A program made the position numbers and the translations under genes. From contig NC_080164.1 in NCBI RefSeq assembly GCF_950295315.1, forward strand, positions 63,254,042 to 63,318,041: a DNA stretch of 64,000 nucleotides. The letters run 5' to 3'. The notes below the pieces were generated by a model that was given only the letters and a program-made list of their open reading frames with translations, ran no database searches and was not told where the DNA came from. How positions within the stretch are numbered: position 1 is the stretch's first letter; each line of letters opens with the position of its first letter. The stretch comes from Erinaceus europaeus (lineage: Eukaryota; Chordata; Mammalia; Eulipotyphla; Erinaceidae). Positions 1 to 64,000 of this stretch are shown in pieces.

Positions 1-203
1 TGGTTCGAGCCCCTGGCTCCCCACCTGCAGGGGTGTCACTTCACAAGAGGTGAAGTAGGTCTGCAGGTGTCTATCTTTCTCTTTCCCTCTCTACCCCCCC
101 ACTAGTTTCTCTCTGTCCTATCCAAAAATAAAAAATGAAAAAATGGGCACAGGAGCTGTGGGTTCATAGTGCAGGCACCAAGCCACAGCTATAACCCAGG
201 AGG
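1..203 (+). repeat. Type A SINE with 3' module (head cut by window edge)
   Basis: Type A SINEs here have a tRNA-like head (TAGCGCAGCGGGTTAAG and GGTTCGAGCCC), a pyrimidine-rich body and an A-rich tail; some add a module of about 65 bp, GCCTCCAGG...CCTGGAGGC. This copy starts at the B box and includes the module. Confidence 0.8.
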
Positions 204-205
204 CA

Positions 206-345
206 AGAGAGGAGAGAGAGACGTATAGACCTGCTTTACCACTTGTGAAGCGGACCCCCTGCAGGTGGGGAACTGGGGCTTGAACCCAGGTTCTTGTGCT
301 TGGTAATATGTATGCTTAACTGAGTGTGCCACCACCTGGGCCCCC
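206..345 (-). repeat. SINE (A/B type) head
   Basis: Reverse-orientation CACCTGCAGG... head ending ACCACCTGGGCCCC. Confidence 0.7.
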
Positions 346-370
346 AGGGTTGGTTTTTTTTCATATTTTA

Positions 371-583
371 TTTTTAATATTTTAATTAATTTATTTATTT
401 ATTTAGGATAGATACAGACAGAAATTGAGAAGGAAGGGGGAAAGTGAGGGAGAGAAAGACATCTGTAGCACTTTTTCACTGCTCATGAAGCTTCCCCCTG
501 CAGATGGGGACTGGGGACTAGAACCCAGGTCCTTATATACTGTAATGTGTATATTCAACCATGTGTACCACCACCCAGCCCCA
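371..583 (-). repeat. Type B SINE
   Basis: Type B heads read GGTGGCACACCTGGTTGAGC with B box GGTTCAAGCCC and end in CAATAAATAAATAAAG. Full-length, reverse orientation. Confidence 0.8.
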
Positions 584-680
584 AAGTTTATTTTTTTAGT
601 TAATTTTAATTGATTTAATAATGGTCAACAAGACCATAGGATAAGAGAGTACAATTCCACACAGTTCCCACCACCAGAGT
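584..680 (-). mobile_element. L1 3' end joined to the tRNA-Val half
   Basis: Minus strand CTCTGGTGGTGGGAACTG to an AT-rich tail. It matches the end of the L1 at 37860-37950. Confidence 0.7.
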
Positions 681-722
681 TTCGTGTGAGGCGAATGTGA
701 TAACCACTACACTATAGAAACC
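681..722 (-). pseudogene. 5' half of tRNA-Val(CAC) fused to an L1 3' end
   Basis: On the minus strand, GTTTCTATAGTGTAGTGG then TTATCACATTCGCCTCACACG matches mammalian tRNA-Val up to the anticodon loop (CTCACAC, anticodon CAC) with about three changes. It then runs directly into L1 3' sequence (CTCTGGTGGTGGGAAC). It has no 3' half, so it is not a functional tRNA. Confidence 0.75.
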
Positions 723-760
723 AGATATCACGAGAGTTTCGTATCACATCTCTTCAATGC

Positions 761-985
761 TTTTTAAAATGTTTTTATTATCTTTATTTATTTCTTGGAT
801 AGAGATAGCCAGAAATTGAGAGGGGAAGAGGAGATAGAGAGTGAGAGAGACAGAGAGACACCTGCAGCCCTGCTTCACTTGTAAAGCTTTCCACCTGTCA
901 GAGGGGACCAGAGACTCAAACCTGGGTCCTTGTGCACTGTAACATGTGCACTCACCCAGATGTGCCACCACTGGCTCCCCCCTTT
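761..985 (-). repeat. Type B SINE
   Basis: Full-length reverse copy, tail at the left. Confidence 0.8.
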
Positions 986-1623
986 TTTATAAATATCATT
1001 TTCTCCTTCCTGATTCATTACCTTTTAGGCATGTTATGATGCTTAAGTGCTACAGTAGAAGTCAATGCACCTCATATACAGTAATTTGTAAAGACAAGAA
1101 ATGTCTGTTGTCGTGTATTAAAAGAATATATATTGTCTGCATTTCATTGCTTTGCAGAGTAAGGGCATGAATTAGTCAGTTTTGATTTTTCTGACCTCAT
1201 TCATGTGCACTGGAACTGAGAAAAATCTACCTATATGAGGATTTTTTTTTTTTAGGAATGTAAAGCCCTAGGAGCAGCAAACAGCCTATTTCAAGGAAGA
1301 ACAGCAGGCAGTAGTCATTCCCTGGGCACTAGGTCTGTCTAAGGCTATAGCTCACCGTGGGGTCATCTGGAGGAGAGGATGGGTGGAAACTAGAAGAACA
1401 ACCATTGAGCCTCACAGGAGACCATGGAATATTCCTGACTTTGAGCCTCTCAGTATTTCTAGCAAGCACATCAAGCCCCTGCCCCATTGCAGAGTGTATC
1501 CAGATCCTGATTTCCATTTGACTGTCAGAGCTACCTCTCAACCTGTATCTGCCCCCTCCTCCCTGCTGCCTATGGTTTGTGGGTCAGGCCTCTGACATGT
1601 GTCCCCTTCTGTCTTGTTTTCAG

Positions 1624-1801
1624 GGACAGGGTGCCTTATCAGAGAGACTCCGGAGCTTCAGCATGCAGGACCTCTCCACTATCAGGGGAGATGGAGCCCC
1701 AGTGCCCTCAGGCCCTCCACCACCAGGGGCTGGTCGAGCCAGTGGCAAACACTGCCAACCTAAGATGTCCAGGAGTGCTTCTGAGAGTGCTGGCAGCTCA
1801 G
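1624..1801 (+). CDS. REEP1: REEP1 coding exon (C-terminal region)
   Basis: REEP1 is an ER membrane-shaping protein of the REEP/DP1/Yop1 family that binds microtubules; human mutations cause hereditary spastic paraplegia SPG31 (established knowledge). This exon encodes the cytosolic tail that follows the membrane hairpins. It reads [17 protein letters not shown], then a proline-rich patch (SGPPPPGAG), then [13 protein letters not shown], matching my memory of the human tail with a few substitutions. The acceptor is a pyrimidine tract ending TTTTCAG at 1623 and the donor is G|GTAGGT at 1801/1802. The exon is 178 nt, entering in phase 0 and leaving in phase 1. Joined to the exon at 19161 it gives ...SSGTA and stop, the classical REEP1 C-terminus. 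Earlier exons with the membrane segments lie upstream of the window. Confidence 0.95.
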
Positions 1802-2642
1802 GTAGGTGGCATTTGACTTTCTCTCCTAGATCTTACTTTCTTGGACAGAGGCTTTGACCATCAAGTGGCATGGAACCCAGCCTCTGCCCCCATCAACACA
1901 AGCATCCTTCAGACCATGCCAAGAAAGCCAAAGGCCAGAGCCTCGCACAAGCCAGGTCAGGAAGCCTTTCTAGGGACTCTGATGAGGGCAGGTTAGGTCA
2001 GCTGCACCGGAGTCCAGCTGCCTTCATCTGATCATCTAGGGACTGGGGTGGCTGGGTGGCAGTACTTGGCCCAATCCTAGAGGCAGCAAGACCCAGCTGG
2101 ACCTGGGCCAAGGGAGCTCCTGTGCCCGTTTTCTCTTTGTCCCCACACTGCCAGGAAAGGGGCTTTCCTGTCCTGAGGATCTGCATGCCTCCTTCCACCC
2201 AGCAGGACTTGCGTTTCCTTTTTTCTCTCTTTCACTCTACCTCCACAGCATCATAAGCCAGAACTGAGCAGTGCTCCATTCAAAAGTAATAAATAAGTAA
2301 ATTGATTAATTAATTAAAGGAAAAGAGACAAGACGCCCAGGTGTGTGGGGCTTTAGAGGGCTGGCCAGGAAGCACTAGGATGAAGTTCCAAGGTGGTAGC
2401 CACTTGCTAGCTATGTGACCCTGGCAAGCTGTCTACCCTCTCACACCTCAGATTTCTGTTTGCACACAGGAGTGACAACACTCATTGTGGGCTTGTTGTG
2501 AGGAGTCAGATGAAATATTCCATGTGCATGTTCTCCCGATAGAGTACAGAGTGAAAGGAGCTGTTTTAAACTAAACCACTACAAAGGGATTCCTGCTCTT
2601 GCTAGGAAATAGGCCTTGGTGACTTTAGAATCTCTTTCCCTA

Positions 2643-2905
2643 GGGAGTCAGGCAGTAGCGCAGTGGGTTAAGCGCACATGGCGCAAAGTGCAACGACCGG
2701 CATAAGGATCCCGGTTCAAGCCCTTGGCTCCCCACCTACAGGGGGTTTGCTTCGCAAGCAGTGAAGCAGGTCTGCAGGTGTCTATCTGTCTTCCCCTCTT
2801 CTCTCCATTTTCTCTGTCCTATCCAAGGACAATGGCATCAATAATAACTATAACAATAAAACAACAAGGGCAACAAAAGGAAATAAATATTTTTTTAAAA
2901 AAAAG
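2643..2905 (+). repeat. Type A SINE with target duplication
   Basis: Flanked by AGAATCTCTTTCCCT on both sides. Confidence 0.9.
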
Positions 2906-3455
2906 AATCTCTTTCCCTCTAAGCTTGCATTCATTCATTAGAGCAGTGAACCAAGAGAGGAGGTAAGCTCAGAGCAGTCGTGCACTGTACCAAGGCACAC
3001 AGGACTGGAATCCAGCCCTCAGACCAAGACCTCCCCTTGGTGGGTTATCCTGGACAGCCACAGAACACGGAAAGAGAAGAGTCTGGTGAGGTCTGACAGA
3101 CAAGGAAGGCATCTCCTGGACTTTGAACATATTCCCAGATCAACACTGAGTATAAATGAATTAGTTTGACTCAGATCCTACCACCCTCCATTAGTGACAT
3201 TCTCTGCCACTCCCCCGAGAGGCAGTGGGGAACCCCGAGTGAAGAAGCAGCAGGTGTAGTTCACACAGAACGGGAGAAGCCATTGTACTGCAACAGGACC
3301 CAACTCATTTCATTGCCTGACTTGACCTTGGCACCTGTGCCTTTACAGGGCAGAGAAGGGAGGTGCTGACCCAGCAGGGAGGGTAGGGACTGTGTGGTAC
3401 TCAGCCCAGCTGTTCTAAGCCCTAAAATAAATATCATCTTAGAAATAAAGGTGAA

Positions 3456-3770
3456 GGGAGTCAGACAGTAGTGCAGCGGATTAAGCGCAGGTGGCGCAAA
3501 GCACAAGGACTGGCGTAAGGATCCCGGTTCTAGCCCCCGGCTCTCCACCTGCAGGGGAGTCGCTTCACAGGCAGTGAAGCAGGTCTGCAGGTGTCTATCT
3601 TTCTCTTCCTCTTTCTGTCTTCCCCTCCTCTCTCCATTTCTCTCTGTCCTATCCAACAATGACAACATCAATAATAACTACAATAATAAAACAAGGGCAA
3701 CAAAAGGGAATAAATAAATAAATATTTTTTAAAAGAGAGAAAAAAAAGAAAAAAAGAAAGAAAGAAAGAA
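3456..3770 (+). repeat. Type A SINE
   Basis: Complete head, body and A-rich GAAA tail. Confidence 0.85.
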
Positions 3771-4330
3771 AGGTGAAAGCTATCCCTGGGCATGGGTCAA
3801 AAAAAAAAAGTCCCAAACTTGAGGGTCAGAGGGGAGTTTTGTCAAAGGAGACCCAGCCACTCAGGCTGGTGTGCCTCTCCATGCCCAGTGTGGACTTTGG
3901 ACAGCAGTTTGGAGAGGGGAAGGGCCCCCAGTCTGGGATTCTGCCCTAGTCCAGTGCCACTGGGGCTGTGCAGAGTCCACAAATGAAGCACCATGATGCA
4001 CACTTGTGGAGCAAGCACCACACTTATTCCCACTGGGCCTAGATTCAGCCTCCCTGTCATTCTCAGAATGACACCCAAATGGTTGGAGGATTTGTCCTTG
4101 ACACCACAGAGGATCTCATCGGAAGAAAGGGCATAGTGATCCCTGCTCAGCTGACATTTTAGGGCAGTGAGGAGAGCGTGCAAGATAATCTGTAAACCAT
4201 GGTGATAGCTGTTTAAGAGGTAGTGACGGCACCCCTTGGAGTCGTATGCAGTGTTGCAAATAGCAATTTCAGTGAACATACAGGTAGACCTTGAAAACAT
4301 GCCACCTAACAGAAAAATTATAAAACAAAG

Positions 4331-4455
4331 TGATACGCTAGAAAGATAGCATAGTGGTTACACGAATAGTCTTTCACGCCTCAGGCTCCAACATCCCAGA
4401 TTCAACTATCAGCACCATCATAAAACAGATCTAAGCAGTATTCCAGTTGGGGATA
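4331..4455 (+). repeat. Type D SINE, diverged
   Basis: Type D heads read TAGATAGCATAATGGTTATG with B box GGTTCAATCCC and end near GAGCAGTGCTCTGG. This is an old copy. Confidence 0.65.
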
Positions 4456-5073
4456 TATATATATATCAGTGCATAACAAATGAAAAAGATGTTCACCTTG
4501 TGCCAGATATCATGGTGTGATTTGCAAGAAGTTGTTGCTCAACCTGAAAAATGAACTGGGAAGTATTTGATCAGGCACTGTATATTGAAACACGAGGCTT
4601 TAGGAAGGGCACAGAGGGAAAGAGAAACAGATGATTCTTACCTTCCAGGAACTTGGAGACAGCATGTATTAAGTGAGCACCTGTTGTATACCAAAACCCA
4701 GATGTGCACCACCTTTGGGGGTCTAGAGATCAATCTGAGGTTTCTTGAAGATCATTCCAAACTGGAAGGTTTACTAAGGAGGAAATATCTGGGCAGGTTC
4801 TTTCCCAACAGAAACAGGCAACCCCAATCCTGGCCTTCCACAGGGATGCAGGATGCAATAGGGGCCAGGCAAGGGCATTTTCTGGCACCTGAGAATAAAG
4901 GGAATCTGGACCCACCCCCTCCCCACTTTGGTGTTTCTGTAGAGACCCACATTCCTGGGACTCCTCTATTGAACTCACTGGGATTCCCCCCACCTCACCG
5001 GGGCCTCCCTGTTTGTCCGGGGCTGGTGTCTGTCACATGGGGGCTATCACTGATGGTGCCCCCATCCCCACAG

Positions 5074-5109
5074 TGTGTACCTGCTGCTCCAGCTGCAGGA
5101 CCCGCAAAG
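5074..5109 (+). CDS. REEP1: Candidate 36-nt in-frame microexon of REEP1
   Basis: The segment is flanked by a good acceptor (CCCCCATCCCCACAG at 5073) and a near-consensus donor (AAAG|GTGAGT at 5109/5110). It is exactly 36 nt. Entered in phase 1, as the preceding REEP1 exon requires, it leaves in phase 1, so it could be included without changing the reading frame. It would insert the cysteine-rich peptide VCTCCSSCRTRK near the C-terminus, just before the final GTA. The splice signals and phase are directly visible. That it is used in vivo is inference. It could be a chance pair of splice-like sites. Confidence 0.35.
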
Positions 5110-5554
5110 GTGAGTAAGCAGCCAGCTTCCCTGTGGTGTGCTGGGTGCTCCTGTCAGAGGAGGTTCTAACCATGAACTAGCACCTGACCTTGGGGCTCCT
5201 TTTCAGCTGCATGGTCTGGAGGGGAGAGAAAAGATGGCCAGGGCGGGGGTGAGGGGGGGGGTGGCGCGTGTCAGGAGACTGTCTCCTGAAAACAGCAAAT
5301 ATGCTGTCTTACAGTATCTTCAGGCTAGAGATTTAGTAACAGTTTAATAGAGGCTCATCTGGGTTTTGCAAAAATTATAGTAAAGATGTCTTTACGGCTG
5401 AAGGCAGTCATCTGAAGGCTTGACAGGCTTCAGGCTCAGTTCCCAAGATGATTCTTAGTTCCTTACCACCTGGGCTTTCCTCAGACTACTTGAACATCCT
5501 CACAGCAACATGGCAGTTGTGAACAGGTGCTTACACACCAGGTGGAATGCAAAC

Positions 5555-5793
5555 ATTATCATGTACAAGGACCCAGGTTCAAGCCCCCACCCCCCACCTG
5601 CAAAAGGAAGCTTCACTGGTGGTGGAATAGTGCTGCTTGTGTGTGTGTCTCTCTCCCAGTCTCCCCCTTTCCTCTCAATGTCTCTCTGTCATTATTCAGA
5701 GAGAGAGAGAGAAAGGGGAATAATGGTCATGAAAAGCAGTGGATTTATTGTGCAGGTGTCAAGTCCCTGTAATAAACCTGGTGTTGACAAAAA
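5555..5793 (+). repeat. Type B SINE with diverged 3' module
   Basis: ACAAGGACCCAGGTTCAAGC to a module-like AGCAGTGGATTTATTGTGCA. Confidence 0.65.
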
Positions 5794-5834
5794 CAGAACA
5801 AAGGAAAAGAAATATGATTTTAAAAATAACATGG

Positions 5835-5999
5835 TGTGGTCCGGGAGATGGCGCAGTGATAACACTTTGGACTCTCAAGCATGAGGTCCCGAGTTCGATC
5901 CCCAGCAGCACATGTGCCAGAGTGATGTCTGGTTCTTTCTCTCTCCTCCTATCTTTCTTATAAATAAATAAAATCTTTTTAAAAATAAAGAAAATAAAA
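5835..5999 (+). repeat. Type C SINE with target duplication
   Basis: Type C reads GTGGTCCGGGAGATGGCGCA with B box AGTTCGATCCC and CAGAGTGATGTCTGGTTC. AAAAATAACATGG flanks it. Confidence 0.88.
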
Positions 6000-6573
6000 G
6001 AAAAATAACATGGCAGTTGGATTTCCCTCCAGAATGAGAGATCCAGCAGAGAGAGGACGTGCAGGAAGCCATACTACCTTTTAGGACCTAACCTCTGAGG
6101 TCATGCAGCACCACCACTTCTGCCTTATTCTGTTTGTTGGAAATGACTCATTAAATCCAGTCCATACTCAGAGGGAGAGGGAGTCATTTCCACTTCTTGA
6201 CAGGAGGGATAATCACAGAATGGGTAGGGATATTTCTAAATAACCGGAGGACCATATTTCCTTGTGCTGTGGGGACCCAGGGACTCACTCAGATTCTCAG
6301 AAGTGACAATAGCCTACAGTTTCAGGGGTTTCCAGCCTAGTGCAGCCAAGGGAGCCCTGGTCCTGCTTTGCTACTCACTATGTAACTGTGTGCAAATCAC
6401 CTAACCACTCTGAGCCTACCTCCTCATATTAAAGTAAAGACCCCTGCTTCTCCACTTAATTGCACCATTGTCAAAATGGCTATGAAAGGACTTTTGGGAG
6501 GCTTATTACTGTAGTAATTGTTGTCCATTCCCCAGCACTCCTATAAGCCAGAGTAGAGCAGTGGTAACAAAAA

Positions 6574-6697
6574 GGCAGGGGAGATAGAATAATGGTTATG
6601 CAAACAGACTCTCATGCCTGAGGCTCTCATGTTCCAGGTTCAGTCCCCTACACTATCATAAGTCAAAACTGAGCAGTTTTCTGGTTAAAAAAAAAAA
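6574..6697 (+). repeat. Type D SINE
   Basis: GGAGATAGAATAATGGTTAT to an A-run. Confidence 0.8.
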
Positions 6698-6698
6698 A

Positions 6699-6985
6699 GT
6701 ATAGGCGGTGGCGCAGCGGGTTAAGCACACGTGGCGCAAATCGCCAGGACCTGCGTAAGGATCCCAGTTCAAGCCCCCGGCTCCTCACCTGCAGGGGAGT
6801 CGCTTCACAAGCGGTGAAGCAGGTCTGCAGGTGTCTGTATTTCTCTCCTCCTCTCTGTCTTCCCCTCCTCTCTCCATTTCTCTCTGTCCTATCCAACAAC
6901 AACGACATTAATAACCACAACAATGTTAAACAAGGGCAACAAAAAGGAAAATAAATAAATAAAACTTAATTTAAAAAAAAAAAGT
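6699..6985 (+). repeat. Type A SINE
   Basis: Inserted in the A-tail of the preceding type D copy. Confidence 0.85.
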
Positions 6986-6991
6986 ATATTT

Positions 6992-7098
6992 TGGGGCCAG
7001 ATGGTGGCAAACTTGGTTGAGTGTACACTTTACAGTGTGCAAGGACCTGAGTTCTAGCCCCCAGTCCCCACCTGCAAGGGGAAAGCTTCACAAGTGGT
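6992..7098 (+). repeat. Type B SINE, 3'-truncated
   Basis: Head GGGGCCAGATGGTGGC through CTTCACAAGTGG only. Confidence 0.7.
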
Positions 7099-7119
7099 CT
7101 ATTATGGAAAAATCTACAT

Positions 7120-7212
7120 TTTTAATTTCTTTTTTATTATCTTTATTTATTTATTGGATAGAGACAGCCAGAAATTGAGAGGAAGGGGGATATTGAGAGG
7201 GAGGGAGACAGA
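7120..7212 (-). repeat. Type B SINE tail fragment, inverted
   Basis: TTTATTGGATAGAGACAGCC, facing the fragment before it. Confidence 0.65.
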
Positions 7213-7803
7213 GTGTATATTTTCCATAATAGATGCATATACATTGTAATGTATACATGTCAAGTATATGTACTTATCTCAAATCGTGTTTTACATCTAA
7301 AATAAATACAAGGTTATCTCAGTTACATCTCTGTTTGAAAAAAGAAATGGAGTGGCTGCCTGTAGGTATTTTCGGTGCTAGGATCCAAATATTTGTCCTT
7401 AGGAAACAATTGCATTGAAAAGGCCTCAGGCAACTGTGGTTATTTCCACCAGTACATTCTTTTTGAGTCATTCAGAAAACCTCTCATTTTGGGATACCAC
7501 CACCTGCAGGGTCCCGTGCATAAAGCTGCCTTCTCTTCCACTCTTTCCTCAGGGGATTGCTTTGTGCTTCTCTTAGTCAGAGGCTGGCTTTCTAGTGCAT
7601 GTGAATATCACAGCAGTTAGCCAGAGGACTTTTGTAGTATTTGCTTGGCCGCTGCATACAACACGGTGTGTCTAGAATTTGGGAGAGGGTATCTGGTTCC
7701 CTATCCCAGAGCTGGTGGAAATCTGTGGGGCTGTTGGGGAGTGAGTAGAAGGTAGGGGTTGGGGGTCCCTTGCTTACGTGTGACTTAAGAGTCACACTCT
7801 GAG

Positions 7804-7936
7804 GGTGGAGGGTAGATAGCATAATGGTTATGCAAACAGACTCTCATGCCTGAAGCTCCAAACTCCCAGGTTCTATTCCCCCGCACCACCATAAGCCAGA
7901 GCTAAACAGTGCTCTGATTTTAAAGAAAAAAAAAAA
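7804..7936 (+). repeat. Type D SINE
   Basis: GGAGGGTAGATAGCATAATG; AGTCACACTCTGAG flanks both ends. Confidence 0.85.
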
Positions 7937-8537
7937 GGAGTCACACTCTGAGAACCTTTGCCTGAACCCTGCTCAGACTTTCTCAACAGCCCTGGAGTTC
8001 TCCCATCTTCCTAAGGGCTGCTTACAAGGAGGCAGCTGGTTGAAATGACAGCCATTTTCCCCTGTGAAGGCAGGACTGCCCCTGAGCTCTGTCTCAGACC
8101 CTTCTCTGTGGAGGCCTGCCTTACATAGAGGGTCAGCCATGTCAGAGGACTTCAGGGAGTCATACTTTGGTTCTCTGTAAATAATGTCCATCTGTGCATC
8201 TCAGACCCCAGGAGACAGTTCTGTCTCCATTTCTGCTCCCTCAGTTTATTGTCCCCTATTGTTTCCTTGCATGTCTTTGTCTCCCCTTTTCCATGCAGTT
8301 ATTATTTGTTTGTTTACTTATTTATTTTTATTTAAAAATTGCTTTATTTCTTGTTACCTTTTAAAAGTGTTTTATTTATAAAAAGGAAACATTGAATAAT
8401 AACCGTACAGTTATTATTATCTACTTCTTCCACCCTATTACTTTGGTTCTACCTACTTTGATGTAATACACAGCCAAATTCTGCATTCTTGGTAAGGACC
8501 AGTCATAGAGTTTTTTTTTTTCCCACTTAGAAAATCC

Positions 8538-8760
8538 TAGCGGGGTGGGTGGTAGCACACCTGGCTGAGCACACAGGTAACAATGCACAGGGCCCAGGTT
8601 CAAGCCCTGGTCCCCACCTACAGGGGAAAAGCTTTGCAAGTAGTGAAGGAGTTCTGCAAGTGCCTCTCTGTTTTTCTCCCTCTCATCTCCCCATTCCTCT
8701 CAAATTCTCTGTCTCTCTCTGTCCAACAAATAAAGGTAATAAAATAAAAAGAAAAGAAAA
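8538..8760 (+). repeat. Type B SINE
   Basis: GGTGGTAGCACACCTGGCTG to an A-rich tail. Confidence 0.8.
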
Positions 8761-9465
8761 TTGTACAGAACATAATTTTTAAAAAGTAAAATCATCCGTC
8801 TTTATCCTATCTTTTAAGACAGAGAATTGTATTTTATTTGAGTGTGGCCCTAGGGCAATATATCTTCCCTGTGACAGCAGCAGGGGCGCTTAGAGGCTCA
8901 GTATAGGATGTGAGTGTGTGTGAGTGTACACACACATGTGCGCACGTGTGTGTTTATTTCATCATGTAAAAGCCTTTCCCTAACAAAATATTCTTTTCTT
9001 TTTCCTATGTGGCCATTGGGATGTGAATGTAAGTGTTTCAGAAGGTTATGCTCTGCTCTAGAGGTGTTTGCTGACTTCCACTAATAGTTTCTGCTAATGT
9101 GTGCTGTGTGGGATGTGTTTGCTAACACGGGGGTTTGACCACTGCAGAAAGGTTCGGTATATCCTGTAAAAGGATATGAGACTTGACCAGTTTCTCCCTT
9201 CCTGTCCTCCCCATACCGAAGGGGTAGAGCTATTTCCCAGCCACATTGGCTAATACGCAGTGTCACCCGAGGTTAAGACTCATTCCCCTGCTGTGGAAGA
9301 CAAGGACTGCCGCCTTCCCTAGAGGCCTCCCAGTTCTGGGCACCAACTCTGAGGTTCAAGGCCTTGGCTGCCATCACCTGAGACTTTCAAGTAGGGGTTA
9401 GCCGTGACTTTGCATGAGAGAGCTTCTCCCATGGGGATGAGCAGTGTGCTAAGAAGTGGACAGCA

Positions 9466-9602
9466 GATGGAGGGTAGATAGCGTAGTGGTTATGCAAACA
9501 GACTCTCAAGCCTGAGGCTCCAAAGTCTCAGGTTCAAGCCCCCACACCACCATAATTCAGAGCTGAACAGTGCTCTGGTAAAAGAAGGTAGAGAAAAAAA
9601 AA
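9466..9602 (+). repeat. Type D SINE
   Basis: GGAGGGTAGATAGCGTAGTG; GTGGACAGCA flanks both ends. Confidence 0.85.
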
Positions 9603-10415
9603 TATGTGGACAGCAACAGCTTTTCAGACCTCTTCCCAGAGGTGAGGTCCTGTTGGGTTAAATGGTTGAGAGCTGCAGAGACAGGAACAGTGAAGTGAGG
9701 CATCCCTGCATTATCTCCTCCACCTGTCCTCTTTGTTCTGATGCCCCACCAGGCTTGATCATGTTCTCAGAGGGTTACTACTTTATTTATACTCTTCCCT
9801 GTTCTAAAAAGGATTTAAGTCTGCTTGTAGAACTACAGATGATTTCTCAAAGTAAGAAAAATGAAGCTCAAGGGAAAAGGAATTAGAGGTGAGAAGAAAA
9901 ATTTAAATCCATGCCATACAATTATAGACCTCCCAAGATGAAGCTTCCTTGCAGCCCGTGCAGAGGGAAATGCAGCTAAGAGAGTTAATGCCACAACTGA
10001 GCAGCTAACTGGAGGTCTGGAGGCCCAGCATATTTCTCTTCATGGATCCTGAGAGTATGGCAGATATCACAGACAAGAGTGTCGGCAAAACCCTTTGAAC
10101 GTAGTGGCCAGTTGGGGCTCTTCTTTGTAGTCAGTTCTTTGCCTCTAACACTACTGCCCACTCCCAGCATGGCTGTCCACATTTGCTTCCTTTGCTCTCA
10201 GCCTCTTCTGAGCTGAACACTCATTTTTTACTCCTACCCGAATATCTGGGTTTCCTTTGATCAATCACTCTGAGTGGGCCAGAGGGTCACATCTGAGCCC
10301 ATTGGTCATCAATACAGGGGAAGTTATAGTCTTGGATTTACATTATGTAAGAGAGGATTCCTTGGAGTTGCCAATCTTTAGGTTCAACAGAGTCCTAAGA
10401 ATATAGCTGATTTGT

Positions 10416-10570
10416 GGTCTGGGAGGCGGTGCAGTGATAAAGCTTTAGTCTCTCAAGCATGAGGTCCTGAGTTTGATCCCCGGCAGTACATGTGCCAGAT
10501 TGATGTCTGGTTCTTTCTCTCCTCCTCCTATCTTCCTCATTAATAAATAAATATTTTTTTAAAAAAAGAA
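10416..10570 (+). repeat. Type C SINE
   Basis: Flanked by AGAATATAGCTGATTT-like copies. Confidence 0.85.
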
Positions 10571-10602
10571 TATAGCTGATTTAGAGAAAAAAAAAAAAAA
10601 GG

Positions 10603-10812
10603 GATGAGGCCGGGTGGTAGTGCACCTGGTTGAACACACATGTTACAGTGCGAAAAGACTCGGGTTTCACCTGCAGGAGGCAAGCTTCACAAGTGGTGGG
10701 ACAGGGCTGCAGGTGTCTCTCTATTTCTCTCTCTCTGTCTCCCCCTTCCTCTCAATTTCTGGCTGTCTCTATCCAATAAGTAAATAAAGATAATAAAAAA
10801 ATAAAGAAACGT
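10603..10812 (+). repeat. Type B SINE
   Basis: GGCCGGGTGGTAGTGCACCT head. Confidence 0.8.
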
Positions 10813-10909
10813 TAAAAGAGAGAGAGAGAGAAAGAGAGAAGAAAGGACCAGATGACTACTTAAACCTGGAATAAATAGGCTAGTATAGAACCTAAAGATC
10901 ACAGTGAGT

Positions 10910-11068
10910 TGTGGTCCAGGAGATGGCACAGTGGATGAGGCCTTGGACTCTCAAGCATGAGGTCCTGAGTTCTATCCCCAGGAGCACATGTGCTAGAGTG
11001 ATGTCTGGTTCTTTCTTTTTTTTCTCTCTCCTCCTATCTTTCTCATTAATAAATAAATAAAATCTTAA
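10910..11068 (+). repeat. Type C SINE
   Basis: GTGGTCCAGGAGATGGCACA head, AATAAATAAATAAAATC tail. Confidence 0.85.
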
Positions 11069-11076
11069 AATTTTTT

Positions 11077-11272
11077 TTATTATCATTATTTTGTTTGATA
11101 GAAACAGCCAGAAATCAAGAGGGAAGGGGGTGATAGAGAGGCAGAGAGAGACTTGCAACATTACTTCACCACTTGCAAAGCTTTCCCCCGCACATGGGGA
11201 CCAGGGACTTGAACCTGGGTCCTTGCATACTGTAATGTGTGGGCTCAACCAGGTGTGCCACCATATGGCCCC
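11077..11272 (-). repeat. Type B SINE, tail-to-tail with the type C copy
   Basis: Reverse copy inserted in the type C tail. Confidence 0.8.
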
Positions 11273-11559
11273 TAAATAAATAAACTCTATTTAAAAAAAA
11301 ATCTCAGTGAGTTTAATTTCGTCTGACTTCTGAACAGAACATCCCCAGCCTGCACTTTAACTTTCAAAGTGAGACAACAGTGGTCCTGTGCTGCCTCCTG
11401 GTGGCTGTTATTGGGTATAGCAGCAATAGCTGGCAAAGTGGTTGTTAGTTTGACTTACTCCACAACTGGTGCTGTTATGGTGTAGTGAGTTCCCTGTTGA
11501 TGGAGAGAACACTTTTGGTGCCTGAACAGGCTGATGTTGTTGTTTTTTAATTTCTCTTT

Positions 11560-11776
11560 TTTCATGTTTATTTGTTATTATTATTATATTTAGTTGTTGG
11601 GTGGTCTCCAAATCGAGAGGGAAGGGGGAGATAGTGAGGAAGCGAGACAGAGACACCGCAGCCCTGCTTCACCACTCCTGAAGCCTTCCCCCTGCAGGTG
11701 GGGGTGGGGGCTTGAACCTGGGTCCTTGAGCATGGTAACGTAGATTCAACCAAGTGTGCCACCACCTGACCCCGCC
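11560..11776 (-). repeat. Type B SINE
   Basis: Reverse copy, head at CCACCTGACCCC. Confidence 0.8.
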
Positions 11777-11829
11777 TGAACATGTTTTTTGGCATAGAAA
11801 AAGCTCTGATTTCAGGGATGGAGGGGGAC

Positions 11830-12010
11830 ATACCTAGTTGAGTGGTTGAGTGCACATGTTACAATGCACAAGGACCCCACCTGCAGGGGGGTCACTTTGC
11901 AAGCAGTGAAGCAGGTGTCTATCTTTCTCTCCTCCTCTCTGTCTTTCCATCCTCTCCCAATTTCTCTCTGTCCTATCCAGCATCAACAACAGCTATAAAA
12001 ACAATAAAAA
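11830..12010 (+). repeat. SINE with type B head and type A body
   Basis: Head TGAGTGCACATGTTACAATG, then a type A body with CACTTTGCAAGCAGTGAAGC; part of the head is missing. Confidence 0.6.
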
Positions 12011-12011
12011 T

Positions 12012-12434
12012 CAGGAGTTGGGTGGTAGCACAGCGGGTTAAACACAGGTGGAGCAAAGCACAGGACCTGCATAAGGATCCCAGTTCGAGCCCACGGCTCC
12101 CCACCTGCAAGGGAGTCAATTCACAAGCGGTGAAGCAGGTCTGCGGGTGTCTATCTTTCTCTTCCTCTCTCTGTGTTCCCCTCCTCTCTCCATTTCTCTC
12201 TGTCCTATCTAGCTAACAGTGACGACATCAATAACAACAACAATACTAACTACAACAGTAAAACAACAAGGGCAACAAAAGGGAATAAATAAATAAATTT
12301 TAAGAAAACTAAATAAAAAGACAATAACAATCACAACAAGGGCAACGAAAATGGGAAAAATAGCCTCCAGAACCAGTGGATTCGTAGTGCTGGCACTGAG
12401 CCCCAGCGATAACCCTGGAGGCAAAAAAAAAAAA
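12012..12434 (+). repeat. Type A SINE with 3' module
   Basis: Longest form, about 420 bp, ending at the CCTGGAGGC arm and an A-run. Confidence 0.85.
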
Positions 12435-12833
12435 ATGTATTGGCTGTAATGTAGACACTTGTGCAGTTGCCCTGTGAAAAACCAACAACCTTCTCCTTGC
12501 TAAAGGAGATTCTTTCTTTTAACTTGACATCACAGGTTGAGGTTACAGGGATTGACATTTGTCGGTGAAGGCTGCATCTTCAGGGAGGCAGTGTTCCTAC
12601 CTCTCTCAGTGCAGACACCTGCACTGGCCCCTGTGCAGCATGGCCAGTCTCACATCTACATTCTCACGATCCCAGATGCCTCAGAGGGAGACCCAGGGGA
12701 TACTAGCTGCTGCTTCAAACACTAACAGGCCTGGCTTGCCGTGCTGTGTGCCTCACAAGGCCCTTGCTTCTTTCTGCACTGACCCCTCCTCGCTGTACTT
12801 TGTCTCCTGTGTAGATTGTAAATGGCCATTAAG

Positions 12834-12985
12834 TGGTTGAGGGAGATGTGAATGAGGGTGGTGTGAAGGCATGGGAGCCCCACCAGGTCCAAAACCCACT
12901 GGCATTTTCTGACGAGGAAGAAGAAGACCTGCTGGAGTTCATGTACAAGTATAAGGCACCTCGAAAGACGGAACTCCCTCTGGAG
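12834..12985 (+). CDS. REEP1: Candidate alternative REEP1 exon giving a longer, different C-terminus
   Basis: If spliced to the 178-nt exon in phase 1, with an acceptor ending CCATTAAG at 12833, this 152-nt exon stays open throughout. It encodes VVEGDVNEGGVKAWEPHQ, then an acidic block (FSDEEEEDLLEF), then MYKYKAPRKTELPLE. It ends GAG|GTACAG in phase 0. In that phase the last REEP1 exon is read in a second frame as APPRLLRSRFRKK...TETT and stop. Agreement of phase at both ends with a long open frame is hard to get by chance. I recall that longer human REEP1 isoforms exist but could not check. An upstream AG at 12814 also follows a pyrimidine tract, but all three frames from there stop within nine codons. 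Confidence 0.6.
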
Positions 12986-13237
12986 GTACAGCGTGTCTGG
13001 GGCTGTGGGTTGGAATGTGTTTGCACAAGGTCTTCACCGTGGAGAAATGGGGGTCCTGGGAGCAGCATCTCTTGAGGAACCCCATATTTCTCAAGTGTTT
13101 AAGGGCAGAAACACTTCCACTAGACAGGCAAGACAATCCAGTAGGTAGTACCTAGCTATTTGCCAAGGGGGTGAAAAAAGACCCTTAGAAAAAGGTTATA
13201 TAACATAAAGCATTTTTAAAAAGCAACAACTACTAAC

Positions 13238-13586
13238 AGGGAGTTGGTAGCACAGAGGGTTAAGTACACGTGGCGCAATACCCAAGGACCAGCATAAGGA
13301 TCCCGGTTCGAGCCCCTGGCTCCCCACCTGCAGGGGAATTGCTTCACAGGCGGTGAAGCAGGTCTGCAGATGTCTTTCTCTCCCCTTCTCTGTCTTCCCC
13401 TCCTCTCTCCATTTCTAACTGTCCTATCCAACAATGAACAACATCAACAACAACAATAATAACCACAACAAGGCTACAATACAAAGGCAACAAAGAGGGG
13501 GGAAGATGGCCTACAGGAGCAGTGGATTCATGGTGCAGGCACTGAGCCCCAGCAATAACCCTGGAGGCAAAAAAAAAAAAAAGAGA
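13238..13586 (+). repeat. Type A SINE with 3' module
   Basis: The module contains GCAGTGGATTCATGGTGCAG. Confidence 0.85.
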
Positions 13587-14334
13587 GAGAGAGAAAGAAA
13601 TAGTAAAACAATCCAAGAGTATTTTGGGGGCAGAAAAACTCAGAATGTGTTATTTGACATGTTTTTGTACATAAAACTTGTTCGTCACTCACTATCTCCA
13701 AGACAGCACAGTGCCTGAGACAGGGTAGTTGCTTATAAAATATTATTAAAGAAGTACAGCTCCTTCATATAACCAAACACAACACACTTGGCATAGATAC
13801 TAATGCCAACAGTAGGTATGAATGGAGTTTTGGCAGCAGAGTGTCAAGTCTAGAACCTCATGGGCCTTGCTGTGATGTGAGCTGGGACTCACCAGCCTTG
13901 GACTCGGTATAACGGTCAGCAGACCTGGGGGACTCCAGACTCCTTCTCTCTGCTCCCTCACATCTCCTCTGCTGCTTCCATCTGCTCAAGAATACATGCT
14001 GGGTGTCTAGATGAGACAAGTTGGGAGTATCCCTATCTAGAGCAGATGGAGAAGTGTCTTGAAAGGTCCCCCAGATCAAACGTAGCTTGCTGTCAATCAT
14101 GTGGCTTTTTCATACCAGACCCTCTGGGTCATCAGACTTCTTCCCAAGGAGAGACACACATGGGTCAGTTTTGGAGTTAGAGATTCTGGTAGATGATGTC
14201 TTGGGTTTGGATGACATCTGAGAAGTCAACTGCTGCATGGGTAGCCTCATGAAAGAGAGAGAGAGGCCCAGCCTCAACTGTAGGGAAGAGCCAAGAATAT
14301 TCTAGGGCTGAAAGTTTGCACACACTGAACTGAA

Positions 14335-14495
14335 CAGGGGAGATAGCTCACATGGTCTGGCATGGGCCTAGACATGCCCGTAGCCCAGTTCAAGCCCCAC
14401 CACCACATGGATGTACCATGGTACTTGGGAAACTGGTACTATGGTGTCTCTCCCTCACTCTGTGTGTCTATCTGAATGAGAAGGCCAGTCAACAG
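14335..14495 (+). repeat. Older tRNA-like SINE (type E)
   Basis: GGAGATAGCTCACATGG with B box AGTTCAAGCCC. Not one of the four main types. Confidence 0.5.
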
Positions 14496-14499
14496 GAGG

Positions 14500-14622
14500 A
14501 TGGAGGAGATAACATAATGGTTATACAAGAAGACTTTCATATACAAAGTTCCAGAGTCTCAAGTATAATCCCCAGCACCACTGAGTCAGAGCTGAGCTGT
14601 GCTCTGGTTTAAAAAAAAAAAA
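14500..14622 (+). repeat. Type D SINE
   Basis: GGAGATAACATAATGGTTAT. Confidence 0.75.
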
Positions 14623-14626
14623 AGTT

Positions 14627-14978
14627 GGGGGTTGGGTGGTAGCGCAGTAGGTTAAGCGCACATGGCACAAAGCGCTAGGACTGGCATAAGGATCCTGGTT
14701 CGAGCCTCAGGCTTCCCACCTGCAGGGGAGTCGCTTCACAGCCAGTGAAGCAGGTCTGTAGATGTCGGTCTTTCTCTCCCCTTCTCTGTCTTCCCTTCCT
14801 CTCTCCATTTCTCTATCCTATCCAAAAATGAATGGCATCAACAATAACAATAATAACCACAACAAGGCTACAACAAGGGCAACAAAAGGGAGAAAAATGG
14901 CCTCCAGGAGCAGAGGATTCATGGTGCAGGCACTTGAGTTCCAGCAATAACCCAGGAGGCAAAAAAAAAAAAAAAGTT
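14627..14978 (+). repeat. Type A SINE with 3' module
   Basis: Complete. Confidence 0.85.
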
Positions 14979-15029
14979 GGTTCAGGAATAGTGAAACTGC
15001 ACATTCCCTAGTCTATAAAAAAAATTAAG

Positions 15030-15160
15030 TATTCCACTAGATGGCACAGTAGATAAACCACGAGGTCCTGAGTTCAATCCCCGGCAGCACATGGACCAGA
15101 GTGATGTCTGGTTCTTTCACTCTCGCTCTTCCTATCTTTCTCATTAATAATTTTTTTAAT
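15030..15160 (+). repeat. Type C SINE
   Basis: B box AGTTCAATCCC and GTGATGTCTGGTTC. Confidence 0.8.
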
Positions 15161-15378
15161 CTTTTTTTATTCTTTTTTTAAATTTTTATCTTTATATGTT
15201 GGATAAAGACAGTCAGAAACTGAGAGGGAAGGGGGTGATAGAGAGGGAGACAGACACCTGCAGACCTGCTTCACCACTTGTGAAGCTTTCCCCCTGCAGG
15301 TGGGGACCAGGGGCTTGAACCTGGGTCTTTGCGCACTATAACATGTGCGCTCAACCAAGTGCGCCACCACCTGGCCCT
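15161..15378 (-). repeat. Type B SINE
   Basis: Tail-to-tail with the type C copy. Confidence 0.8.
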
Positions 15379-15432
15379 AATTTTTTAAAGTCTTAAAAAA
15401 TAAATAAATAAAAATAAGTTCCATAAACTGCT

Positions 15433-15703
15433 TTGTTTATTTATTTTTGCCACCAGGGTTATCTCTGGAGCTTGGTGCCGTACTACAAATCCACTGCTCC
15501 TGGAGGTCATTTTTCCCATTTTATTTGGCTAAGACAGAGAGAAATTGAGAGAGAAAGGGAAGACAAGAGAAGCAGGTGAGAATGATAGACACCTGCTGGC
15601 CTGCTTCACTGCTTGTGAAGAGAACCCCCTGCAGGTGGGGAGCCGGGGTCCTTGCACTTCATACTATATGTGATTAACCCGGTGTGCTACCGCCTGGCCC
15701 CCT
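15433..15703 (-). repeat. Type A-like SINE with 3' module
   Basis: The module leads (GCCACCAGGGTTATC...CTCCTGGAGG). Confidence 0.8.
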
Positions 15704-16068
15704 ACAAACTGCTTTATAGTTTTCTGTTTAACAACTTGAAGTTATTAGAAAAACAAAACCAAAAATCGCAGGCTTCACTGACTCTTCTTTCACTGTGTCC
15801 AGAGTTGGTTTACTGACATTTCCTACTGGTAAATTAAAGCCTGAAGAAGTTCATAGAGGAGGGAGAGTGTAAAAGGTGAGAACAAAGGTGATGATGACCC
15901 TGAGTGACTGGGTCATGGGGGAAGGAGCTCAGAAGTGAATTTACGTTCTGTGGGGCGAGAGGTGCTGTAGATGGCATCTGGGGACTCACACATGCAAAGG
16001 ATGTGCTTTGCCACTGAGCTACATTCCAAGCCTTGGGTGTGACTTTTGAGTTGGGGGTTAAAGAAGTC

Positions 16069-16383
16069 TAGAGGGCCTGAGTGGTGGTGCACCCAGTTGA
16101 TCACATGCACAAAGATCCAGGGTTCAAACCTCTGGTCTCCACCTGTAGGGGAGAAGCTTCATAAGTGGCAGAGCAGTGCTGCAGGTGTCTCTTTCTCTTT
16201 GTTACTCTCCACCTCCCTCTACCTTTTCAATGTCTCTCTTTAATATCAAATGAAAGAAAGAAAAAAAAGAGGAAAGGTAAAATGAAAGGAAGAAGGAAGA
16301 AAGGAAGAAAAAAAAACCTGTCTACCAAAAGTGGTGGCAGGCACCAAGCCCCAGTGATAACCCTGTTGACAATTAAAAAAATA
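16069..16383 (+). repeat. Type B SINE carrying a 3' module
   Basis: Type B head, GAAA-rich middle, then GCAGGCACCAAGCCCCAGTG. Confidence 0.7.
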
Positions 16384-16405
16384 AAAGTTTAGAAAAGGCA
16401 AGACA

Positions 16406-16525
16406 GGGGTTAGGGGCAGATAGCACAGTGCTTATGCAAAGAGACTCTCATGTCTGAGACTCCAAAGTCCCAGGCTTAATCTCTCACACCACCATAAACA
16501 CCATAAAACAGTGCCCTAGAGAAAG
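16406..16525 (+). repeat. Type D SINE
   Basis: GGGCAGATAGCACAGTGCTT. Confidence 0.8.
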
Positions 16526-16526
16526 A

Positions 16527-16605
16527 GGAGGAGGAGGAGGAGGAAGGAGGGAAGGAAGGAAGGAAGGAAGGAAGGAAGGAAGGAAGGGAGGGAGGGAGGG
16601 AGAAA
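16527..16605. repeat. (GGAA)n and (GGA)n microsatellite
   Basis: Expanded from the tail of the type D copy. Confidence 0.9.
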
Positions 16606-16620
16606 ATGAAGGAAAGGTGA

Positions 16621-16838
16621 TGGGGCCAGGTGGTGGTACACCTGGTTAAGTGTACCTGTTTCAGTGTGAAAGGACCCAGGTTCAAGTCCCTGGTCTCCAC
16701 TTGCAGAGGGAAAGCTTTGCAAGTGGTGAAGCAGGGCTCCAGGTGTCTCTCTCTCTTTCTCTCTCTCTGTCTCCCTCATTCTCTCTCAATTTCTCTGTCT
16801 CTAACCAATAATGAATAAATAAAAAAAATTTTTAAAAA
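16621..16838 (+). repeat. Type B SINE
   Basis: GGGGCCAGGTGGTGGTACAC. Confidence 0.85.
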
Positions 16839-17063
16839 GGAAAGATGGGAAGCACTTCCAGATTTAAGAATGGCAGTGTGCAAGGACAGTTTAGGAGAAG
16901 CTGAGTACAGAGATAAAGGTTGAGGATAGGTTGGGGGTAATTATGTGAATGTTGATTACTACACCATAAGAAAACACTTTACTTTTCTTGCTTTGTAATA
17001 GTAGCAGTTCCTGGAGTGTTTGGGTCCCCAGGAATGATGAGGAGCCCTTTAAGAGTAGTTGGG

Positions 17064-17403
17064 GGGGGGGGCAGGCAGTAGCGTAGTGGGTTAAGCACAC
17101 ATGGTGCGAAGCACAAGGACAGGCAAGGATACTGGTTCGAACCCTCAGCTCCCCACCTGCAGGGGAGTCGATTCACAGGCAGTGAAGTAGGTCTGCAGGT
17201 GTCTGTCTTTCTCTCCCCGTTTCCCCACCTCCATTTCTCTCTGTCCTATACAACAACAACGACAGCAAGCATGACAACAATAATAATAACAACAGTAATG
17301 ATAAACAACAAGGGCAACAAAGGGGAAAAAATGGCCTCCAGGAGCAGTGGATTCATAGTGCAGGCACCGAACCCCAGCAATAACCCTGGAGGCAAAAAAA
17401 AGT
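17064..17403 (+). repeat. Type A SINE with 3' module
   Basis: Preceded by a G-run; AAGAGTAGTT / AAAGTAGTTTG suggests target duplication. Confidence 0.85.
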
Positions 17404-17495
17404 AGTTTGTAGTAAAATTGAGGTGGAACATCACACTTAGATGCAGTGTTTCCCTTTGTTATGTAGTTTGTTGTGCATTAGAGAATTTCATGTTG

Positions 17496-17716
17496 GGACC
17501 TGGTGGTGGCTCATCTGGTTGAGCGCACATGTTACAATGCACAAGGACCTGGGTTTGAGTCCCCGGACCCCACCCGCAGGGGGAAAGCTTCACGAGTGGT
17601 GAAGCAGGGCTGCAGGTGTCTCTCTGTCTCTCTTCCTCTCTATCACTCCCTTCCTTCTTGATTTCTGGCTGTCTCTATCCAAATAAATAAATAAATGAAG
17701 ATTATTTTTTTAAAAG
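17496..17716 (+). repeat. Type B SINE
   Basis: AGAATTTCATGT flanks both ends. Confidence 0.85.
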
Positions 17717-17883
17717 AATTTCATGTCAGAAAGAGGACTGGAAATTTGGTGATGGAGGTTGTTTTTTGTTGTTGTTCTTTGTTTTTTTGATGGAGGTTTT
17801 AAATACATATGAAGAAACATGAGGTTGCTTCTCTGAAAGACAGAGAAATGAAGGTGGTATTTCTCTTTGCTGAATCAATTCTT

Positions 17884-18176
17884 TTTTAATATTTATTTAT
17901 TTATTCCCTTTTGTTGCCCTTGTTTTTTTTTATTGTTGTAGTTGTTATTATTGTTGTTATTGATGTCATTGTTGTTAGATAGGACAGAGAGAAATGGAGA
18001 GAGGAGGGGAAGACAGTGACGGGGAGAGAAAGATAGACACCTGCAGACCTGCTTCACTGCTTGTGAAGCGACTCCCCTGCAGGTGGGGAGCCGGGTGGCT
18101 CCAACCGGTATCCTTATGCCGGTCCTTGCGCTTAGCGCCATGTGCGCTTAACCCGCTGCACTACGGCAGGACTCCC
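17884..18176 (-). repeat. Type A SINE
   Basis: TGAATCA(A/C)TTCTT flanks both ends. Confidence 0.85.
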
Positions 18177-18207
18177 TGATGAATCACTTCTTAATTAATC
18201 ATTCTGT

Positions 18208-18439
18208 GGGGCTGGGTGGTGGTTCATCAGGTAAAGCACACCCTCTGCCACGACCTGCAGGTGGTGAGCTTCATGAGAGGTGGAGTAGTGCTGTAGGTGG
18301 CTTCCCTTCCTTGGTCTTTCTCTCTAGCAAAGAAAAAGGAAAAGAAAGAGAGAAAGACTGTAACAATAAAACAACAAGGGCAACAAAAGGGAATAAATAA
18401 AATATTTAAAAAAATAAAGGAAGAAAGGAAGAAAGAAAG

Positions 18440-18501
<62 letters not shown>

Positions 18502-18575
18502 GAAGAACTGTAAGATGAGGTGGAGTCATGCTGGCTCTGAGCCCCAGTGATAAACCTGGTGGGAAAAAAAAAAGT
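18208..18575 (+). repeat. Composite SINE: type B head, type A tail, (GAAA)n, 3' module
   Basis: Head 18208-18340, ACAACAAGGGCAACAAAAGG tail 18360-18418, GAAA array 18418-18500, module 18520-18565. Confidence 0.65.
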
Positions 18576-18580
18576 TTTAG

Positions 18581-18815
18581 GAAGCCGGGCAGTGGTGCAC
18601 CACGTTAAACGCACATAGTACGAAGCACAAGGATCCTGGTTCAAGCCCCTGTTCCCCACCTGCAAGGGGGTTGCTTCACAAGCAGTGAAGTAGATCTACA
18701 GATCTCTCTCCTCTCTCAATTTCTCTCTGTTCTATCCAATAAAATGGAATAGCCTCTAGGAGCAGTGGATTCATATTACAAGCACCAAGCCCCAGTAATA
18801 ATCCTGGAGGCAAAA
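18581..18815 (+). repeat. Type A SINE with 3' module, shortened
   Basis: The pyrimidine body joins directly to the module. Confidence 0.75.
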
Positions 18816-19160
18816 ATAAACATAAAATGATAAAAAAAGAAGAAAAGTTTTTTTTTTCCTCCCAAAGCACAAACAAGAAAGATGTGCCTTCTCTCTTTGC
18901 AACTATTCACGTGGAATATCAAAGGACTTAGGAGAGCATGAAGGAGAGGGAGGTTCTGGTCTTCTCAGTGAACTTGGTTTGCTATGTAAGGTTTGATTCC
19001 TGTGGTGAGAATTCAAAGCCAGCCACTCACCAGCTACTTCACAAGTGGAAAGTATGGTCAGAGGAATTGTATGTTTCACTATAGACCCCTTCAGGTGCTG
19101 CCCTCAAAAGAGCCCAGGTCTGTACCCAACTGACAAATGCTTTTCTGCTTTCTCTGCTAG

Positions 19161-19171
19161 GCACCGCCTAG
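19161..19171 (+). CDS. REEP1: REEP1 last exon, classical end of coding sequence
   Basis: The acceptor TTTTCTGCTTTCTCTGCTAG ends at 19160. With the leftover G from the 178-nt exon, the first bases read GGC ACC GCC TAG, that is G-T-A-stop, the classical REEP1 C-terminus. The same bases can be read in another frame up to a TGA at 19230-19232 if the candidate 152-nt exon is included (see the separate entry). Confidence 0.93.
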
Positions 19172-19232
19172 ACTCCTTCGATCTCGCTTCAGGAAGAAAA
19201 GTACCTCATCCTCGGCCACTGAAACCACGTGA
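19161..19232 (+). CDS. REEP1: Alternative-frame end of REEP1 in the last exon
   Basis: Read in phase 0 after the candidate 152-nt exon, the last exon encodes 23 residues beginning APPRLLRSRFRKKSTSSS, strongly basic then serine/threonine-rich, and stops at TGA 19230-19232. The region therefore overlaps the classical stop codon (19169-19171) in a different frame. Open frame and phase are seen directly. Use depends on the alternative exon. Confidence 0.55.
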   Translation, partial: APPRLLRSRFRKKSTSSSATETT

Positions 19233-21016
19233 GTGAGACGAGCCAACAGCACTGGATCCACAGGATGTTTCTTCTCTGCCTTAAAGAGCTAGTCACTAAT
19301 AACATAGAAACCTGCAAGCTGACGTGCTATGTGTGCAGACTCACAGACACAGCCTTTTCTCTTTCCCCCTACCACTTTTCAGATTCCCCCCCCCCTTTGT
19401 TTTACTGGGGAGAGGATAAAGGGAAAGGTAGCATATATGTGGGGTGCGATCTTTCAGTCTTCTGAAAAGAGGTTGGTGATTTTCCACAATTGGATTGTGA
19501 CAGACAGCAAATAGTGTGCTTTTAGAAGTAGGAGAGTCAACCCCCACATGCTGAGATGTACATTTTAATTTATTTGTTGCATACTTTTAGTTCTGTAAAT
19601 GCAAACAATTTTGAAACAAACTTTTGTTTTTAGTACTAATAATTTGGACTATGGTGTATATATTCGTGGCTTCTGGCTTAATAAACTTGCAAGGGCTGCC
19701 AGAGATTCTGATATGTAAGAAAACTTCAAAAAATATATGCAAAAATTAGGTTCTTGAGAATGTCTCAGATACGCTTGTAAAGTTTCCAAATACAACTCCA
19801 GTAAAATATACCTTTTCCTACAGGATGGTGGTCCATATTTTTCAGACAGTTCAGCCAGTCCATCAGAGAAGTTTAGAATGAAGAGAGACAATATCTTAGT
19901 GGCAGAGATCAGTGTAATGAGGCCGGGGAAACAGTGTAGGGCACGAGGAGATTCAGGGTTAAGGGCTACTGAATTCTTGGGGGGTGGGTCCTTGGACTGT
20001 TGTTCGCCCTTGGTTAAACTTCTTGGGGTTATAGACGAACAAGCTGTTGTGAGGAATCATTCTGAGTGTTTCAAAAGTGCGTGACAAATGACTGTTTCAC
20101 CTTCCTAGTCATCAGTGCCATGACTAATTTCCCCAGGTAAGGGAACCTGTCATTGGGTATCTTGTTTGAGAGGACACTACACAAATCCCAACCAACCAAA
20201 CAGTAACAAAAACGACTAGGCTTTGTTTCAGATCTTCTATAAAACACATCTGAGATAGGTATATGTAGTAGTCTAAATACTGAGTTCTAGAAAGGTTTCA
20301 GAGATTGAGGTCATTATAGATCTGACCCACTACTCTGTTCCAGGAGCAACTATGCCTCACATCCTTCTGTCCCCTTTCTGGCTTGTGCAGAATGTGATCG
20401 AGATAAATCGTGGGCACTTTGGACCTTAATAATGCACATTTTATACAAGCTGGGATTACTTAATAGGAGAAGAGTGTATTCTCTGAGGGAACTCTCTATT
20501 TAGCTTGAGAAGTTTATCTGAAAAAAGAATTTGGTTTAAACAGCATTTTAGTGCAAGGTAGCTGCTCTTCCCTTTGAGAGCTGAGCCTACATGTAGATCA
20601 CTTATGTTTGTGCTTAGAGTCGGTGTTTTCTTTCAGTGTAATGCATGCAGTGGTTATAACCCAGTTGCTTATAATAATACTTGGATTGTGTTTGTTCATA
20701 GAGATGCTCAGAAGAGTAGAGAATTAGTGTTATGTACTACACAGAACCTACTGTCAACCTGCTACAAGCAGGCCTGGCTACAGACTTCCATTATGGTGTT
20801 AGGAACGTATACACCTGTGGTCTCTGCTGATGACACATAAACTGGCTCTGTGTCACCCCTGAGGGTTTTACTTGAATTTGATTGTTGCCAGATATGCATA
20901 TTCAAACCATCTCTTCCCCCTAATTTCTCGACTCTGTAATCTACAAAAGGATTTGAGGAAGTAAGCCTAAGAGCAAATTTGTGGCTTGGAGGGCAAATAG
21001 AGTGTATTCATAGTCT

Positions 21017-21172
21017 GGGTAGGGATAGATATCATAATAGTTATGCAGAGAGACTCTCATGCCTGAGGCCCCAAAGTTCCAGGTTCAATCCCCCGCACCA
21101 CTACCATCACCACCACCACCATGACTGTGAACCAGAGCTGAGCAGTGCTCTGGTAAAAAAGAGAGAGAGAGA
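21017..21172 (+). repeat. Type D SINE in the REEP1 3' UTR
   Basis: Carries an internal (CAC)n expansion at 21098-21122. Confidence 0.8.
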
Positions 21173-21525
21173 AAGACTCCACTGTCTGCACCCCTCAGTC
21201 TCCCAGTACCTGTTAGGGAAGAGAAAACATGCTTTCTTCAAGCTCTCTGAATAGTTTCTTTAAAATGTATTTACCTGTTAGTTGGGAGTAGTCAGAGTTA
21301 TCAGAAACAAATTTAAGCAGCTGTTTAGCATTTTTTTGCCAAAATAATTAATGTCTTTAGCTGTAGAGATTAAAATCCTATTGTGACCGAGAGATTTTCA
21401 TCATTTTACAATGCAAAGTTTTAACAAGTATAGGCTGTCAAGTTTGCACTCAACTATGCCAAAAACCAATTTGAAGCACTCTACTCTCAGACATGCTGTA
21501 TTACTACTACTCATTTGAAAATTAA

Positions 21526-21553
21526 ATATATATATATATGTATATATATATGT
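21526..21553. repeat. (TA)n tract
   Basis: Interrupted TA repeat in the REEP1 3' UTR. Confidence 0.85.
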
Positions 21554-21637
21554 ATCCAAACTGCTGTCTTAATGTAAATGTAACTATTTTTCCTTCAAGT
21601 GTTGATTAGGGAGTTGGTTTCTCTCTTAAGAACACTC

Positions 21638-21975
21638 ACTGTGGGGGTTAGGCAGTAGTGCAGCGGGTTAAGCGCAAATGGCGCCAAGCGCAAGGACCCG
21701 TGTGAAGATCCCGGTTCGAGCCCCCGGCTCCCCACCTGCAGGGGAGTCGCTTCACAGGCGGTGAAGCAGGTCTGCAGGTATCTATCTTTGTCTCCCCCTC
21801 TCTGTCTTCCCTCCTCTCTCCATTTCTCTCTGTCCTGTCCAACAACGAACAACATCAACAACGATAATAACCACAACAAGGGCAATAAAAAGGGGAAAAG
21901 TGGCCTCCAGGACCAGTGGATTCATGGTGCAGGCACTGAGCCCCAGCAGTAACCCTGGAGGCAAAAAAAGAAAAG
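21638..21975 (+). repeat. Type A SINE with 3' module in the REEP1 3' UTR
   Basis: GAACA(C/T)TCACTGT flanks both ends as target duplication. Confidence 0.88.
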
Positions 21976-22672
21976 AACATTCACTGTACAGCTAGCTGAG
22001 AGCAACTGTCCTATTTCTGGCAAAATGTGTTTACTTATCGAACAAGCTATATATATTTGCATATAGACTGACATAAAATGTGAATGCCTCAAAGAGTACA
22101 TGTAGTGGTGTGGCGTTCTAGAGGATATAACTGAATGTTTTTCATTTGCTGATTTACAGACACAGCTGTTTACAAAATGCTAGCTCAAAAGTCTGTAATT
22201 TTCATATAACAGCTCTTTTAAGTTATTTGCTGTTGAGCACCTGTTCATTTTCTGAGGAGGTGTGAGATGTGGTGGTATACTTACAAACAAGAGAGTTTAC
22301 TAATAATCCCTCCTGGCTTTGTGCGAATAGCTTGCTCATTTTGCTAGCCTTTGAAATGTGTGTTATCTGCAGTGAACTGTCCCATGTGTTTGTGCTAACA
22401 GTGCTTGTCGGCTATGACCATCATCAAGCACCTTCCTAGTCCTTCACCTTGCACAGTATTTGAAACAGCAAAGAATGTGATTTTCAGTACACACACAAAA
22501 AGCTGACTGACTGGACTGTGGCTGTGCACACTCCCCTGGTTTACTTCTGTAGTTCCTATAGAGCGCTCTGTAATAAAGTAGGATACTGGACTATACTTCA
22601 ATGGGATGTGAAATGACAGTATTCCAAAGGTTGACGTTCTGCTGTTTTGTTATAATGCCTGTATACATCTTG

Positions 22673-22678
22673 AATAAA
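22673..22678 (+). terminator. REEP1: Polyadenylation signal of REEP1
   Basis: Canonical AATAAA about 20 nt before an A-run, at the end of the long 3' UTR. Other AATAAA-like strings in the UTR fall in SINE tails. Confidence 0.7.
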
Positions 22679-22892
22679 GTCTTAAATGGTTTTCTTTTAA
22701 AAAAAAAAGTTTGTAATGTTGGGCTTACAAAGAAAGAGAAAACTTTGTAAGAATGGAACATAGCAAAGTTTAGAAGTTCAGCTACTAACTGGGCATATAG
22801 CCTGGTGTCTAAGCACAATGACTACTACAAAAAATTATTGCCAGGCAGAAAGTTAAATGTTATAAATCCTAAAAGACAAACAAAAACAGTTG

Positions 22893-23035
22893 AGAGGGCC
22901 AGCAGATGGCCCACCAGAATAGACTCCTTGCTGTGTGTGAAGCCTTGATTTTGCACCATATGGAAACACCATGGTTGATACAACAGGGGAATCTCTATGG
23001 ATGATGAAACCGTGTTGTGCCGTATCTCCTTTCTT
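22893..23035 (+). repeat. Older tRNA-like SINE (type E)
   Basis: GGGCCAGCAGATGGCCCACC; diverged. Confidence 0.45.
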
Positions 23036-23055
23036 TTTTTTTAGGCAAGATTCTT

Positions 23056-23268
23056 GCCCTTTAAAAAAATTTTTTTTATTATTTTATTATTGGATAGAGA
23101 CAGACAGAAATTGAGAGAGGAAGGGGAGACAGAGAGACAGAGAGACACCTGAAACCCCACTTCATCACTCATGAAGCTTTCCCCCTGCAGATGGGGACCA
23201 GGGGCTTGAACCTGGATCCTTGTGCACTGTAGTGTGTGCGCTTAACCAGGTGCGTCACCCCCTAGCCC
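23056..23268 (-). repeat. Type B SINE
   Basis: Reverse copy. Confidence 0.85.
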
Positions 23269-23402
23269 CACTGTCTCTCCTTTCTATCTCCTTCATAAAA
23301 AGATTAATAAAAGTAAAGTCATGGACCCCTAGGAAAATACCTAAAATAGACTGCCTAGCTTCTTTTCACCGTGAGGTCCCTATTCTCATCTGCTCCATTT
23401 TG

Positions 23403-23533
23403 ACTTTTTTTTTTTTTTTTTTTTTTAACCAGAGCACTGCTCAGCTCTGGTTTATGGATTGAACCTAGGACTTTGGAGCCTCAGGCATGAGAGTCTGTTT
23501 GCATAACCATTATGCTATCTACCCTCTGCCCCA
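23403..23533 (-). repeat. Type D SINE inside L1
   Basis: T-run then AACCAGAGCACTGCTCAGCT; CCATTT(T/C)(G/A)ACTTTTT flanks it. Confidence 0.85.
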
Positions 23534-24069
23534 TTTCAACTTTTTGGTTCCTGTTGATTAAACACTTTTGTCCTGCCTTATATCTTACTGCATTTCAGCC
23601 ACCAAGTTGTAGATGATTCCATCCTGACTTCTCTGGACAGACAACATCACCATTGTGTCCAAGAACCTCACCTCTCCAGAGCCCCATCCCACTAGGGAAA
23701 TATATAAACAAGCCAGGGGTTTGAACTGACCTGCCTAAATCCATGTCCAGAGAAGCAATTACAGAAGCCGGAGCTTCTAACTTCTGCACCCCAAAAAGAA
23801 TTTTGGTCCATACTCCCAGAGTGGTAGGGGGAATGTTAGGGGAAGATGGCCAGAGGGCTCTGAATTCCAATTCCATCAAGACACAGAGAGATAAGAGGAA
23901 AAAAGGAAGGTCATTCAGAAGTAGTCACAGGTGTTGGTGTGATTTAGAAAGGAAGAGAAGGCAGGACCATAGAAAATGGGCAAATATATAGTCATAAAAT
24001 ATAGTTATAGAAATCATAGTCAACCCATATTGTGACCTTGGGAGAACTACTGCAGTTTCCAATAGAAGG

Positions 24070-24578
24070 AATGGGAAACTGGGTGGTGGCACACCTGGTT
24101 GAGCACACTTTACAGTGCACAAGGACCCAGGTTGGAGCCCCTGGTCCTCACCTGCAGGGAGAAAGCTTTGCAAGTGGTGAAGCAGGGGTGCAGGTGTCTC
24201 TTTTTTTAAAAAATTATTTATTTATTTGTTTTCCATTTGTTGCCCATGTCTTTTTATTGTTGTTGTAGTTATTATTGTTGTTGTTAATGTCGTCGTTGTT
24301 AGATAGGACAGAGAGAAATGGAGAGAGGAGGGGAAGACAGAGTGGGAGAGAAAGATAGACACCTGCAGACCTTCACCGCCTGTGAAGTGACTCCCCTGCA
24401 GGTGGGGAGCCTGGGGCTTGAACTGGGATCCTTATGCCAGTCCTTGCGCTTTACGCCACATGCACTTAACCTGCTGCGCTACTGCCCGACTCCAGCAGGT
24501 GTCTATCTCTATCCCTCTGTATCAATCCTTCCCTCTTGATTTCTGACTGTCTCTAATAAATAAAGATAAAAATATAAG
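24070..24578 (+). repeat. Type B SINE split by a type A SINE
   Basis: B segments 24070-24203 and 24494-24578; GCAGGTGTCT is repeated at the junctions. Confidence 0.85.
24204..24493 (-). repeat. Type A SINE inside type B
   Basis: Full-length reverse copy, head at CTACTGCCCGACTCC. Confidence 0.85.
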
Positions 24579-24674
24579 GAATGGGGACACAGAACTCTGG
24601 TGGTTATAGTGTTATAGGAATAGTGTGGAATTATACCTCTTAACTCATAATCTTGTAAATCAATATAAATAAAG

Positions 24675-25230
24675 GGCTGGGCAATGGTGCTGTTATGCTC
24701 AGAGGTTTGTTCCCGATCACACACAAGGAAGTCCAGAGTCGCATGCAAGTACAAGAGCCTTTATTAGCAAGCTTAAGCTTGGGTCCCAAGAGCCTCCACG
24801 CAGGGGGAGTCTTGTGACCCCGAACATTTTTCATCTCAGCTTTTTATAGTTAGCACAGGGTGGGTACAGGTGGGGATGTTTACGCGGAACAAGGAACAAT
24901 TGGTTTCGGGTCAACAGCTGTTCTCCTTTCTCAATATTCGGGGACTTTCCTGATCGTCTCTGGTTGGGTTCAGGGTGGAACTTTTTGTGGTTTTTCCAGT
25001 AACTCAAGGTGGGGCTGAGGTCATACCTAACATGGCGGAGGGTGTCCAAAATGGAGTCACTATTGATGCCCTAGATCTTGTCTCTGACCTCCTCAGTGCA
25101 TCCAGTTGAGCACACGTGTTACAACAGATCTGTGTTTAAGCCCTGACCTCCACCTACAGGATGGAAGCTTCACAAGCAGTGAAGCAGTGCTACAGGTATC
25201 TCTCTCTTCTTCTTTCTCTTCTAAAATCTT
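24675..25230 (+). repeat. Type B SINE split by the solo LTR
   Basis: Head 24675-24690, remainder 25096-25230. Confidence 0.75.
24691..25095 (-). repeat. Solo LTR with 4-bp target duplication
   Basis: TGTTATG...CCTCA, 405 bp. Read on the minus strand it has TATAAAAAG (near 24840) then AATAAAGGCTCTTG (near 24760). GTGC at 24687-24690 and 25096-25099 flanks it, so it is probably class I. It sits within a type B SINE. Confidence 0.8.
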
Positions 25231-25440
25231 TTATTATCTTTACTTATTGGATAGAGACAGCCAGAAATTGAGAGGGAAGAGAGACCCCTAGGTCTCTAGG
25301 GAGAGAGACAGAGAGACCCCTGCGATATGATTTCACCATTTGCAAAGCTTTCCCCTGCCAGTGGAGACGGGGGGGCTCAAACCCGGGTCCTTGCACATTG
25401 GAACATGTGCACTCAACAAGGTGTGCCACCTCCCAGTCCT
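25213..25440 (-). repeat. Type B SINE
   Basis: Reverse copy abutting the preceding one. Confidence 0.8.
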
Positions 25441-25989
25441 CTTTCACTCCTTCTCCTCCTTCTCTATCTATCCCTTTTCCCTCTTTTCTTTTTTTATATA
25501 TTTATTTTCTCTTTTTTGTTGCCCTTGTTGTTTATCCCTCTGCTTTTCTATACCCAATCAATATAAAGAAAATATTAAAAAATAAAATCAATAAAAATTG
25601 GGTACGGGAGGCTGCTCAGCAACATAGCATATGTGTGAGAACCTGGACTCAGCAAAAGATTAACCAGGTTAAGTGCTGGCAAATAATGGGAAAGTATAGT
25701 CGTAAGAAAAGCTGGCATAGGAGTGTTTATCGTGCTAGATTATAGACACTTGATTCAGACATGACTTATGTTATCAGAAAACTAAGGGATTCTAAGAAGT
25801 TTACCTTGGGTTCTGTGATCTGTCAGCTGAATTATACACAACTTGTTCAGTTCTTGTGAACTTTTACTTCCTAAATCTAGAATGAATTGTATCTATATTG
25901 CAAGCTCGGTATGCAGTTAGCAATTTTGCAGATAAATGCCCAACCTCTGTTAGGACACAGTAGACAATAAAATTTTTTTCCCAGTGGTT

Positions 25990-26191
25990 TTTTTTTTCTT
26001 TTTATTTAAAAGGACAGAGGTATATTGAGAGGCGCAGGGGGGGAGATAGGAAGAGGGAGGAGGGGAGAGAGAGAGATGCAAACCTCCTTCACTACTTGTG
26101 AAGCTTTTTCCCTATGGGGATGGGGGTTTGAAGACAGGCCTTTGCATATGGTAATGTGTTCACTCAACTGGGTGTACTACCACCTGGCCCT
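25990..26191 (-). repeat. Type B SINE, diverged
   Basis: ACCTGGCCCTGAT at the head end. Confidence 0.75.
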
Positions 26192-26271
26192 GATATTCAA
26201 TATAGAGGTACTTTAATGTTATTTAGGTAACCCTTTAACAAAAGGTTTTGTTGTCAAACCATAAAATCAGT

Positions 26272-26405
26272 GTTGAGGAGATGGCACAGTAGATAAAATT
26301 GGACTCTCAAGCATGAGGTCCCGAGTTCAATTCCCAGTAGCACATGTACCAGACAGAGTAGATGTCTGGTTCTCTCTCCTCCTTTCTCATAAGTAAAATC
26401 TTTTA
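26272..26405 (+). repeat. Type C SINE
   Basis: GGACTCTCAAGCATGAGGTC. Confidence 0.8.
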
Positions 26406-26574
26406 AGAAAAGTGAAGTCCCAAGTTTGATCCCTGCCATTCTATGTGCCACAGTGATGCTAAACTTTGCTACCCAGAGTTAAAATTATGTTTGAAAACCC
26501 CCTCCCCCCGAAATTATATGCCTTTCAGCTCTCCTAGTTCAGATTTCTTAGATATGGTTAGAAGCCCATCTCTA

Positions 26575-26858
26575 GGGGAGATGGGCTGTAGCGCAGCGGG
26601 TTAAGCGTAGGTGGCGCAAAGTGCAAGGACCGGCATAAGGATCCCAGTTCAAGCCCTGGCTCTCTACCTGCAGGGGAGTCGCTTCACAAGCAGTGACGCA
26701 GGTCTGCAGGTGTCTATCTTTCTCTCCCACTCTTCGTCTTCCCCTCTTCTCTCCATTATTCTCTGTCCTATCCAACAACGATGACAACAATAACTACAAT
26801 AATAAAACAACAAAGGCAACAAAAGGGAATAAATAAATAAAATAAATTTTAAAAAGAA
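26575..26858 (+). repeat. Type A SINE with target duplication
   Basis: AGAAGCCCATCTCTA flanks both ends. Confidence 0.9.
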
Positions 26859-26892
26859 GCCCATCTCTACCACTCTTTGTATCTCTCTCTCT

Positions 26893-27014
26893 CTTTTAAC
26901 CAGAGCACTGCTCAGCTCTGGCTTATGGTGGTTGCAGGGGATTGAGTTTGGGACCTTGGAGTCTCAGGCATGAGTTCGTTTGCATAACCATTAGGCTATC
27001 TACCCTCACCCCTC
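26893..27014 (-). repeat. Type D SINE
   Basis: TGTATCTATCTCT-like flanks. Confidence 0.85.
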
Positions 27015-27104
27015 TGTATCTATCTCTCATTTAAATAAAAAATTTAAATACTTAAAAAAAACTTTCAATATATTGGCAAAGTTCTTGTCATTAGTTGTAT
27101 ATTT

Positions 27105-27214
27105 TTTTTTATCACCAGCTCTGGCTTTTGGTGGTACTGGGGACTGAATCAGGGACCTCCTTGTCTCAGACATGAAAGTCTTTATGCGTAATCATCACGC
27201 TATTTCCCCAGTTA
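27105..27214 (-). repeat. Type D SINE, old
   Basis: GCTCTGGCTTTTGGTGGTAC to GCTATTTCCCCAG. Confidence 0.65.
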
Positions 27215-27344
27215 TTGTATAATCTCTTTTTTCATGAATAACATACTGAAAGGCTATTTCACTTGCTCTTCAGGTGGAAAACAACAAAAACAACAACAAA
27301 AAAAACCTGTTCCAATAAGTGAAGTGAGAACACAGTGAATCAAT

Positions 27345-27609
27345 TGTTATGCCCAGAGTCCTGATCTCACGCAAAGACGACCAGAATCACATGCAATAGC
27401 AAGAGCCTTTATTAGCAAGCTTAAGTTTGGGCCGCCGACACCCTTCCACGCAAGGGGAGAGTGTCTGTGATCCCGATTATTTTTCATCCCACCTTTTTAT
27501 AGTTATCACAGGGTGGGTACAGGTGGAAATATTTACGCAGAACAAGGAACAGTTGGTTTTGGGTTAACGGCTGTTCTCAATATTCAGGGCTTTTCTTTAA
27601 CCTCTACAC
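27345..27609 (-). repeat. Second LTR of the same family, internally shortened
   Basis: Starts TGTTATGCCC and shares the AATAAAGGCTCTTG and TATAAAAAGG segments with the LTR at 24691 but lacks about 140 bp of its U3 end. CAAT occurs on both sides (27341-27344 and 27610-27613). Confidence 0.75.
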
Positions 27610-27716
27610 CAATATATTAGATGTGCATTGCAAAGCCATACTCACCTCTGAGTGAAACTGCTCACAGGACCATACAAACCTGCCATGGTAAGATCCTGAC
27701 TTAAGAAGTCAACCCC

Positions 27717-27865
27717 GTGGTCCAGTAGGTGGCACAATGGATAAAGCATTGAACTCACAAGCATGAGGTCCTGAGTTAAATCCCTGGCAGGACATGTACC
27801 AGAGTGATGTCTGGTTCTTTATCGCTCTCCTTTCTCATTAATAACATATTTAAAAAGAAAGAAAA
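27717..27865 (+). repeat. Type C SINE
   Basis: AGTCAACCCC flanks both ends. Confidence 0.85.
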
Positions 27866-27920
27866 GTCAACCCCTAAACTCGCTGGTGACCTGTAATGAG
27901 ACCTGGTTTAAAAAATTAAG

Positions 27921-28055
27921 TTGGGGGTGGGGGTAGATAGCATAATGGTTATGCAAAGAGACTGTCATGCCTGAGGCTCCAAAGTCCCAGGTTTAATCCC
28001 CCACACCACCATAAACCAGAGCTGAGCAGTGCTCTGGTAAAAAAAAAATAAATAG
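27921..28055 (+). repeat. Type D SINE
   Basis: GGGGGTAGATAGCATAATGG. Confidence 0.85.
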
Positions 28056-28335
28056 GGAGTCGGGCTGTAGCGCAGCGGGTTAAGCGCAGGTGGAGCAAAG
28101 CACAAGGACCGGCATAAGGATCCCGGTTCGAAGCCCGGCTCCCCACCTGCAGGGGAGTCGCTTCACAGGCGGTGAAGCAGGTCTGCAGGTGTCTATCTTT
28201 CTCTCCTCCTCTCTGTCTTCCCCTCCTCTCTCCATTTCTCTCTGTCCTATCCAACAACGACAACAACAATAAAACAACAAGGGCAACAAAAGGGAATAAA
28301 TAAATAAAAATAAATATTAAGAAAAATAAATAAAT
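28056..28335 (+). repeat. Type A SINE
   Basis: Close to consensus: TAGCGCAGCGGGTTAAGCGC. Confidence 0.88.
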
Positions 28336-28462
28336 AAATAAGTTGGTTTAGTTAAGAATAAGGAAGAAGAAACTGTAGCTCTATATGAGTAAGCAAAAGC
28401 TGTGAACTGGCAAGATTGTTGGACAGAGAAAGAATGGAGTTAACAATATAAAAAGAACTGAA

Positions 28463-28682
28463 CCACAAGAGGTAGGTGGTGGTGTTCATGGATCTGAGTT
28501 CAAGCCCCTGGTTCCCACCTGCAGGGGGATGCTTCATGAGCAGGGCTGCAGAATTCTCTCCCTCTTTCCCCCTTCATTTCTCCTCCTCTATCATAAATAT
28601 TAAAAAGGGGGGGGGAGGAGGCCACTGGGGGCAATGGAATCATATGCAGGCACCAAATCCCAGTGATAATCCTGGTGGCATT
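28463..28682 (+). repeat. Type B SINE with 3' module
   Basis: Module after a G-run: GCAGGCACCAAATCCCAGTG. Confidence 0.7.
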
Positions 28683-28872
28683 AAAAAACAAAACAAAACC
28701 CAAGAACTGAGCTATATGATGATAGACACCAAGGCTCCTGGAGGTGACCTGGATCCAGGACAACCTTCCAATTTTTGCTTTTTATGGCCTGTGGTTAGAT
28801 CTATGTAGTAGGAGATGTGGTGGTAAGCTATCTCAAAAATTCCCAGGCACATATCCTTAAAATACTGTTACA

Positions 28873-29005
28873 CTGGGGGTGGAGGGTCGATAGCATAATG
28901 GTAATGCAAACAGACTCTCATGCCTGAGGCTCCAAAGTCCCAGGATCAATCCCCTGCACCACCATAAGCCAGAGCTGACCAGTGCTCTGGTTAAAAATAA
29001 ATAAT
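28873..29005 (+). repeat. Type D SINE with target duplication
   Basis: AAAATACTGT(T/C)ACACTGG flanks both ends. Confidence 0.88.
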
Positions 29006-29029
29006 TAATAAATAAAATACTGTCACACT

Positions 29030-29158
29030 GGTGGCCATATAGGTATTACAGTGGAAAAAATGTTGGACTCTCAAGCATAAGTTTGATCCCTGGTATTAAC
29101 ATGCCAGACTGATACTTTGGTTCTCCTCTCTCCCTCGATTTAATAAAAGTTAATAAAT
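29030..29158 (+). repeat. Type C SINE, diverged
   Basis: TTGGACTCTCAAGCATAAG. Confidence 0.7.
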
Positions 29159-29169
29159 GAATATATTTT

Positions 29170-29425
29170 CTTTTTTCTATATTTATTTATTTTCCCTTTT
29201 GTTGCTCTTATTTTTTTCATTGTTGTTATACATGTCGTCGTTGTTAGTTAGGACAGAGAGAAATGGAGAGAGGAAAACAGAGAGGGAGAGAGAAAGAGAC
29301 ACCTGCAGACCTGTTTCACTGGCTGTGAAGTGATTCCCCTGCAGGTGGGGAGCCAGGGGCTTGAACCAGGATCCTTGCGCTTTGTGCCACGTGCACTTAA
29401 CCTGCTGTGCTACCGCACGACTCCC
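29170..29425 (-). repeat. Type A SINE
   Basis: AATATATTTTCT flanks both ends. Confidence 0.88.
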
Positions 29426-29860
29426 AATAAATATATTTTCTAATGTCACACTGCATAAGTGAACTTATTAGCATTACAGTCTTTTTACATCTGTCCTAAT
29501 TTGAGATTCCTTGCAACTGAGTAAGACTAATTAGACAACCAGTTAAGTCAATACTGTCTGCTAAAAATAGTCATGAGGTAGAGAGCAGAAAGCTGCCCTT
29601 TGGTGGAGGAAGATGTCAAATTTGGAGGTGGGTCAGGTTTGCTGACTCCTATGTTTGGGAGATGTGGAACTACACCTGTGACAATAGTTTAATAAATCAA
29701 CATTTCCTCAATGAAGTGATTTGGAAAAGAAAAAAAAAATCAACTTGAAGCTTTCATTTTCCTTACCAAAATCTGGGAATGTTTAACCCATTAAGTCTTA
29801 AAACTTTAACAAGGTACTACATGTTTTCATATAAGCTGATATAATTTACATCATCTTATA

Positions 29861-29866
29861 TTTATT
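29861..29866 (-). terminator. MRPL35: Polyadenylation signal of MRPL35
   Basis: TTTATT on the plus strand is AATAAA on the coding strand, about 60 nt after the MRPL35 stop codon. It predicts a short 3' UTR. A distal site may also exist. Confidence 0.6.
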
Positions 29867-29925
29867 CATTTTTGCAAAAACATTATAGGACACATATTCA
29901 GTTACTGGGAAATCATAAAGCTAAT

Positions 29926-30117
<192 letters not shown>

Positions 30118-30407
30118 TCAGATATTACAATGACACTTAGAACATTATATAGCAGACAACAGATATATCTTTAATTCATGGTAAATAGGCCCAGTGGTAA
30201 CAAAGATCAGACTTATAGACTGTTTTCCAGAAATAAGTGATTGTCAATGGGGGTCAGAGGTGCAAGGAGAAAGTACATGCAGTTTGAGAAAGAAAGCTTA
30301 ATAAATTTTTGTGGCTAGTAAAGTGCAGAGTAATGGCATATAATTATAAAAGTCTCTCTTCAATAATATACTGTCATTCTCAACATACAGACTAAATAAG
30401 AGAAACA

Positions 30408-30525
30408 ACCAGGTCAGAAGGATAGCTCACTGAAGAGTGTACCTCTTTTGACATGAGTATGACCCAAGCTGGAGTCCAGTTCCCATTGTACCAGGGGAAC
30501 CTTCTGTGTTGTTGGGTTCTTTTGT
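30408..30525 (+). repeat. Older tRNA-like SINE (type E)
   Basis: GAAGGATAGCTCACTGAAG. Confidence 0.5.
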
Positions 30526-30551
30526 CTTTTTCTATCTAAAAAAGTGAGTCC

Positions 30552-30822
30552 AGGGGAGTTGGACGGTAGCACAGTCGGCTAAGTGCAGGTGGTGCAAAGC
30601 ACAATGACCGGCATAAGGATCCCGGTTCGAGCCCCTGGCTCCCCACCTGCAGGGAAGTCGCTTCATAAGCAGTGAAGCAGGTCTACAGGTGTCTGTCTTT
30701 CTCTTCCCCCGTCTTCCCCTCCTCTCTCCATTTCTCTCTGTCTTATCCAACAATGACAACATCAACAACAACAATAAAACAACAAGGGCAACAAAAGGGA
30801 ATAAATATTTTTTTTAAAAAGT
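30552..30822 (+). repeat. Type A SINE
   Basis: AAAAAGTGAG(T/C)CCAG flanks both ends. Confidence 0.88.
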
Positions 30823-30962
30823 GAGCCCAGAATGGTGAAACCCCAGTGACAAAAATAAGAGAGAGAAACTACTGTTAAGTAGCAGACTGAAGTAAAAGAA
30901 CACATTTGACAGCACCAGAAATATATGTATGTGTTATTTTCCATTCTAGGCCCCCTTTTCAT

Positions 30963-31225
30963 TCAGATAGAAACACAGAGCAATAGCTCATCTGGTAGAG
31001 CACACTTAAGAAAAAAAAGAGCACACATTTTATCATGCTTGAGAACCTGGGTTTGAGATTCCAGCATTACATGAAAACATCATACAACAGCTACAAAGGG
31101 AAGCTTCAGAAGCAATGGAGTGGTGCTATAGAGTCTCTCTGTCTCTATTTGAAATTAAAAGGAAAAAAATGAAAGCCTGCCCAGAGTGGTGGAATTGTGT
31201 AGGTATCAAGTGCCAGAACCCAAGT
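30963..31225 (+). repeat. Older tRNA-like SINE (type E)
   Basis: CAATAGCTCATCTGGTAGAG with a late module-like GTGGTGGAATTGTGTAGG. Confidence 0.5.
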
Positions 31226-31272
31226 CATGTGCCGCCTCCCTTTCTCAATCATGTAACAGAGTGAAGACTCAC

Positions 31273-31417
31273 CTTTCTCCTGAGCCAAAGGCCAGAATGG
31301 AGTCGAAGAAACCTATAGACAACAGCTTTCACAGTCTTTCTCTTGCCTTTTTGTGAACTGCAATATGTTACAGGTCTGACAGGTTGCCTCAGGACATTTG
31401 CAAGCAAGGGGGCCAAT
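31273..31417 (-). CDS. MRPL35: MRPL35 coding exon 3
   Basis: 145 nt bounded by acceptor TATTTTAG (plus 31418-31425) and donor AAG|GTGAGT (31273/31272). It completes the arginine split from exon 2, continues [13 protein letters not shown], and enters the conserved L35 core [15 protein letters not shown]...LWLRRK. Entry is phase 2 and exit is phase 0, which fits both neighbours. The KGKRKTVKA segment is the best-conserved part of the family. Confidence 0.94.
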
Positions 31418-31480
31418 CTAAAATATATTAAAAACTTTTAAGTCAGCAATAAGAGTAAAGGATAAAGACCACTGGTTTTG

Positions 31481-31606
31481 GGGCAGGGGTAGACAACATA
31501 ATGGTTATGCAAACACTCTCATGTCTCATGCCTGAGGCTACAAAGTACCAGGTTCAATCCCCTGCAAAACCATAAGCCAGAGCTGAGCAGTGCTCTGGTA
31601 CTAAAT
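31481..31606 (+). repeat. Type D SINE
   Basis: GGGGTAGACAACATAATGGT. Confidence 0.82.
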
Positions 31607-31635
31607 GTGCGTGTGCACACACACACTGGTTTATT

Positions 31636-31771
31636 ATTATTATTATTTTAACACTTATTAGTAAGAGAGACAGAACATCATTCTGACATATATAATACCA
31701 GAGATTGAACTCAGGACTTCATGCTCAAGAATCCAATGCCTTATCATCCACTGTGCCATTTCCTGGCAGCA
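31636..31771 (-). repeat. Type C SINE, old
   Basis: CATTCTGACATATATAATAC and ATCCACTGTGCCATTTCCTG. Confidence 0.65.
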
Positions 31772-31788
31772 AAACCTCTTAAACCAGA

Positions 31789-32068
31789 GGGGTTGGGCGG
31801 TAGGGAAGTGGGTTAAGCGCACATGGTAGTAAGCGCAAGGACCCGTGTAAGGATTCGGGTTCGATTCCCCAGCTCCCTACCTGTAGGAGTGTTGCCTCAC
31901 AAGTGATGAAGCAGGTCTGCAGGTGTCTACCTTTCTCTGCCCCTTCCTTTCTCTCTCGAGTTCTCTCTGTCTTATCCAACAATATCAACAACAAGGGCAA
32001 CAAAAAAGGGAAAAATGGCCTCCAGGAGCAGTGGATTAATAGTGCAGGCACCGAGCCCCAGCATAAAT
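31789..32068 (+). repeat. Type A SINE with 3' module
   Basis: GGTTGGGCGGTAGGGAAGTG head. Confidence 0.82.
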
Positions 32069-32077
32069 AATAACAAC

Positions 32078-32195
32078 CAGTGAGGAGACAGCACAGTGGC
32101 TATGCAAAACACTTTTGTGATTGGGGCTCTAAGAGCTCAGGTTCCACCCAGCAGCACCATCAAACAGAGCTGAGGAGTGCTCTGGTACAAACAAC
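32078..32195 (+). repeat. Type D SINE, old
   Basis: GAGACAGCACAGTGGCTATG. Confidence 0.6.
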
Positions 32196-32340
32196 AAAAA
32201 TGGCTCAAACCCTAACAGCAACCCATTACTAACTTGCATGCTCCCCATACTCTACTCCTTCAAGTCTTATGAAATAATGTACCCATTTATATTTCAATCT
32301 TGATTCTTTTTAAAAATATTATTTATTTTATTTATTAATT

Positions 32341-32507
32341 AGAGCCCCCGGCTCCCCACTTGCAGGGGAGTCGCTTCACAAGCGGTGAAGCAGGTCTACA
32401 GGTGTCTGTCTTTCTCTCCTCCTCTCTGTCTTCCCCTCCTTTCTTCATTTCTCTCTCTCCCATCCAACAACAACATCAATAACCCCAACAATGTTAACAA
32501 CAAAAGG

Positions 32508-32558
<51 letters not shown>
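32341..32558 (+). repeat. Type A SINE without head, ending in (TA)n
   Basis: Starts at the B box; the tail has become a TA array at 32512-32558. Confidence 0.8.
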
Positions 32559-32563
<5 letters not shown>

Positions 32564-32935
32564 GAGAATCAAAGCATCAACCCTGTACGTGTGAATCTGG
32601 GCATCAAATTCTAGACATCATGGTTGATAGTCCAATGTTCTACCCACTGAGCTACGTAAGGGCTGCAACCTTCTGATTTCTTATCCATCTGCCCACTAGA
32701 TTACTAACTCTTTGAGGACTTCAACTTGTTTACTGTTTGCCTCCTTTTGTAAAGTGCAGTGCTGAGTACACAGAGCAATAAACTGTTTGTTAACTGAATG
32801 CATTGCCATGTGCAGCCCAGTCATATATACTGAATTTCTTGTTCATCCTCCACTTGGGCTCACTCCTTCCTTCTAAGAAAACCCATCTAGAATATCAGGA
32901 GTATGCTCTGTTTGCATGTCAATCATATACTGTGC

Positions 32936-33045
32936 AGGTGAAGATAGCATAATGGTTATGCAAACGGACTGTCTGAGGCTCCAAAGTCCCAGGTTCAATC
33001 CCCTCACCACCATAAGCCAGAGCTGAGCAGTGTTCTGCTAGGAAA
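32936..33045 (+). repeat. Type D SINE
   Basis: AGATAGCATAATGGTTATGC. Confidence 0.82.
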
Positions 33046-33218
33046 AAGTAAATAAAACATATGAAGCAAATCAACCAATCATTTTCTCTTACCACATTAG
33101 GCAAAATCATATATGTAATAAACCTACAGGTAGGCAAAGAGTATCAGATACTTCTAAGATGTCTTTGTAGGCATGAATATTTTTACTAGGCATCATGTTT
33201 ACTGAAATATATTCTTAC

Positions 33219-33405
33219 CTACTAAGGACTGAAGTATGCCCACAGGTCAAGTTTCTGGTAGATGTAATAAGCCTGGGAGCAACAGAAACAGCTGGCATCT
33301 GAACATGACTAAATTGTCGAGTGGACAGTACAGAACTAAGATAGACACTCTTAGCACAGTTTTGATAGACTGAAAATCCCAAAGTATTCAAGGGTCGTAA
33401 GATTC
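33219..33405 (-). CDS. MRPL35: MRPL35 coding exon 2
   Basis: 187 nt between acceptor CTCTCTTTACAG (plus 33406-33417) and donor AG|GTAAG (33219/33218). It encodes [15 protein letters not shown], a linker with RQFSHVQMP, and ends [12 protein letters not shown], closely matching the human N-terminal half as I recall it. This part carries the end of the mitochondrial targeting region and a variable linker. Entry is phase 1 and exit is phase 2. Confidence 0.94.
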
Positions 33406-33459
33406 CTGTAAAGAGAGAGAAGCATATATACTTAGAATTGTTAAAAGATAAATCCACGG

Positions 33460-33747
33460 GAGTCGAGTGGTAGCGCAAGGGGTTAAGCGCACATGGTGCA
33501 AAGTGCAAGGACCGGTAAGGATCCCGGTTCAAGCCCCTGGCTCCCCACCTGCAGGGGAGTCACTTCACAGGCGGTGAAGCAAGTCTACAGGTGTCTATCT
33601 TTCTCTCCCCCTCTCTCTTCCCCTTCTCTCTCCATTTCTCTCTGGCCTATCTAACAATGACTATATCAACAACAATAACAACTACACCAACAATGAAAAA
33701 ACAAGGGCAACAAAAAGGGAAAATAAAAAAATAAAACATAAAAGATA
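33460..33747 (+). repeat. Type A SINE with target duplication
   Basis: AAAAGATAA(A/G)(T/C)CCACG flanks both ends. Confidence 0.88.
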
Positions 33748-34271
33748 AGCCCACGTCTAAAAAGTATGGGCTAGAAGGCCTGAAGAAAGGGAAGGCCAAG
33801 TGCTAACTCATCCTGGCAGTCAGGAAAGGCACACATGAACTTGAAATCACAGCATTTATGCCCTAATAGAAAATTCTTCACCCAGTTCCTATTAGCTGGC
33901 TAATTGTGCAGTTGACAACCTTGTTCTAGTTGTGCCTAGCAACAAGGAGAAAACTCTTTCCAAGGTAGGAACCTATGTTCTGCAGCATGTAGTCTCATGT
34001 GGATGTGACCCCCTCACATATATATCTGAGGGTCCTTAACAGGCTTTGTGGTCTTCTGAGATTAAGTAGCAGGGGGGTGGAGGGGGGTAGCAGAGGAGGG
34101 GGTGTTTATCATTGAAAGGCATTTTGAACCTGTAGCTGCAGTTCTGAGTAGTTAGTGCAAGTTTGCTGAGCTCACATTCTAGCTGAGGAACCTGAGCAAA
34201 GGAGGATGAAACACTAAAATAACACGTCTTTCTCTTTCTCTAACCTTTCATACCTTGAAAATGAACCATTT

Positions 34272-34466
34272 TGGGGCCAGGCACACCTGGTAAAGTACAC
34301 ACATTACCACAGCAAAGACCTGGGTTCAACTTTCCAGTTCCCACCTGCAGGGGGAAAGCTTCATGAACAGTGAAGTAGTGCTGCAGGTGTCACTATCTCT
34401 CTGTCTCCCCCCTACTTTCTCAACCTCTTTCTATCTAGTAACTAAATAAAAAATTAACTAAAAAAA
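34272..34466 (+). repeat. Type B SINE
   Basis: GGGGCCAGGCACACCTGGTA. Confidence 0.82.
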
Positions 34467-34548
34467 CGATTTCACTTCATACAATATGATGCCCCCAAGT
34501 ATGCACCTAGATATTTAAAACTTAGTAAGGTACTAAAATAAACAAGTG

Positions 34549-34820
34549 GGGGGCTAGGCAGTAGTATACATGGTTGAGTGCACGTGTTACCATGCACAAG
34601 GATCCAGGTTCAAGCCCCCACTCCCCACCTGCAAGGGGAAAGCTTCATGAGTGATGAAACAGGTCTGCAGGTGCCTCTATCTTCCCCTCTCAATTTCTCT
34701 GTCTTATCAAATAAAAGAAAAACAAAGGGGGGGAGGGAGGGAGAAAAGGCCACCAGGAGTGATAGATCTTCCTGCAGGCACTGAGCTCCAGCAATAACCC
34801 TAAAATAAAATAAACCAACC
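34549..34820 (+). repeat. Type B SINE with 3' module
   Basis: AAAATAAACAAGTG flanks both ends; module without its last arm. Confidence 0.78.
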
Positions 34821-34849
34821 ATAAAATAAACAAGTGTTTTACTTTTTAT

Positions 34850-35120
34850 TTTTTAGTTTTTAGTATTTATTTTCCCTTTTTGTTGCCCTTGTTTTTTTAT
34901 TGTTGTTGTAGTTATTATTGTTGTTATTGATGTCATCATTTGTTAGATGGGACAGAGAGAAGTCGAGAGAGGAGGGGAAGACAGAGAGGGGAGAGAAAGA
35001 GACACCTGAGACCTGCTTCACCGTCTGTAAAGTGACTCCCCTGCAAGTGGGGAGCTGGGGGCTCCAACTGGGATCTTTATGCCGGTCCTTGCACTTCCCG
35101 CTATGCTACCGCCCAACTCC
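34850..35120 (-). repeat. Type A SINE
   Basis: Reverse copy, head at CCGCCCAACTCCC. Confidence 0.82.
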
Positions 35121-35226
35121 CTTTTTGTTTTTTTAACCAGAGCACTGAGCAGCTCTGGCTTATGGTGGTGCAGGGGATTGAACCTGGGGCTTTGGAGCCT
35201 CAGGTGCGAGAGTCTCTTTGCATAAC
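35121..35226 (-). repeat. Type D SINE, left part
   Basis: Broken at CATAAC by the truncated provirus; continues at 36531. Confidence 0.8.
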
Positions 35227-35390
35227 TGCAGGTGTCTTTCTCTCCTCTTCTCTGTCTTCCCCTCCTCTCTCCATTTCTCTCTGTTCTATCCAACAACCAC
35301 AATATCAGTAACAACAACAATAAAATTACAACAATAAAACAACTAGGGCAACAAAAGGCAAAATACCCCCCCCCCCAAAAAAAAGAAAAG
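35227..35390 (+). repeat. Type A SINE, 5'-truncated, at the left edge of the truncated provirus
   Basis: Begins TGCAGGTGTCTTTCTCTC immediately after the CATAAC hexamer; C-run and A-run tail. Confidence 0.75.
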
Positions 35391-36094
35391 TTCCCGCTTC
35401 CCTACACCTTAGAGTCTTTGTTAAAAGATAAGTTCTTTTTCCCCATGAATCACCCAGGACCTTCCAGATAACAGCTGACTACCATGACAAATAATATAAA
35501 ACATAATAATAAATGAATAGGAAAGATACATCCCCCAATACTCAGTTGGCTAAGGCACCAAACCTCTTTTTCTATAAAGCATTCAAATCAGATGCCCTGC
35601 TAACCACGAGAAGCAGATTGTTTGTGTTTCTTCCACAGGAATCCCGGAAAAAACCATCTGGACCCCTGCACACCCTGACATCACCCACTAGATGGCACGA
35701 CTACCGTGGCACACCCCCCCCCCCCCGAAACCCTAGATGTCACCTCACGTGATCTGAAGAACCTGATTCACAGACTCCAAGGACAGAACTTTTTTACTGC
35801 CTGTCTGCCTTTCCTGCTTCTGCTTTGACCTGTCACGTTTTGGCAGTTCCAGCTCACTATCTACAGAAAAGCAGAATTCCAGAGGCTGACCTTCCTCATG
35901 CAGCATTTCATCCCCTGCCATTTCTCCCCCTAGTCGCCTACGTTGGACTGAGACTTCTATAGGACTTGCTGGTATACCCTTTGGACACTTTAGACAATTT
36001 TACAGCAGCTTCCTTCCCTTCACATTGCTGGTTTTTCATAGACTGACCCTGAGTAGTTTATAGACTTTACACACTGTTGCCCTGGGCATTAGAT

Positions 36095-36111
36095 AAAAGG
36101 AAAGGGGGAGA
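36095..36111 (+). other. Polypurine tract of the truncated provirus
   Basis: AAAAGGAAAGGGGGAGA immediately before the LTR, one base different from that of the large provirus. Confidence 0.85.
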
Positions 36112-36530
36112 TGCTGGGAAATTGTGCAGATGCAGTCACATCTGCCATGTTGTCCCCTCAGGCTACTGCTAGTTCCCGCACAAGAGTTGGGACATTCTCG
36201 GAGTGCCTGTTCAGCCATGCTGTGCCCTCAGGGCATTGTCTATATCCCCGCGAAATTTGGAGTGCTTTGGTTACTCCTCCCCCCTCCCATTCTCGCGAAA
36301 GCTGCTCCTATAAAAGCCCTTCTTCGTCCGCACCTCGCTCTTGCCAGCGCTCCACTTCGGTGTTCAGATGCAGGAAAGGTTACTGCGTGAGGCGGCCATT
36401 TTTGCTACCTCCACGTGGCCCAAACTGCTTCTCTAGCACCCAACTCTGAGGTGCCAGCGCAAATAAAGATTTGTGTTTCCTCTTCGCTCTGGACCTCCTC
36501 TCTCTCTTCTCTGTGGCCCACACAACAACA
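36112..36530 (+). repeat. LTR of the truncated provirus
   Basis: 419 bp, TGCTGGG...CAACA. CTATAAAAG near 36310 is the TATA box and AATAAAGAT near 36463 the polyadenylation signal. CpG-rich, and U3 unlike that of the large provirus. Confidence 0.85.
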
Positions 36531-36564
36531 CATAACCATTATGCTATCTACCCCTGCCCTTACT
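36531..36564 (-). repeat. Type D SINE, right part
   Basis: CATAACCATTATGCTATCTA, completing 35121-35226. Confidence 0.8.
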
Positions 36565-36880
36565 TTACATTTTATTTATTTATTAATTATTATTATTATT
36601 TTGCCTCCAGGGTTACTGCTGGGGCTCAGAGCCTGCACTACGAATCCACTGCTCCTGGAGGCTATATTTTCCCTTTTGTTATTATTATTGTTGTAGTTGT
36701 TGTTGGATAGGACAGAGAAATCAAGAGAGGAGGCGAAGAGAAAGACACCTGCAGACCTGCTTCACTGCTTGTGAAACGACCCCCTGCAGGTGGAGAGCCA
36801 GGGCTCGAACCAGGATCGTTACACCAGCCCTTGTGCTTTGCGCCACCTGCACTTACCTGACTGGGCTACCGCCCAACTCC
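36565..36880 (-). repeat. Type A SINE with 3' module
   Basis: Module GCCTCCAGGGTTACTGC...TCCTGGAGGC. Confidence 0.85.
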
Positions 36881-36904
36881 CTAAATAGTTAATTTTTAAA
36901 AAAC

Positions 36905-37055
36905 TTTTTAAAATATTTATTTATTTTCTCTTTTGTTACCCTTGTTTTTTATTGTTGTAGTTATTGATGTCGTCATTGTTGGATAGGACAGAGAGAAATG
37001 GAGAGAGGAGGGGAAGACAGGTGGGGAGCCAGGGGCTCAAACTGGGATCCTCACA
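36905..37055 (-). repeat. Type A SINE with internal deletion
   Basis: GGGGAAGACAG joins directly to GTGGGGAGCCAGGG. Confidence 0.75.
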
Positions 37056-37067
37056 CCACTAAATAGT

Positions 37068-37950
37068 TAGTTCTGTCCACAGAATATTTTCAAGAATAGG
37101 AGCTAACTCTCTGCCCAATCACCTTCCTAGCCCTGTTCTCCACTCTTGACACCACCATCAATGTTTTTATCCAACTTCATGCTAGCTATCTAATTTAAGC
37201 AAAAAATACCATAGTCATGGTCCCCTAGAAACATGCCTAAAATGAACTTCCTAGCTTTCTTCCACCCCAAGATCCCTAATCTCATCTGCTCTGTTCCTAA
37301 TGTTTGGCTCCTGTTCATTAACCATTTTGTCTCACTTTATGTTGTTGTACCACTTTCTAGACAGCAAGTTGAAGTTCCAGACACTACTATGATTTCATTG
37401 TGACTTCTCTGGGCAGAAGATCTCACCAATGTGTCCTGTAACCACACCTCTCCAGAGCTCTGGCCCACTAGATAAAGTTAGAGACAGGCTGGGAGTATGG
37501 ATCAACCTGCCAATGCCCAATTCCAGCAGAGAAGCAATTACAGAGCTCCTACCTTCTGCACCCCCAAAATAACTTTGATCCACACTCCCAGTGGGGGCAA
37601 AGTGATAGGAGGAAGAGGATAAGAGGGCTCTGAACTCCAGCTCCATCAGGACCCAGAGAGAGGGGATGGAAGGGGGAGAAATATTTGGATGTAGTAATAG
37701 AGTTGTGTGAGGCTTGGAGGGGCAGAGAGGATTGGACCTGGAAGAAAAAAGGAGGCAATTATGCACAAATGTAGACAGATGTAGAGATGACAGTTAGCCG
37801 ATGTCTGCAACTTTGGGAGAACCATGGTGGTTTGCAATGATGGGATTTAGGATTCAGAACTCTGGTGGTGGGAACGGTGTGAAATTATACACTTACTGAC
37901 ATATAATTTTGTAAATTAATACTGAATCACTAATAAAAAATTTTTTTAAA
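37068..37950 (+). mobile_element. L1 3' UTR with A-rich tail
   Basis: Second copy of the sequence at 23300-24668, ending in ACTAATAAAAAATTTTTTTAAA. No ORF2 sequence is left. Confidence 0.8.
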
Positions 37951-37952
37951 AA

Positions 37953-38028
37953 ATCCTGAGTTCAAACCATGGCATTACATATGCCAGAGTAATGCCTCCT
38001 GGTGTATGGTCTCATTAATAAAAAATAA
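37953..38028 (+). repeat. Type C SINE, 5'-truncated
   Basis: TCCTGAGTTCAAACCATGG onward. Confidence 0.65.
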
Positions 38029-38031
38029 TTT

Positions 38032-38305
38032 GGGGGAGTTGGGGGGTAGCACAGTGGGTTAAGCACATACAGCACAAAGTGCAAGGACCAGTGTAAGGAT
38101 CCCGGTTTGGGGCCCTGCTCCCCACCTGCAGGGGAGTCACTTCACAGGCGGTGAAGCAGATCTGTAGGTGTCTCTCTCCCCTCTCTGTCATCCCCTCCTC
38201 TATTTCTCTCTGTCCTATCTAACAACGATGACATCAATAACAATAATAACTACAACAATAAAAAACAAGGGCAACAAAAGGGAAAATAAATATAAAAAAT
38301 TTTTT
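38032..38305 (+). repeat. Type A SINE
   Basis: GGGGAGTTGGGGGGTAGCAC. Confidence 0.85.
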
Positions 38306-38307
38306 TA

Positions 38308-38497
38308 AAATAATTACTTATTATTGGATAGAGACAAAGAGAGATTGAGAGGGAAGGAGAGATATAGAAGAGACAGAGAGATACCTGCAGACCTACTTCA
38401 TGACTCATGAAGCTTTCCTCTTGCAGGTGTAGACCAGAGGCTTGGACTCAGGTCCTTGAGCACTGTAACATGTGTGCTTAACCACTGCCCTGGCCCC
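38308..38497 (-). repeat. Type B SINE
   Basis: Reverse copy. Confidence 0.8.
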
Positions 38498-38639
38498 AAA
38501 TTAAAAAAGATAATAAATGCAAAAAAGTGACCCATTTGTCTGCAATTCAATCAGTGCTTTTTTTTTTTTTTTTTTTGGTAGTAGCAGTAGTGGTAGTAAA
38601 TTTAGAGTCAAGGAGCCATTACTATAATCCAAATCCAAT

Positions 38640-38714
38640 CTGTTGTATCCTAGTTCTATGTTCAAAAGTAGGAAACTCTGAAGTTCTAGGTTTAATTCTC
38701 CACACCACTATTAG
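38640..38714 (+). repeat. Type D SINE fragment, diverged
   Basis: GTTCTAGGTTTAATTCTCCA and CACCACTATTAGCCAG. Confidence 0.5.
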
Positions 38715-38996
38715 CCAGAATTGGAGCTCGGTGCCTGCACTACTAATTCACTACTCCTTTTTTTTATCTCCTTTGTTGCCCTTGTTATTGCTGTTGTTGG
38801 ACAGGACAGAGAGAAATGGAGAGAGGAGGGAAGACAGAGAGGAGGAGAGAAAGATAGACACCTGCAGGCCTGCTTCACCACCCATGAAACGAACTCCCCT
38901 GCAGGTGGGGAGCCGGGGGTTCCAATCGGGATTCTGGAACCAGTTCTTGTGTTTCCTGCCATATGCACTTAACCTGCTGTGCTGCCATCCGGCCCC
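38715..38996 (-). repeat. Type A SINE with partial 3' module
   Basis: GGTGCCTGCACTACTAATTC then a full reverse body. Confidence 0.8.
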
Positions 38997-39012
38997 TATA
39001 AAACACGTTTTT

Positions 39013-39190
39013 TGGCGTAAGGATCCCGGTTCGAGCCCCCGGCTCTCCACCTGCAGGGGAGCCTCTACCCCTCTCTGTCTTCCCCTCCTCTCTCCATTCT
39101 CTCCTATCCAACAACGACGACATCAACAACAACAATAATTACAACAGTAAAACAAGGGCAACAAAAGGGAATAAATAAATAAATAAACAT
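39013..39190 (+). repeat. Type A SINE, 5'-truncated and internally deleted
   Basis: Starts GGCGTAAGGATCCCGGTTCG; lacks the middle of the body. Confidence 0.78.
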
Positions 39191-39194
39191 GCTT

Positions 39195-39445
39195 TAAAAA
39201 AATTTATTTCTTTATTGGGGAATTAATGTTTTACATTCAACAGTAAATACAATAGTTTGTACATGCATAACATTCCCCAGTTTCCCATTTAACAATACAA
39301 CCCCCACTATGTCATTTATCATCCTTCATGGACCTGTATTCTCCCCACCCACCCACCCCAGAGTCTTTTACTTTGGTGCGATATGCCAATTCCATTTCAG
39401 GTTCTACTTCTGTTTTCGTTTCTGATCTTGTTTTTCAGCAATAAA
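39195..39445 (-). mobile_element. L1 3' end
   Basis: Minus strand ends CATTAATTCCCCAATAAAG. Related to 40700-40745 and 41505-41552. Confidence 0.75.
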
Positions 39446-39480
39446 TAAACATTCTTAAAGACGAATAAAAAAGAAGAAAG

Positions 39481-39735
39481 CTGGGGCTGGAGGGTGGCAC
39501 ACCTAGTTAAGCGCACATGTTACAATGCGCAAGAACCCGGGCTCAAGCCCCCAGTTCCTACCTACAAGGGGCCAGCTTCACAAGCGGTGAAGCAGAACTG
39601 CAGGGTCCTCGCTGCCTCTCCCTTCCTCTCGATTTCTGTCGCTCTCTCTCCATCTCTATCTTCCCCTTCCTCACAATTTCTGGCTATCTCTACGCAATAA
39701 ATAAAGATAATTAAAATATTTTTAAAAAGAAAGAA
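39481..39735 (+). repeat. Type B SINE
   Basis: GGGTGGCACACCTAGTTAAG. Confidence 0.82.
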
Positions 39736-39883
39736 AAAAAAAAAAAGCTCCACAAATGAATCTGATGATTACACAGGTCACTGCTGGTGAAGCTTCCCCC
39801 TTTAATGGTGCTCCGCAGTGGAGACGGGGTCTGAACCTGAGTGGTAAAGTGAGCACTGACCCCCCCTAGAGAAAACGTATGAC

Positions 39884-40010
39884 ATCTGGCGACCTCAGAG
39901 GTGGGGCACTGGACTCTCAGGTATTGCAGCCCTGATGAAGCTCAATCCCTGGCACCGCAAGTGTCAAAATGGTACTCCGTTTCTTTCTCTTGTTCTCTCA
40001 AATAAATAAG
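39884..40010 (+). repeat. Type C SINE, old
   Basis: CACTGGACTCTCAGGTATTG, CAAATAAATAAG tail. Confidence 0.6.
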
Positions 40011-40395
40011 CCAGCGGAGCTGAAATTTCAGGAATTAACTTTTCCAAGGTCAAAGGCCATGAGTGGCCGGTCTCAATCAGCCCCGAAATCAAAGTTTGGT
40101 GGGAAATTTCTGTCTCCCGTCCACCCCAGTCTAGGTTTGTTTTCTAGTGAAGGAGGAATGGCTAGGAGTCGGTGAAGAAGCAGAAACTGTGGGTCGCCCA
40201 GAGCCGCAGGGATCCAAGGCTCTCAAGTGAATGAGGGAAGCCGAACCGGGCCACCAGAGAAAATTGACAGCAGCTCTCTGGCCTCCAATAGTGAGTTCAG
40301 AAATTATATACAGACCTTGTTAACCTCCACGCTGCACGACGCTCTATCCCACGCCAGCACCCCGTGTAAAGACATAAGTCGAGCGCATCACTGAC

Positions 40396-40438
40396 CTGAT
40401 AATGTTCTCACCGCACCGGCCAAAATGGAAGCAGCCAT
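40396..40438 (-). CDS. MRPL35: MRPL35 coding exon 1 (start codon, targeting peptide)
   Basis: ATG at 40438-40436 begins MAASILAGAVRTLS, an alanine-rich, arginine-containing start typical of a mitochondrial targeting presequence and close to the human start. The donor is TCAG|GTCAGT (40396/40395). It holds 14 codons plus one base, so phase 1 fits exon 2. With the other exons the protein is 187 aa, against 188 in human from memory. The gene is complete and undamaged in this window. Confidence 0.93.
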
Positions 40439-40545
40439 CTTGCCACTCCGTGCTACGGCAGCTGCGTTGGGTCAAAAAGCACCAGGGCCAATCAGGATCG
40501 AGGAAAAGTAATTTGCGCAGTAAAGGAAAAGGGAAAGAGAAGAAA
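40428..40545 (-). promoter_or_regulatory. MRPL35: MRPL35 start region and core promoter
   Basis: The start codon lies in CAAGATGGCTGC, a match to the YY1 element common around start codons of mitochondrial and ribosomal protein genes. A CCAAT box lies about 45 bp upstream of the ATG (GCCAATC near 40487-40493). The start site itself cannot be seen. An L1 3' end starts at about 40546, so the proximal promoter is confined to roughly 100 bp of unique sequence. Confidence 0.55.
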
Positions 40546-40745
40546 GTAGTCTGGTGGGTGTATTCCTCCAAAGTAAAAGACTCTGGGGCAGCGGGAAGGT
40601 TCAGGTCCTGGGTCATGATGGCAGAGGTGGACTTAGTGGGGGTTGAATTGTTATGTGGAAAATTGAGAACTATTATGCATGTACAAACTATAGTATTTTA
40701 CTGTCGACTGTAAACCATTAATCCCCCAATAAAGAAACTAAAAAA
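40546..40745 (+). mobile_element. L1 3' end abutting the MRPL35 promoter
   Basis: CCTCCAAAGTAAAAGACTCT... to CCCCAATAAAGAAAC; same family as 59270-59475. Confidence 0.8.
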
Positions 40746-40841
40746 GAAAAAAGTAGTCGAGTTAGTCTTCACTGAATTTCTTCTATATGCCAGCTTGTCC
40801 TTCACTGTTGTAAAACAAGTGCATAAAGAACAATACCTTGT

Positions 40842-41058
40842 GGGGGGCAGGCGGTGGCACACCTGGTTAAGTACACACATTACAGTGCACAAGGACCCAG
40901 GTTCAAACTACTGTTTCCCACCTGCAAGGGGGAAGCTTCATGAGTGCTGAAGCAGGGCTGCAGGTGTCTCTCTGTTTCTCTCCCTCTCTCCCTCCCCCCT
41001 CTCCTCTCAATTTCTCTGTCTCTATCCAATAATAAATAATAAAAATATTTTTTAAAAA
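40842..41058 (+). repeat. Type B SINE
   Basis: GGCGGTGGCACACCTGGTTA. Confidence 0.85.
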
Positions 41059-41112
41059 AGAACACTGCATTGCATATAGTAGGTTCTTAGTATGTTATTA
41101 TTTGTTTTTTTT

Positions 41113-41397
41113 AATTAGTTTTTTATATTTATTTACTTTCCCTTTTGTTGCCCTTGGTTTTTTATTGTTGTTATAGTTATTATTGCTGTTGTTGATGATG
41201 TTGTTGTTGGATAGGACAGAGAGAAATGGAGAAAGGAGGGGAAGACAGGGGGGAGAGAAAGAGAGACACCTGCAGACCTGCTTCACTGCCTGTGAAGCGA
41301 CTCCCCTGCAGGTGGGGAGCCCTAACCGGGATCCCTATGCCGGTCCTTGTGCTTTGCGCCATATGAGGTTAACCCCCTGAGCTACCGCCGGACTCCC
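41113..41397 (-). repeat. Type A SINE
   Basis: GTATGTTATTAT / CTGTTATTGAGTAT at the edges. Confidence 0.82.
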
Positions 41398-41504
41398 CTG
41401 TTATTGAGTATTTGATTGAGACATTTATTATTATTTTTACTGAAAGATTTTAAGAACCGAGTATATTGGAAACACAAGTTATTTTTTGTTGATCTTTAAT
41501 TTTT

Positions 41505-41552
41505 TTTTAATTTCTTTATTGGGGAATTAATGTTTTACATTCAACAGTATAA
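41505..41552 (-). mobile_element. Short L1 3' end fragment
   Basis: TTTCTTTATTGGGGAATTAA, as at 39205. Confidence 0.65.
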
Positions 41553-41555
41553 AAA

Positions 41556-41826
41556 ATTTTTATATTTATTTATTTTCCCTTTTTTTGCCCTTGTTGTTTT
41601 ATTGTTGTAGTTATTATTGTTGTCGTTGTTGTTGGATAGGGCAGAGAGAAATGGGGAGAGGAGGGGAAGACAGAGAGGGGGAGAGAAAAACACCTGCAGA
41701 CCTGCTTCACCGCTTGTGAAGCGACTCCCCTTTAGGTGGGAAGTGGGGCCTCGAACCGGGATCCTTATGCTGGTCCTTGTGCTGCGCGCCACATGTGCTT
41801 AACCCGCTGCGCTACACCGGATTCCC
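41556..41826 (-). repeat. Type A SINE
   Basis: TTTTTTGTTGATCTT flanks the L1-plus-SINE block on both sides (about 41483 and 41828). Confidence 0.82.
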
Positions 41827-42079
41827 ATTTTTTGTTGATCTTATTGAATATATTTGAGAGAATAAAATATTTTTATAGTTTCAAAACTTGTAGTTGTTAG
41901 GCTAAATGACTGAGAAGTAGCAGTGTTATTGTGAAAAAATAATAATAATGTCTTTTAAACACAGCTAATTGGATGAATATATCCTCAGGACTTCTATCAC
42001 ACACATTTTTCCCTAACAGAATTGACTATAATTTGGTAAATCAGAATTTATTTATTCAGTCATCATATGGGACTTCACT

Positions 42080-42215
42080 CTCTGGGCTCACATTTTCCAG
42101 ATAGAGAAATAGAGATGAAGATACCAACAGGACCAGTTTCCTCTAACTTGGTGGGGGCCAGGCTCAGACCTGGGTTACATTTATAACGCAAGCACACTGC
42201 CCAAGAGAGCTATTT
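42080..42215 (-). repeat. Older tRNA-like SINE (type E)
   Basis: AAGCACACTGCCCAAGAGAG, like 57930 and 63855. Confidence 0.5.
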
Positions 42216-42452
42216 GCTAGAGATCCACCCCACCCCCGCCTTATTTCCCAAAATTTAGTAAGCATACAAAGAATTTGAGATTGTGAAGCAAACTCAAGTC
42301 CAGTGTGTGGCTGTGCCATACATGGTTAAAGCAGACTAAAACTGCTCATTAACATGGAGTTAATAGTCAAAGTATTAAAAAAAAGGTGATCACACAGAAA
42401 TGCACTGAGATGAGGTTGAGATAGCAATTTAGTTGTTAAAAATTGTTATTTT

Positions 42453-42712
42453 TAGGGAGTTGGGTGGTAGTGCACCGGGTTAAGCGTGCATAAAGATCCA
42501 GGTTCGAGTCCCCGGCTCCCCACCTGTAGGGGGGTTACTTCGCAGGTGGTGAAGCAGGTCTGCAGGTGTCTTTTTCTCCCCCCTCTGTCTTCCCCTCCTC
42601 TCTCCTTTCTCTCTGTTCTATCCAACAACAGCGATATCAGTAACAACAATAATAACTACAGTAATAATAAAGAACAATAAGGCCAACAAAAGGGGAAATA
42701 AATATAAAATTT
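42453..42712 (+). repeat. Type A SINE
   Basis: GGGAGTTGGGTGGTAGTGCA; head shortened. Confidence 0.85.
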
Positions 42713-42734
42713 TTAATTATTATTTTTTAATTGT

Positions 42735-42930
42735 TCAAATAAATTTATTTACTTATTTATTATTGAGTAGAGACAGAAACTGAGAGGGGAGGGGAAAATA
42801 GAGAGGTAAAAAAACAGAGAGACACCTGTAGTCCTGCTTCACCATTCGTGAAGCTTTCTTCCTGCAGGTGGGGATCAGAGACTTGAACCCAGGTCCTTGA
42901 GCATAACCAGGTGTGCAACCACCTGGCCCC
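42735..42930 (-). repeat. Type B SINE
   Basis: Reverse copy. Confidence 0.82.
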
Positions 42931-43204
42931 AATTGTGAAAATAATTTAAAAAGAAAAAAAAGCTTAAAAAGACAGAGACTGCTCTGTATGGAGTTAAGTC
43001 ACGGTGATATAAAGTATAATTACTAAAGTGCTCCAGAAAGCATTGAACATGTACAAATATACTTGATTATAGATAATTTCCCAATGGATATTTCTGTTTT
43101 ACAGTTCATAGCATTATCTCTTTAAAATTATTTATAAAATTATTAGATTTTTTCTTTCTTTTTAAATTTTTTAATTTTTGGGTTTTTTTTCTTTTCTTTT
43201 TTAT

Positions 43205-43418
43205 TCTCTCTCAAAAATTACTTATTTTATTATTGGATAGAGGCAGAGAGAAAGAAGAGGGAGAAAGGGAGGTGGGAGAGAGAGAGAGAGAGAGAGAGAG
43301 ATGCAGCTGTACTTCACCACTAGTGAAGCTTTCCCCTTACAGGTGGGGACCAGGGGCTGAACCCAGGTCCTTGCACACTGTGGTGTGTGTTTAACCAGGT
43401 GTGCCACCTGCTGGTCCC
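43205..43418 (-). repeat. Type B SINE
   Basis: Contains a GA-repeat expansion at 43278-43301. Confidence 0.82.
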
Positions 43419-43542
43419 TTAATAGCACTATCTCTATGGAGACCATATTGTAGTAAGTAAACTTAATTAAGTCTTGAAAGAATTTTGCAAACACAATAGA
43501 CACGTTATTAGGTTCCTGTGATGGTAAATCATTATGTTTTTT

Positions 43543-43786
43543 AAAGTATTTGTTTTCCCTTTTGTTGTTGTTGTTGTAATTATTATTGTTGTTATTGATG
43601 TCGTCATTGCTGGATAGGACAGAGAGAAATAGAGAGAGAGGAGGGGAAGATAGAGATGGGGAGAGGAAGAAAGACACCTGCAGACCTGCTTCACTGCTTC
43701 TCTGCAGGCGGAGAGCTGGAGGCTCGAACTGAGATCCTTATGCCTTAACCTTATGCCTTAACCTGCTGCGCTACCACCCGACTCCC
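43543..43786 (-). repeat. Type A SINE
   Basis: Has a short CCTTAACCTTATG duplication in the head. Confidence 0.82.
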
Positions 43787-43805
43787 ATGAATGTTTTTAA
43801 TTTAA

Positions 43806-43905
43806 GAAGTTATTATTAATTTATGAGGAGAGTGTGTGAGAGAAGACTGAACTCAGGATGTCATGCTTGACAGTTCAGTGCTTTACCCACTGCACCTCTT
43901 CTAGG
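43806..43905 (-). repeat. Type C SINE, old
   Basis: GTCATGCTTGACAGTTCAGT. Confidence 0.6.
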
Positions 43906-43906
43906 C

Positions 43907-43910
<4 letters not shown>

Positions 43911-43953
<43 letters not shown>
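43911..43953. repeat. (CA)n microsatellite
   Basis: About 21 CA units. Confidence 0.95.
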
Positions 43954-43954
<1 letters not shown>

Positions 43955-44029
43955 CATTTTTAACATTCATTAAGCAATATATTGTTATGTTTTATTTTAT
44001 TTTATTTTTCTCTTTTTTCTTTTCTGTCT

Positions 44030-44204
44030 TCTTTTTTGCTTCCAGACTTATCACTGGGGCTTGGTGCCGATACTACGAATTTACTGCTCCTGTGCCCATT
44101 TTTTCAATTTTTTTTTTTTTGATAAGATAGAAATTGAGATGGGGGGAGATAAGAGAGGGAGAGAGAAAGACTTGTAGACTTGCTTCACCGCTTATGAAGG
44201 GCCC
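44030..44204 (-). repeat. SINE with 3' module, left part (host of the nested insertions)
   Basis: Continues at 52424 after the LINE fragment and provirus. Confidence 0.75.
44197..44204. repeat. Target duplication of the LINE fragment, left copy
   Basis: AAGGGCCC, repeated at 52416-52423. The two flanks together rebuild one SINE. Confidence 0.6.
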
Positions 44205-44295
44205 GGTTCCATGGCTGCCAGTTCTTAGCAACATCGCCCCGCCAGATATTCGTCGGGATGCAGCATCATCTAAGTTCATTTCCCACGTCTATACT
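44205..44295 (+). mobile_element. Non-LTR retrotransposon ORF fragment, left part
   Basis: Plus-strand frame reading WLPVLSNIAPPDIRRDAA and ending ISHVYT at the provirus edge. After removing the provirus and one TATACT it continues in frame at 52065. The style (IAPPDIRR, HPIW) resembles the C-terminal part of LINE-type reverse transcriptase proteins common in invertebrates. The family is not identified. Confidence 0.6.
44290..44295. repeat. Target-site duplication of the provirus, left copy
   Basis: TATACT directly next to the LTR terminal TG/CA. It is repeated exactly at 52059-52064. Confidence 0.92.
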
Positions 44296-44765
44296 TGCCG
44301 GGATAGCCTGAGGGTACTTCTTCCCGAGCTAGTGCTCTCTGGGTTGGAGAGAACTCAACTGGAGCTGATCTAGGCTGCTGTGTGGGAGAGGGATCAGGAA
44401 CTCGTGCTGCACCAACTTCCGCAGGAGATACACTCTGGAACTCTCGGAGCCGGAAAGCAATTTCCAAGTGTCTTTAATCAGAAGAGCAGCTGTTTTTATA
44501 CTCTCCAAGTAGGGTGGAAACAGGATGTGATATAGAGAGGGTGGAGAGAAAAGTGACTGGTGAAAATCAGAGTGTGACAAAGAAGGGATCAGTGTGTGAC
44601 AAGGAGGGGGTGGAGCAGGAGAGAATCCTATCATAGAACCACCAATGCCCTGGAGTGCTTTATGTAAAAGTGATTTATGTAAATAGACCAAAGCTTTGGA
44701 TCAGTAAAATCCCTATATAGGCATATGGTTAAGCAGAAGCCAGGGGTGATGGCAACTACCCAACA
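44296..44765 (-). repeat. 3' LTR of the provirus
   Basis: 470 bp with TG...CA ends on the coding strand (TGTTGGG...CCCGGCA). TATAAAAA lies at 44493-44500 and the polyadenylation signal ATTAAA at 44473-44478, so R is short. It is nearly identical to the 5' LTR. Confidence 0.93.
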
Positions 44766-44782
44766 TCTCCCCCTTTCTTTTT
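44766..44782 (-). other. Polypurine tract of the provirus
   Basis: The coding strand reads AAAAAGAAAGGGGGAGA directly before the 3' LTR. Almost the same tract precedes the LTR at 36112. Confidence 0.9.
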
Positions 44783-46656
44783 AACTTTTTGCCATAGTAT
44801 CAGGAGTGCGGGGCACTTTGTGAGGCAGGGAGACTGATAAGAGGCACACCTTTTTTGGGGTTCTACTCTCCCTCCTTGCTCAACCTCTCCGTGGAGAGAG
44901 AGACTAACAGGATTGACACACCCCTCAGGCTCAAGCCCTTCCAAGCTCAACCATATCCTCACAATTCCCCAACATCTTCCTCTTACTTAATGGCCATATA
45001 TAACTGGGTCAATGTCTGTAAAAGGCTTCATCTCTGTCAGGGGAATAGCAGTGTAGGGGTGAACGGAAACCTGTTGGGAAGAAAGCAGAATGATAGTGTG
45101 TAAGTGTCTTCAAAAATAACTAGCACAAGACAGGGAGGGATAAGTAAGAGTAGCAAGAGACAGAGTGAGCCTGATGGGTGGAGGAGTGGGGGCCTGATAA
45201 GCCGAGGGGCTAGAGGGGTGATCTGGCATTGCAAAATCCCGAGTCAGCTGGCGGTAAGTTCTATGAACTGCTACAGTCATTCTTCAAGAAGTCCAGCAGT
45301 ATAAAAGGAGTGTCCAGCAAGTTCTATAGAAGCATCAGTCCAATGTCAACGGCCAGGAAATAAATGCCACACGTCTATCTTGATGGAGGAGGACGGCCAC
45401 CGGAACTTTTCTTCTCTGTAGAGAGTGACCTGGAACCGCCAAAACATGATGGGCAAAACAGAAGCAGGAAGAGCAGACACCGATGGTTGAGAGAAAGGCA
45501 GTAGGAAAGTCTTGTCCTTCGGAGTCTGTGAATCAGGTTCTCCAGATCGTGTCAGGTCACATCATGGGTTTCTGGGGATGGCTGTAATTGTGGGTGATGT
45601 CAGAGGTCAGGGGTCCAAGATGGATTTCTGGGGATTCTATATGAGCAGATGTTTCTTTATGCGAAGGCTTGTCATAGCTGTAGTCAATTACTTATGAAAA
45701 AACTTTGTAACAAATTAGAAGTTTACTACAATTGATAACTCAATGATTATAACTGGTTTAGGTATCTTTATAATTTTGTGTAAAGGTCATCTTACATGAC
45801 CTCATGTAGCAGTCTTTATATAGCAAAGTTTTCATACCGAGTTTAAGTTACATATATTGATTCTTGACTATTTTTACATTGGGTTTTTAAGCAAACTCAG
45901 GTTACTAGAGTTAACACATTTTAGTGACAATTTTTTTTTTTTTGGTACATTTACAATATCAGATTGATGCCAAATTTGTTGTGGATTAATTTCCACAAGA
46001 TAGCTTACAGGACATTTTTGGGGGCCCTCCAAAAATGTCCTGTATAGAGAATCTGTATTTTAACTTAGGAGATGATGAATTGTCACATTGAATATTTAGA
46101 GTTTTACCTTAAACACTCAGTTACTTAAATGAATTGATTTTACCTCTTCTCGTAAAAATGTAACTTCGAAGTTACAATTTAACTGTTAAGTTAATGTTTA
46201 CCAAACTTGAAACACGCATATTAAACATATAGTTTATAACACACAGGAGGAGAAAAACTTGTAAATAAGATATATCATTTCAAATGTGGATTTAGAACTA
46301 CTGTCATAGTTGAACCATCTTTACTCACACAGTTTAAGACTAAACATTTCATATTGGTATCAAGACTTAAAAAAGAAATCAAAAGGGGGAATGAACAATT
46401 TTTGGACTGTTTCTGGACGTCTCCAGAAACCATGGCTGCGTCCAGCCGTTTGATATAAAGTCAGTTAACTTTCAGAGTACTCTGAGCACAATGGGTCATA
46501 CAAAAATTTTGGTCACTCAATTTTTTTTTTTTTCACTCACTCACTCACTCACTCACTCACTCACAAAACACAACTGGCCAGTCATAGCATAAGACATTCA
46601 TTCGGGGGGGGGATGTTCTGTGAATCAGATTTTTTTTTTGATTCTGCCATGCTGTA
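44783..46656 (-). other. Non-coding 3' segment of the provirus (env position)
   Basis: 1.9 kb between pol and the polypurine tract. No frame reads as surface or transmembrane envelope protein, and I see no long open frame. It is AT-rich, with T-runs and a (GTGA)n tract (46532-46564). The stretch near 45519-45610 matches the 3' internal part of the truncated element at about 35690-35800 (AACCTGATTCACAGACTCC in both), so it is a conserved part of this family rather than random insertion. It could hold an RNA export element, as in IAP; that is inference. Confidence 0.7.
46532..46564. repeat. (TCAC)n microsatellite within the provirus
   Basis: Eight TCAC units following a T-run, just downstream of pol. 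Confidence 0.9.
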
Positions 46657-49317
46657 TTATGGATCCTGGGGTGCATCCTGTAGCCAGTCCTCTTGCAGCC
46701 AGTCTTCTTGCAGTGTTTCTTGTTCTTCAGGGATATCAGCGCCATCATGTGGGTATTGCCGGACATGGCGGGCAGGAACCCAAACAGGCTTGGAGTAATT
46801 TTGTGGAAAAATACATGCGAAACCCCTCCCCATAGTCAACAGGGGGTCAGGTCCTTTCCAAATTTTATCAAGTGGGTCTTTCCATTTGACTTTAATAGCT
46901 GGGAGGGTGGGTGGTGTTTGCCAATGAAGAATTATAGGAGGTTGGTCGGAGTTTTTGTAAATATTAAAGAGATTTAATGTAGTTAAGGCTTTTGCCAGCT
47001 GGATATTAGGGGGGTACATTTCCCCTTTTTCTTTATTTAATTGAGCCTTAAGAGTTTGATGGGCCCTCTCAACAATGCCTTGTCCCTGTGGATTATACGG
47101 AATGCCTGTAGTATGAGTAATGTTCCAGAGGGAACAAAAATCTTTAAATTGTTTGCTGGTAAAAGCAGGTCCATTATCCGTTTTAAGTTGAAGAGGTAAG
47201 CCCATTACAGCAAAACAGGAGAGCATATGGCTTATAAGCTTTTTTGAGTTTTCTCCAGTCTGAGCTGTAGCCCACATAAACTTAGAGAAGGTATCAATTG
47301 AGACGAACACATATTTTTGTTTGCCAAAGTTAGGTATGTGGGTAACATCAATTTGCCAAAGAGCGTTGGCTTTTAAACCTCGAGGATTAACCCCCAGAGT
47401 CTGAATAGCAGGTGTTTTGATTAGACCTGCACAGGAGGAACATGTAGCAAGAATACGTTTTAACTGTGGCAGAGGAATATCAGGAAATAGAGCTCGAAGA
47501 CCTTTAAGATTAACATGGGTTAGGGAATGAAAGTCAGCAGGATTAGAGACAGAGGCTAGGAGAATTCCTGTGGAGGCAAGGCGGTCAGCTGCAGCATTCC
47601 CTTCGGACAGGGGACCAGGAAGAGGGCTGTGGGAACGTAGGTGCTGAACATACAGTGGATGGGTTCGAGAACAAAGCATAGAGGCAATTTGAATTAAAAG
47701 AGGAGAAAGTGGGTTGTCATCAATTCTTACATAAGATCGAGCAAGCCATGGAAGTAAGTTAACAGTATACACACTGTCAGAAAAAAGGTTGAAGGATTCT
47801 GGTACAGCTTTTAATGCAAGGAAAACAGCATAAAGTTCTTTGTACTGAGGGGAATTATCAGGAAGTTCAGTAAAGAGAGGTTTGGGGTATTGCTGGTCTG
47901 GATAATATATAAGGGCAGCAGCTCCCTTTTTTCCACCATCAGTGAACACTGTAGGAGCAGAGGGGATGGGATCTCGAGAGAAAAGTTTAGGTACTAGTAG
48001 AGGCAACAGGGGTAAAGAAGCTATCAAATTATTAGAGGGAAAATGATTATCTAATTGTCCTGGAAAACCCATTAAACTTATGGCAAAACGAGAATGGTGG
48101 CGTATGAGCCATTCTGTATCAGTGAGAGAAAAGGGAAGAATGATTGAATCTGGTTCCCTTCCTAAGACCTGAACTGATCTGTTTCTTCCTTGGCGAACCA
48201 TAAATGCTAAGGCATCAATCTTGGTAAGGAGTCTTGGAGCTCCGCCTACTGGTGTATGAAGCCATTCGAGAACGCCATGTTTCTGCCACAATGCCCCCAC
48301 TACCGTGGGGGTGGAGTTAAAGATTAGAAGATTTACTGGAGAGGAGGGGGATAATCGAACGAGGTGCATGTCCTGGAGAGCCTGGTTAACTTTTTCCAGA
48401 GCCAAGGATGCTTCGGGGGTTAACATACGCTTTGAGGAGGGCTGTTTGTTTCCTTTTAACAGATCGAACAGTGGTTGCAGGCAGCTCGTAGGCAGATAAA
48501 GATACTGCCTAAGCCAATTCAAATTTCCAAGAAAACTTTGTAAAGAAGCAAGAGTGAGATTAGAAGGAAAAGTAACACAAGGTTTTAAAGGACGAATCTG
48601 CGTTAGGGAAATCTCTGAGCCTAAGAAAGATATTGGAGGGATTAGCTGTATCTTCTCAGGAGCTACATTAAGTCCACTTCTCTTTAAGGCAGGGATTAGA
48701 AAATCACGTAGGGCGGAGAGATCTGTGTCTAATTCTCCCCATATTAACACGTCATCCATATAATGAAAAACCTTAAGGCCCTTATGAATATATGGGAAAA
48801 GGGCAGATTTAACAACCTCTTGACAAATAGTAGGACTATTAGCCATGCCCTGGGGCAGTACCACCCATTCAAATCTATCAGCAGGGCTGGCATTATTAAT
48901 AGAAGGAACAGAGAAAGCAAAACGTTTACAATCTTGTGGGTGTAAGGGAATAGAGAAAAAACAATCCTGTATATCAATAGCTATGATTGGAATTCCTGTG
49001 GGAATTGCGGAAGCAAGAAGCAAACCCCTTTGGGGGGAGCCCCAAACCTGCATGGTTTTATTAACTGCACGAAGATCTTGGAGGAGGCGCCATTTTCCTG
49101 AGCGCTTTTTAATTACAAAGACTGGAGTATTCCATGGGCTCCGAGAATGACGAATGTGTCCCAAAGATAACTGCTCTTGGACGAGTTTTTTTAAAATTTC
49201 TAGCTTCTCCCTAGGCAAAGGCCACTGTTCCACCCAGACAGGCTCATTAGATAGCCAATCTAAGCGGGGAGTTCTGTTACGAACAGTGGCAGTTAGTATT
49301 GGGGGTGCTGGTTGGGT
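46657..49317 (-). CDS. pol: Retroviral Pol: reverse transcriptase, RNase H, integrase
   Basis: The frame is open from just after a TAG (49318-49320) and is -1 to pro. Recognisable Pol sequence begins TPRLDWLSNEPVWVEQWPL, upstream of the GTG at 49233 from which residues are numbered here. RT: DLRAVNK at 53, first catalytic Asp in AIDIQD near 87, LPQG at 126, YMDD at 158-161. RNase H: TDGG, ELYAVFLALKAV, SDSVYTV and GNAAADRLA supply the D-E-D-D residues. Integrase: HSLTH...CSSC zinc-binding HHCC, then IDVTHI, KTDNGPAF and GIVERAHQTLKAQL (D,D-35-E), and a C-terminal GPDPLLTMGRG domain. It ends with a repeat, QEDWLQEDWLQD. No internal stop. Confidence 0.93.
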   Translation of the reverse strand, partial: TQPAPPILTATVRNRTPRLDWLSNEPVWVEQWPLPREKLEILKKLVQEQLSLGHIRHSRSPWNTPVFVIKKRSGKWRLLQDLRAVNKTMQVWGSPQRGLLLASAIPTGIPIIAIDIQDCFFSIPLHPQDCKRFAFSVPSINNASPADRFEWVVLPQGMANSPTICQEVVKSALFPYIHKGLKVFHYMDDVLIWGELDTDLSALRDFLIPALKRSGLNVAPEKIQLIPPISFLGSEISLTQIRPLKPCVTFPSNLTLASLQSFLGNLNWLRQYLYLPTSCLQPLFDLLKGNKQPSSKRMLTPEASLALEKVNQALQDMHLVRLSPSSPVNLLIFNSTPTVVGALWQKHGVLEWLHTPVGGAPRLLTKIDALAFMVRQGRNRSVQVLGREPDSIILPFSLTDTEWLIRHHSRFAISLMGFPGQLDNHFPSNNLIASLPLLPLLVPKLFSRDPIPSAPTVFTDGGKKGAAALIYYPDQQYPKPLFTELPDNSPQYKELYAVFLALKAVPESFNLFSDSVYTVNLLPWLARSYVRIDDNPLSPLLIQIASMLCSRTHPLYVQHLRSHSPLPGPLSEGNAAADRLASTGILLASVSNPADFHSLTHVNLKGLRALFPDIPLPQLKRILATCSSCAGLIKTPAIQTLGVNPRGLKANALWQIDVTHIPNFGKQKYVFVSIDTFSKFMWATAQTGENSKKLISHMLSCFAVMGLPLQLKTDNGPAFTSKQFKDFCSLWNITHTTGIPYNPQGQGIVERAHQTLKAQLNKEKGEMYPPNIQLAKALTTLNLFNIYKNSDQPPIILHWQTPPTLPAIKVKWKDPLDKIWKGPDPLLTMGRGFACIFPQNYSKPVWVPARHVRQYPHDGADIPEEQETLQEDWLQEDWLQDAPQDP

Positions 49318-49931
49318 CTAGCAGTCTCACAGGAGTGAGTGTGGTGTCCTGCAGAGGTGTCTGAGGATATCACTACATCTAAAGATTCCAGCAAGTCTCT
49401 TCCCAATAAATTGGTGCTTATATCAGCTATTAAAGGCTGAAAGCGTCCGGTAGTCCCTTCTGGATCTTCCCACACAAGGGAATCTCGTGTGCGGAATGCC
49501 TGAGTCAATCCTCCAACACCATGTAAGCGAGGTCCTGGGAGGAGTTCCCAACTCTGGGGAACCTCTGCTTGTCTTAATATTGTCTTATCTGCTCCCGTGT
49601 CAATCAAACATTTAAAAGGAATATTACCAATCTTTACTGTCATAGTTGGGTGACCCCTTTCTAAAACAGGGGTGGTCCATAAAATCTCAGGCTCTGAATT
49701 CGAGCTGTTCTCTTGCTCCAGCCGGTTATTTCTATGCTGGAAGTTCCCACATACTGCGGGTTCCTCCTTCTGCTCACCCTCTGTTATTGTTACTTGGCGT
49801 GGTGGGTGTAGCGATGGATTGGGTCCCAAGCTGGGCTTCTGTTTGTGGAAGAAGGGCACAGCACCAAGCGGGCGACCTGCTTCCTTCCCTCTTGGGGGCG
49901 GGGCTAAGGGAAGCCCCATACCTAGTTTAAA
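49293..49931 (-). CDS. pro: Retroviral aspartic protease frame (Pro)
   Basis: This frame is -1 to gag and is probably translated only by frameshifting at 49925-49931; an in-frame ATG at 49919 is probably incidental. The N-terminal 80 residues are proline- and charge-rich linker. The protease core has the catalytic LIDTGADKTI, a GVGG flap region and the LLGRDLLESL signature. There is no dUTPase domain upstream and no G-patch downstream, both common in betaretroviral pro frames. Cleavage of Gag-Pro-Pol would be its role. The frame ends TAA at 49293-49295, overlapping the pol frame by 22 nt. Confidence 0.9.
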   Translation of the reverse strand, partial: FKLGMGLPLAPPPRGKEAGRPLGAVPFFHKQKPSLGPNPSLHPPRQVTITEGEQKEEPAVCGNFQHRNNRLEQENSSNSEPEILWTTPVLERGHPTMTVKIGNIPFKCLIDTGADKTILRQAEVPQSWELLPGPRLHGVGGLTQAFRTRDSLVWEDPEGTTGRFQPLIADISTNLLGRDLLESLDVVISSDTSAGHHTHSCETARPNQHPQY

Positions 49932-51442
49932 TCCCTGTTTACATTTGGCAGAGGCGTGCCGTTCCTATGGAACCTTGACCAACAATCTCTCCTCCAGTGA
50001 AATCCTTTCTGGCATCTGGGACAAGGCATTCGTGGTCTCTGATTCCCTGTCTGGAGGCGGGGTTGCCCTGATTGGAGGTGGGGTCGCCCTGACTGGAGAT
50101 GGGGTCGCCCTGACTGGAGGCGGGGTCGCGGTCTATTTTCTGGACATTGGTTACGCCAATGCCCTTGGCGACCGCACTGAAAGCAAGCTCCTTTTTGCTT
50201 ATGTAAGGTAGCTGCATAGGCCTGTAACATAGGTCCTTGAAAAGAGCTTGATCTGAGATCCTGTGTAGCTAGAATCCAAGTATCTGGGTGTTCGTTTTTA
50301 AGAGTGATACAGGCCTGTCGAAAATGCGGAAGCATTCCATCCCAGACTATGGATCGCAGAAGGAGAAAACGAGCGTCAGGATTATAAATCTTCCTTTCCA
50401 AACTCGACTGGGCCCTGGCAATGAATTTAGCGAGGGATTCATCAGGTTCTTGTTGCAGGGAGAGAATGGGGGCTGAGGCTGCTCCCATGGGTGGTGTTAA
50501 TCGCTCCCATGCTTTTAATGCACACAGGCGTACTTGATCAAAATACCCCGCTGGAAACTTGGCTTCCGCCTGTTGAATCCCTGTTTCTAATTGGCCTGTT
50601 CCAAACAATGCATCAAAATTACCCTCTGGCTGATTTTGAATATTTTTCCGCGATTGTTGTAAACATTCGTCACGAAAGAATGCCTCCCATTGCAGGAAGA
50701 GGGGGCCTGGGAGCGTAGCATGAGTCACATCTCTCCAATCTTGAGGGGTATTAAGGTTCTGAAGCAGGCCTTGTAAAATGGACCTGGTCCATGGGGCATG
50801 AACACCGTCATCTTTGATAGCCTGGTGTAGTTCCTTCAGGTCTGTGGCGGAATATGGATACCAGGCCTGAGGTTTTTGTCTATTGGGGGCAACATTGACC
50901 GGAAATGTGTGGACTTGCTCTGATAAGTGTGTAGCGGTAGGAGGAGTCATCGAAGTGGAAGCTTCTGGACAAGTGGCTGAAGAAGTGGTTTTGGAGGCTA
51001 CAGGAGAATTCGGACATGTGTCTATCAAAACAGGGTGGGGTGAAGAAGCAGCCGTGGAGGCAGCAGGAGGTTCCGGACACGTTTCTGCCAAAATGGGGGT
51101 GGCCGAAGAAGTGGCTGTGGAGTCCAAAGGAGAATTCGGACACGTGTCTGCCAAAATAGGGGCCTCAGGGCAAGATGCAGAGGAATTAGGGTGGGTCAAG
51201 ATCACAACAGGCCTTTGCTTCTTCTTGTTTTTAAGGTGCTGGTTAAGTTCTATGATTACTTCCTTTATCTCTTTGACCTCAGCCTCTAGGTCCTTAAGCC
51301 TTTTGAGAGGTTGACCTATATATCCCTTAAAAGCTGCTATGATGATCAACAGGATATAAGGTGAAGCCCCGAGAAAAATGTCCCAGATATATAAAAATTG
51401 TATACTGGAAAAAGAATGCAGGATTTGGAAAAGATTTTCCAT
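49922..51442 (-). CDS. gag: Retroviral Gag polyprotein (506 aa)
   Basis: Structural polyprotein of the provirus. I chose the ATG at 51442 because it sits in a perfect Kozak context (TCCACCATGG); the open frame extends upstream only through non-ATG codons. Residues 28-42 (PYILLIIIAAFKGYI) are a strong hydrophobic segment, followed by a charged heptad-like helix (about 46-76), and there is no Met-Gly myristoylation start. Residues 94-155 are three degenerate 21-residue repeats (PILADTCPNSP type). Capsid begins near 178 (FPVNVAP, YPYSATDLKEL) and has a major homology region at about 330-351 (QQEPDESLAKFIARAQSSLER). Two CCHC zinc knuckles lie at 420-433 and 474-487, separated by four 7-residue repeats (441-468). 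The frame ends TTA AAC TAG at a slippery heptamer. Confidence 0.93.
   Translation of the reverse strand: MENLFQILHSFSSIQFLYIWDIFLGASPYILLIIIAAFKGYIGQPLKRLKDLEAEVKEIKEVIIELNQHLKNKKKQRPVVILTHPNSSASCPEAPILADTCPNSPLDSTATSSATPILAETCPEPPAASTAASSPHPVLIDTCPNSPVASKTTSSATCPEASTSMTPPTATHLSEQVHTFPVNVAPNRQKPQAWYPYSATDLKELHQAIKDDGVHAPWTRSILQGLLQNLNTPQDWRDVTHATLPGPLFLQWEAFFRDECLQQSRKNIQNQPEGNFDALFGTGQLETGIQQAEAKFPAGYFDQVRLCALKAWERLTPPMGAASAPILSLQQEPDESLAKFIARAQSSLERKIYNPDARFLLLRSIVWDGMLPHFRQACITLKNEHPDTWILATQDLRSSSFQGPMLQAYAATLHKQKGACFQCGRQGHWRNQCPENRPRPRLQSGRPHLQSGRPHLQSGQPRLQTGNQRPRMPCPRCQKGFHWRRDCWSRFHRNGTPLPNVNRDLN
49925..49931 (-). promoter_or_regulatory. gag-pro -1 frameshift slippery site
   Basis: The coding strand reads GA T TTA AAC TAG. 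The heptamer TTTAAAC is one of the most efficient known -1 slippery sequences, in the correct phase, with the gag stop as the very next codon. The -1 frame continues into pro. A downstream pseudoknot was not tested. Confidence 0.85.
50039..50122 (-). repeat. Fourfold 21-nt tandem repeat between the zinc knuckles
   Basis: RLQSGRP, HLQSGRP, HLQSGQP, RLQTGNQ. The unit is seven codons, so copy number can change without breaking gag. Confidence 0.85.
50978..51163 (-). repeat. Threefold 63-nt tandem repeat inside gag
   Basis: Encodes three diverged copies of about 21 residues (PILADTCPNSP..., PILAETCPEPP..., PVLIDTCPNSP...) between the coiled coil and capsid. Confidence 0.8.
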
Positions 51443-51567
51443 GGTGGAAAGATCTCCGGAAAATAATAAGAAAGAAAAAAAAAAATCACAGTGCCTTAAC
51501 ACAATATTGCAGATACCCAAAAGGTGTACTTATCTAAGATGTCTTCTTGTAAATCTGCTGCTTACGG

Positions 51568-51585
51568 GTCCCTGTTCGGGCGCCA
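51568..51585 (-). other. Primer binding site, tRNA-Lys3 type
   Basis: Two bases after U5 the coding strand reads TGGCGCCCGAACAGGGAC, the exact 18-nt complement of the 3' end of tRNA-Lys(UUU). MMTV, MusD/ETn and lentiviruses use the same primer; mouse IAP uses tRNA-Phe (established). Confidence 0.95.
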
Positions 51586-51587
51586 GA

Positions 51588-52058
51588 TGCCGGGATAGCC
51601 TGAGGGTACTTCTTCCCGAGCTAGTGCTCTCTGGGTTGGAGAGAACTCAACTGGAGCTGATCTAGGCTGCTGTGTGGGAGAGGGATCAGGAACTCGTGCT
51701 GCACCAACTTCCGCAGGAGATACACTCTGGAACTCTCAGAGCCGGAAAGCAATTTCCAAGTGTCTTTAATCAGAAGAGCAGCTGTTTTTATACTCTCCAA
51801 GTAGGGTGGAAACAGGATGTGATATAGAGAGGGTGGAGAGAAAAGTGACTGGTGAAAATCAGAGTGTGACAAAGAAGGGATCAGTGTGTGACAAGGAGGG
51901 GGTGGAGCAGGAGAGAATCCTATCATAGAACCACCAATGCCCTGGAGTGCTTTATGTAAAAGTGATTTATGTAAATAGACCAAAGCTTTGGATCAGTAAA
52001 ATCCCTATATAGGCATATGGTTAAGCAGAAGCCAGGGGGAGATGGCAACTACCCAACA
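51588..52058 (-). repeat. 5' LTR of the provirus
   Basis: 471 bp. It differs from the 3' LTR by G/A at about 51739 and by GA for T near 52040, with the rest equal by eye. It carries U3 with a TATA box, R with ATTAAA, and U5 ending CCCGGCA before the primer site. Confidence 0.93.
51785..51792 (-). promoter_or_regulatory. TATA box of the proviral 5' LTR
   Basis: TATAAAAA on the coding strand in GAGTATAAAAACAG, about 20 nt before ATTAAA. It is the likely U3/R promoter. Confidence 0.7.
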
Positions 52059-52064
52059 TATACT
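52059..52064. repeat. Target-site duplication of the provirus, right copy
   Basis: TATACT, identical to 44290-44295. Removing one copy joins the interrupted reading frame of the LINE fragment (VYT|QPD). Confidence 0.92.
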
Positions 52065-52415
52065 CAACCGGACCTGCCAATATACGCGGATATCTTCGCC
52101 CACCCTGTCCAACACTTGACGTCTCGTCATCCAATCTGGTCCCCTACGCCTACACTGAACTTCTCTGTTCCAGACTCTTCACAACAGAGTTGGCAGTCAG
52201 CTGAGGTAACGAACAAACACCTCATCACACCTGCAGGCCGGTGCGCCTATGTTCCATCGCTGGGGAGCCAGAGACGACCCGAACTGCCCCTGTGGCTACA
52301 GACAGACTATGACCCACATAGTCAACGACTGCCACCTCTCCAGATTCAAAGGAGGTCTCGAAACTTTACATCAGGCTCAACCTGACGCTGATAACTGGCT
52401 ACGCTAGAAGAAGAC
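52065..52415 (+). mobile_element. Non-LTR retrotransposon ORF fragment, right part with 3' end
   Basis: Continues QPDLPIYADIFAHPVQHL to TNKHLI, then after a frameshift or small deletion reads MFHRWGARDDPNCPCGY followed by RQTMTHIVNDC and FKGGLETLHQAQPDADNWLR, stop. The C-x-C-G...H-I-V-x-x-C cluster is the zinc-like motif found at the C-terminus of several LINE clades. After TAG the element ends AAGAAGACA, like a short GAA tail. Flanking AAGGGCCC copies mark its own target duplication. Confidence 0.65.
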
Positions 52416-52423
52416 AAGGGCCC
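52416..52423. repeat. Target duplication of the LINE fragment, right copy
   Basis: AAGGGCCC as at 44197-44204, followed by the rest of the interrupted SINE (CCTGCAGGTGG...). Confidence 0.6.
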
Positions 52424-52507
52424 CCTGCAGGTGGTGAGCTCGTGGCTGAATCAGGGTCCTTGCACTTTGTACTATGTGTACAAACCCGGTGTGCCACCGC
52501 TCGGCCC
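52424..52507 (-). repeat. SINE, right part (host of the nested insertions)
   Basis: CCTGCAGGTGGTGAGC to GTGCCACCGCTCGGCCC. Confidence 0.75.
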
Positions 52508-52549
52508 TCTATTTATTAACCCAGTGTGCCACCGCTCGGCCCTCTATTT
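52484..52549. repeat. Tandem duplication of about 33 bp
   Basis: The unit containing GTGTGCCACCGCTCGGCCCT followed by CTATTT occurs twice in a row at the end of the interrupted SINE. Confidence 0.75.
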
Positions 52550-52690
52550 TTTTCTTTATTGGAGGGCTAAATGGTTTACAGCCGACTATAAAATACAGTA
52601 GTTGGTACCTGTGTAACCCTTTTCAGTGTCTGCATAACACTTTAACTCTCCCACCTACGTCCTCCTCAGTCATCATATTCCAGGGCTAAT
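52545..52690 (-). mobile_element. L1 3' end fragment
   Basis: TTTCTTTATTGGAGGGCTAA..., a diverged minus-strand L1 end. Confidence 0.6.
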
Positions 52691-52772
52691 ATCTATTTTA
52701 TATTAAGAAGTCGGGGGGGGCAGAGACAGACAAGGAATCATGATTGCTCTGGCACATAACAATGTCAGGGAT

Positions 52773-52965
52773 CCCGGCCGGGCGCTGGTGCACCTGGCTG
52801 AGCGCACATGTTACAGTGTGCAAGCTTCCGGTCCCCACCTGCAGGGGGAAAGCCTCACAAGTGGTGAAGCAGGGCTGCAGGTGTCTCTCTCCCTCTCTAT
52901 CTCCCCCTTCCGTCTCGATTTCTGGCTGTCTCTATCCAATAAATAAATAAAGATAAAAAAAAGTA
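52773..52965 (+). repeat. Type B SINE
   Basis: GCCGGGCGCTGGTGCACCTG. Confidence 0.85.
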
Positions 52966-53415
52966 TAGGGTTAAGTGCACGTGGCGCAAAACGCAAGAAC
53001 CGGCATAAGGATCCAGGTTCGAGCCCCCAGCTCCCCACCTGCAGGGAAGTCGCTTCACAGGCGGTGAAGCAGGTCTGCAGGTGTCTTTCTCTCCCCCTCT
53101 CTGTCTTCCCCTCCTCTCTCCAATTCTCTCTGTCCTATCTAACAACGACGACATCAATAACAGCAACAATAATAACTACATGTGGTCCAGGAAGTGGTGC
53201 AGTGGATAAAGCACTGGATTCACAAACATGAGGTCCTGAGTTCAATCCCTGGCAACACATGTGCTAGAGTGATCTCTAGTTCTTTCTCCCATCTCCTATC
53301 GTTCTCATTAATAAATAAAATTTAAAAAACTTAAAAAAATAAATCCTTTAAAAAACAATAATAACTACAAGAATAAAAAGACAAAGGCAACAAAAGAGAA
53401 AATAAATAAAAATTT
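52966..53415 (+). repeat. Type A SINE split by a type C SINE
   Basis: Segments 52966-53180 and 53356-53415; ACAATAATAACTACA is repeated at the junctions. Confidence 0.88.
53181..53355 (+). repeat. Type C SINE inside type A
   Basis: TGTGGTCCAGGAAGTGGTGC; complete. Confidence 0.88.
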
Positions 53416-53535
53416 AAAAAAAGTATAAAACTTTAAAAAAAAGTTAAAAATGTCAGGGACCCCATGAACACATTTTGGATCCCATGAACACAAGTCTGAT
53501 GCTGCACCCACTGTGCAAAGTCCCAGGATACACCT

Positions 53536-53690
53536 GTTTTTTTATTTTTATTTTTTTATTATTGGGTAGACATAGAGAAATTGAGACGGATGGGAATTGA
53601 GACAGGAAGGGAGATAGACACCTGCAGCCCTGCTTCACTACTTGTGAAACTTTCCCCCTACAGGTGGGGACCAGGGGCTTGACACCTGTG
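53536..53690 (-). repeat. Type B SINE, head missing
   Basis: ACACCTGT flanks both ends. Confidence 0.78.
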
Positions 53691-53817
53691 ATAATGGTAC
53701 TGAATACCCTGTACTAAGTATGGAATATTTCTATACATAACTTTTTCAGGCCACACCCCCCGATTGCAAATTTACTCTTCCTAATAAAAAGTTAGAGAAA
53801 GTAGTGTAACTTACATT

Positions 53818-53946
53818 TAAAAAAAAATTTATTTGTTAAGAGGGCTAGAGAAATTCAGAGTATCATTCTGGTATATGCATTGCTGGGGCGTGGATTTTGG
53901 ATCTCATAACCGAGAATCAGTTTATCCACTACGCCACCTTCCTGGG
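53818..53946 (-). repeat. Type C SINE, old
   Basis: TATCATTCTGGTATATGCAT. Confidence 0.68.
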
Positions 53947-54481
53947 TGCGAACACAGTGTAATTTAGTCTGGAAGGAAAACAAAGTGTCGCCCCTGGAGA
54001 TGGTGGGTTCTTCTGCTCGCGGTGCCATTTATTAGACATATTTTGCATAAAGGTCCATCCACATTCTCTGAAGGTTGGTAAACGAAACAAACGTGCAAAC
54101 CGACACAAATTTACTGTTTATACAATTCTGGTCCACTTATCAACGAGTCACAGCTGCCCACTTTTCCGAGGGTGTACGCCCAGGCTCCCCACGCCTCCAG
54201 TTAGAACAAGCGAGATTGCAACTATGGGCCGGAACCCTGAGCATGACCCGGAAGCAGAAAACGCCTTTTCTCCCGGGAGTGGGGGCGATTCTCACTGAAT
54301 GGGCGGCTGAGGCTGGGAAACGCGGTTGCGCGTGCGCAGTGGCACCAGCTGTTTTTCCGGTACGTCCAGCGCGAAGGGGCCGCCCGGACGCAGGCACGCA
54401 GGCGCGCAGGCACGCACGCCCTCTATTAGCGCGGCCGTATTAGCTCCTGTGTCCTGCAGCCGCCCTGTGCACCTGGCCAAG

Positions 54482-54526
54482 ATGCTAAGGGCCTGTCAGT
54501 TGTCCGGCATGACCGCCGCTGCCCAG
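54482..54526 (+). CDS. IMMT: IMMT (MIC60/mitofilin) coding exon 1
   Basis: ATG at 54482 encodes MLRACQLSGMTAAAQ and ends at a strong donor CAG|GTAAGC (54526/54527), phase 0. The 15 residues match the start of human IMMT as I recall it, with one V/M difference. They form the beginning of its mitochondrial targeting signal. MIC60 is the core MICOS subunit that holds cristae junctions. Only this exon is in the window; the next exon was not found up to 64000. Confidence 0.92.
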
Positions 54527-54803
54527 GTAAGCGCGGGACGCCGGGAGAGAGCGTTTGAGGGACATGACGGCCGGCAACCAGCGGAAAATGAGGAAGGCTT
54601 TGGTTCTCTCTAGGCCGGGGACAGAGGCGTGTCTCAGAGGCGCCCTCAGCGAGAGCCTTGTGCGGGTTCGAGTGGCGGTTAATTTGGGACTTGCCCGGAT
54701 GGGGATGACTAGGAGGTGATTGCTTGGAGCCGGGTGTGGTGTGCATAGAAGGTGGCGGGGAGGCGGGTGCTGGGTCGGAGGCGGGGTTTTGGGGCCGTGT
54801 CAT

Positions 54804-54839
54804 CCAATCAGTTCCGCGCTACCCTAGGCCTGGGCCAAT
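54804..54839. promoter_or_regulatory. Paired CCAAT boxes in IMMT intron 1
   Basis: CCAAT at 54804-54808 and 54835-54839, 31 bp apart, within the CpG island and about 300 bp downstream of the IMMT start codon. Spacing and context suggest NF-Y binding and possibly a second start site. Confidence 0.4.
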
Positions 54840-54918
54840 CGTGGCCGCTGGCGCCGCGTCGCCGGTTGGGCGTGGGCCGGGCTTCGCGCCGTCGGTGGTT
54901 GAAGGTCGAGCGGAGAGA

Positions 54919-54937
54919 ACTACAGTTCCCGGCAGGC
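54919..54937 (+). promoter_or_regulatory. ZNF143/Staf-like site
   Basis: ACTACAGTTCCCGGCAGGC closely resembles the ZNF143 (SBS) consensus ACTACAATTCCCAGMATGC. It lies in the CpG island about 435 bp into IMMT intron 1. Confidence 0.5.
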
Positions 54938-55239
54938 AGCCGCGACTGTTGCACCGCTTCTAGGAAGGTGCTTAGTCCGCCGGGGTCTGCGTTAGGGGTC
55001 AAGGTTGTAATTATCCCGCAGGAACTGCCGGTTGGTGGAGGAGAGCATCTCTGAGCTTTTCTTACTCAAAACAAACAAAAAGAGATTGTACTTATGGAAC
55101 TTTTTAAGTCTTGCTACCTGAAGAACAATAATTCATGACCTTGTGCTCCTTTGTACGACTAGCCTGGGCAGCTGTACTTCCCCAGGTGCTGGAGAACTGG
55201 CAGGCTTTCAAGAAGCCTAGATACTCAGCTACTTAAAAA

Positions 55240-55646
55240 ATTTTTTTTTTAATTTTCCCTTTTGTTGCCCTTGTTGATTTTTTTTTTAAATTAATTTTAT
55301 TTTTGAGAGAGATGCAGAGAGAGAGAGAGAGAGAAACACCAGAGCACTCTCAGCTCAGGCTTATGGTGGTGCGGGAGATTGAACCTGGGACTTAGGAGAC
55401 CTTGTTGCTACTTGTTGTTGTAGTTATTGTTGTTATTGCTGTCGTCGTTGTTGGATAGGACAGAGAGAAATAGAGGAGGGGAAGACAGAGAAGGGGAGAG
55501 AAAGACACCTGCAGACCTGCCTCACCGCTTGTGAAGAGACCCCCACCCCCCGCAGGTGGGGAGCCGGGGCCTAGAACCAGGATCTTTAAGTCGGTCCTTG
55601 CGCCTTGCGCCTTGTGTACTTACCTGCTGCGCTGCCGCCCAACCCC
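55240..55646 (-). repeat. Type A SINE split by a D/C-like SINE
   Basis: Insertion at about 55275-55405 with CCAGAGCACTCTCAGCTCAG. Confidence 0.75.
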
Positions 55647-55654
55647 CCAAACTT

Positions 55655-55921
55655 TAAAAAAATATTTATTTATTCCCTTTTGTTGCCCTTGTAGTTACTA
55701 TTGCTGTTGTAGTTATTGATGTCCTTGCTGGATAGGACAGAAATGGAGAGAGGAGAGGAAGACAGAGGGGGAGAGAAAGATAGACACCTGCAGACCTGCT
55801 TCACCGCCTGTGAACTGACCACCCTGCAGGTGGGGAGCCGGGGCTCAAACCGGGATCCTTGCTTCGGTCCTTGCGCTTTGCGCCACATGTGCTTAACCTG
55901 CTGCACTACCGCCCAACTCCT
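55655..55921 (-). repeat. Type A SINE
   Basis: Reverse copy. Confidence 0.85.
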
Positions 55922-55959
55922 CTTTTTTAAAAGATTTTTATTTATTTAATTTTTAAAAT

Positions 55960-56209
55960 AAATTTATTTATTCCCTTTTGTTGCCCATGTTTTATTGTTG
56001 TAGTCGTTGTTAGATAGGACAGAGAGAAATGGAGAGAGGAGGGGAAGACAGAGAGGGGGAGAGAAAGACAGACACCTGCAGGCCTGCTTCACTGCCTGTG
56101 AAGTGACTCCCCTGCAGGTGGGGAACTGTGGGCTTGAACCGGGATCCTTGTGCTGGTCCTTGCGCTTTATGCCACGTGCACTTAACCCGCTGTGCTACCG
56201 CCCGACCCC
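55960..56209 (-). repeat. Type A SINE
   Basis: Third reverse type A copy in a row. Confidence 0.85.
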
Positions 56210-56210
56210 C

Positions 56211-56374
56211 TTATTTATTTATTTTGAAGATTTTATTTATTCATGAAAACAGAAGGAGAGAGAGAGAGAGAGAAAGAACCAGACATAACTCTGGTATATG
56301 TGCTGCCAGGCATTCAACTCAGGACCTTGTGTTTGAGAGTCAGTGTTTTATCAACTGAACCACTTCCTGGACCA
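56211..56374 (-). repeat. Type C SINE
   Basis: ACTCAGCTAC(T/-) occurs on both sides of the whole SINE cluster (55219 and 56376). Confidence 0.75.
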
Positions 56375-56432
56375 CACTCAGCTACTTTTTACTTTTGCAA
56401 AACAATTTTATAAAATTAAATAGACCCTAAGC

Positions 56433-56645
56433 TGGGTCTGGGTCCGGTGGTGCACCTGGTTGAGCGCACATGTTACAATGCACAAGGACCTGGGTTTGAG
56501 TCTGGGGTCCCCACCTGCAGGGGGAAAGCTTCATGAGTGGTGAAGCAGGGCTGCAGGTGTTTTTCTCCCTCTCTATTTCCCTCTCCCCTCTCAATTTCTG
56601 ACTGTCTCTATCCAATAAATAAAGATAATTAAAAAAATTAAAAAC
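56433..56645 (+). repeat. Type B SINE
   Basis: CGGTGGTGCACCTGGTTGAG. Confidence 0.85.
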
Positions 56646-56847
56646 AATCTAAGTCCATTTCCGTTGCTCACAATTTCCAGAAAATTGACATTTTGGCGAA
56701 AGCTTGCATTGCAAAACTACTACTGTGACTCAAGCAATACTTTACAAAAATTAACTAATTAATAAAAAAGTTGTCAGAATGAGTTTTGAATCAAAGTCAA
56801 ACTTCCTATTCTTTGCTAGGATAAGAGAAGCCGTTTCTTCTATAGGA

Positions 56848-56849
<2 letters not shown>

Positions 56850-56886
<37 letters not shown>
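56850..56886. repeat. (TG)n microsatellite
   Basis: About 18 TG units. Confidence 0.95.
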
Positions 56887-56888
<2 letters not shown>

Positions 56889-57128
56889 ACTGCTTATATT
56901 AGTTTTCTTCTGTTGTGTTAACAAATAACCACAATTTCAGCAATTTAAACAACACTCATTATTTCGGTTTTGGTCCATGAATGATCTCTGTGCAGTGTCA
57001 CACGAGCTGTAATCAAGTTGTTTGTTGACTGTGCTGTGGTTCTCACTTGGATTTCAGGGTCCTCTTCCAAACTCATAGGGTTTCTTGGCAGAATTCATCC
57101 CCTTGTAGCTGTAAGAGTAAAGGCCCTG

Positions 57129-57260
57129 TTTTTTTTTTTGTTTTTTTTTACCAGAGCACTGCTCAGCTCTGGCATATGGTGGTGCAGGGGATTGAACCTG
57201 GGACTTTGGAGCCTCAGGCATGACTTTTTGCATAACCATTAGGCTATCTACCCCTGCCCT
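57129..57260 (-). repeat. Type D SINE
   Basis: Reverse copy ending CTATCTACCCCTGCCC. Confidence 0.85.
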
Positions 57261-57277
57261 CCATGTCATGATTCAAC

Positions 57278-57413
57278 TCTTTGAAGGCAGACAGAAAGAC
57301 ATCTGCAGCCCTCATGAAGCTTTTGTCCTGCAGCTGTGGACCAGGGGTTTGAACCTGTGTCCTTGCATACTATAATGTGAGTGCTTAACCAGGTGTGCCA
57401 CCACCTTGACCCC
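57278..57413 (-). repeat. Type B SINE, partial
   Basis: Head half only. Confidence 0.72.
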
Positions 57414-57459
57414 CTTATTTTTTAACCTTAATGCATGATTTTTGTTTAAATCCTTCCTT

Positions 57460-57600
57460 TTTGTGTTTAAACATCTGTTTATGATACAGAGATGGAGGGG
57501 GCAGGTAACTCGAGTATCTGTAGCACGTGTGATGCTGGGGATTGAACTTGGGATCTGATGTGTGAGTCTAGTCTTTATCTACTGTTCCACCTTCCAAGCT
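57460..57600 (-). repeat. Type C-like SINE, old
   Basis: GATGCTGGGGATTGAACTTG. Confidence 0.55.
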
Positions 57601-57671
57601 GCTTTAATGCATTATTCTTACAGATTATTATTTAAAAAAACTTTTATTTATTTTATTTTTATTTTTTATTT

Positions 57672-57790
57672 TTTAACCAGAGCACTGTTCAGCTCTGGCT
57701 TATGGTGGTACAGGGGATTGAACCTGGGACTTTGGAGCCTCAGGCATGAGAGTCTGTGTGCATAACCATTATGCTATCTACCCTCTGCCC
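57672..57790 (-). repeat. Type D SINE
   Basis: TTACAGATTATT flanks both ends. Confidence 0.85.
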
Positions 57791-57834
57791 TCTTACAGAT
57801 TATTTTAACTGTAGAGTTATAGAAGAAATTGATT

Positions 57835-57962
57835 TTTTCCCCCTCCAGATAGAGGCAGAAAGAGACCACTACACTTCCTTCTATTTGGTTATATGGGGGG
57901 GGGTAGACTCAAACCTGGCTTTCATGCTCATGGCAAAGCAGCACACTACCCAAATGATCAAT
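57835..57962 (-). repeat. Older tRNA-like SINE (type E)
   Basis: AAAGCAGCACACTACCCAAA. Confidence 0.55.
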
Positions 57963-57989
57963 TTTATCAGTGTTGCTGGGTTTTTTTTT

Positions 57990-58277
57990 TTTGTTTTGTT
58001 ATTTATTTTCTCTTTTGTTGCTCTTGTTGTTTTTCATTGTTGTTGTAGTTCTTGTTGTTATTGATGTTGTCGTTGTTGGATAGGACAGAGAGAAATGGAG
58101 AGAGGAGGGGAAGACAGAGAGGGGTAGAGAAAGACAGACACCTGCAGACCTGCTTCACCGCCTGTGAAGTGACTCCCCTGCAGGTGGGGAACTGTGGGCT
58201 TGAACCGGGATCCTTGTGCTGGTCCTTGCGCTTTGCGCTACCTGCACTTCACCCGCTGCGCTACCGCCCGACTCCCC
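57990..58277 (-). repeat. Type A SINE with target duplication
   Basis: CAGTGTTGCTG flanks both ends. Confidence 0.88.
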
Positions 58278-58299
58278 AGTGTTGCTGTTTTGATGTTGC

Positions 58300-58415
58300 A
58301 TACCTTTCTTCCCTTTCTTCCTCCCTTCTTTTCCCTTCCATCCCTTTCATCCCTTCCTTTCCTTCCTCCCCCTCCTTTCCCTCCCTTCCCTTTCTTCCCT
58401 TCCCTTCCTTTCCCT
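58300..58415. repeat. CCCTTT-type pyrimidine tract
   Basis: Irregular (CCTT)n/(CCCTT)n between type C remnants. Confidence 0.85.
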
Positions 58416-58658
58416 TTCACACTCAGGACCTCATGCTTCCAAATCTAATACCATATCTACTGCTTCACCTCCTGGATCACTTTATCTGTATTTCAGTTGT
58501 AACACTGGCCACTAACTGCCTCTCACCCCCTCTTCAATTTATTCAGTAATGAGAGAAAGAGAGGAGAAAGAGAGAGAGCCAGTGTATCACTCTGGCATAT
58601 GTGATGCTAGGAATCAAAGTCAAGACTCTAGCCACTGTACTACCTCCTAGACTACAAC
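58413..58658 (-). repeat. Two old type C SINE remnants
   Basis: 58413-58477 and 58543-58658, each with a CACCTCCTGGA or TACCTCCTAGA head. Confidence 0.6.
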
Positions 58659-59164
58659 TTTTGGATATTGTTTGTGTGGGAGACAAACCTATCAAAACAT
58701 TGCCATTTACACATCCCAGCAAATCTATATAAGAAATCTAGAGTCTAAAGTTTGCTGGGACTGGTGAAATCATGCAGACACGGAGCCATTGTGGAAGGTG
58801 GGGGGAGGGGGCAAGTATTGGTGTAGATGTGAAGGTGGAATCCTCATACATTGCTGGGAATGTAGTGTAGAGGTCAGCATAGAAGTACTGTGTGATCCTG
58901 CAGTTTCATCCCAAATAATTAAAAGCCGAACTCATAGCACACTATTCACAATAGCCAGCTCAAATATTCAATTGATGTCTTGATAAACAAAATACAGTAC
59001 AGGTTATTCCCACTATCTTAAAATAGAGCTTTATTAGGAACCCTCTTGTAAGTTGAAATGATGTAAAGCAAAGAAGCAATGACCTTTAGTTTACATAGAG
59101 TGTTTCCAGACTGAAAAAATACATATGGCGGAGGGTAGATAGCATATTTCACTTAACATGATTT

Positions 59165-59475
59165 CTTCAAGCTGCATCCAAGATGGGCTGAAAATGGTGA
59201 AATCACCATTTTTAACAGCTGAGTAGTATTCCATTGTGTACATATCAGAAAACACAAGTAGAACCTGAACTGGAATTGGTGTATTGCACCAAAGTAAAAG
59301 CCTCTGGGGTGGGTGGGGGGGGGGGGAAGTACAGGTCCTGGAAAAGGATGACAGAGGACCTAATAGGGGTTGTACTGTTATGTGGAAAACTGAGAAATGT
59401 TATGCATGTACAAACCATTGTACTTACTGTCAACTGTAAAACATAAATTCCTCAATAAAGAAATAAAAAGAAAAA
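59165..59475 (+). mobile_element. L1 3' end
   Basis: Holds GGTGTATTGCACCAAAGTAA, a G-run, and an end at CTCAATAAAGAAAT, parallel to 40546-40745. Confidence 0.8.
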
Positions 59476-59496
59476 AATTTTAAAGTTGTTTATTAC

Positions 59497-59550
59497 AGCC
59501 TAGGACGTGGTACAGTGAATAAAGTGTTAAGACTTTCAAGCAAAAAAAGA
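59497..59550 (+). repeat. Type C SINE fragment
   Basis: GCCTAGGACGTGGTACAGTG. Confidence 0.6.
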
Positions 59551-59811
59551 AAAGACAGAGACATTGTATGCCTACTGATGAAAGACACACTGCCTGAAGT
59601 CTTGCCAAAGACACTGAACCTGAGTCTGAGCAAGTATCTAGATCCAACTCTATGTAGTTGGCAGGAAATATAGAGGATAGACAGGAACATGTTGAATTAC
59701 ATCTTACAGAAAATCCGGTCTGGAAAAATTCTGTAGTTCAAGCAACCCAGGTTCTTAAAAAAAAATTAGTTACTAGAGGAGAAGCCTGCACATTAAAGGA
59801 GACTTAAAAGA

Positions 59812-60131
59812 TGTCTTTTTTTTTTTTTCCTCCAGAGTTATTGCTGGGGCTTGGTGCCTGCACTACGAATCCACTGCTCCTGGAGGCTATTTTTACCAGT
59901 TTGTTACCCTTGTTGTTATTGTTGTTATAGCTGTTGTTGTTGGATAGGACAGAAAGAAATTAAGAGAGGAGGGGAAGACAGAGGGGGGAGAGATAGACAC
60001 CTGCAGACCTACTTACCACTTGTGAAGTGACCCCCCTGCAGGTGGGGAGGCCTGAACCTGGATCCTTATGCCAGTCCTTGTGCTTTGCATGTCATGTGCG
60101 CTTAACCTGCTGTGCTACTGCCCAGATCCCA
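59812..60131 (-). repeat. Type A SINE with 3' module
   Basis: TCCTCCAGAGTTATTGC...TCCTGGAGGC module first; AAAAGATGTC / CCCATGTGTC at the edges. Confidence 0.85.
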
Positions 60132-60214
60132 TGTGTCAATTTTTTTTTTAGTAGCTGCTACTTAGTTTTGGTAAAATGCTCAATTTGAGAATGTTCTTTT
60201 TCTTTTTAGAATTA

Positions 60215-60465
60215 TTTATTTAAGTGCACATAGTATAAAGTGCGAGAATCCAGGTTTGAGCCCCTGCTCCTTACCTGCAGGAGGGAGGCTTCACAAGCAC
60301 TGAAGCAGGTCTGTCTTTCTCTGTCTCCCCATCTCTCTCTGTTTCTGTCGGACCTATTCAATAAAGTGGAAAAAATGGCCACCAAGAACAGTGGATTCAT
60401 AGTGCTGGCACTGAGCCCCAGTGATAACCCTGGAGGCAATAAAAATAAAAGAAAAAATAATTATT
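60215..60465 (+). repeat. Type A SINE with 3' module, head truncated
   Basis: AAGTGCACATAGTATAAAG onward. Confidence 0.8.
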
Positions 60466-60506
60466 TTTTAAAAAAAGCTAAACACAAAGCTAAACTTCTA
60501 TGTCTG

Positions 60507-60622
60507 GGATGAGGGAGATAGCATAAGGTCTATGCAAAAAGATTTTCATGCCTGAGATTCCAAAGTACCAGGTTCAGTCCCCATCAGCACTATAAGCCAG
60601 AGCTGAGCAGTGTTCTGGTCTC
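60507..60622 (+). repeat. Type D SINE
   Basis: GAGGGAGATAGCATAAGGTC. Confidence 0.8.
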
Positions 60623-60739
60623 TCTCCCTGGAATTTAGTATATTTCAGAAGTGGCATTTCAGATTACTGGAAAAATTGAGTATTTAGTCTATGACCTAGG
60701 AACAGCTCAGTAGACATGTAGAACAATTTTTTTTCTTTT

Positions 60740-61008
60740 CTTTCTTGCCCCCTTTTGTTGCCCTTTTTTTTATTGTAGTTGTAATTATTGATGTCCTCGT
60801 TGTTGGATAGGATAGAGAGTAGTGGAGAGAGGAGTGGAAGATAGAGGAGGAGAGAAAGATAGACACACCTGCAGACCTGTTTCACTCCCAGTGAAGCAAC
60901 CCCCCCCCCCCGCAGGTGTTGATCCAGGGGCTTGAACCCAGATCCTTATGCCTGTCCTTGCGCTTTGCACCACGTGCACTTAACCCACTGCGCTACTGCC
61001 CGACCCCC
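60740..61008 (-). repeat. Type A SINE
   Basis: Has a C-run at 60900-60911. Confidence 0.85.
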
Positions 61009-61412
61009 AGTACAATCTTTTTTTGTTTAAAGGAATATTATAAAGAATTGAATCAAAGTGTATGTTTCTCAGGTAAAAAGAGAGGACTGGTTCAATACAT
61101 TTACTAATATCCATACAATGGAATACTGAGTCTCCACTAGGAAAACATTGATGAAGAGTGATTTCAAAGCATGTAATATTAAATGAACTTTAGTGCAGAA
61201 CTGGATGTGTTTTATGGTATCATTTATATGAAGGTGGTATGTCAGAAATTCTCTGCCACAAAACATGTCTACAAGAAACCAGTAGCTTTAGATGCCTTTG
61301 GAGAAGGGATCTGAGTGGCTAGAAACATAACTATGAGAGAGACCTCCTTGTATATGCAACTAAGCCTTTTGGATTTTATTTTTACTGAGTGCTAGGGACG
61401 TAAGCTTTTTTT

Positions 61413-61711
61413 TAAAAAAAATCTACTTATTAATTATTGGATAGATAGAGACAGAGAAATTGATTTCCCCTCCCCCTTTGTATAGGACAGAGTGAAATTG
61501 AGAGGGGAAAGGAAGATAGGGAGAGAGACAGAGAGACACCTACAGACCTGCTTCACTGCTTGTGAAGTGACGCCCCTGCAGGTGGGGAGGTGGTGACTCG
61601 AACCAGGATCCTTGAGCTTTTCCCCCTGCAGATGGGGACCAGGGGCTTGAACCTGGGTCCTTGTGCACTGTAATGTGTGCATTTAACCAGGTGTGCCACC
61701 GCCTGACCCCG
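61413..61711 (-). repeat. Type B SINE split by part of a type A SINE
   Basis: B: 61413-61465 and 61617-61711; A body and B box 61466-61616. Confidence 0.75.
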
Positions 61712-61804
61712 GGACTTAAATTTCAGTCACATCAAATATATCCTTGTCAAAGGGAGGGAAGAAGGTCAAGATCAAAGAAAGTAGAAAAATGAATGAACAG
61801 GTTG

Positions 61805-61930
61805 AGCAGGGAGTTGGCATAGTGATAATGCAAAGTATGATTGATGCCTGAGGCTCCAAGGCCCCAGGTTCACTCCCTGGCACAACCATAAGCCAGAGCT
61901 GAGTGTGCTATGGTGTAAAAAACAAAGCAA
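61805..61930 (+). repeat. Type D SINE
   Basis: GTTGGCATAGTGATAATGC. Confidence 0.75.
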
Positions 61931-62146
61931 AAAAAACAACAGATGACCATAAAAGCAGACTAATAATGATGTGAACTAGGATGTTTTCAAATTCTGCTAT
62001 TAAATTTGGTGCTGGCACTACCTGGAGTCAATTACCCCATTGTGTTTGCTGTTTGAAATCCCATTTAGTTAGTTATCCACTGTCAACACCGGTAAAATAT
62101 TTTTGACCTGAATATATACCTATAAAGGTTAAGAATACGATCTTAG

Positions 62147-62448
62147 GGGAGTCGGACAGTAGCACAGCGGATTAAGTGCACGTGGCACAAAGCGCAAGGT
62201 CTGGCTTAAGAATCCTGGTTCGAGCCCCCAGCCCTCAACCTGCAGGGGAGTCGCTTCACAGATGGTGAAGCAGGTCTGCAGGTGTCTGTCTTTCTCTCCC
62301 CCTTTCTGTCTTCCTCTCCTCTCTCCATTTCTCTCTGTCCTATCTAACAACGATGACATCAACGACAACAATAACTACAACAACAATGAAAAACAACAAG
62401 GGCAACAAAAGGGAAAATAAATATTTAAAAAAATCTTTAAAAAAAAGA
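62147..62448 (+). repeat. Type A SINE with target duplication
   Basis: AAGAATACGATCTTA flanks both ends. Confidence 0.9.
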
Positions 62449-62564
62449 ATACGATCTTAAATAAACACAGCTTTAATGATTTCCTAGTATTTCCTCTCCT
62501 AGTCTACAAAGTGGAATTCTTCACTTTGTATTTAAGTTTAGTTGTACTTAAATTTTTGTGTCAT

Positions 62565-62690
62565 GGGCTGGGGAGAAGGCATAGTAGCAGCACATAGTAC
62601 TTGCATGTGAGATGTCCCTAGCACCATCATTAGCTGGAGGTAAGCAATAAAATAAAATAAAATTTTCTGGTCAAATAAAATAAAAATTTC
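62565..62690 (+). repeat. Older SINE, C/E-like
   Basis: GGGGAGAAGGCATAGTAGCA and CCCTAGCACCATCATTAGC. Confidence 0.5.
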
Positions 62691-62774
62691 ATTATCTTTA
62701 TAGAATAGTAGGAAAAAAGCTCTTTCTGTTAATGCTTTTAAAATGTTGAGGATTTTAAACTATTCATAATCATT

Positions 62775-62993
62775 AACATTTTAAATTTTTTATTTTTTAA
62801 TTTTATTTTTGGAGAGAGAGAAATTGAGAGGGGAGGGAGAGAAACAGAGACACCTGCAGACCTGCTTCATCTCTTGTGAAGCAGGGCCCCCACCCCACCC
62901 CACCTCCCCGCAGGTGAGGACCAGGGGCTTGAACCCAGGTCCTTGTGCACTGTAATGTGTGCGCTTAACCACATGTGCCACCGCCTGGCCTCA
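62775..62993 (-). repeat. Type B SINE
   Basis: Reverse copy. Confidence 0.82.
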
Positions 62994-62995
62994 AT

Positions 62996-63330
62996 TTTTT
63001 AATTTTTTTTTTTAATGAGAAAGATACACACACAGAGAGCCCAGAGCACTACTCAGCTCTGGCTTTTATGGTGATTCTGAGGCTTGAACCTGGGACTCCA
63101 GAGTCTCAGGCATGAAAGTCTTTTGCGTGGCCTGGGAGTTGGTGCAGAAGATAAAACATTGGACTCTTAAGCAGGAGGTCTTGAGTTCAAATCTCCCTCA
63201 GCACATGTACCAGAGTGATGTCTGGTTCTTTCTCTCTCCTCCTATTCCCCTCATTAATAAATAAATAAAACATTATTTTTTTTAAAAAAGTCTTTTGCAT
63301 AATCATTATGCCATTTCCCCAGCCCTGAAA
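62996..63330 (-). repeat. Type D SINE split by a type C SINE
   Basis: AAGTCTTTTGC is repeated at the junctions (63117-63127, 63289-63299). Confidence 0.85.
63128..63288 (+). repeat. Type C SINE inside type D
   Basis: GTGGCCTGGGAGTTGGTGCA; complete. Confidence 0.87.
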
Positions 63331-63554
63331 TATATTTTTTTTAAATCCAATTTATAGTTGTTTTACATGTTGTAAAACACCTCTCCCCTTCCCCCCATGC
63401 ATGGATAACATTAACTTGGCATTCATCTCTGGAATTTGCTAAATTAGAGTGTAAATTGCAACTATAATTTTAGGATAGTTTATGTGCCTTCTGACTGTGT
63501 GCTGTATTTTCTGAGAGACCAGAGTATTACTCTGCCATATATGATATATATACA

Positions 63555-63712
63555 TTTTTTTTTAACAAAAATTTATGAGTCAGTTTTGAGAGAGGGGAGG
63601 GAGGGAAAGAGAAGGATCCAGAACATTACTGGGGTAATGCGATGTTGGGGATTGAACTGGGAGTCTCAGCTATTCAAGTTCTAAGCTCTACCAGTTGAGC
63701 TATTTTTCCAGT
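63555..63712 (-). repeat. Type C SINE, old
   Basis: CAGAACATTACTGGGGTAAT; A-box side ACCAGTTGAGCTATTTTTCC. Confidence 0.6.
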
Positions 63713-63715
63713 CTT

Positions 63716-63890
63716 TTTTTTTTTTTTTTTTTTCTGGTATGACTTTTTTCAGGTAAAGAGATAGAGACAGACAATGACAGAGAGAAAGAGCACAGCACTG
63801 AAGCTTCCTCCAAGGTGGTGAGGGCTGGGCTCAAACCTGGATCACTTTCATAACAAAGCAGCACACTATCCAAGTGAGCTAACTTGGAGG
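63716..63890 (-). repeat. Older tRNA-like SINE (type E)
   Basis: AAAGCAGCACACTATCCAAG. Confidence 0.55.
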
Positions 63891-63919
63891 TTAGTGAAAC
63901 CCTCCTTTTATTTTGTTGT

Positions 63920-63985
63920 ATTTGCCACCAAGTTTATCACTGGGTCTTGGTGTCTGTAGTAAGATTTGCTTGTGGGAGGTAACAA
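63920..63985 (-). repeat. SINE 3' module at the window edge
   Basis: GCCACCAAGTTTATCACTGG to CTTGTGGGAG. Confidence 0.6.
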
Positions 63986-64000
63986 ATTTGAAATTGTTAC

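What the first reader, a model, noticed from the sequence alone, without database searches (positions are those of the whole stretch)
44296..52058. Young, coding-intact, env-less class II provirus between MRPL35 and IMMT
Seen: two LTRs differing at about two sites in 470, exact 6-bp target duplication, Lys3 primer site, polypurine tract, and gag, pro and pol frames without internal stops. There is no envelope frame in the 1.9 kb where env would be. Known: IAP and MusD elements that lost env became efficient genome colonisers. Inference: this is a recently active retrotransposing family in this hedgehog-like lineage, possibly still polymorphic.
Basis: partly seen in the sequence, partly recalled or inferred. 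Interest (0 to 1): 0.8.

Follow-up and report, generated by a model that had tools for sequence, protein, structure and literature searches.

The report
Young envelope-less retrovirus family
This stretch is a recently inserted copy of a virus-like jumping element that has no recognisable envelope gene and has left hundreds of copies, many with nearly identical ends, in its host's genome, so it probably spreads inside the germ line rather than between animals.

Summary
44296-52058 (minus strand) is a complete provirus: TG...CA LTRs (2 substitutions, 1 indel in 471), exact 6-bp duplication TATACT, exact Lys3 primer site, polypurine tract, open gag, pro and pol, and 1.9 kb after pol without an envelope match.
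The host assembly could be searched. The exact 20-base LTR-primer-site junction occurs 624 times and an exact LTR end 2559 times, controls 0. Of 20 proviruses hand-picked along one contig, 16 had both LTRs: 4 pairs identical, median divergence 0.55%. Eighteen pairs from copies chosen for intact Pol pooled at 0.06%. In copies not picked for intactness gag was open in 11 of 20, pol in 5 of 20.
Pol does not group with IAP (AU p 0.004); it sits on a long branch beside bird and turtle class II elements, with one 64% relative of unknown host. Gag has no Met-Gly start and a hydrophobic N-terminus. Most likely it spreads by intracellular retrotransposition, reached outside the IAP lineage (inferred). 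Host identity and insertion polymorphism were not established.

The parts
44290..44295 (.). target-site duplication TATACT, left copy
   Evidence: exact match to 52059-52064
44296..44765 (-). 3' LTR
   Evidence: 99.4% to 51588-52058, TG...CA ends
44766..44782 (-). polypurine tract
   Evidence: AAAAAGAAAGGGGGAGA directly before the 3' LTR; same in 18 of 20 copies, one variant, one without a 3' LTR found
44783..46656 (-). post-pol region where env would lie; no envelope frame found
   Evidence: no Pfam match in 7 open pieces; the 40 scored matches, window included, are 95-100% identical; indel-rich
46006..46044 (-). 16-bp perfect RNA hairpin, candidate RNA-export or other cis element
   Evidence: fold z -4.9, lowest z of 45 windows in the region; self-complementary match in 37 of 40 scored copies; no variable column inside it in 11 sequences
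46657..49317 (-). pol: RT (YMDD), thumb, RNase H, integrase with zinc-binding and C-terminal domains; 886 aa
49293..49964 (-). pro: aspartic protease (LIDTGA); no dUTPase domain found
49884..49931 (-). gag-pro -1 frameshift signal: TTTAAAC, 7-nt spacer, possible H-type pseudoknot
49922..51442 (-). gag: hydrophobic N-terminal segment, tandem-repeat region, p24 capsid, two CCHC knuckles
50973..51162 (-). tandem repeat inside gag, unit 63 bp (21 aa)
51568..51585 (-). primer-binding site TGGCGCCCGAACAGGGAC (the name Lys3 is recalled)
51588..52058 (-). 5' LTR with TATAAA at LTR position 267 and ATTAAA at 289
52059..52064 (.). target-site duplication TATACT, right copy

Best explanation
A young member of a class II (betaretrovirus-like) family that was without an envelope gene during its recent expansion and multiplies by intracellular germ-line retrotransposition. 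The LTR drives a full-length RNA; Gag is made from the first AUG after the LTR, Gag-Pro through a -1 shift at TTTAAAC with a possible downstream pseudoknot, Gag-Pro-Pol through a second shift of unknown signal; Gag is held at an internal membrane by its N-terminal hydrophobic segment; particles reverse-transcribe with a Lys3 primer and integrate with 6-bp (sometimes 5-bp) duplications. Shown by sequence: structure, copy number, recency, coding constraint, no envelope in the copies read. Inferred: the expression steps, membrane targeting, RNA export through the post-pol hairpin, purely intracellular spread, present-day activity.
For: Anatomy. 624 exact LTR-primer-site junctions and 2559 exact LTR ends, controls 0. 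Pol: 50 of 51 scored copies, window included, open over 886 aa at 99-100% (only the best 51 of 13979 candidates were scored). LTR pairs: 18 usable of 20 pol-chosen copies, 5 substitutions in 8062 sites, 14 identical; hand-picked copies along C1: 16 of 20 with both LTRs, 4 identical, median 0.55%, maximum 2.3%. Target duplications differ between copies, so insertions are independent. Coding constraint: pol dN/dS 0.28 (6 sequences with the window), pro 0.49 (10 sequences with the window), while the post-pol region has 4-5 indels per kb against 0.3-0.6 in pro. Internal length 6644-6856 in the 16 copies with both LTRs. Gag N-terminus hydrophobic without a Met-Gly start, the same N-terminus in 9 of 10 copies.
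Against: No expression or particle data. A hydrophobic N-terminus is not proof of membrane targeting. Spread with an envelope supplied by another virus would leave the same DNA. No canonical slippery heptamer was found in the pro-pol overlap, so Pol expression is not fully explained. Of 20 copies sampled for pol, 15 were broken or incomplete. Four of 20 copies had no 3' LTR in the stretch read, so their length is unknown. Low LTR divergence could partly reflect gene conversion.
Confidence: 0.82

Rival explanations
1. The family spreads by infection or reinfection, its particles being given an envelope by another retrovirus in the same cells.
For: No envelope but open gag, pro and pol is compatible. 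A 64% relative of unknown host shows that the lineage exists in other sequence data.
Against: No Met-Gly start in Gag, a hydrophobic N-terminus instead, and no PPxY, PTAP or YPxL late motif found. Env-less length in all 16 copies with both LTRs, LTR divergence 0-2.3%.
Confidence: 0.12
2. An ordinary IAP family of this host.
For: Same architecture; hydrophobic Gag N-terminus; no env.
Against: Pol 41% identical to IAP; AU test rejects grouping with the IAP clade, p 0.0037, and with IAP plus rabbit relatives, p 0.018.
Confidence: 0.04
3. An older family kept similar by gene conversion, or multiplied by segmental duplication rather than by retrotransposition.
For: LTRs can convert.
Against: Target duplications differ from copy to copy; uninterrupted copies of the repeat that was hit exist elsewhere; LTR divergence varies from 0 to 2.3%.
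Confidence: 0.02

Closest known systems
Intracisternal A-particle elements (rodents)
   Same: class II, env-less, young, high copy; Gag with an N-terminal membrane signal in IAP (recalled), a hydrophobic N-terminus here
   Different: Pol 41% identical; separate branch in the tree
MusD / type D betaretroviruses (SRV, MPMV)
   Same: class II with gag, pro and pol frames; RNA-export elements are described for these (PMC11379458, PMC1363727, passages), their place near the 3' end is recalled; a hairpin lies there here
   Different: Pol 44% to SRV-1; AU p 0.061 against joining SRV (not decisive); no envelope; no curated RNA-family match. MusD Pol was not identified in the comparison
Class II elements of birds and turtles (Hirundo, Apteryx, Natator records)
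   Same: grouped with the window Pol at 99/97 support
   Different: long separating branch (0.72); Pol identity 38-41%
P0001, unnamed assembly protein
   Same: 64% identical Pol, sister with 100/100 support
   Different: host and genome structure unknown
Env-less ERV megafamilies (Magiorkinis and co-workers; cited in PMC4102558)
   Same: lack of env with large recent copy number
   Different: the young megafamilies named in PMC4102558 (passage) are from guinea pig, kangaroo rat, cat and mouse; none from a hedgehog

Membership tests
Class II (betaretrovirus-like) endogenous retrovirus | class II Pol, pro in its own frame, two CCHC knuckles, Lys primer site, 6-bp duplication (feature list recalled) | tested here: met
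   6-bp duplication exact in 14 of 16 pairs, the other 2 fit 5 bp
Class II (betaretrovirus-like) endogenous retrovirus | dUTPase domain in the pro frame (common, not universal; recalled) | tested here: not met
   only protease families found in the pro frame
IAP | Pol inside the IAP clade | tested here: not met
   p-AU 0.0037; 41% identity
IAP | Gag targeted to the endoplasmic reticulum | not testable with these tools
   hydrophobic segment, Kyte-Doolittle 2.01 at residues 19-37, is only suggestive
MusD / type D betaretrovirus | Pol inside the type D clade | tested here: inconclusive
   best tree places it elsewhere; p-AU 0.061 for joining the SRV clade; MusD not identified among the rows
Env-less superspreader family | no envelope gene across the family | tested here: met
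   no Pfam match in 7 pieces; the region is shared in 10 of 10 copies read and in the 40 scored; internal length 6644-6856 in 16 of 20, unknown in 4. An envelope profile search of the whole genome was not run
Env-less superspreader family | hundreds of copies, recent | tested here: met
Currently active element | insertions polymorphic between individuals | not tested
   one assembly only

The most novel reading that the evidence does not exclude
A class II lineage outside IAP and probably outside the type D viruses, with one close database relative, turned independently into an intracellular retrotransposon: it lost env, has a membrane-anchored Gag, carries a short hairpin for RNA export, and is still inserting in its wild host, where many of its more than 600 proviruses are segregating.
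Probability: 0.4. Interest if true: 0.7.

Novelty: new member of a known kind. Interest (0 to 1): 0.52.

Why it matters
If that holds, one could test whether loss of env and a switch of Gag to internal membranes repeatedly precede explosive copy-number growth, and study an active retroelement in a wild, outbred host.

Tried and rejected
Envelope: seven open pieces after pol against Pfam, no match. Known RNA families: none at the curated cut-off in the window; at a loose threshold, weak matches on the opposite strand (mir-492 at the hairpin, 25.2 bits against a cut-off of 76, E 0.0045), taken as a by-product of the hairpin. IAP membership rejected. Empty allele in the assembly: the 40 scored of 2835 candidates are all 96-97% and start at query base 28-31, so I take them for other copies of the repeat that was hit, not for the allele. 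tRNA genes in the window: none. Pfam on ten long open frames of the flanks: nothing above a cut-off. Literature: no paper on this family stood in the listings (20, 15, 20 and 12 rows shown of 23, 32, 1293 and 61); they cover an open-licence library only, and the 2012 PNAS paper on env-less families is not held. Recalled, from no call: the names Lys3, HERV-K and MMTV for the PDB matches, the IAP Gag signal, the LINE type of the target repeat, IMMT for Mitofilin. Never answered (not completed): Gag and P0001 against the whole genome, cytochrome b for host identity. Planned but not run: an envelope profile search of the whole genome, a search for tRNA-Lys variants. The third protein search, one fetch and the structure predictions were not used.

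Full report
What is there. The stretch 44296-52058, read on the minus strand, is a complete provirus. The LTRs (51588-52058 and 44296-44765) differ by two substitutions and one 1-bp indel in 471 bases. With TG...CA ends the flanks carry an exact 6-bp duplication, TATACT. A primer site TGGCGCCCGAACAGGGAC follows the 5' LTR after two bases, and a polypurine tract precedes the 3' LTR. gag (506 aa from the first Met), pro (223 aa stop to stop) and pol (886 aa) are open and carry the expected Pfam domains. The LTR has TATAAA at 267 and ATTAAA at 289; 146 nt without an AUG separate it from the gag AUG.

No envelope found. Seven sense-strand open pieces of 61-92 aa after pol match no Pfam family at E<=5; smaller pieces were not searched. 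The region belongs to the family: the 40 scored matches (of 2718 candidates, window included) are 95-100% identical. In ten copies read it has 4.0 indels per kb among copies and 5.3 against the window, compared with 0.6 and 0.3 in pro, so it does not look coding. The internal length is 6644-6856 in the 16 of 20 sampled copies with both LTRs (window 6822); the other 4 had no 3' LTR in the stretch read, so a longer form is not excluded for them.

Copy number. In the host assembly (2.72 Gb, 1172 contigs) the exact 20-mer across the 5' LTR and primer site occurs 624 times and the exact last 22 bases of the LTR 2559 times; the reversed control patterns occur 0 times. If each provirus has two LTRs, roughly half of the LTR ends belong to solo LTRs or to proviruses with changed junctions; this is an estimate. 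Three capped top-hit lists (51 Pol, 40 LTR, 40 post-pol) cover 125 distinct loci.

Age. The first sample, 20 copies from the Pol list (so biased to the young), gave 18 usable LTR pairs (2 dropped for an incomplete 3' LTR): 5 substitutions in 8062 sites, 14 pairs identical. At 2.2e-9 per site per year (the rate in PMC4102558, passage) to 4.5e-9 (assumed) this is about 0.14 (interval 0.05-0.33) to 0.07 million years. The second sample, 20 of the 71 junctions listed on contig C1, I picked by hand along the contig without seeing their sequence; none of the five Pol-list copies on C1 is among them, so it leans to the old. It gave 16 full pairs: 4 identical, then 0.22 to 0.85% in 9 and 1.97-2.26% in 3; median 0.55%; the median is 0.6-1.2 and the maximum 2.5-5.1 million years at the two rates. 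Ten copies with the window's LTR type gave 6 with both LTRs, one slightly short, with 0-3 substitutions; in 4 the partner was not found. The window copy, 2 substitutions in 470, fits about 0.5-1 million years. Exact 6-bp duplications were seen in 14 of 20 (of the other 6, three fit 5 bp, one does not match, two lack a complete 3' LTR), in 14 of 16 (the other 2 fit 5 bp), and in 2 of the 6 pairs. They differ between copies, so the insertions are independent.

Intactness. Of 51 scored Pol matches, window included, 50 are open over 886 aa and one has a stop; only the best 51 of 13979 candidates were scored. In copies from the junction list, gag was open (from the same Met, at least 480 aa) in 11 of 20 on C1 and pol (at least 870 aa) in 5 of 20 on C2. 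These were taken in order of position, but I left out three C1 places (two of them Pol-list copies) and two C2 places (both Pol-list copies, known to be intact), so the pol share would be 7 of 22 with them. One gag copy taken (L138) is also a Pol-list copy. Pol dN/dS was 0.28 over 15 pairs of 6 intact sequences including the window and 0.49 for pro in 10 sequences including the window. Choosing intact copies favours low ratios, but they fit lineages that kept their proteins while multiplying.

How it probably works. The gag-pro overlap has TTTAAAC in the gag frame, a 7-nt spacer and two interleaved complementary runs (GGGGC/GCCCC and TTCCCT/AGGGAA) that fit an H-type pseudoknot. The 66-nt stretch is identical to the window in 9 of 10 pro pieces; in the 20 gag pieces it was found in 19, 7 identical and 12 with 1-4 differences, a few of them inside the stems. 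The plain fold is no better than shuffles (z -0.9); the program cannot score pseudoknots, so this is not support. The pro-pol overlap is 25 nt in 9 of 10 copies read (in the tenth pro is broken) and I found no canonical slippery heptamer in it; a structured stretch lies downstream (z -3.1). Gag starts without Met-Gly and has one hydrophobic segment (Kyte-Doolittle 2.01, residues 19-37); the N-terminus was found in 9 of 10 copies. No PPxY, PTAP or YPxL motif was found. My reading is that Gag assembles on internal membranes, as I recall for IAP. In the post-pol region a 16-bp perfect hairpin at 46006-46044 stands out (z -4.9; lowest z of 45 windows). RNA-export elements are described for type D viruses, IAP and MusD (PMC1363727 and PMC11379458, passages), so I suggest this role; it is untested, and the known MusD element is much longer (412 bp, PMC11379458, passage).

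Relatives. Of 418 database proteins found with Pol (120 listed), the best is 64% identical (P0001, an unnamed assembly), the rest of the list 38-44%; IAP is 41%. With Gag only three were found, at 62, 49 and 23% over 51-65% of the query. In a 60-row tree (rows chosen by me from the 120) the window and P0001 form a 100/100 pair on a branch of 0.72 and group with bird and turtle class II elements (99/97, midpoint root). Grouping with the IAP clade is rejected (p 0.0037), with IAP plus rabbit relatives too (0.018), with the SRV clade not clearly (0.061); the clades were named after a first tree, which weakens the test. MMTV, HERV-K and MusD carry no label in the tree; in the PDB the closest RT is 7sr6 and the closest integrases 7usf and 3jca. 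Long branches make the deep placement uncertain.

Site. The target lies inside another repeat: the joined flanks match 40 scored places of 2835 candidates at 96-97%, running through the insertion point. This supports the boundaries and the duplication. None of them looks like the empty allele. Mitofilin exons lie beyond the right end on the + strand.

Known or new. For Erinaceus europaeus PMC4102558 lists 3039 ERV loci, 2137 of them 0-10 million years old (Table 2, passage); PMC4335370 also has a row for it (1667, 1268, ratio 1.315; column heads not seen). So many young elements would not be a surprise if the host is a hedgehog. The young megafamilies named in PMC4102558 include none from it. 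PMC3758190 (passage) reports an IAP that gained a gamma-type envelope in a shrew. PMC12026660 (passages) treats LINEs and SINEs of an African hedgehog; the term LTR does not occur in it. I found no paper describing this family (listings). It is a new member of a known kind, interesting for its size, youth and separate Pol branch.

Noticed in passing
5' LTR junctions of 20 hand-picked copies (L091-L129, odd numbers): The primer site varies within the family: CCCGGAAC 11, CCCGAAC 3, CCTGAAC 3, CCCAGAAC 3 of 20. 14 of 20 have one extra base in the Lys3 site; whether a variant tRNA explains it is open.
   Followed up: no
LTRs of L001-L040, L071-L130: LTR length types from about 440 to 493 bp; the window has a 471-bp type, 18 of 20 pol-list copies a 448-bp 5' LTR that lacks a 22-bp stretch repeating neighbouring sequence.
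   Followed up: partly
49293-49317: pro-pol overlap without a canonical slippery heptamer, same length in 9 of 10 copies.
   Followed up: partly
50973-51162: 21-aa tandem repeat in gag between the N-terminus and capsid; intact gag copies vary from 496 to 515 aa, not traced to the repeat.
   Followed up: no
44045-44295 and 52059-52302: The element sits in another repeat family with at least 40 copies at 96-97%, perhaps a LINE by recall.
   Followed up: no
whole window: Dense dispersed repeats: 78 segments, 19552 bases, with three or more self-matches.
   Followed up: no
P0001: Only close Pol relative (64%), from an unnamed assembly with a longest contig of 6581 bases; whether it comes from the same host is unknown, the search did not complete.
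   Followed up: partly
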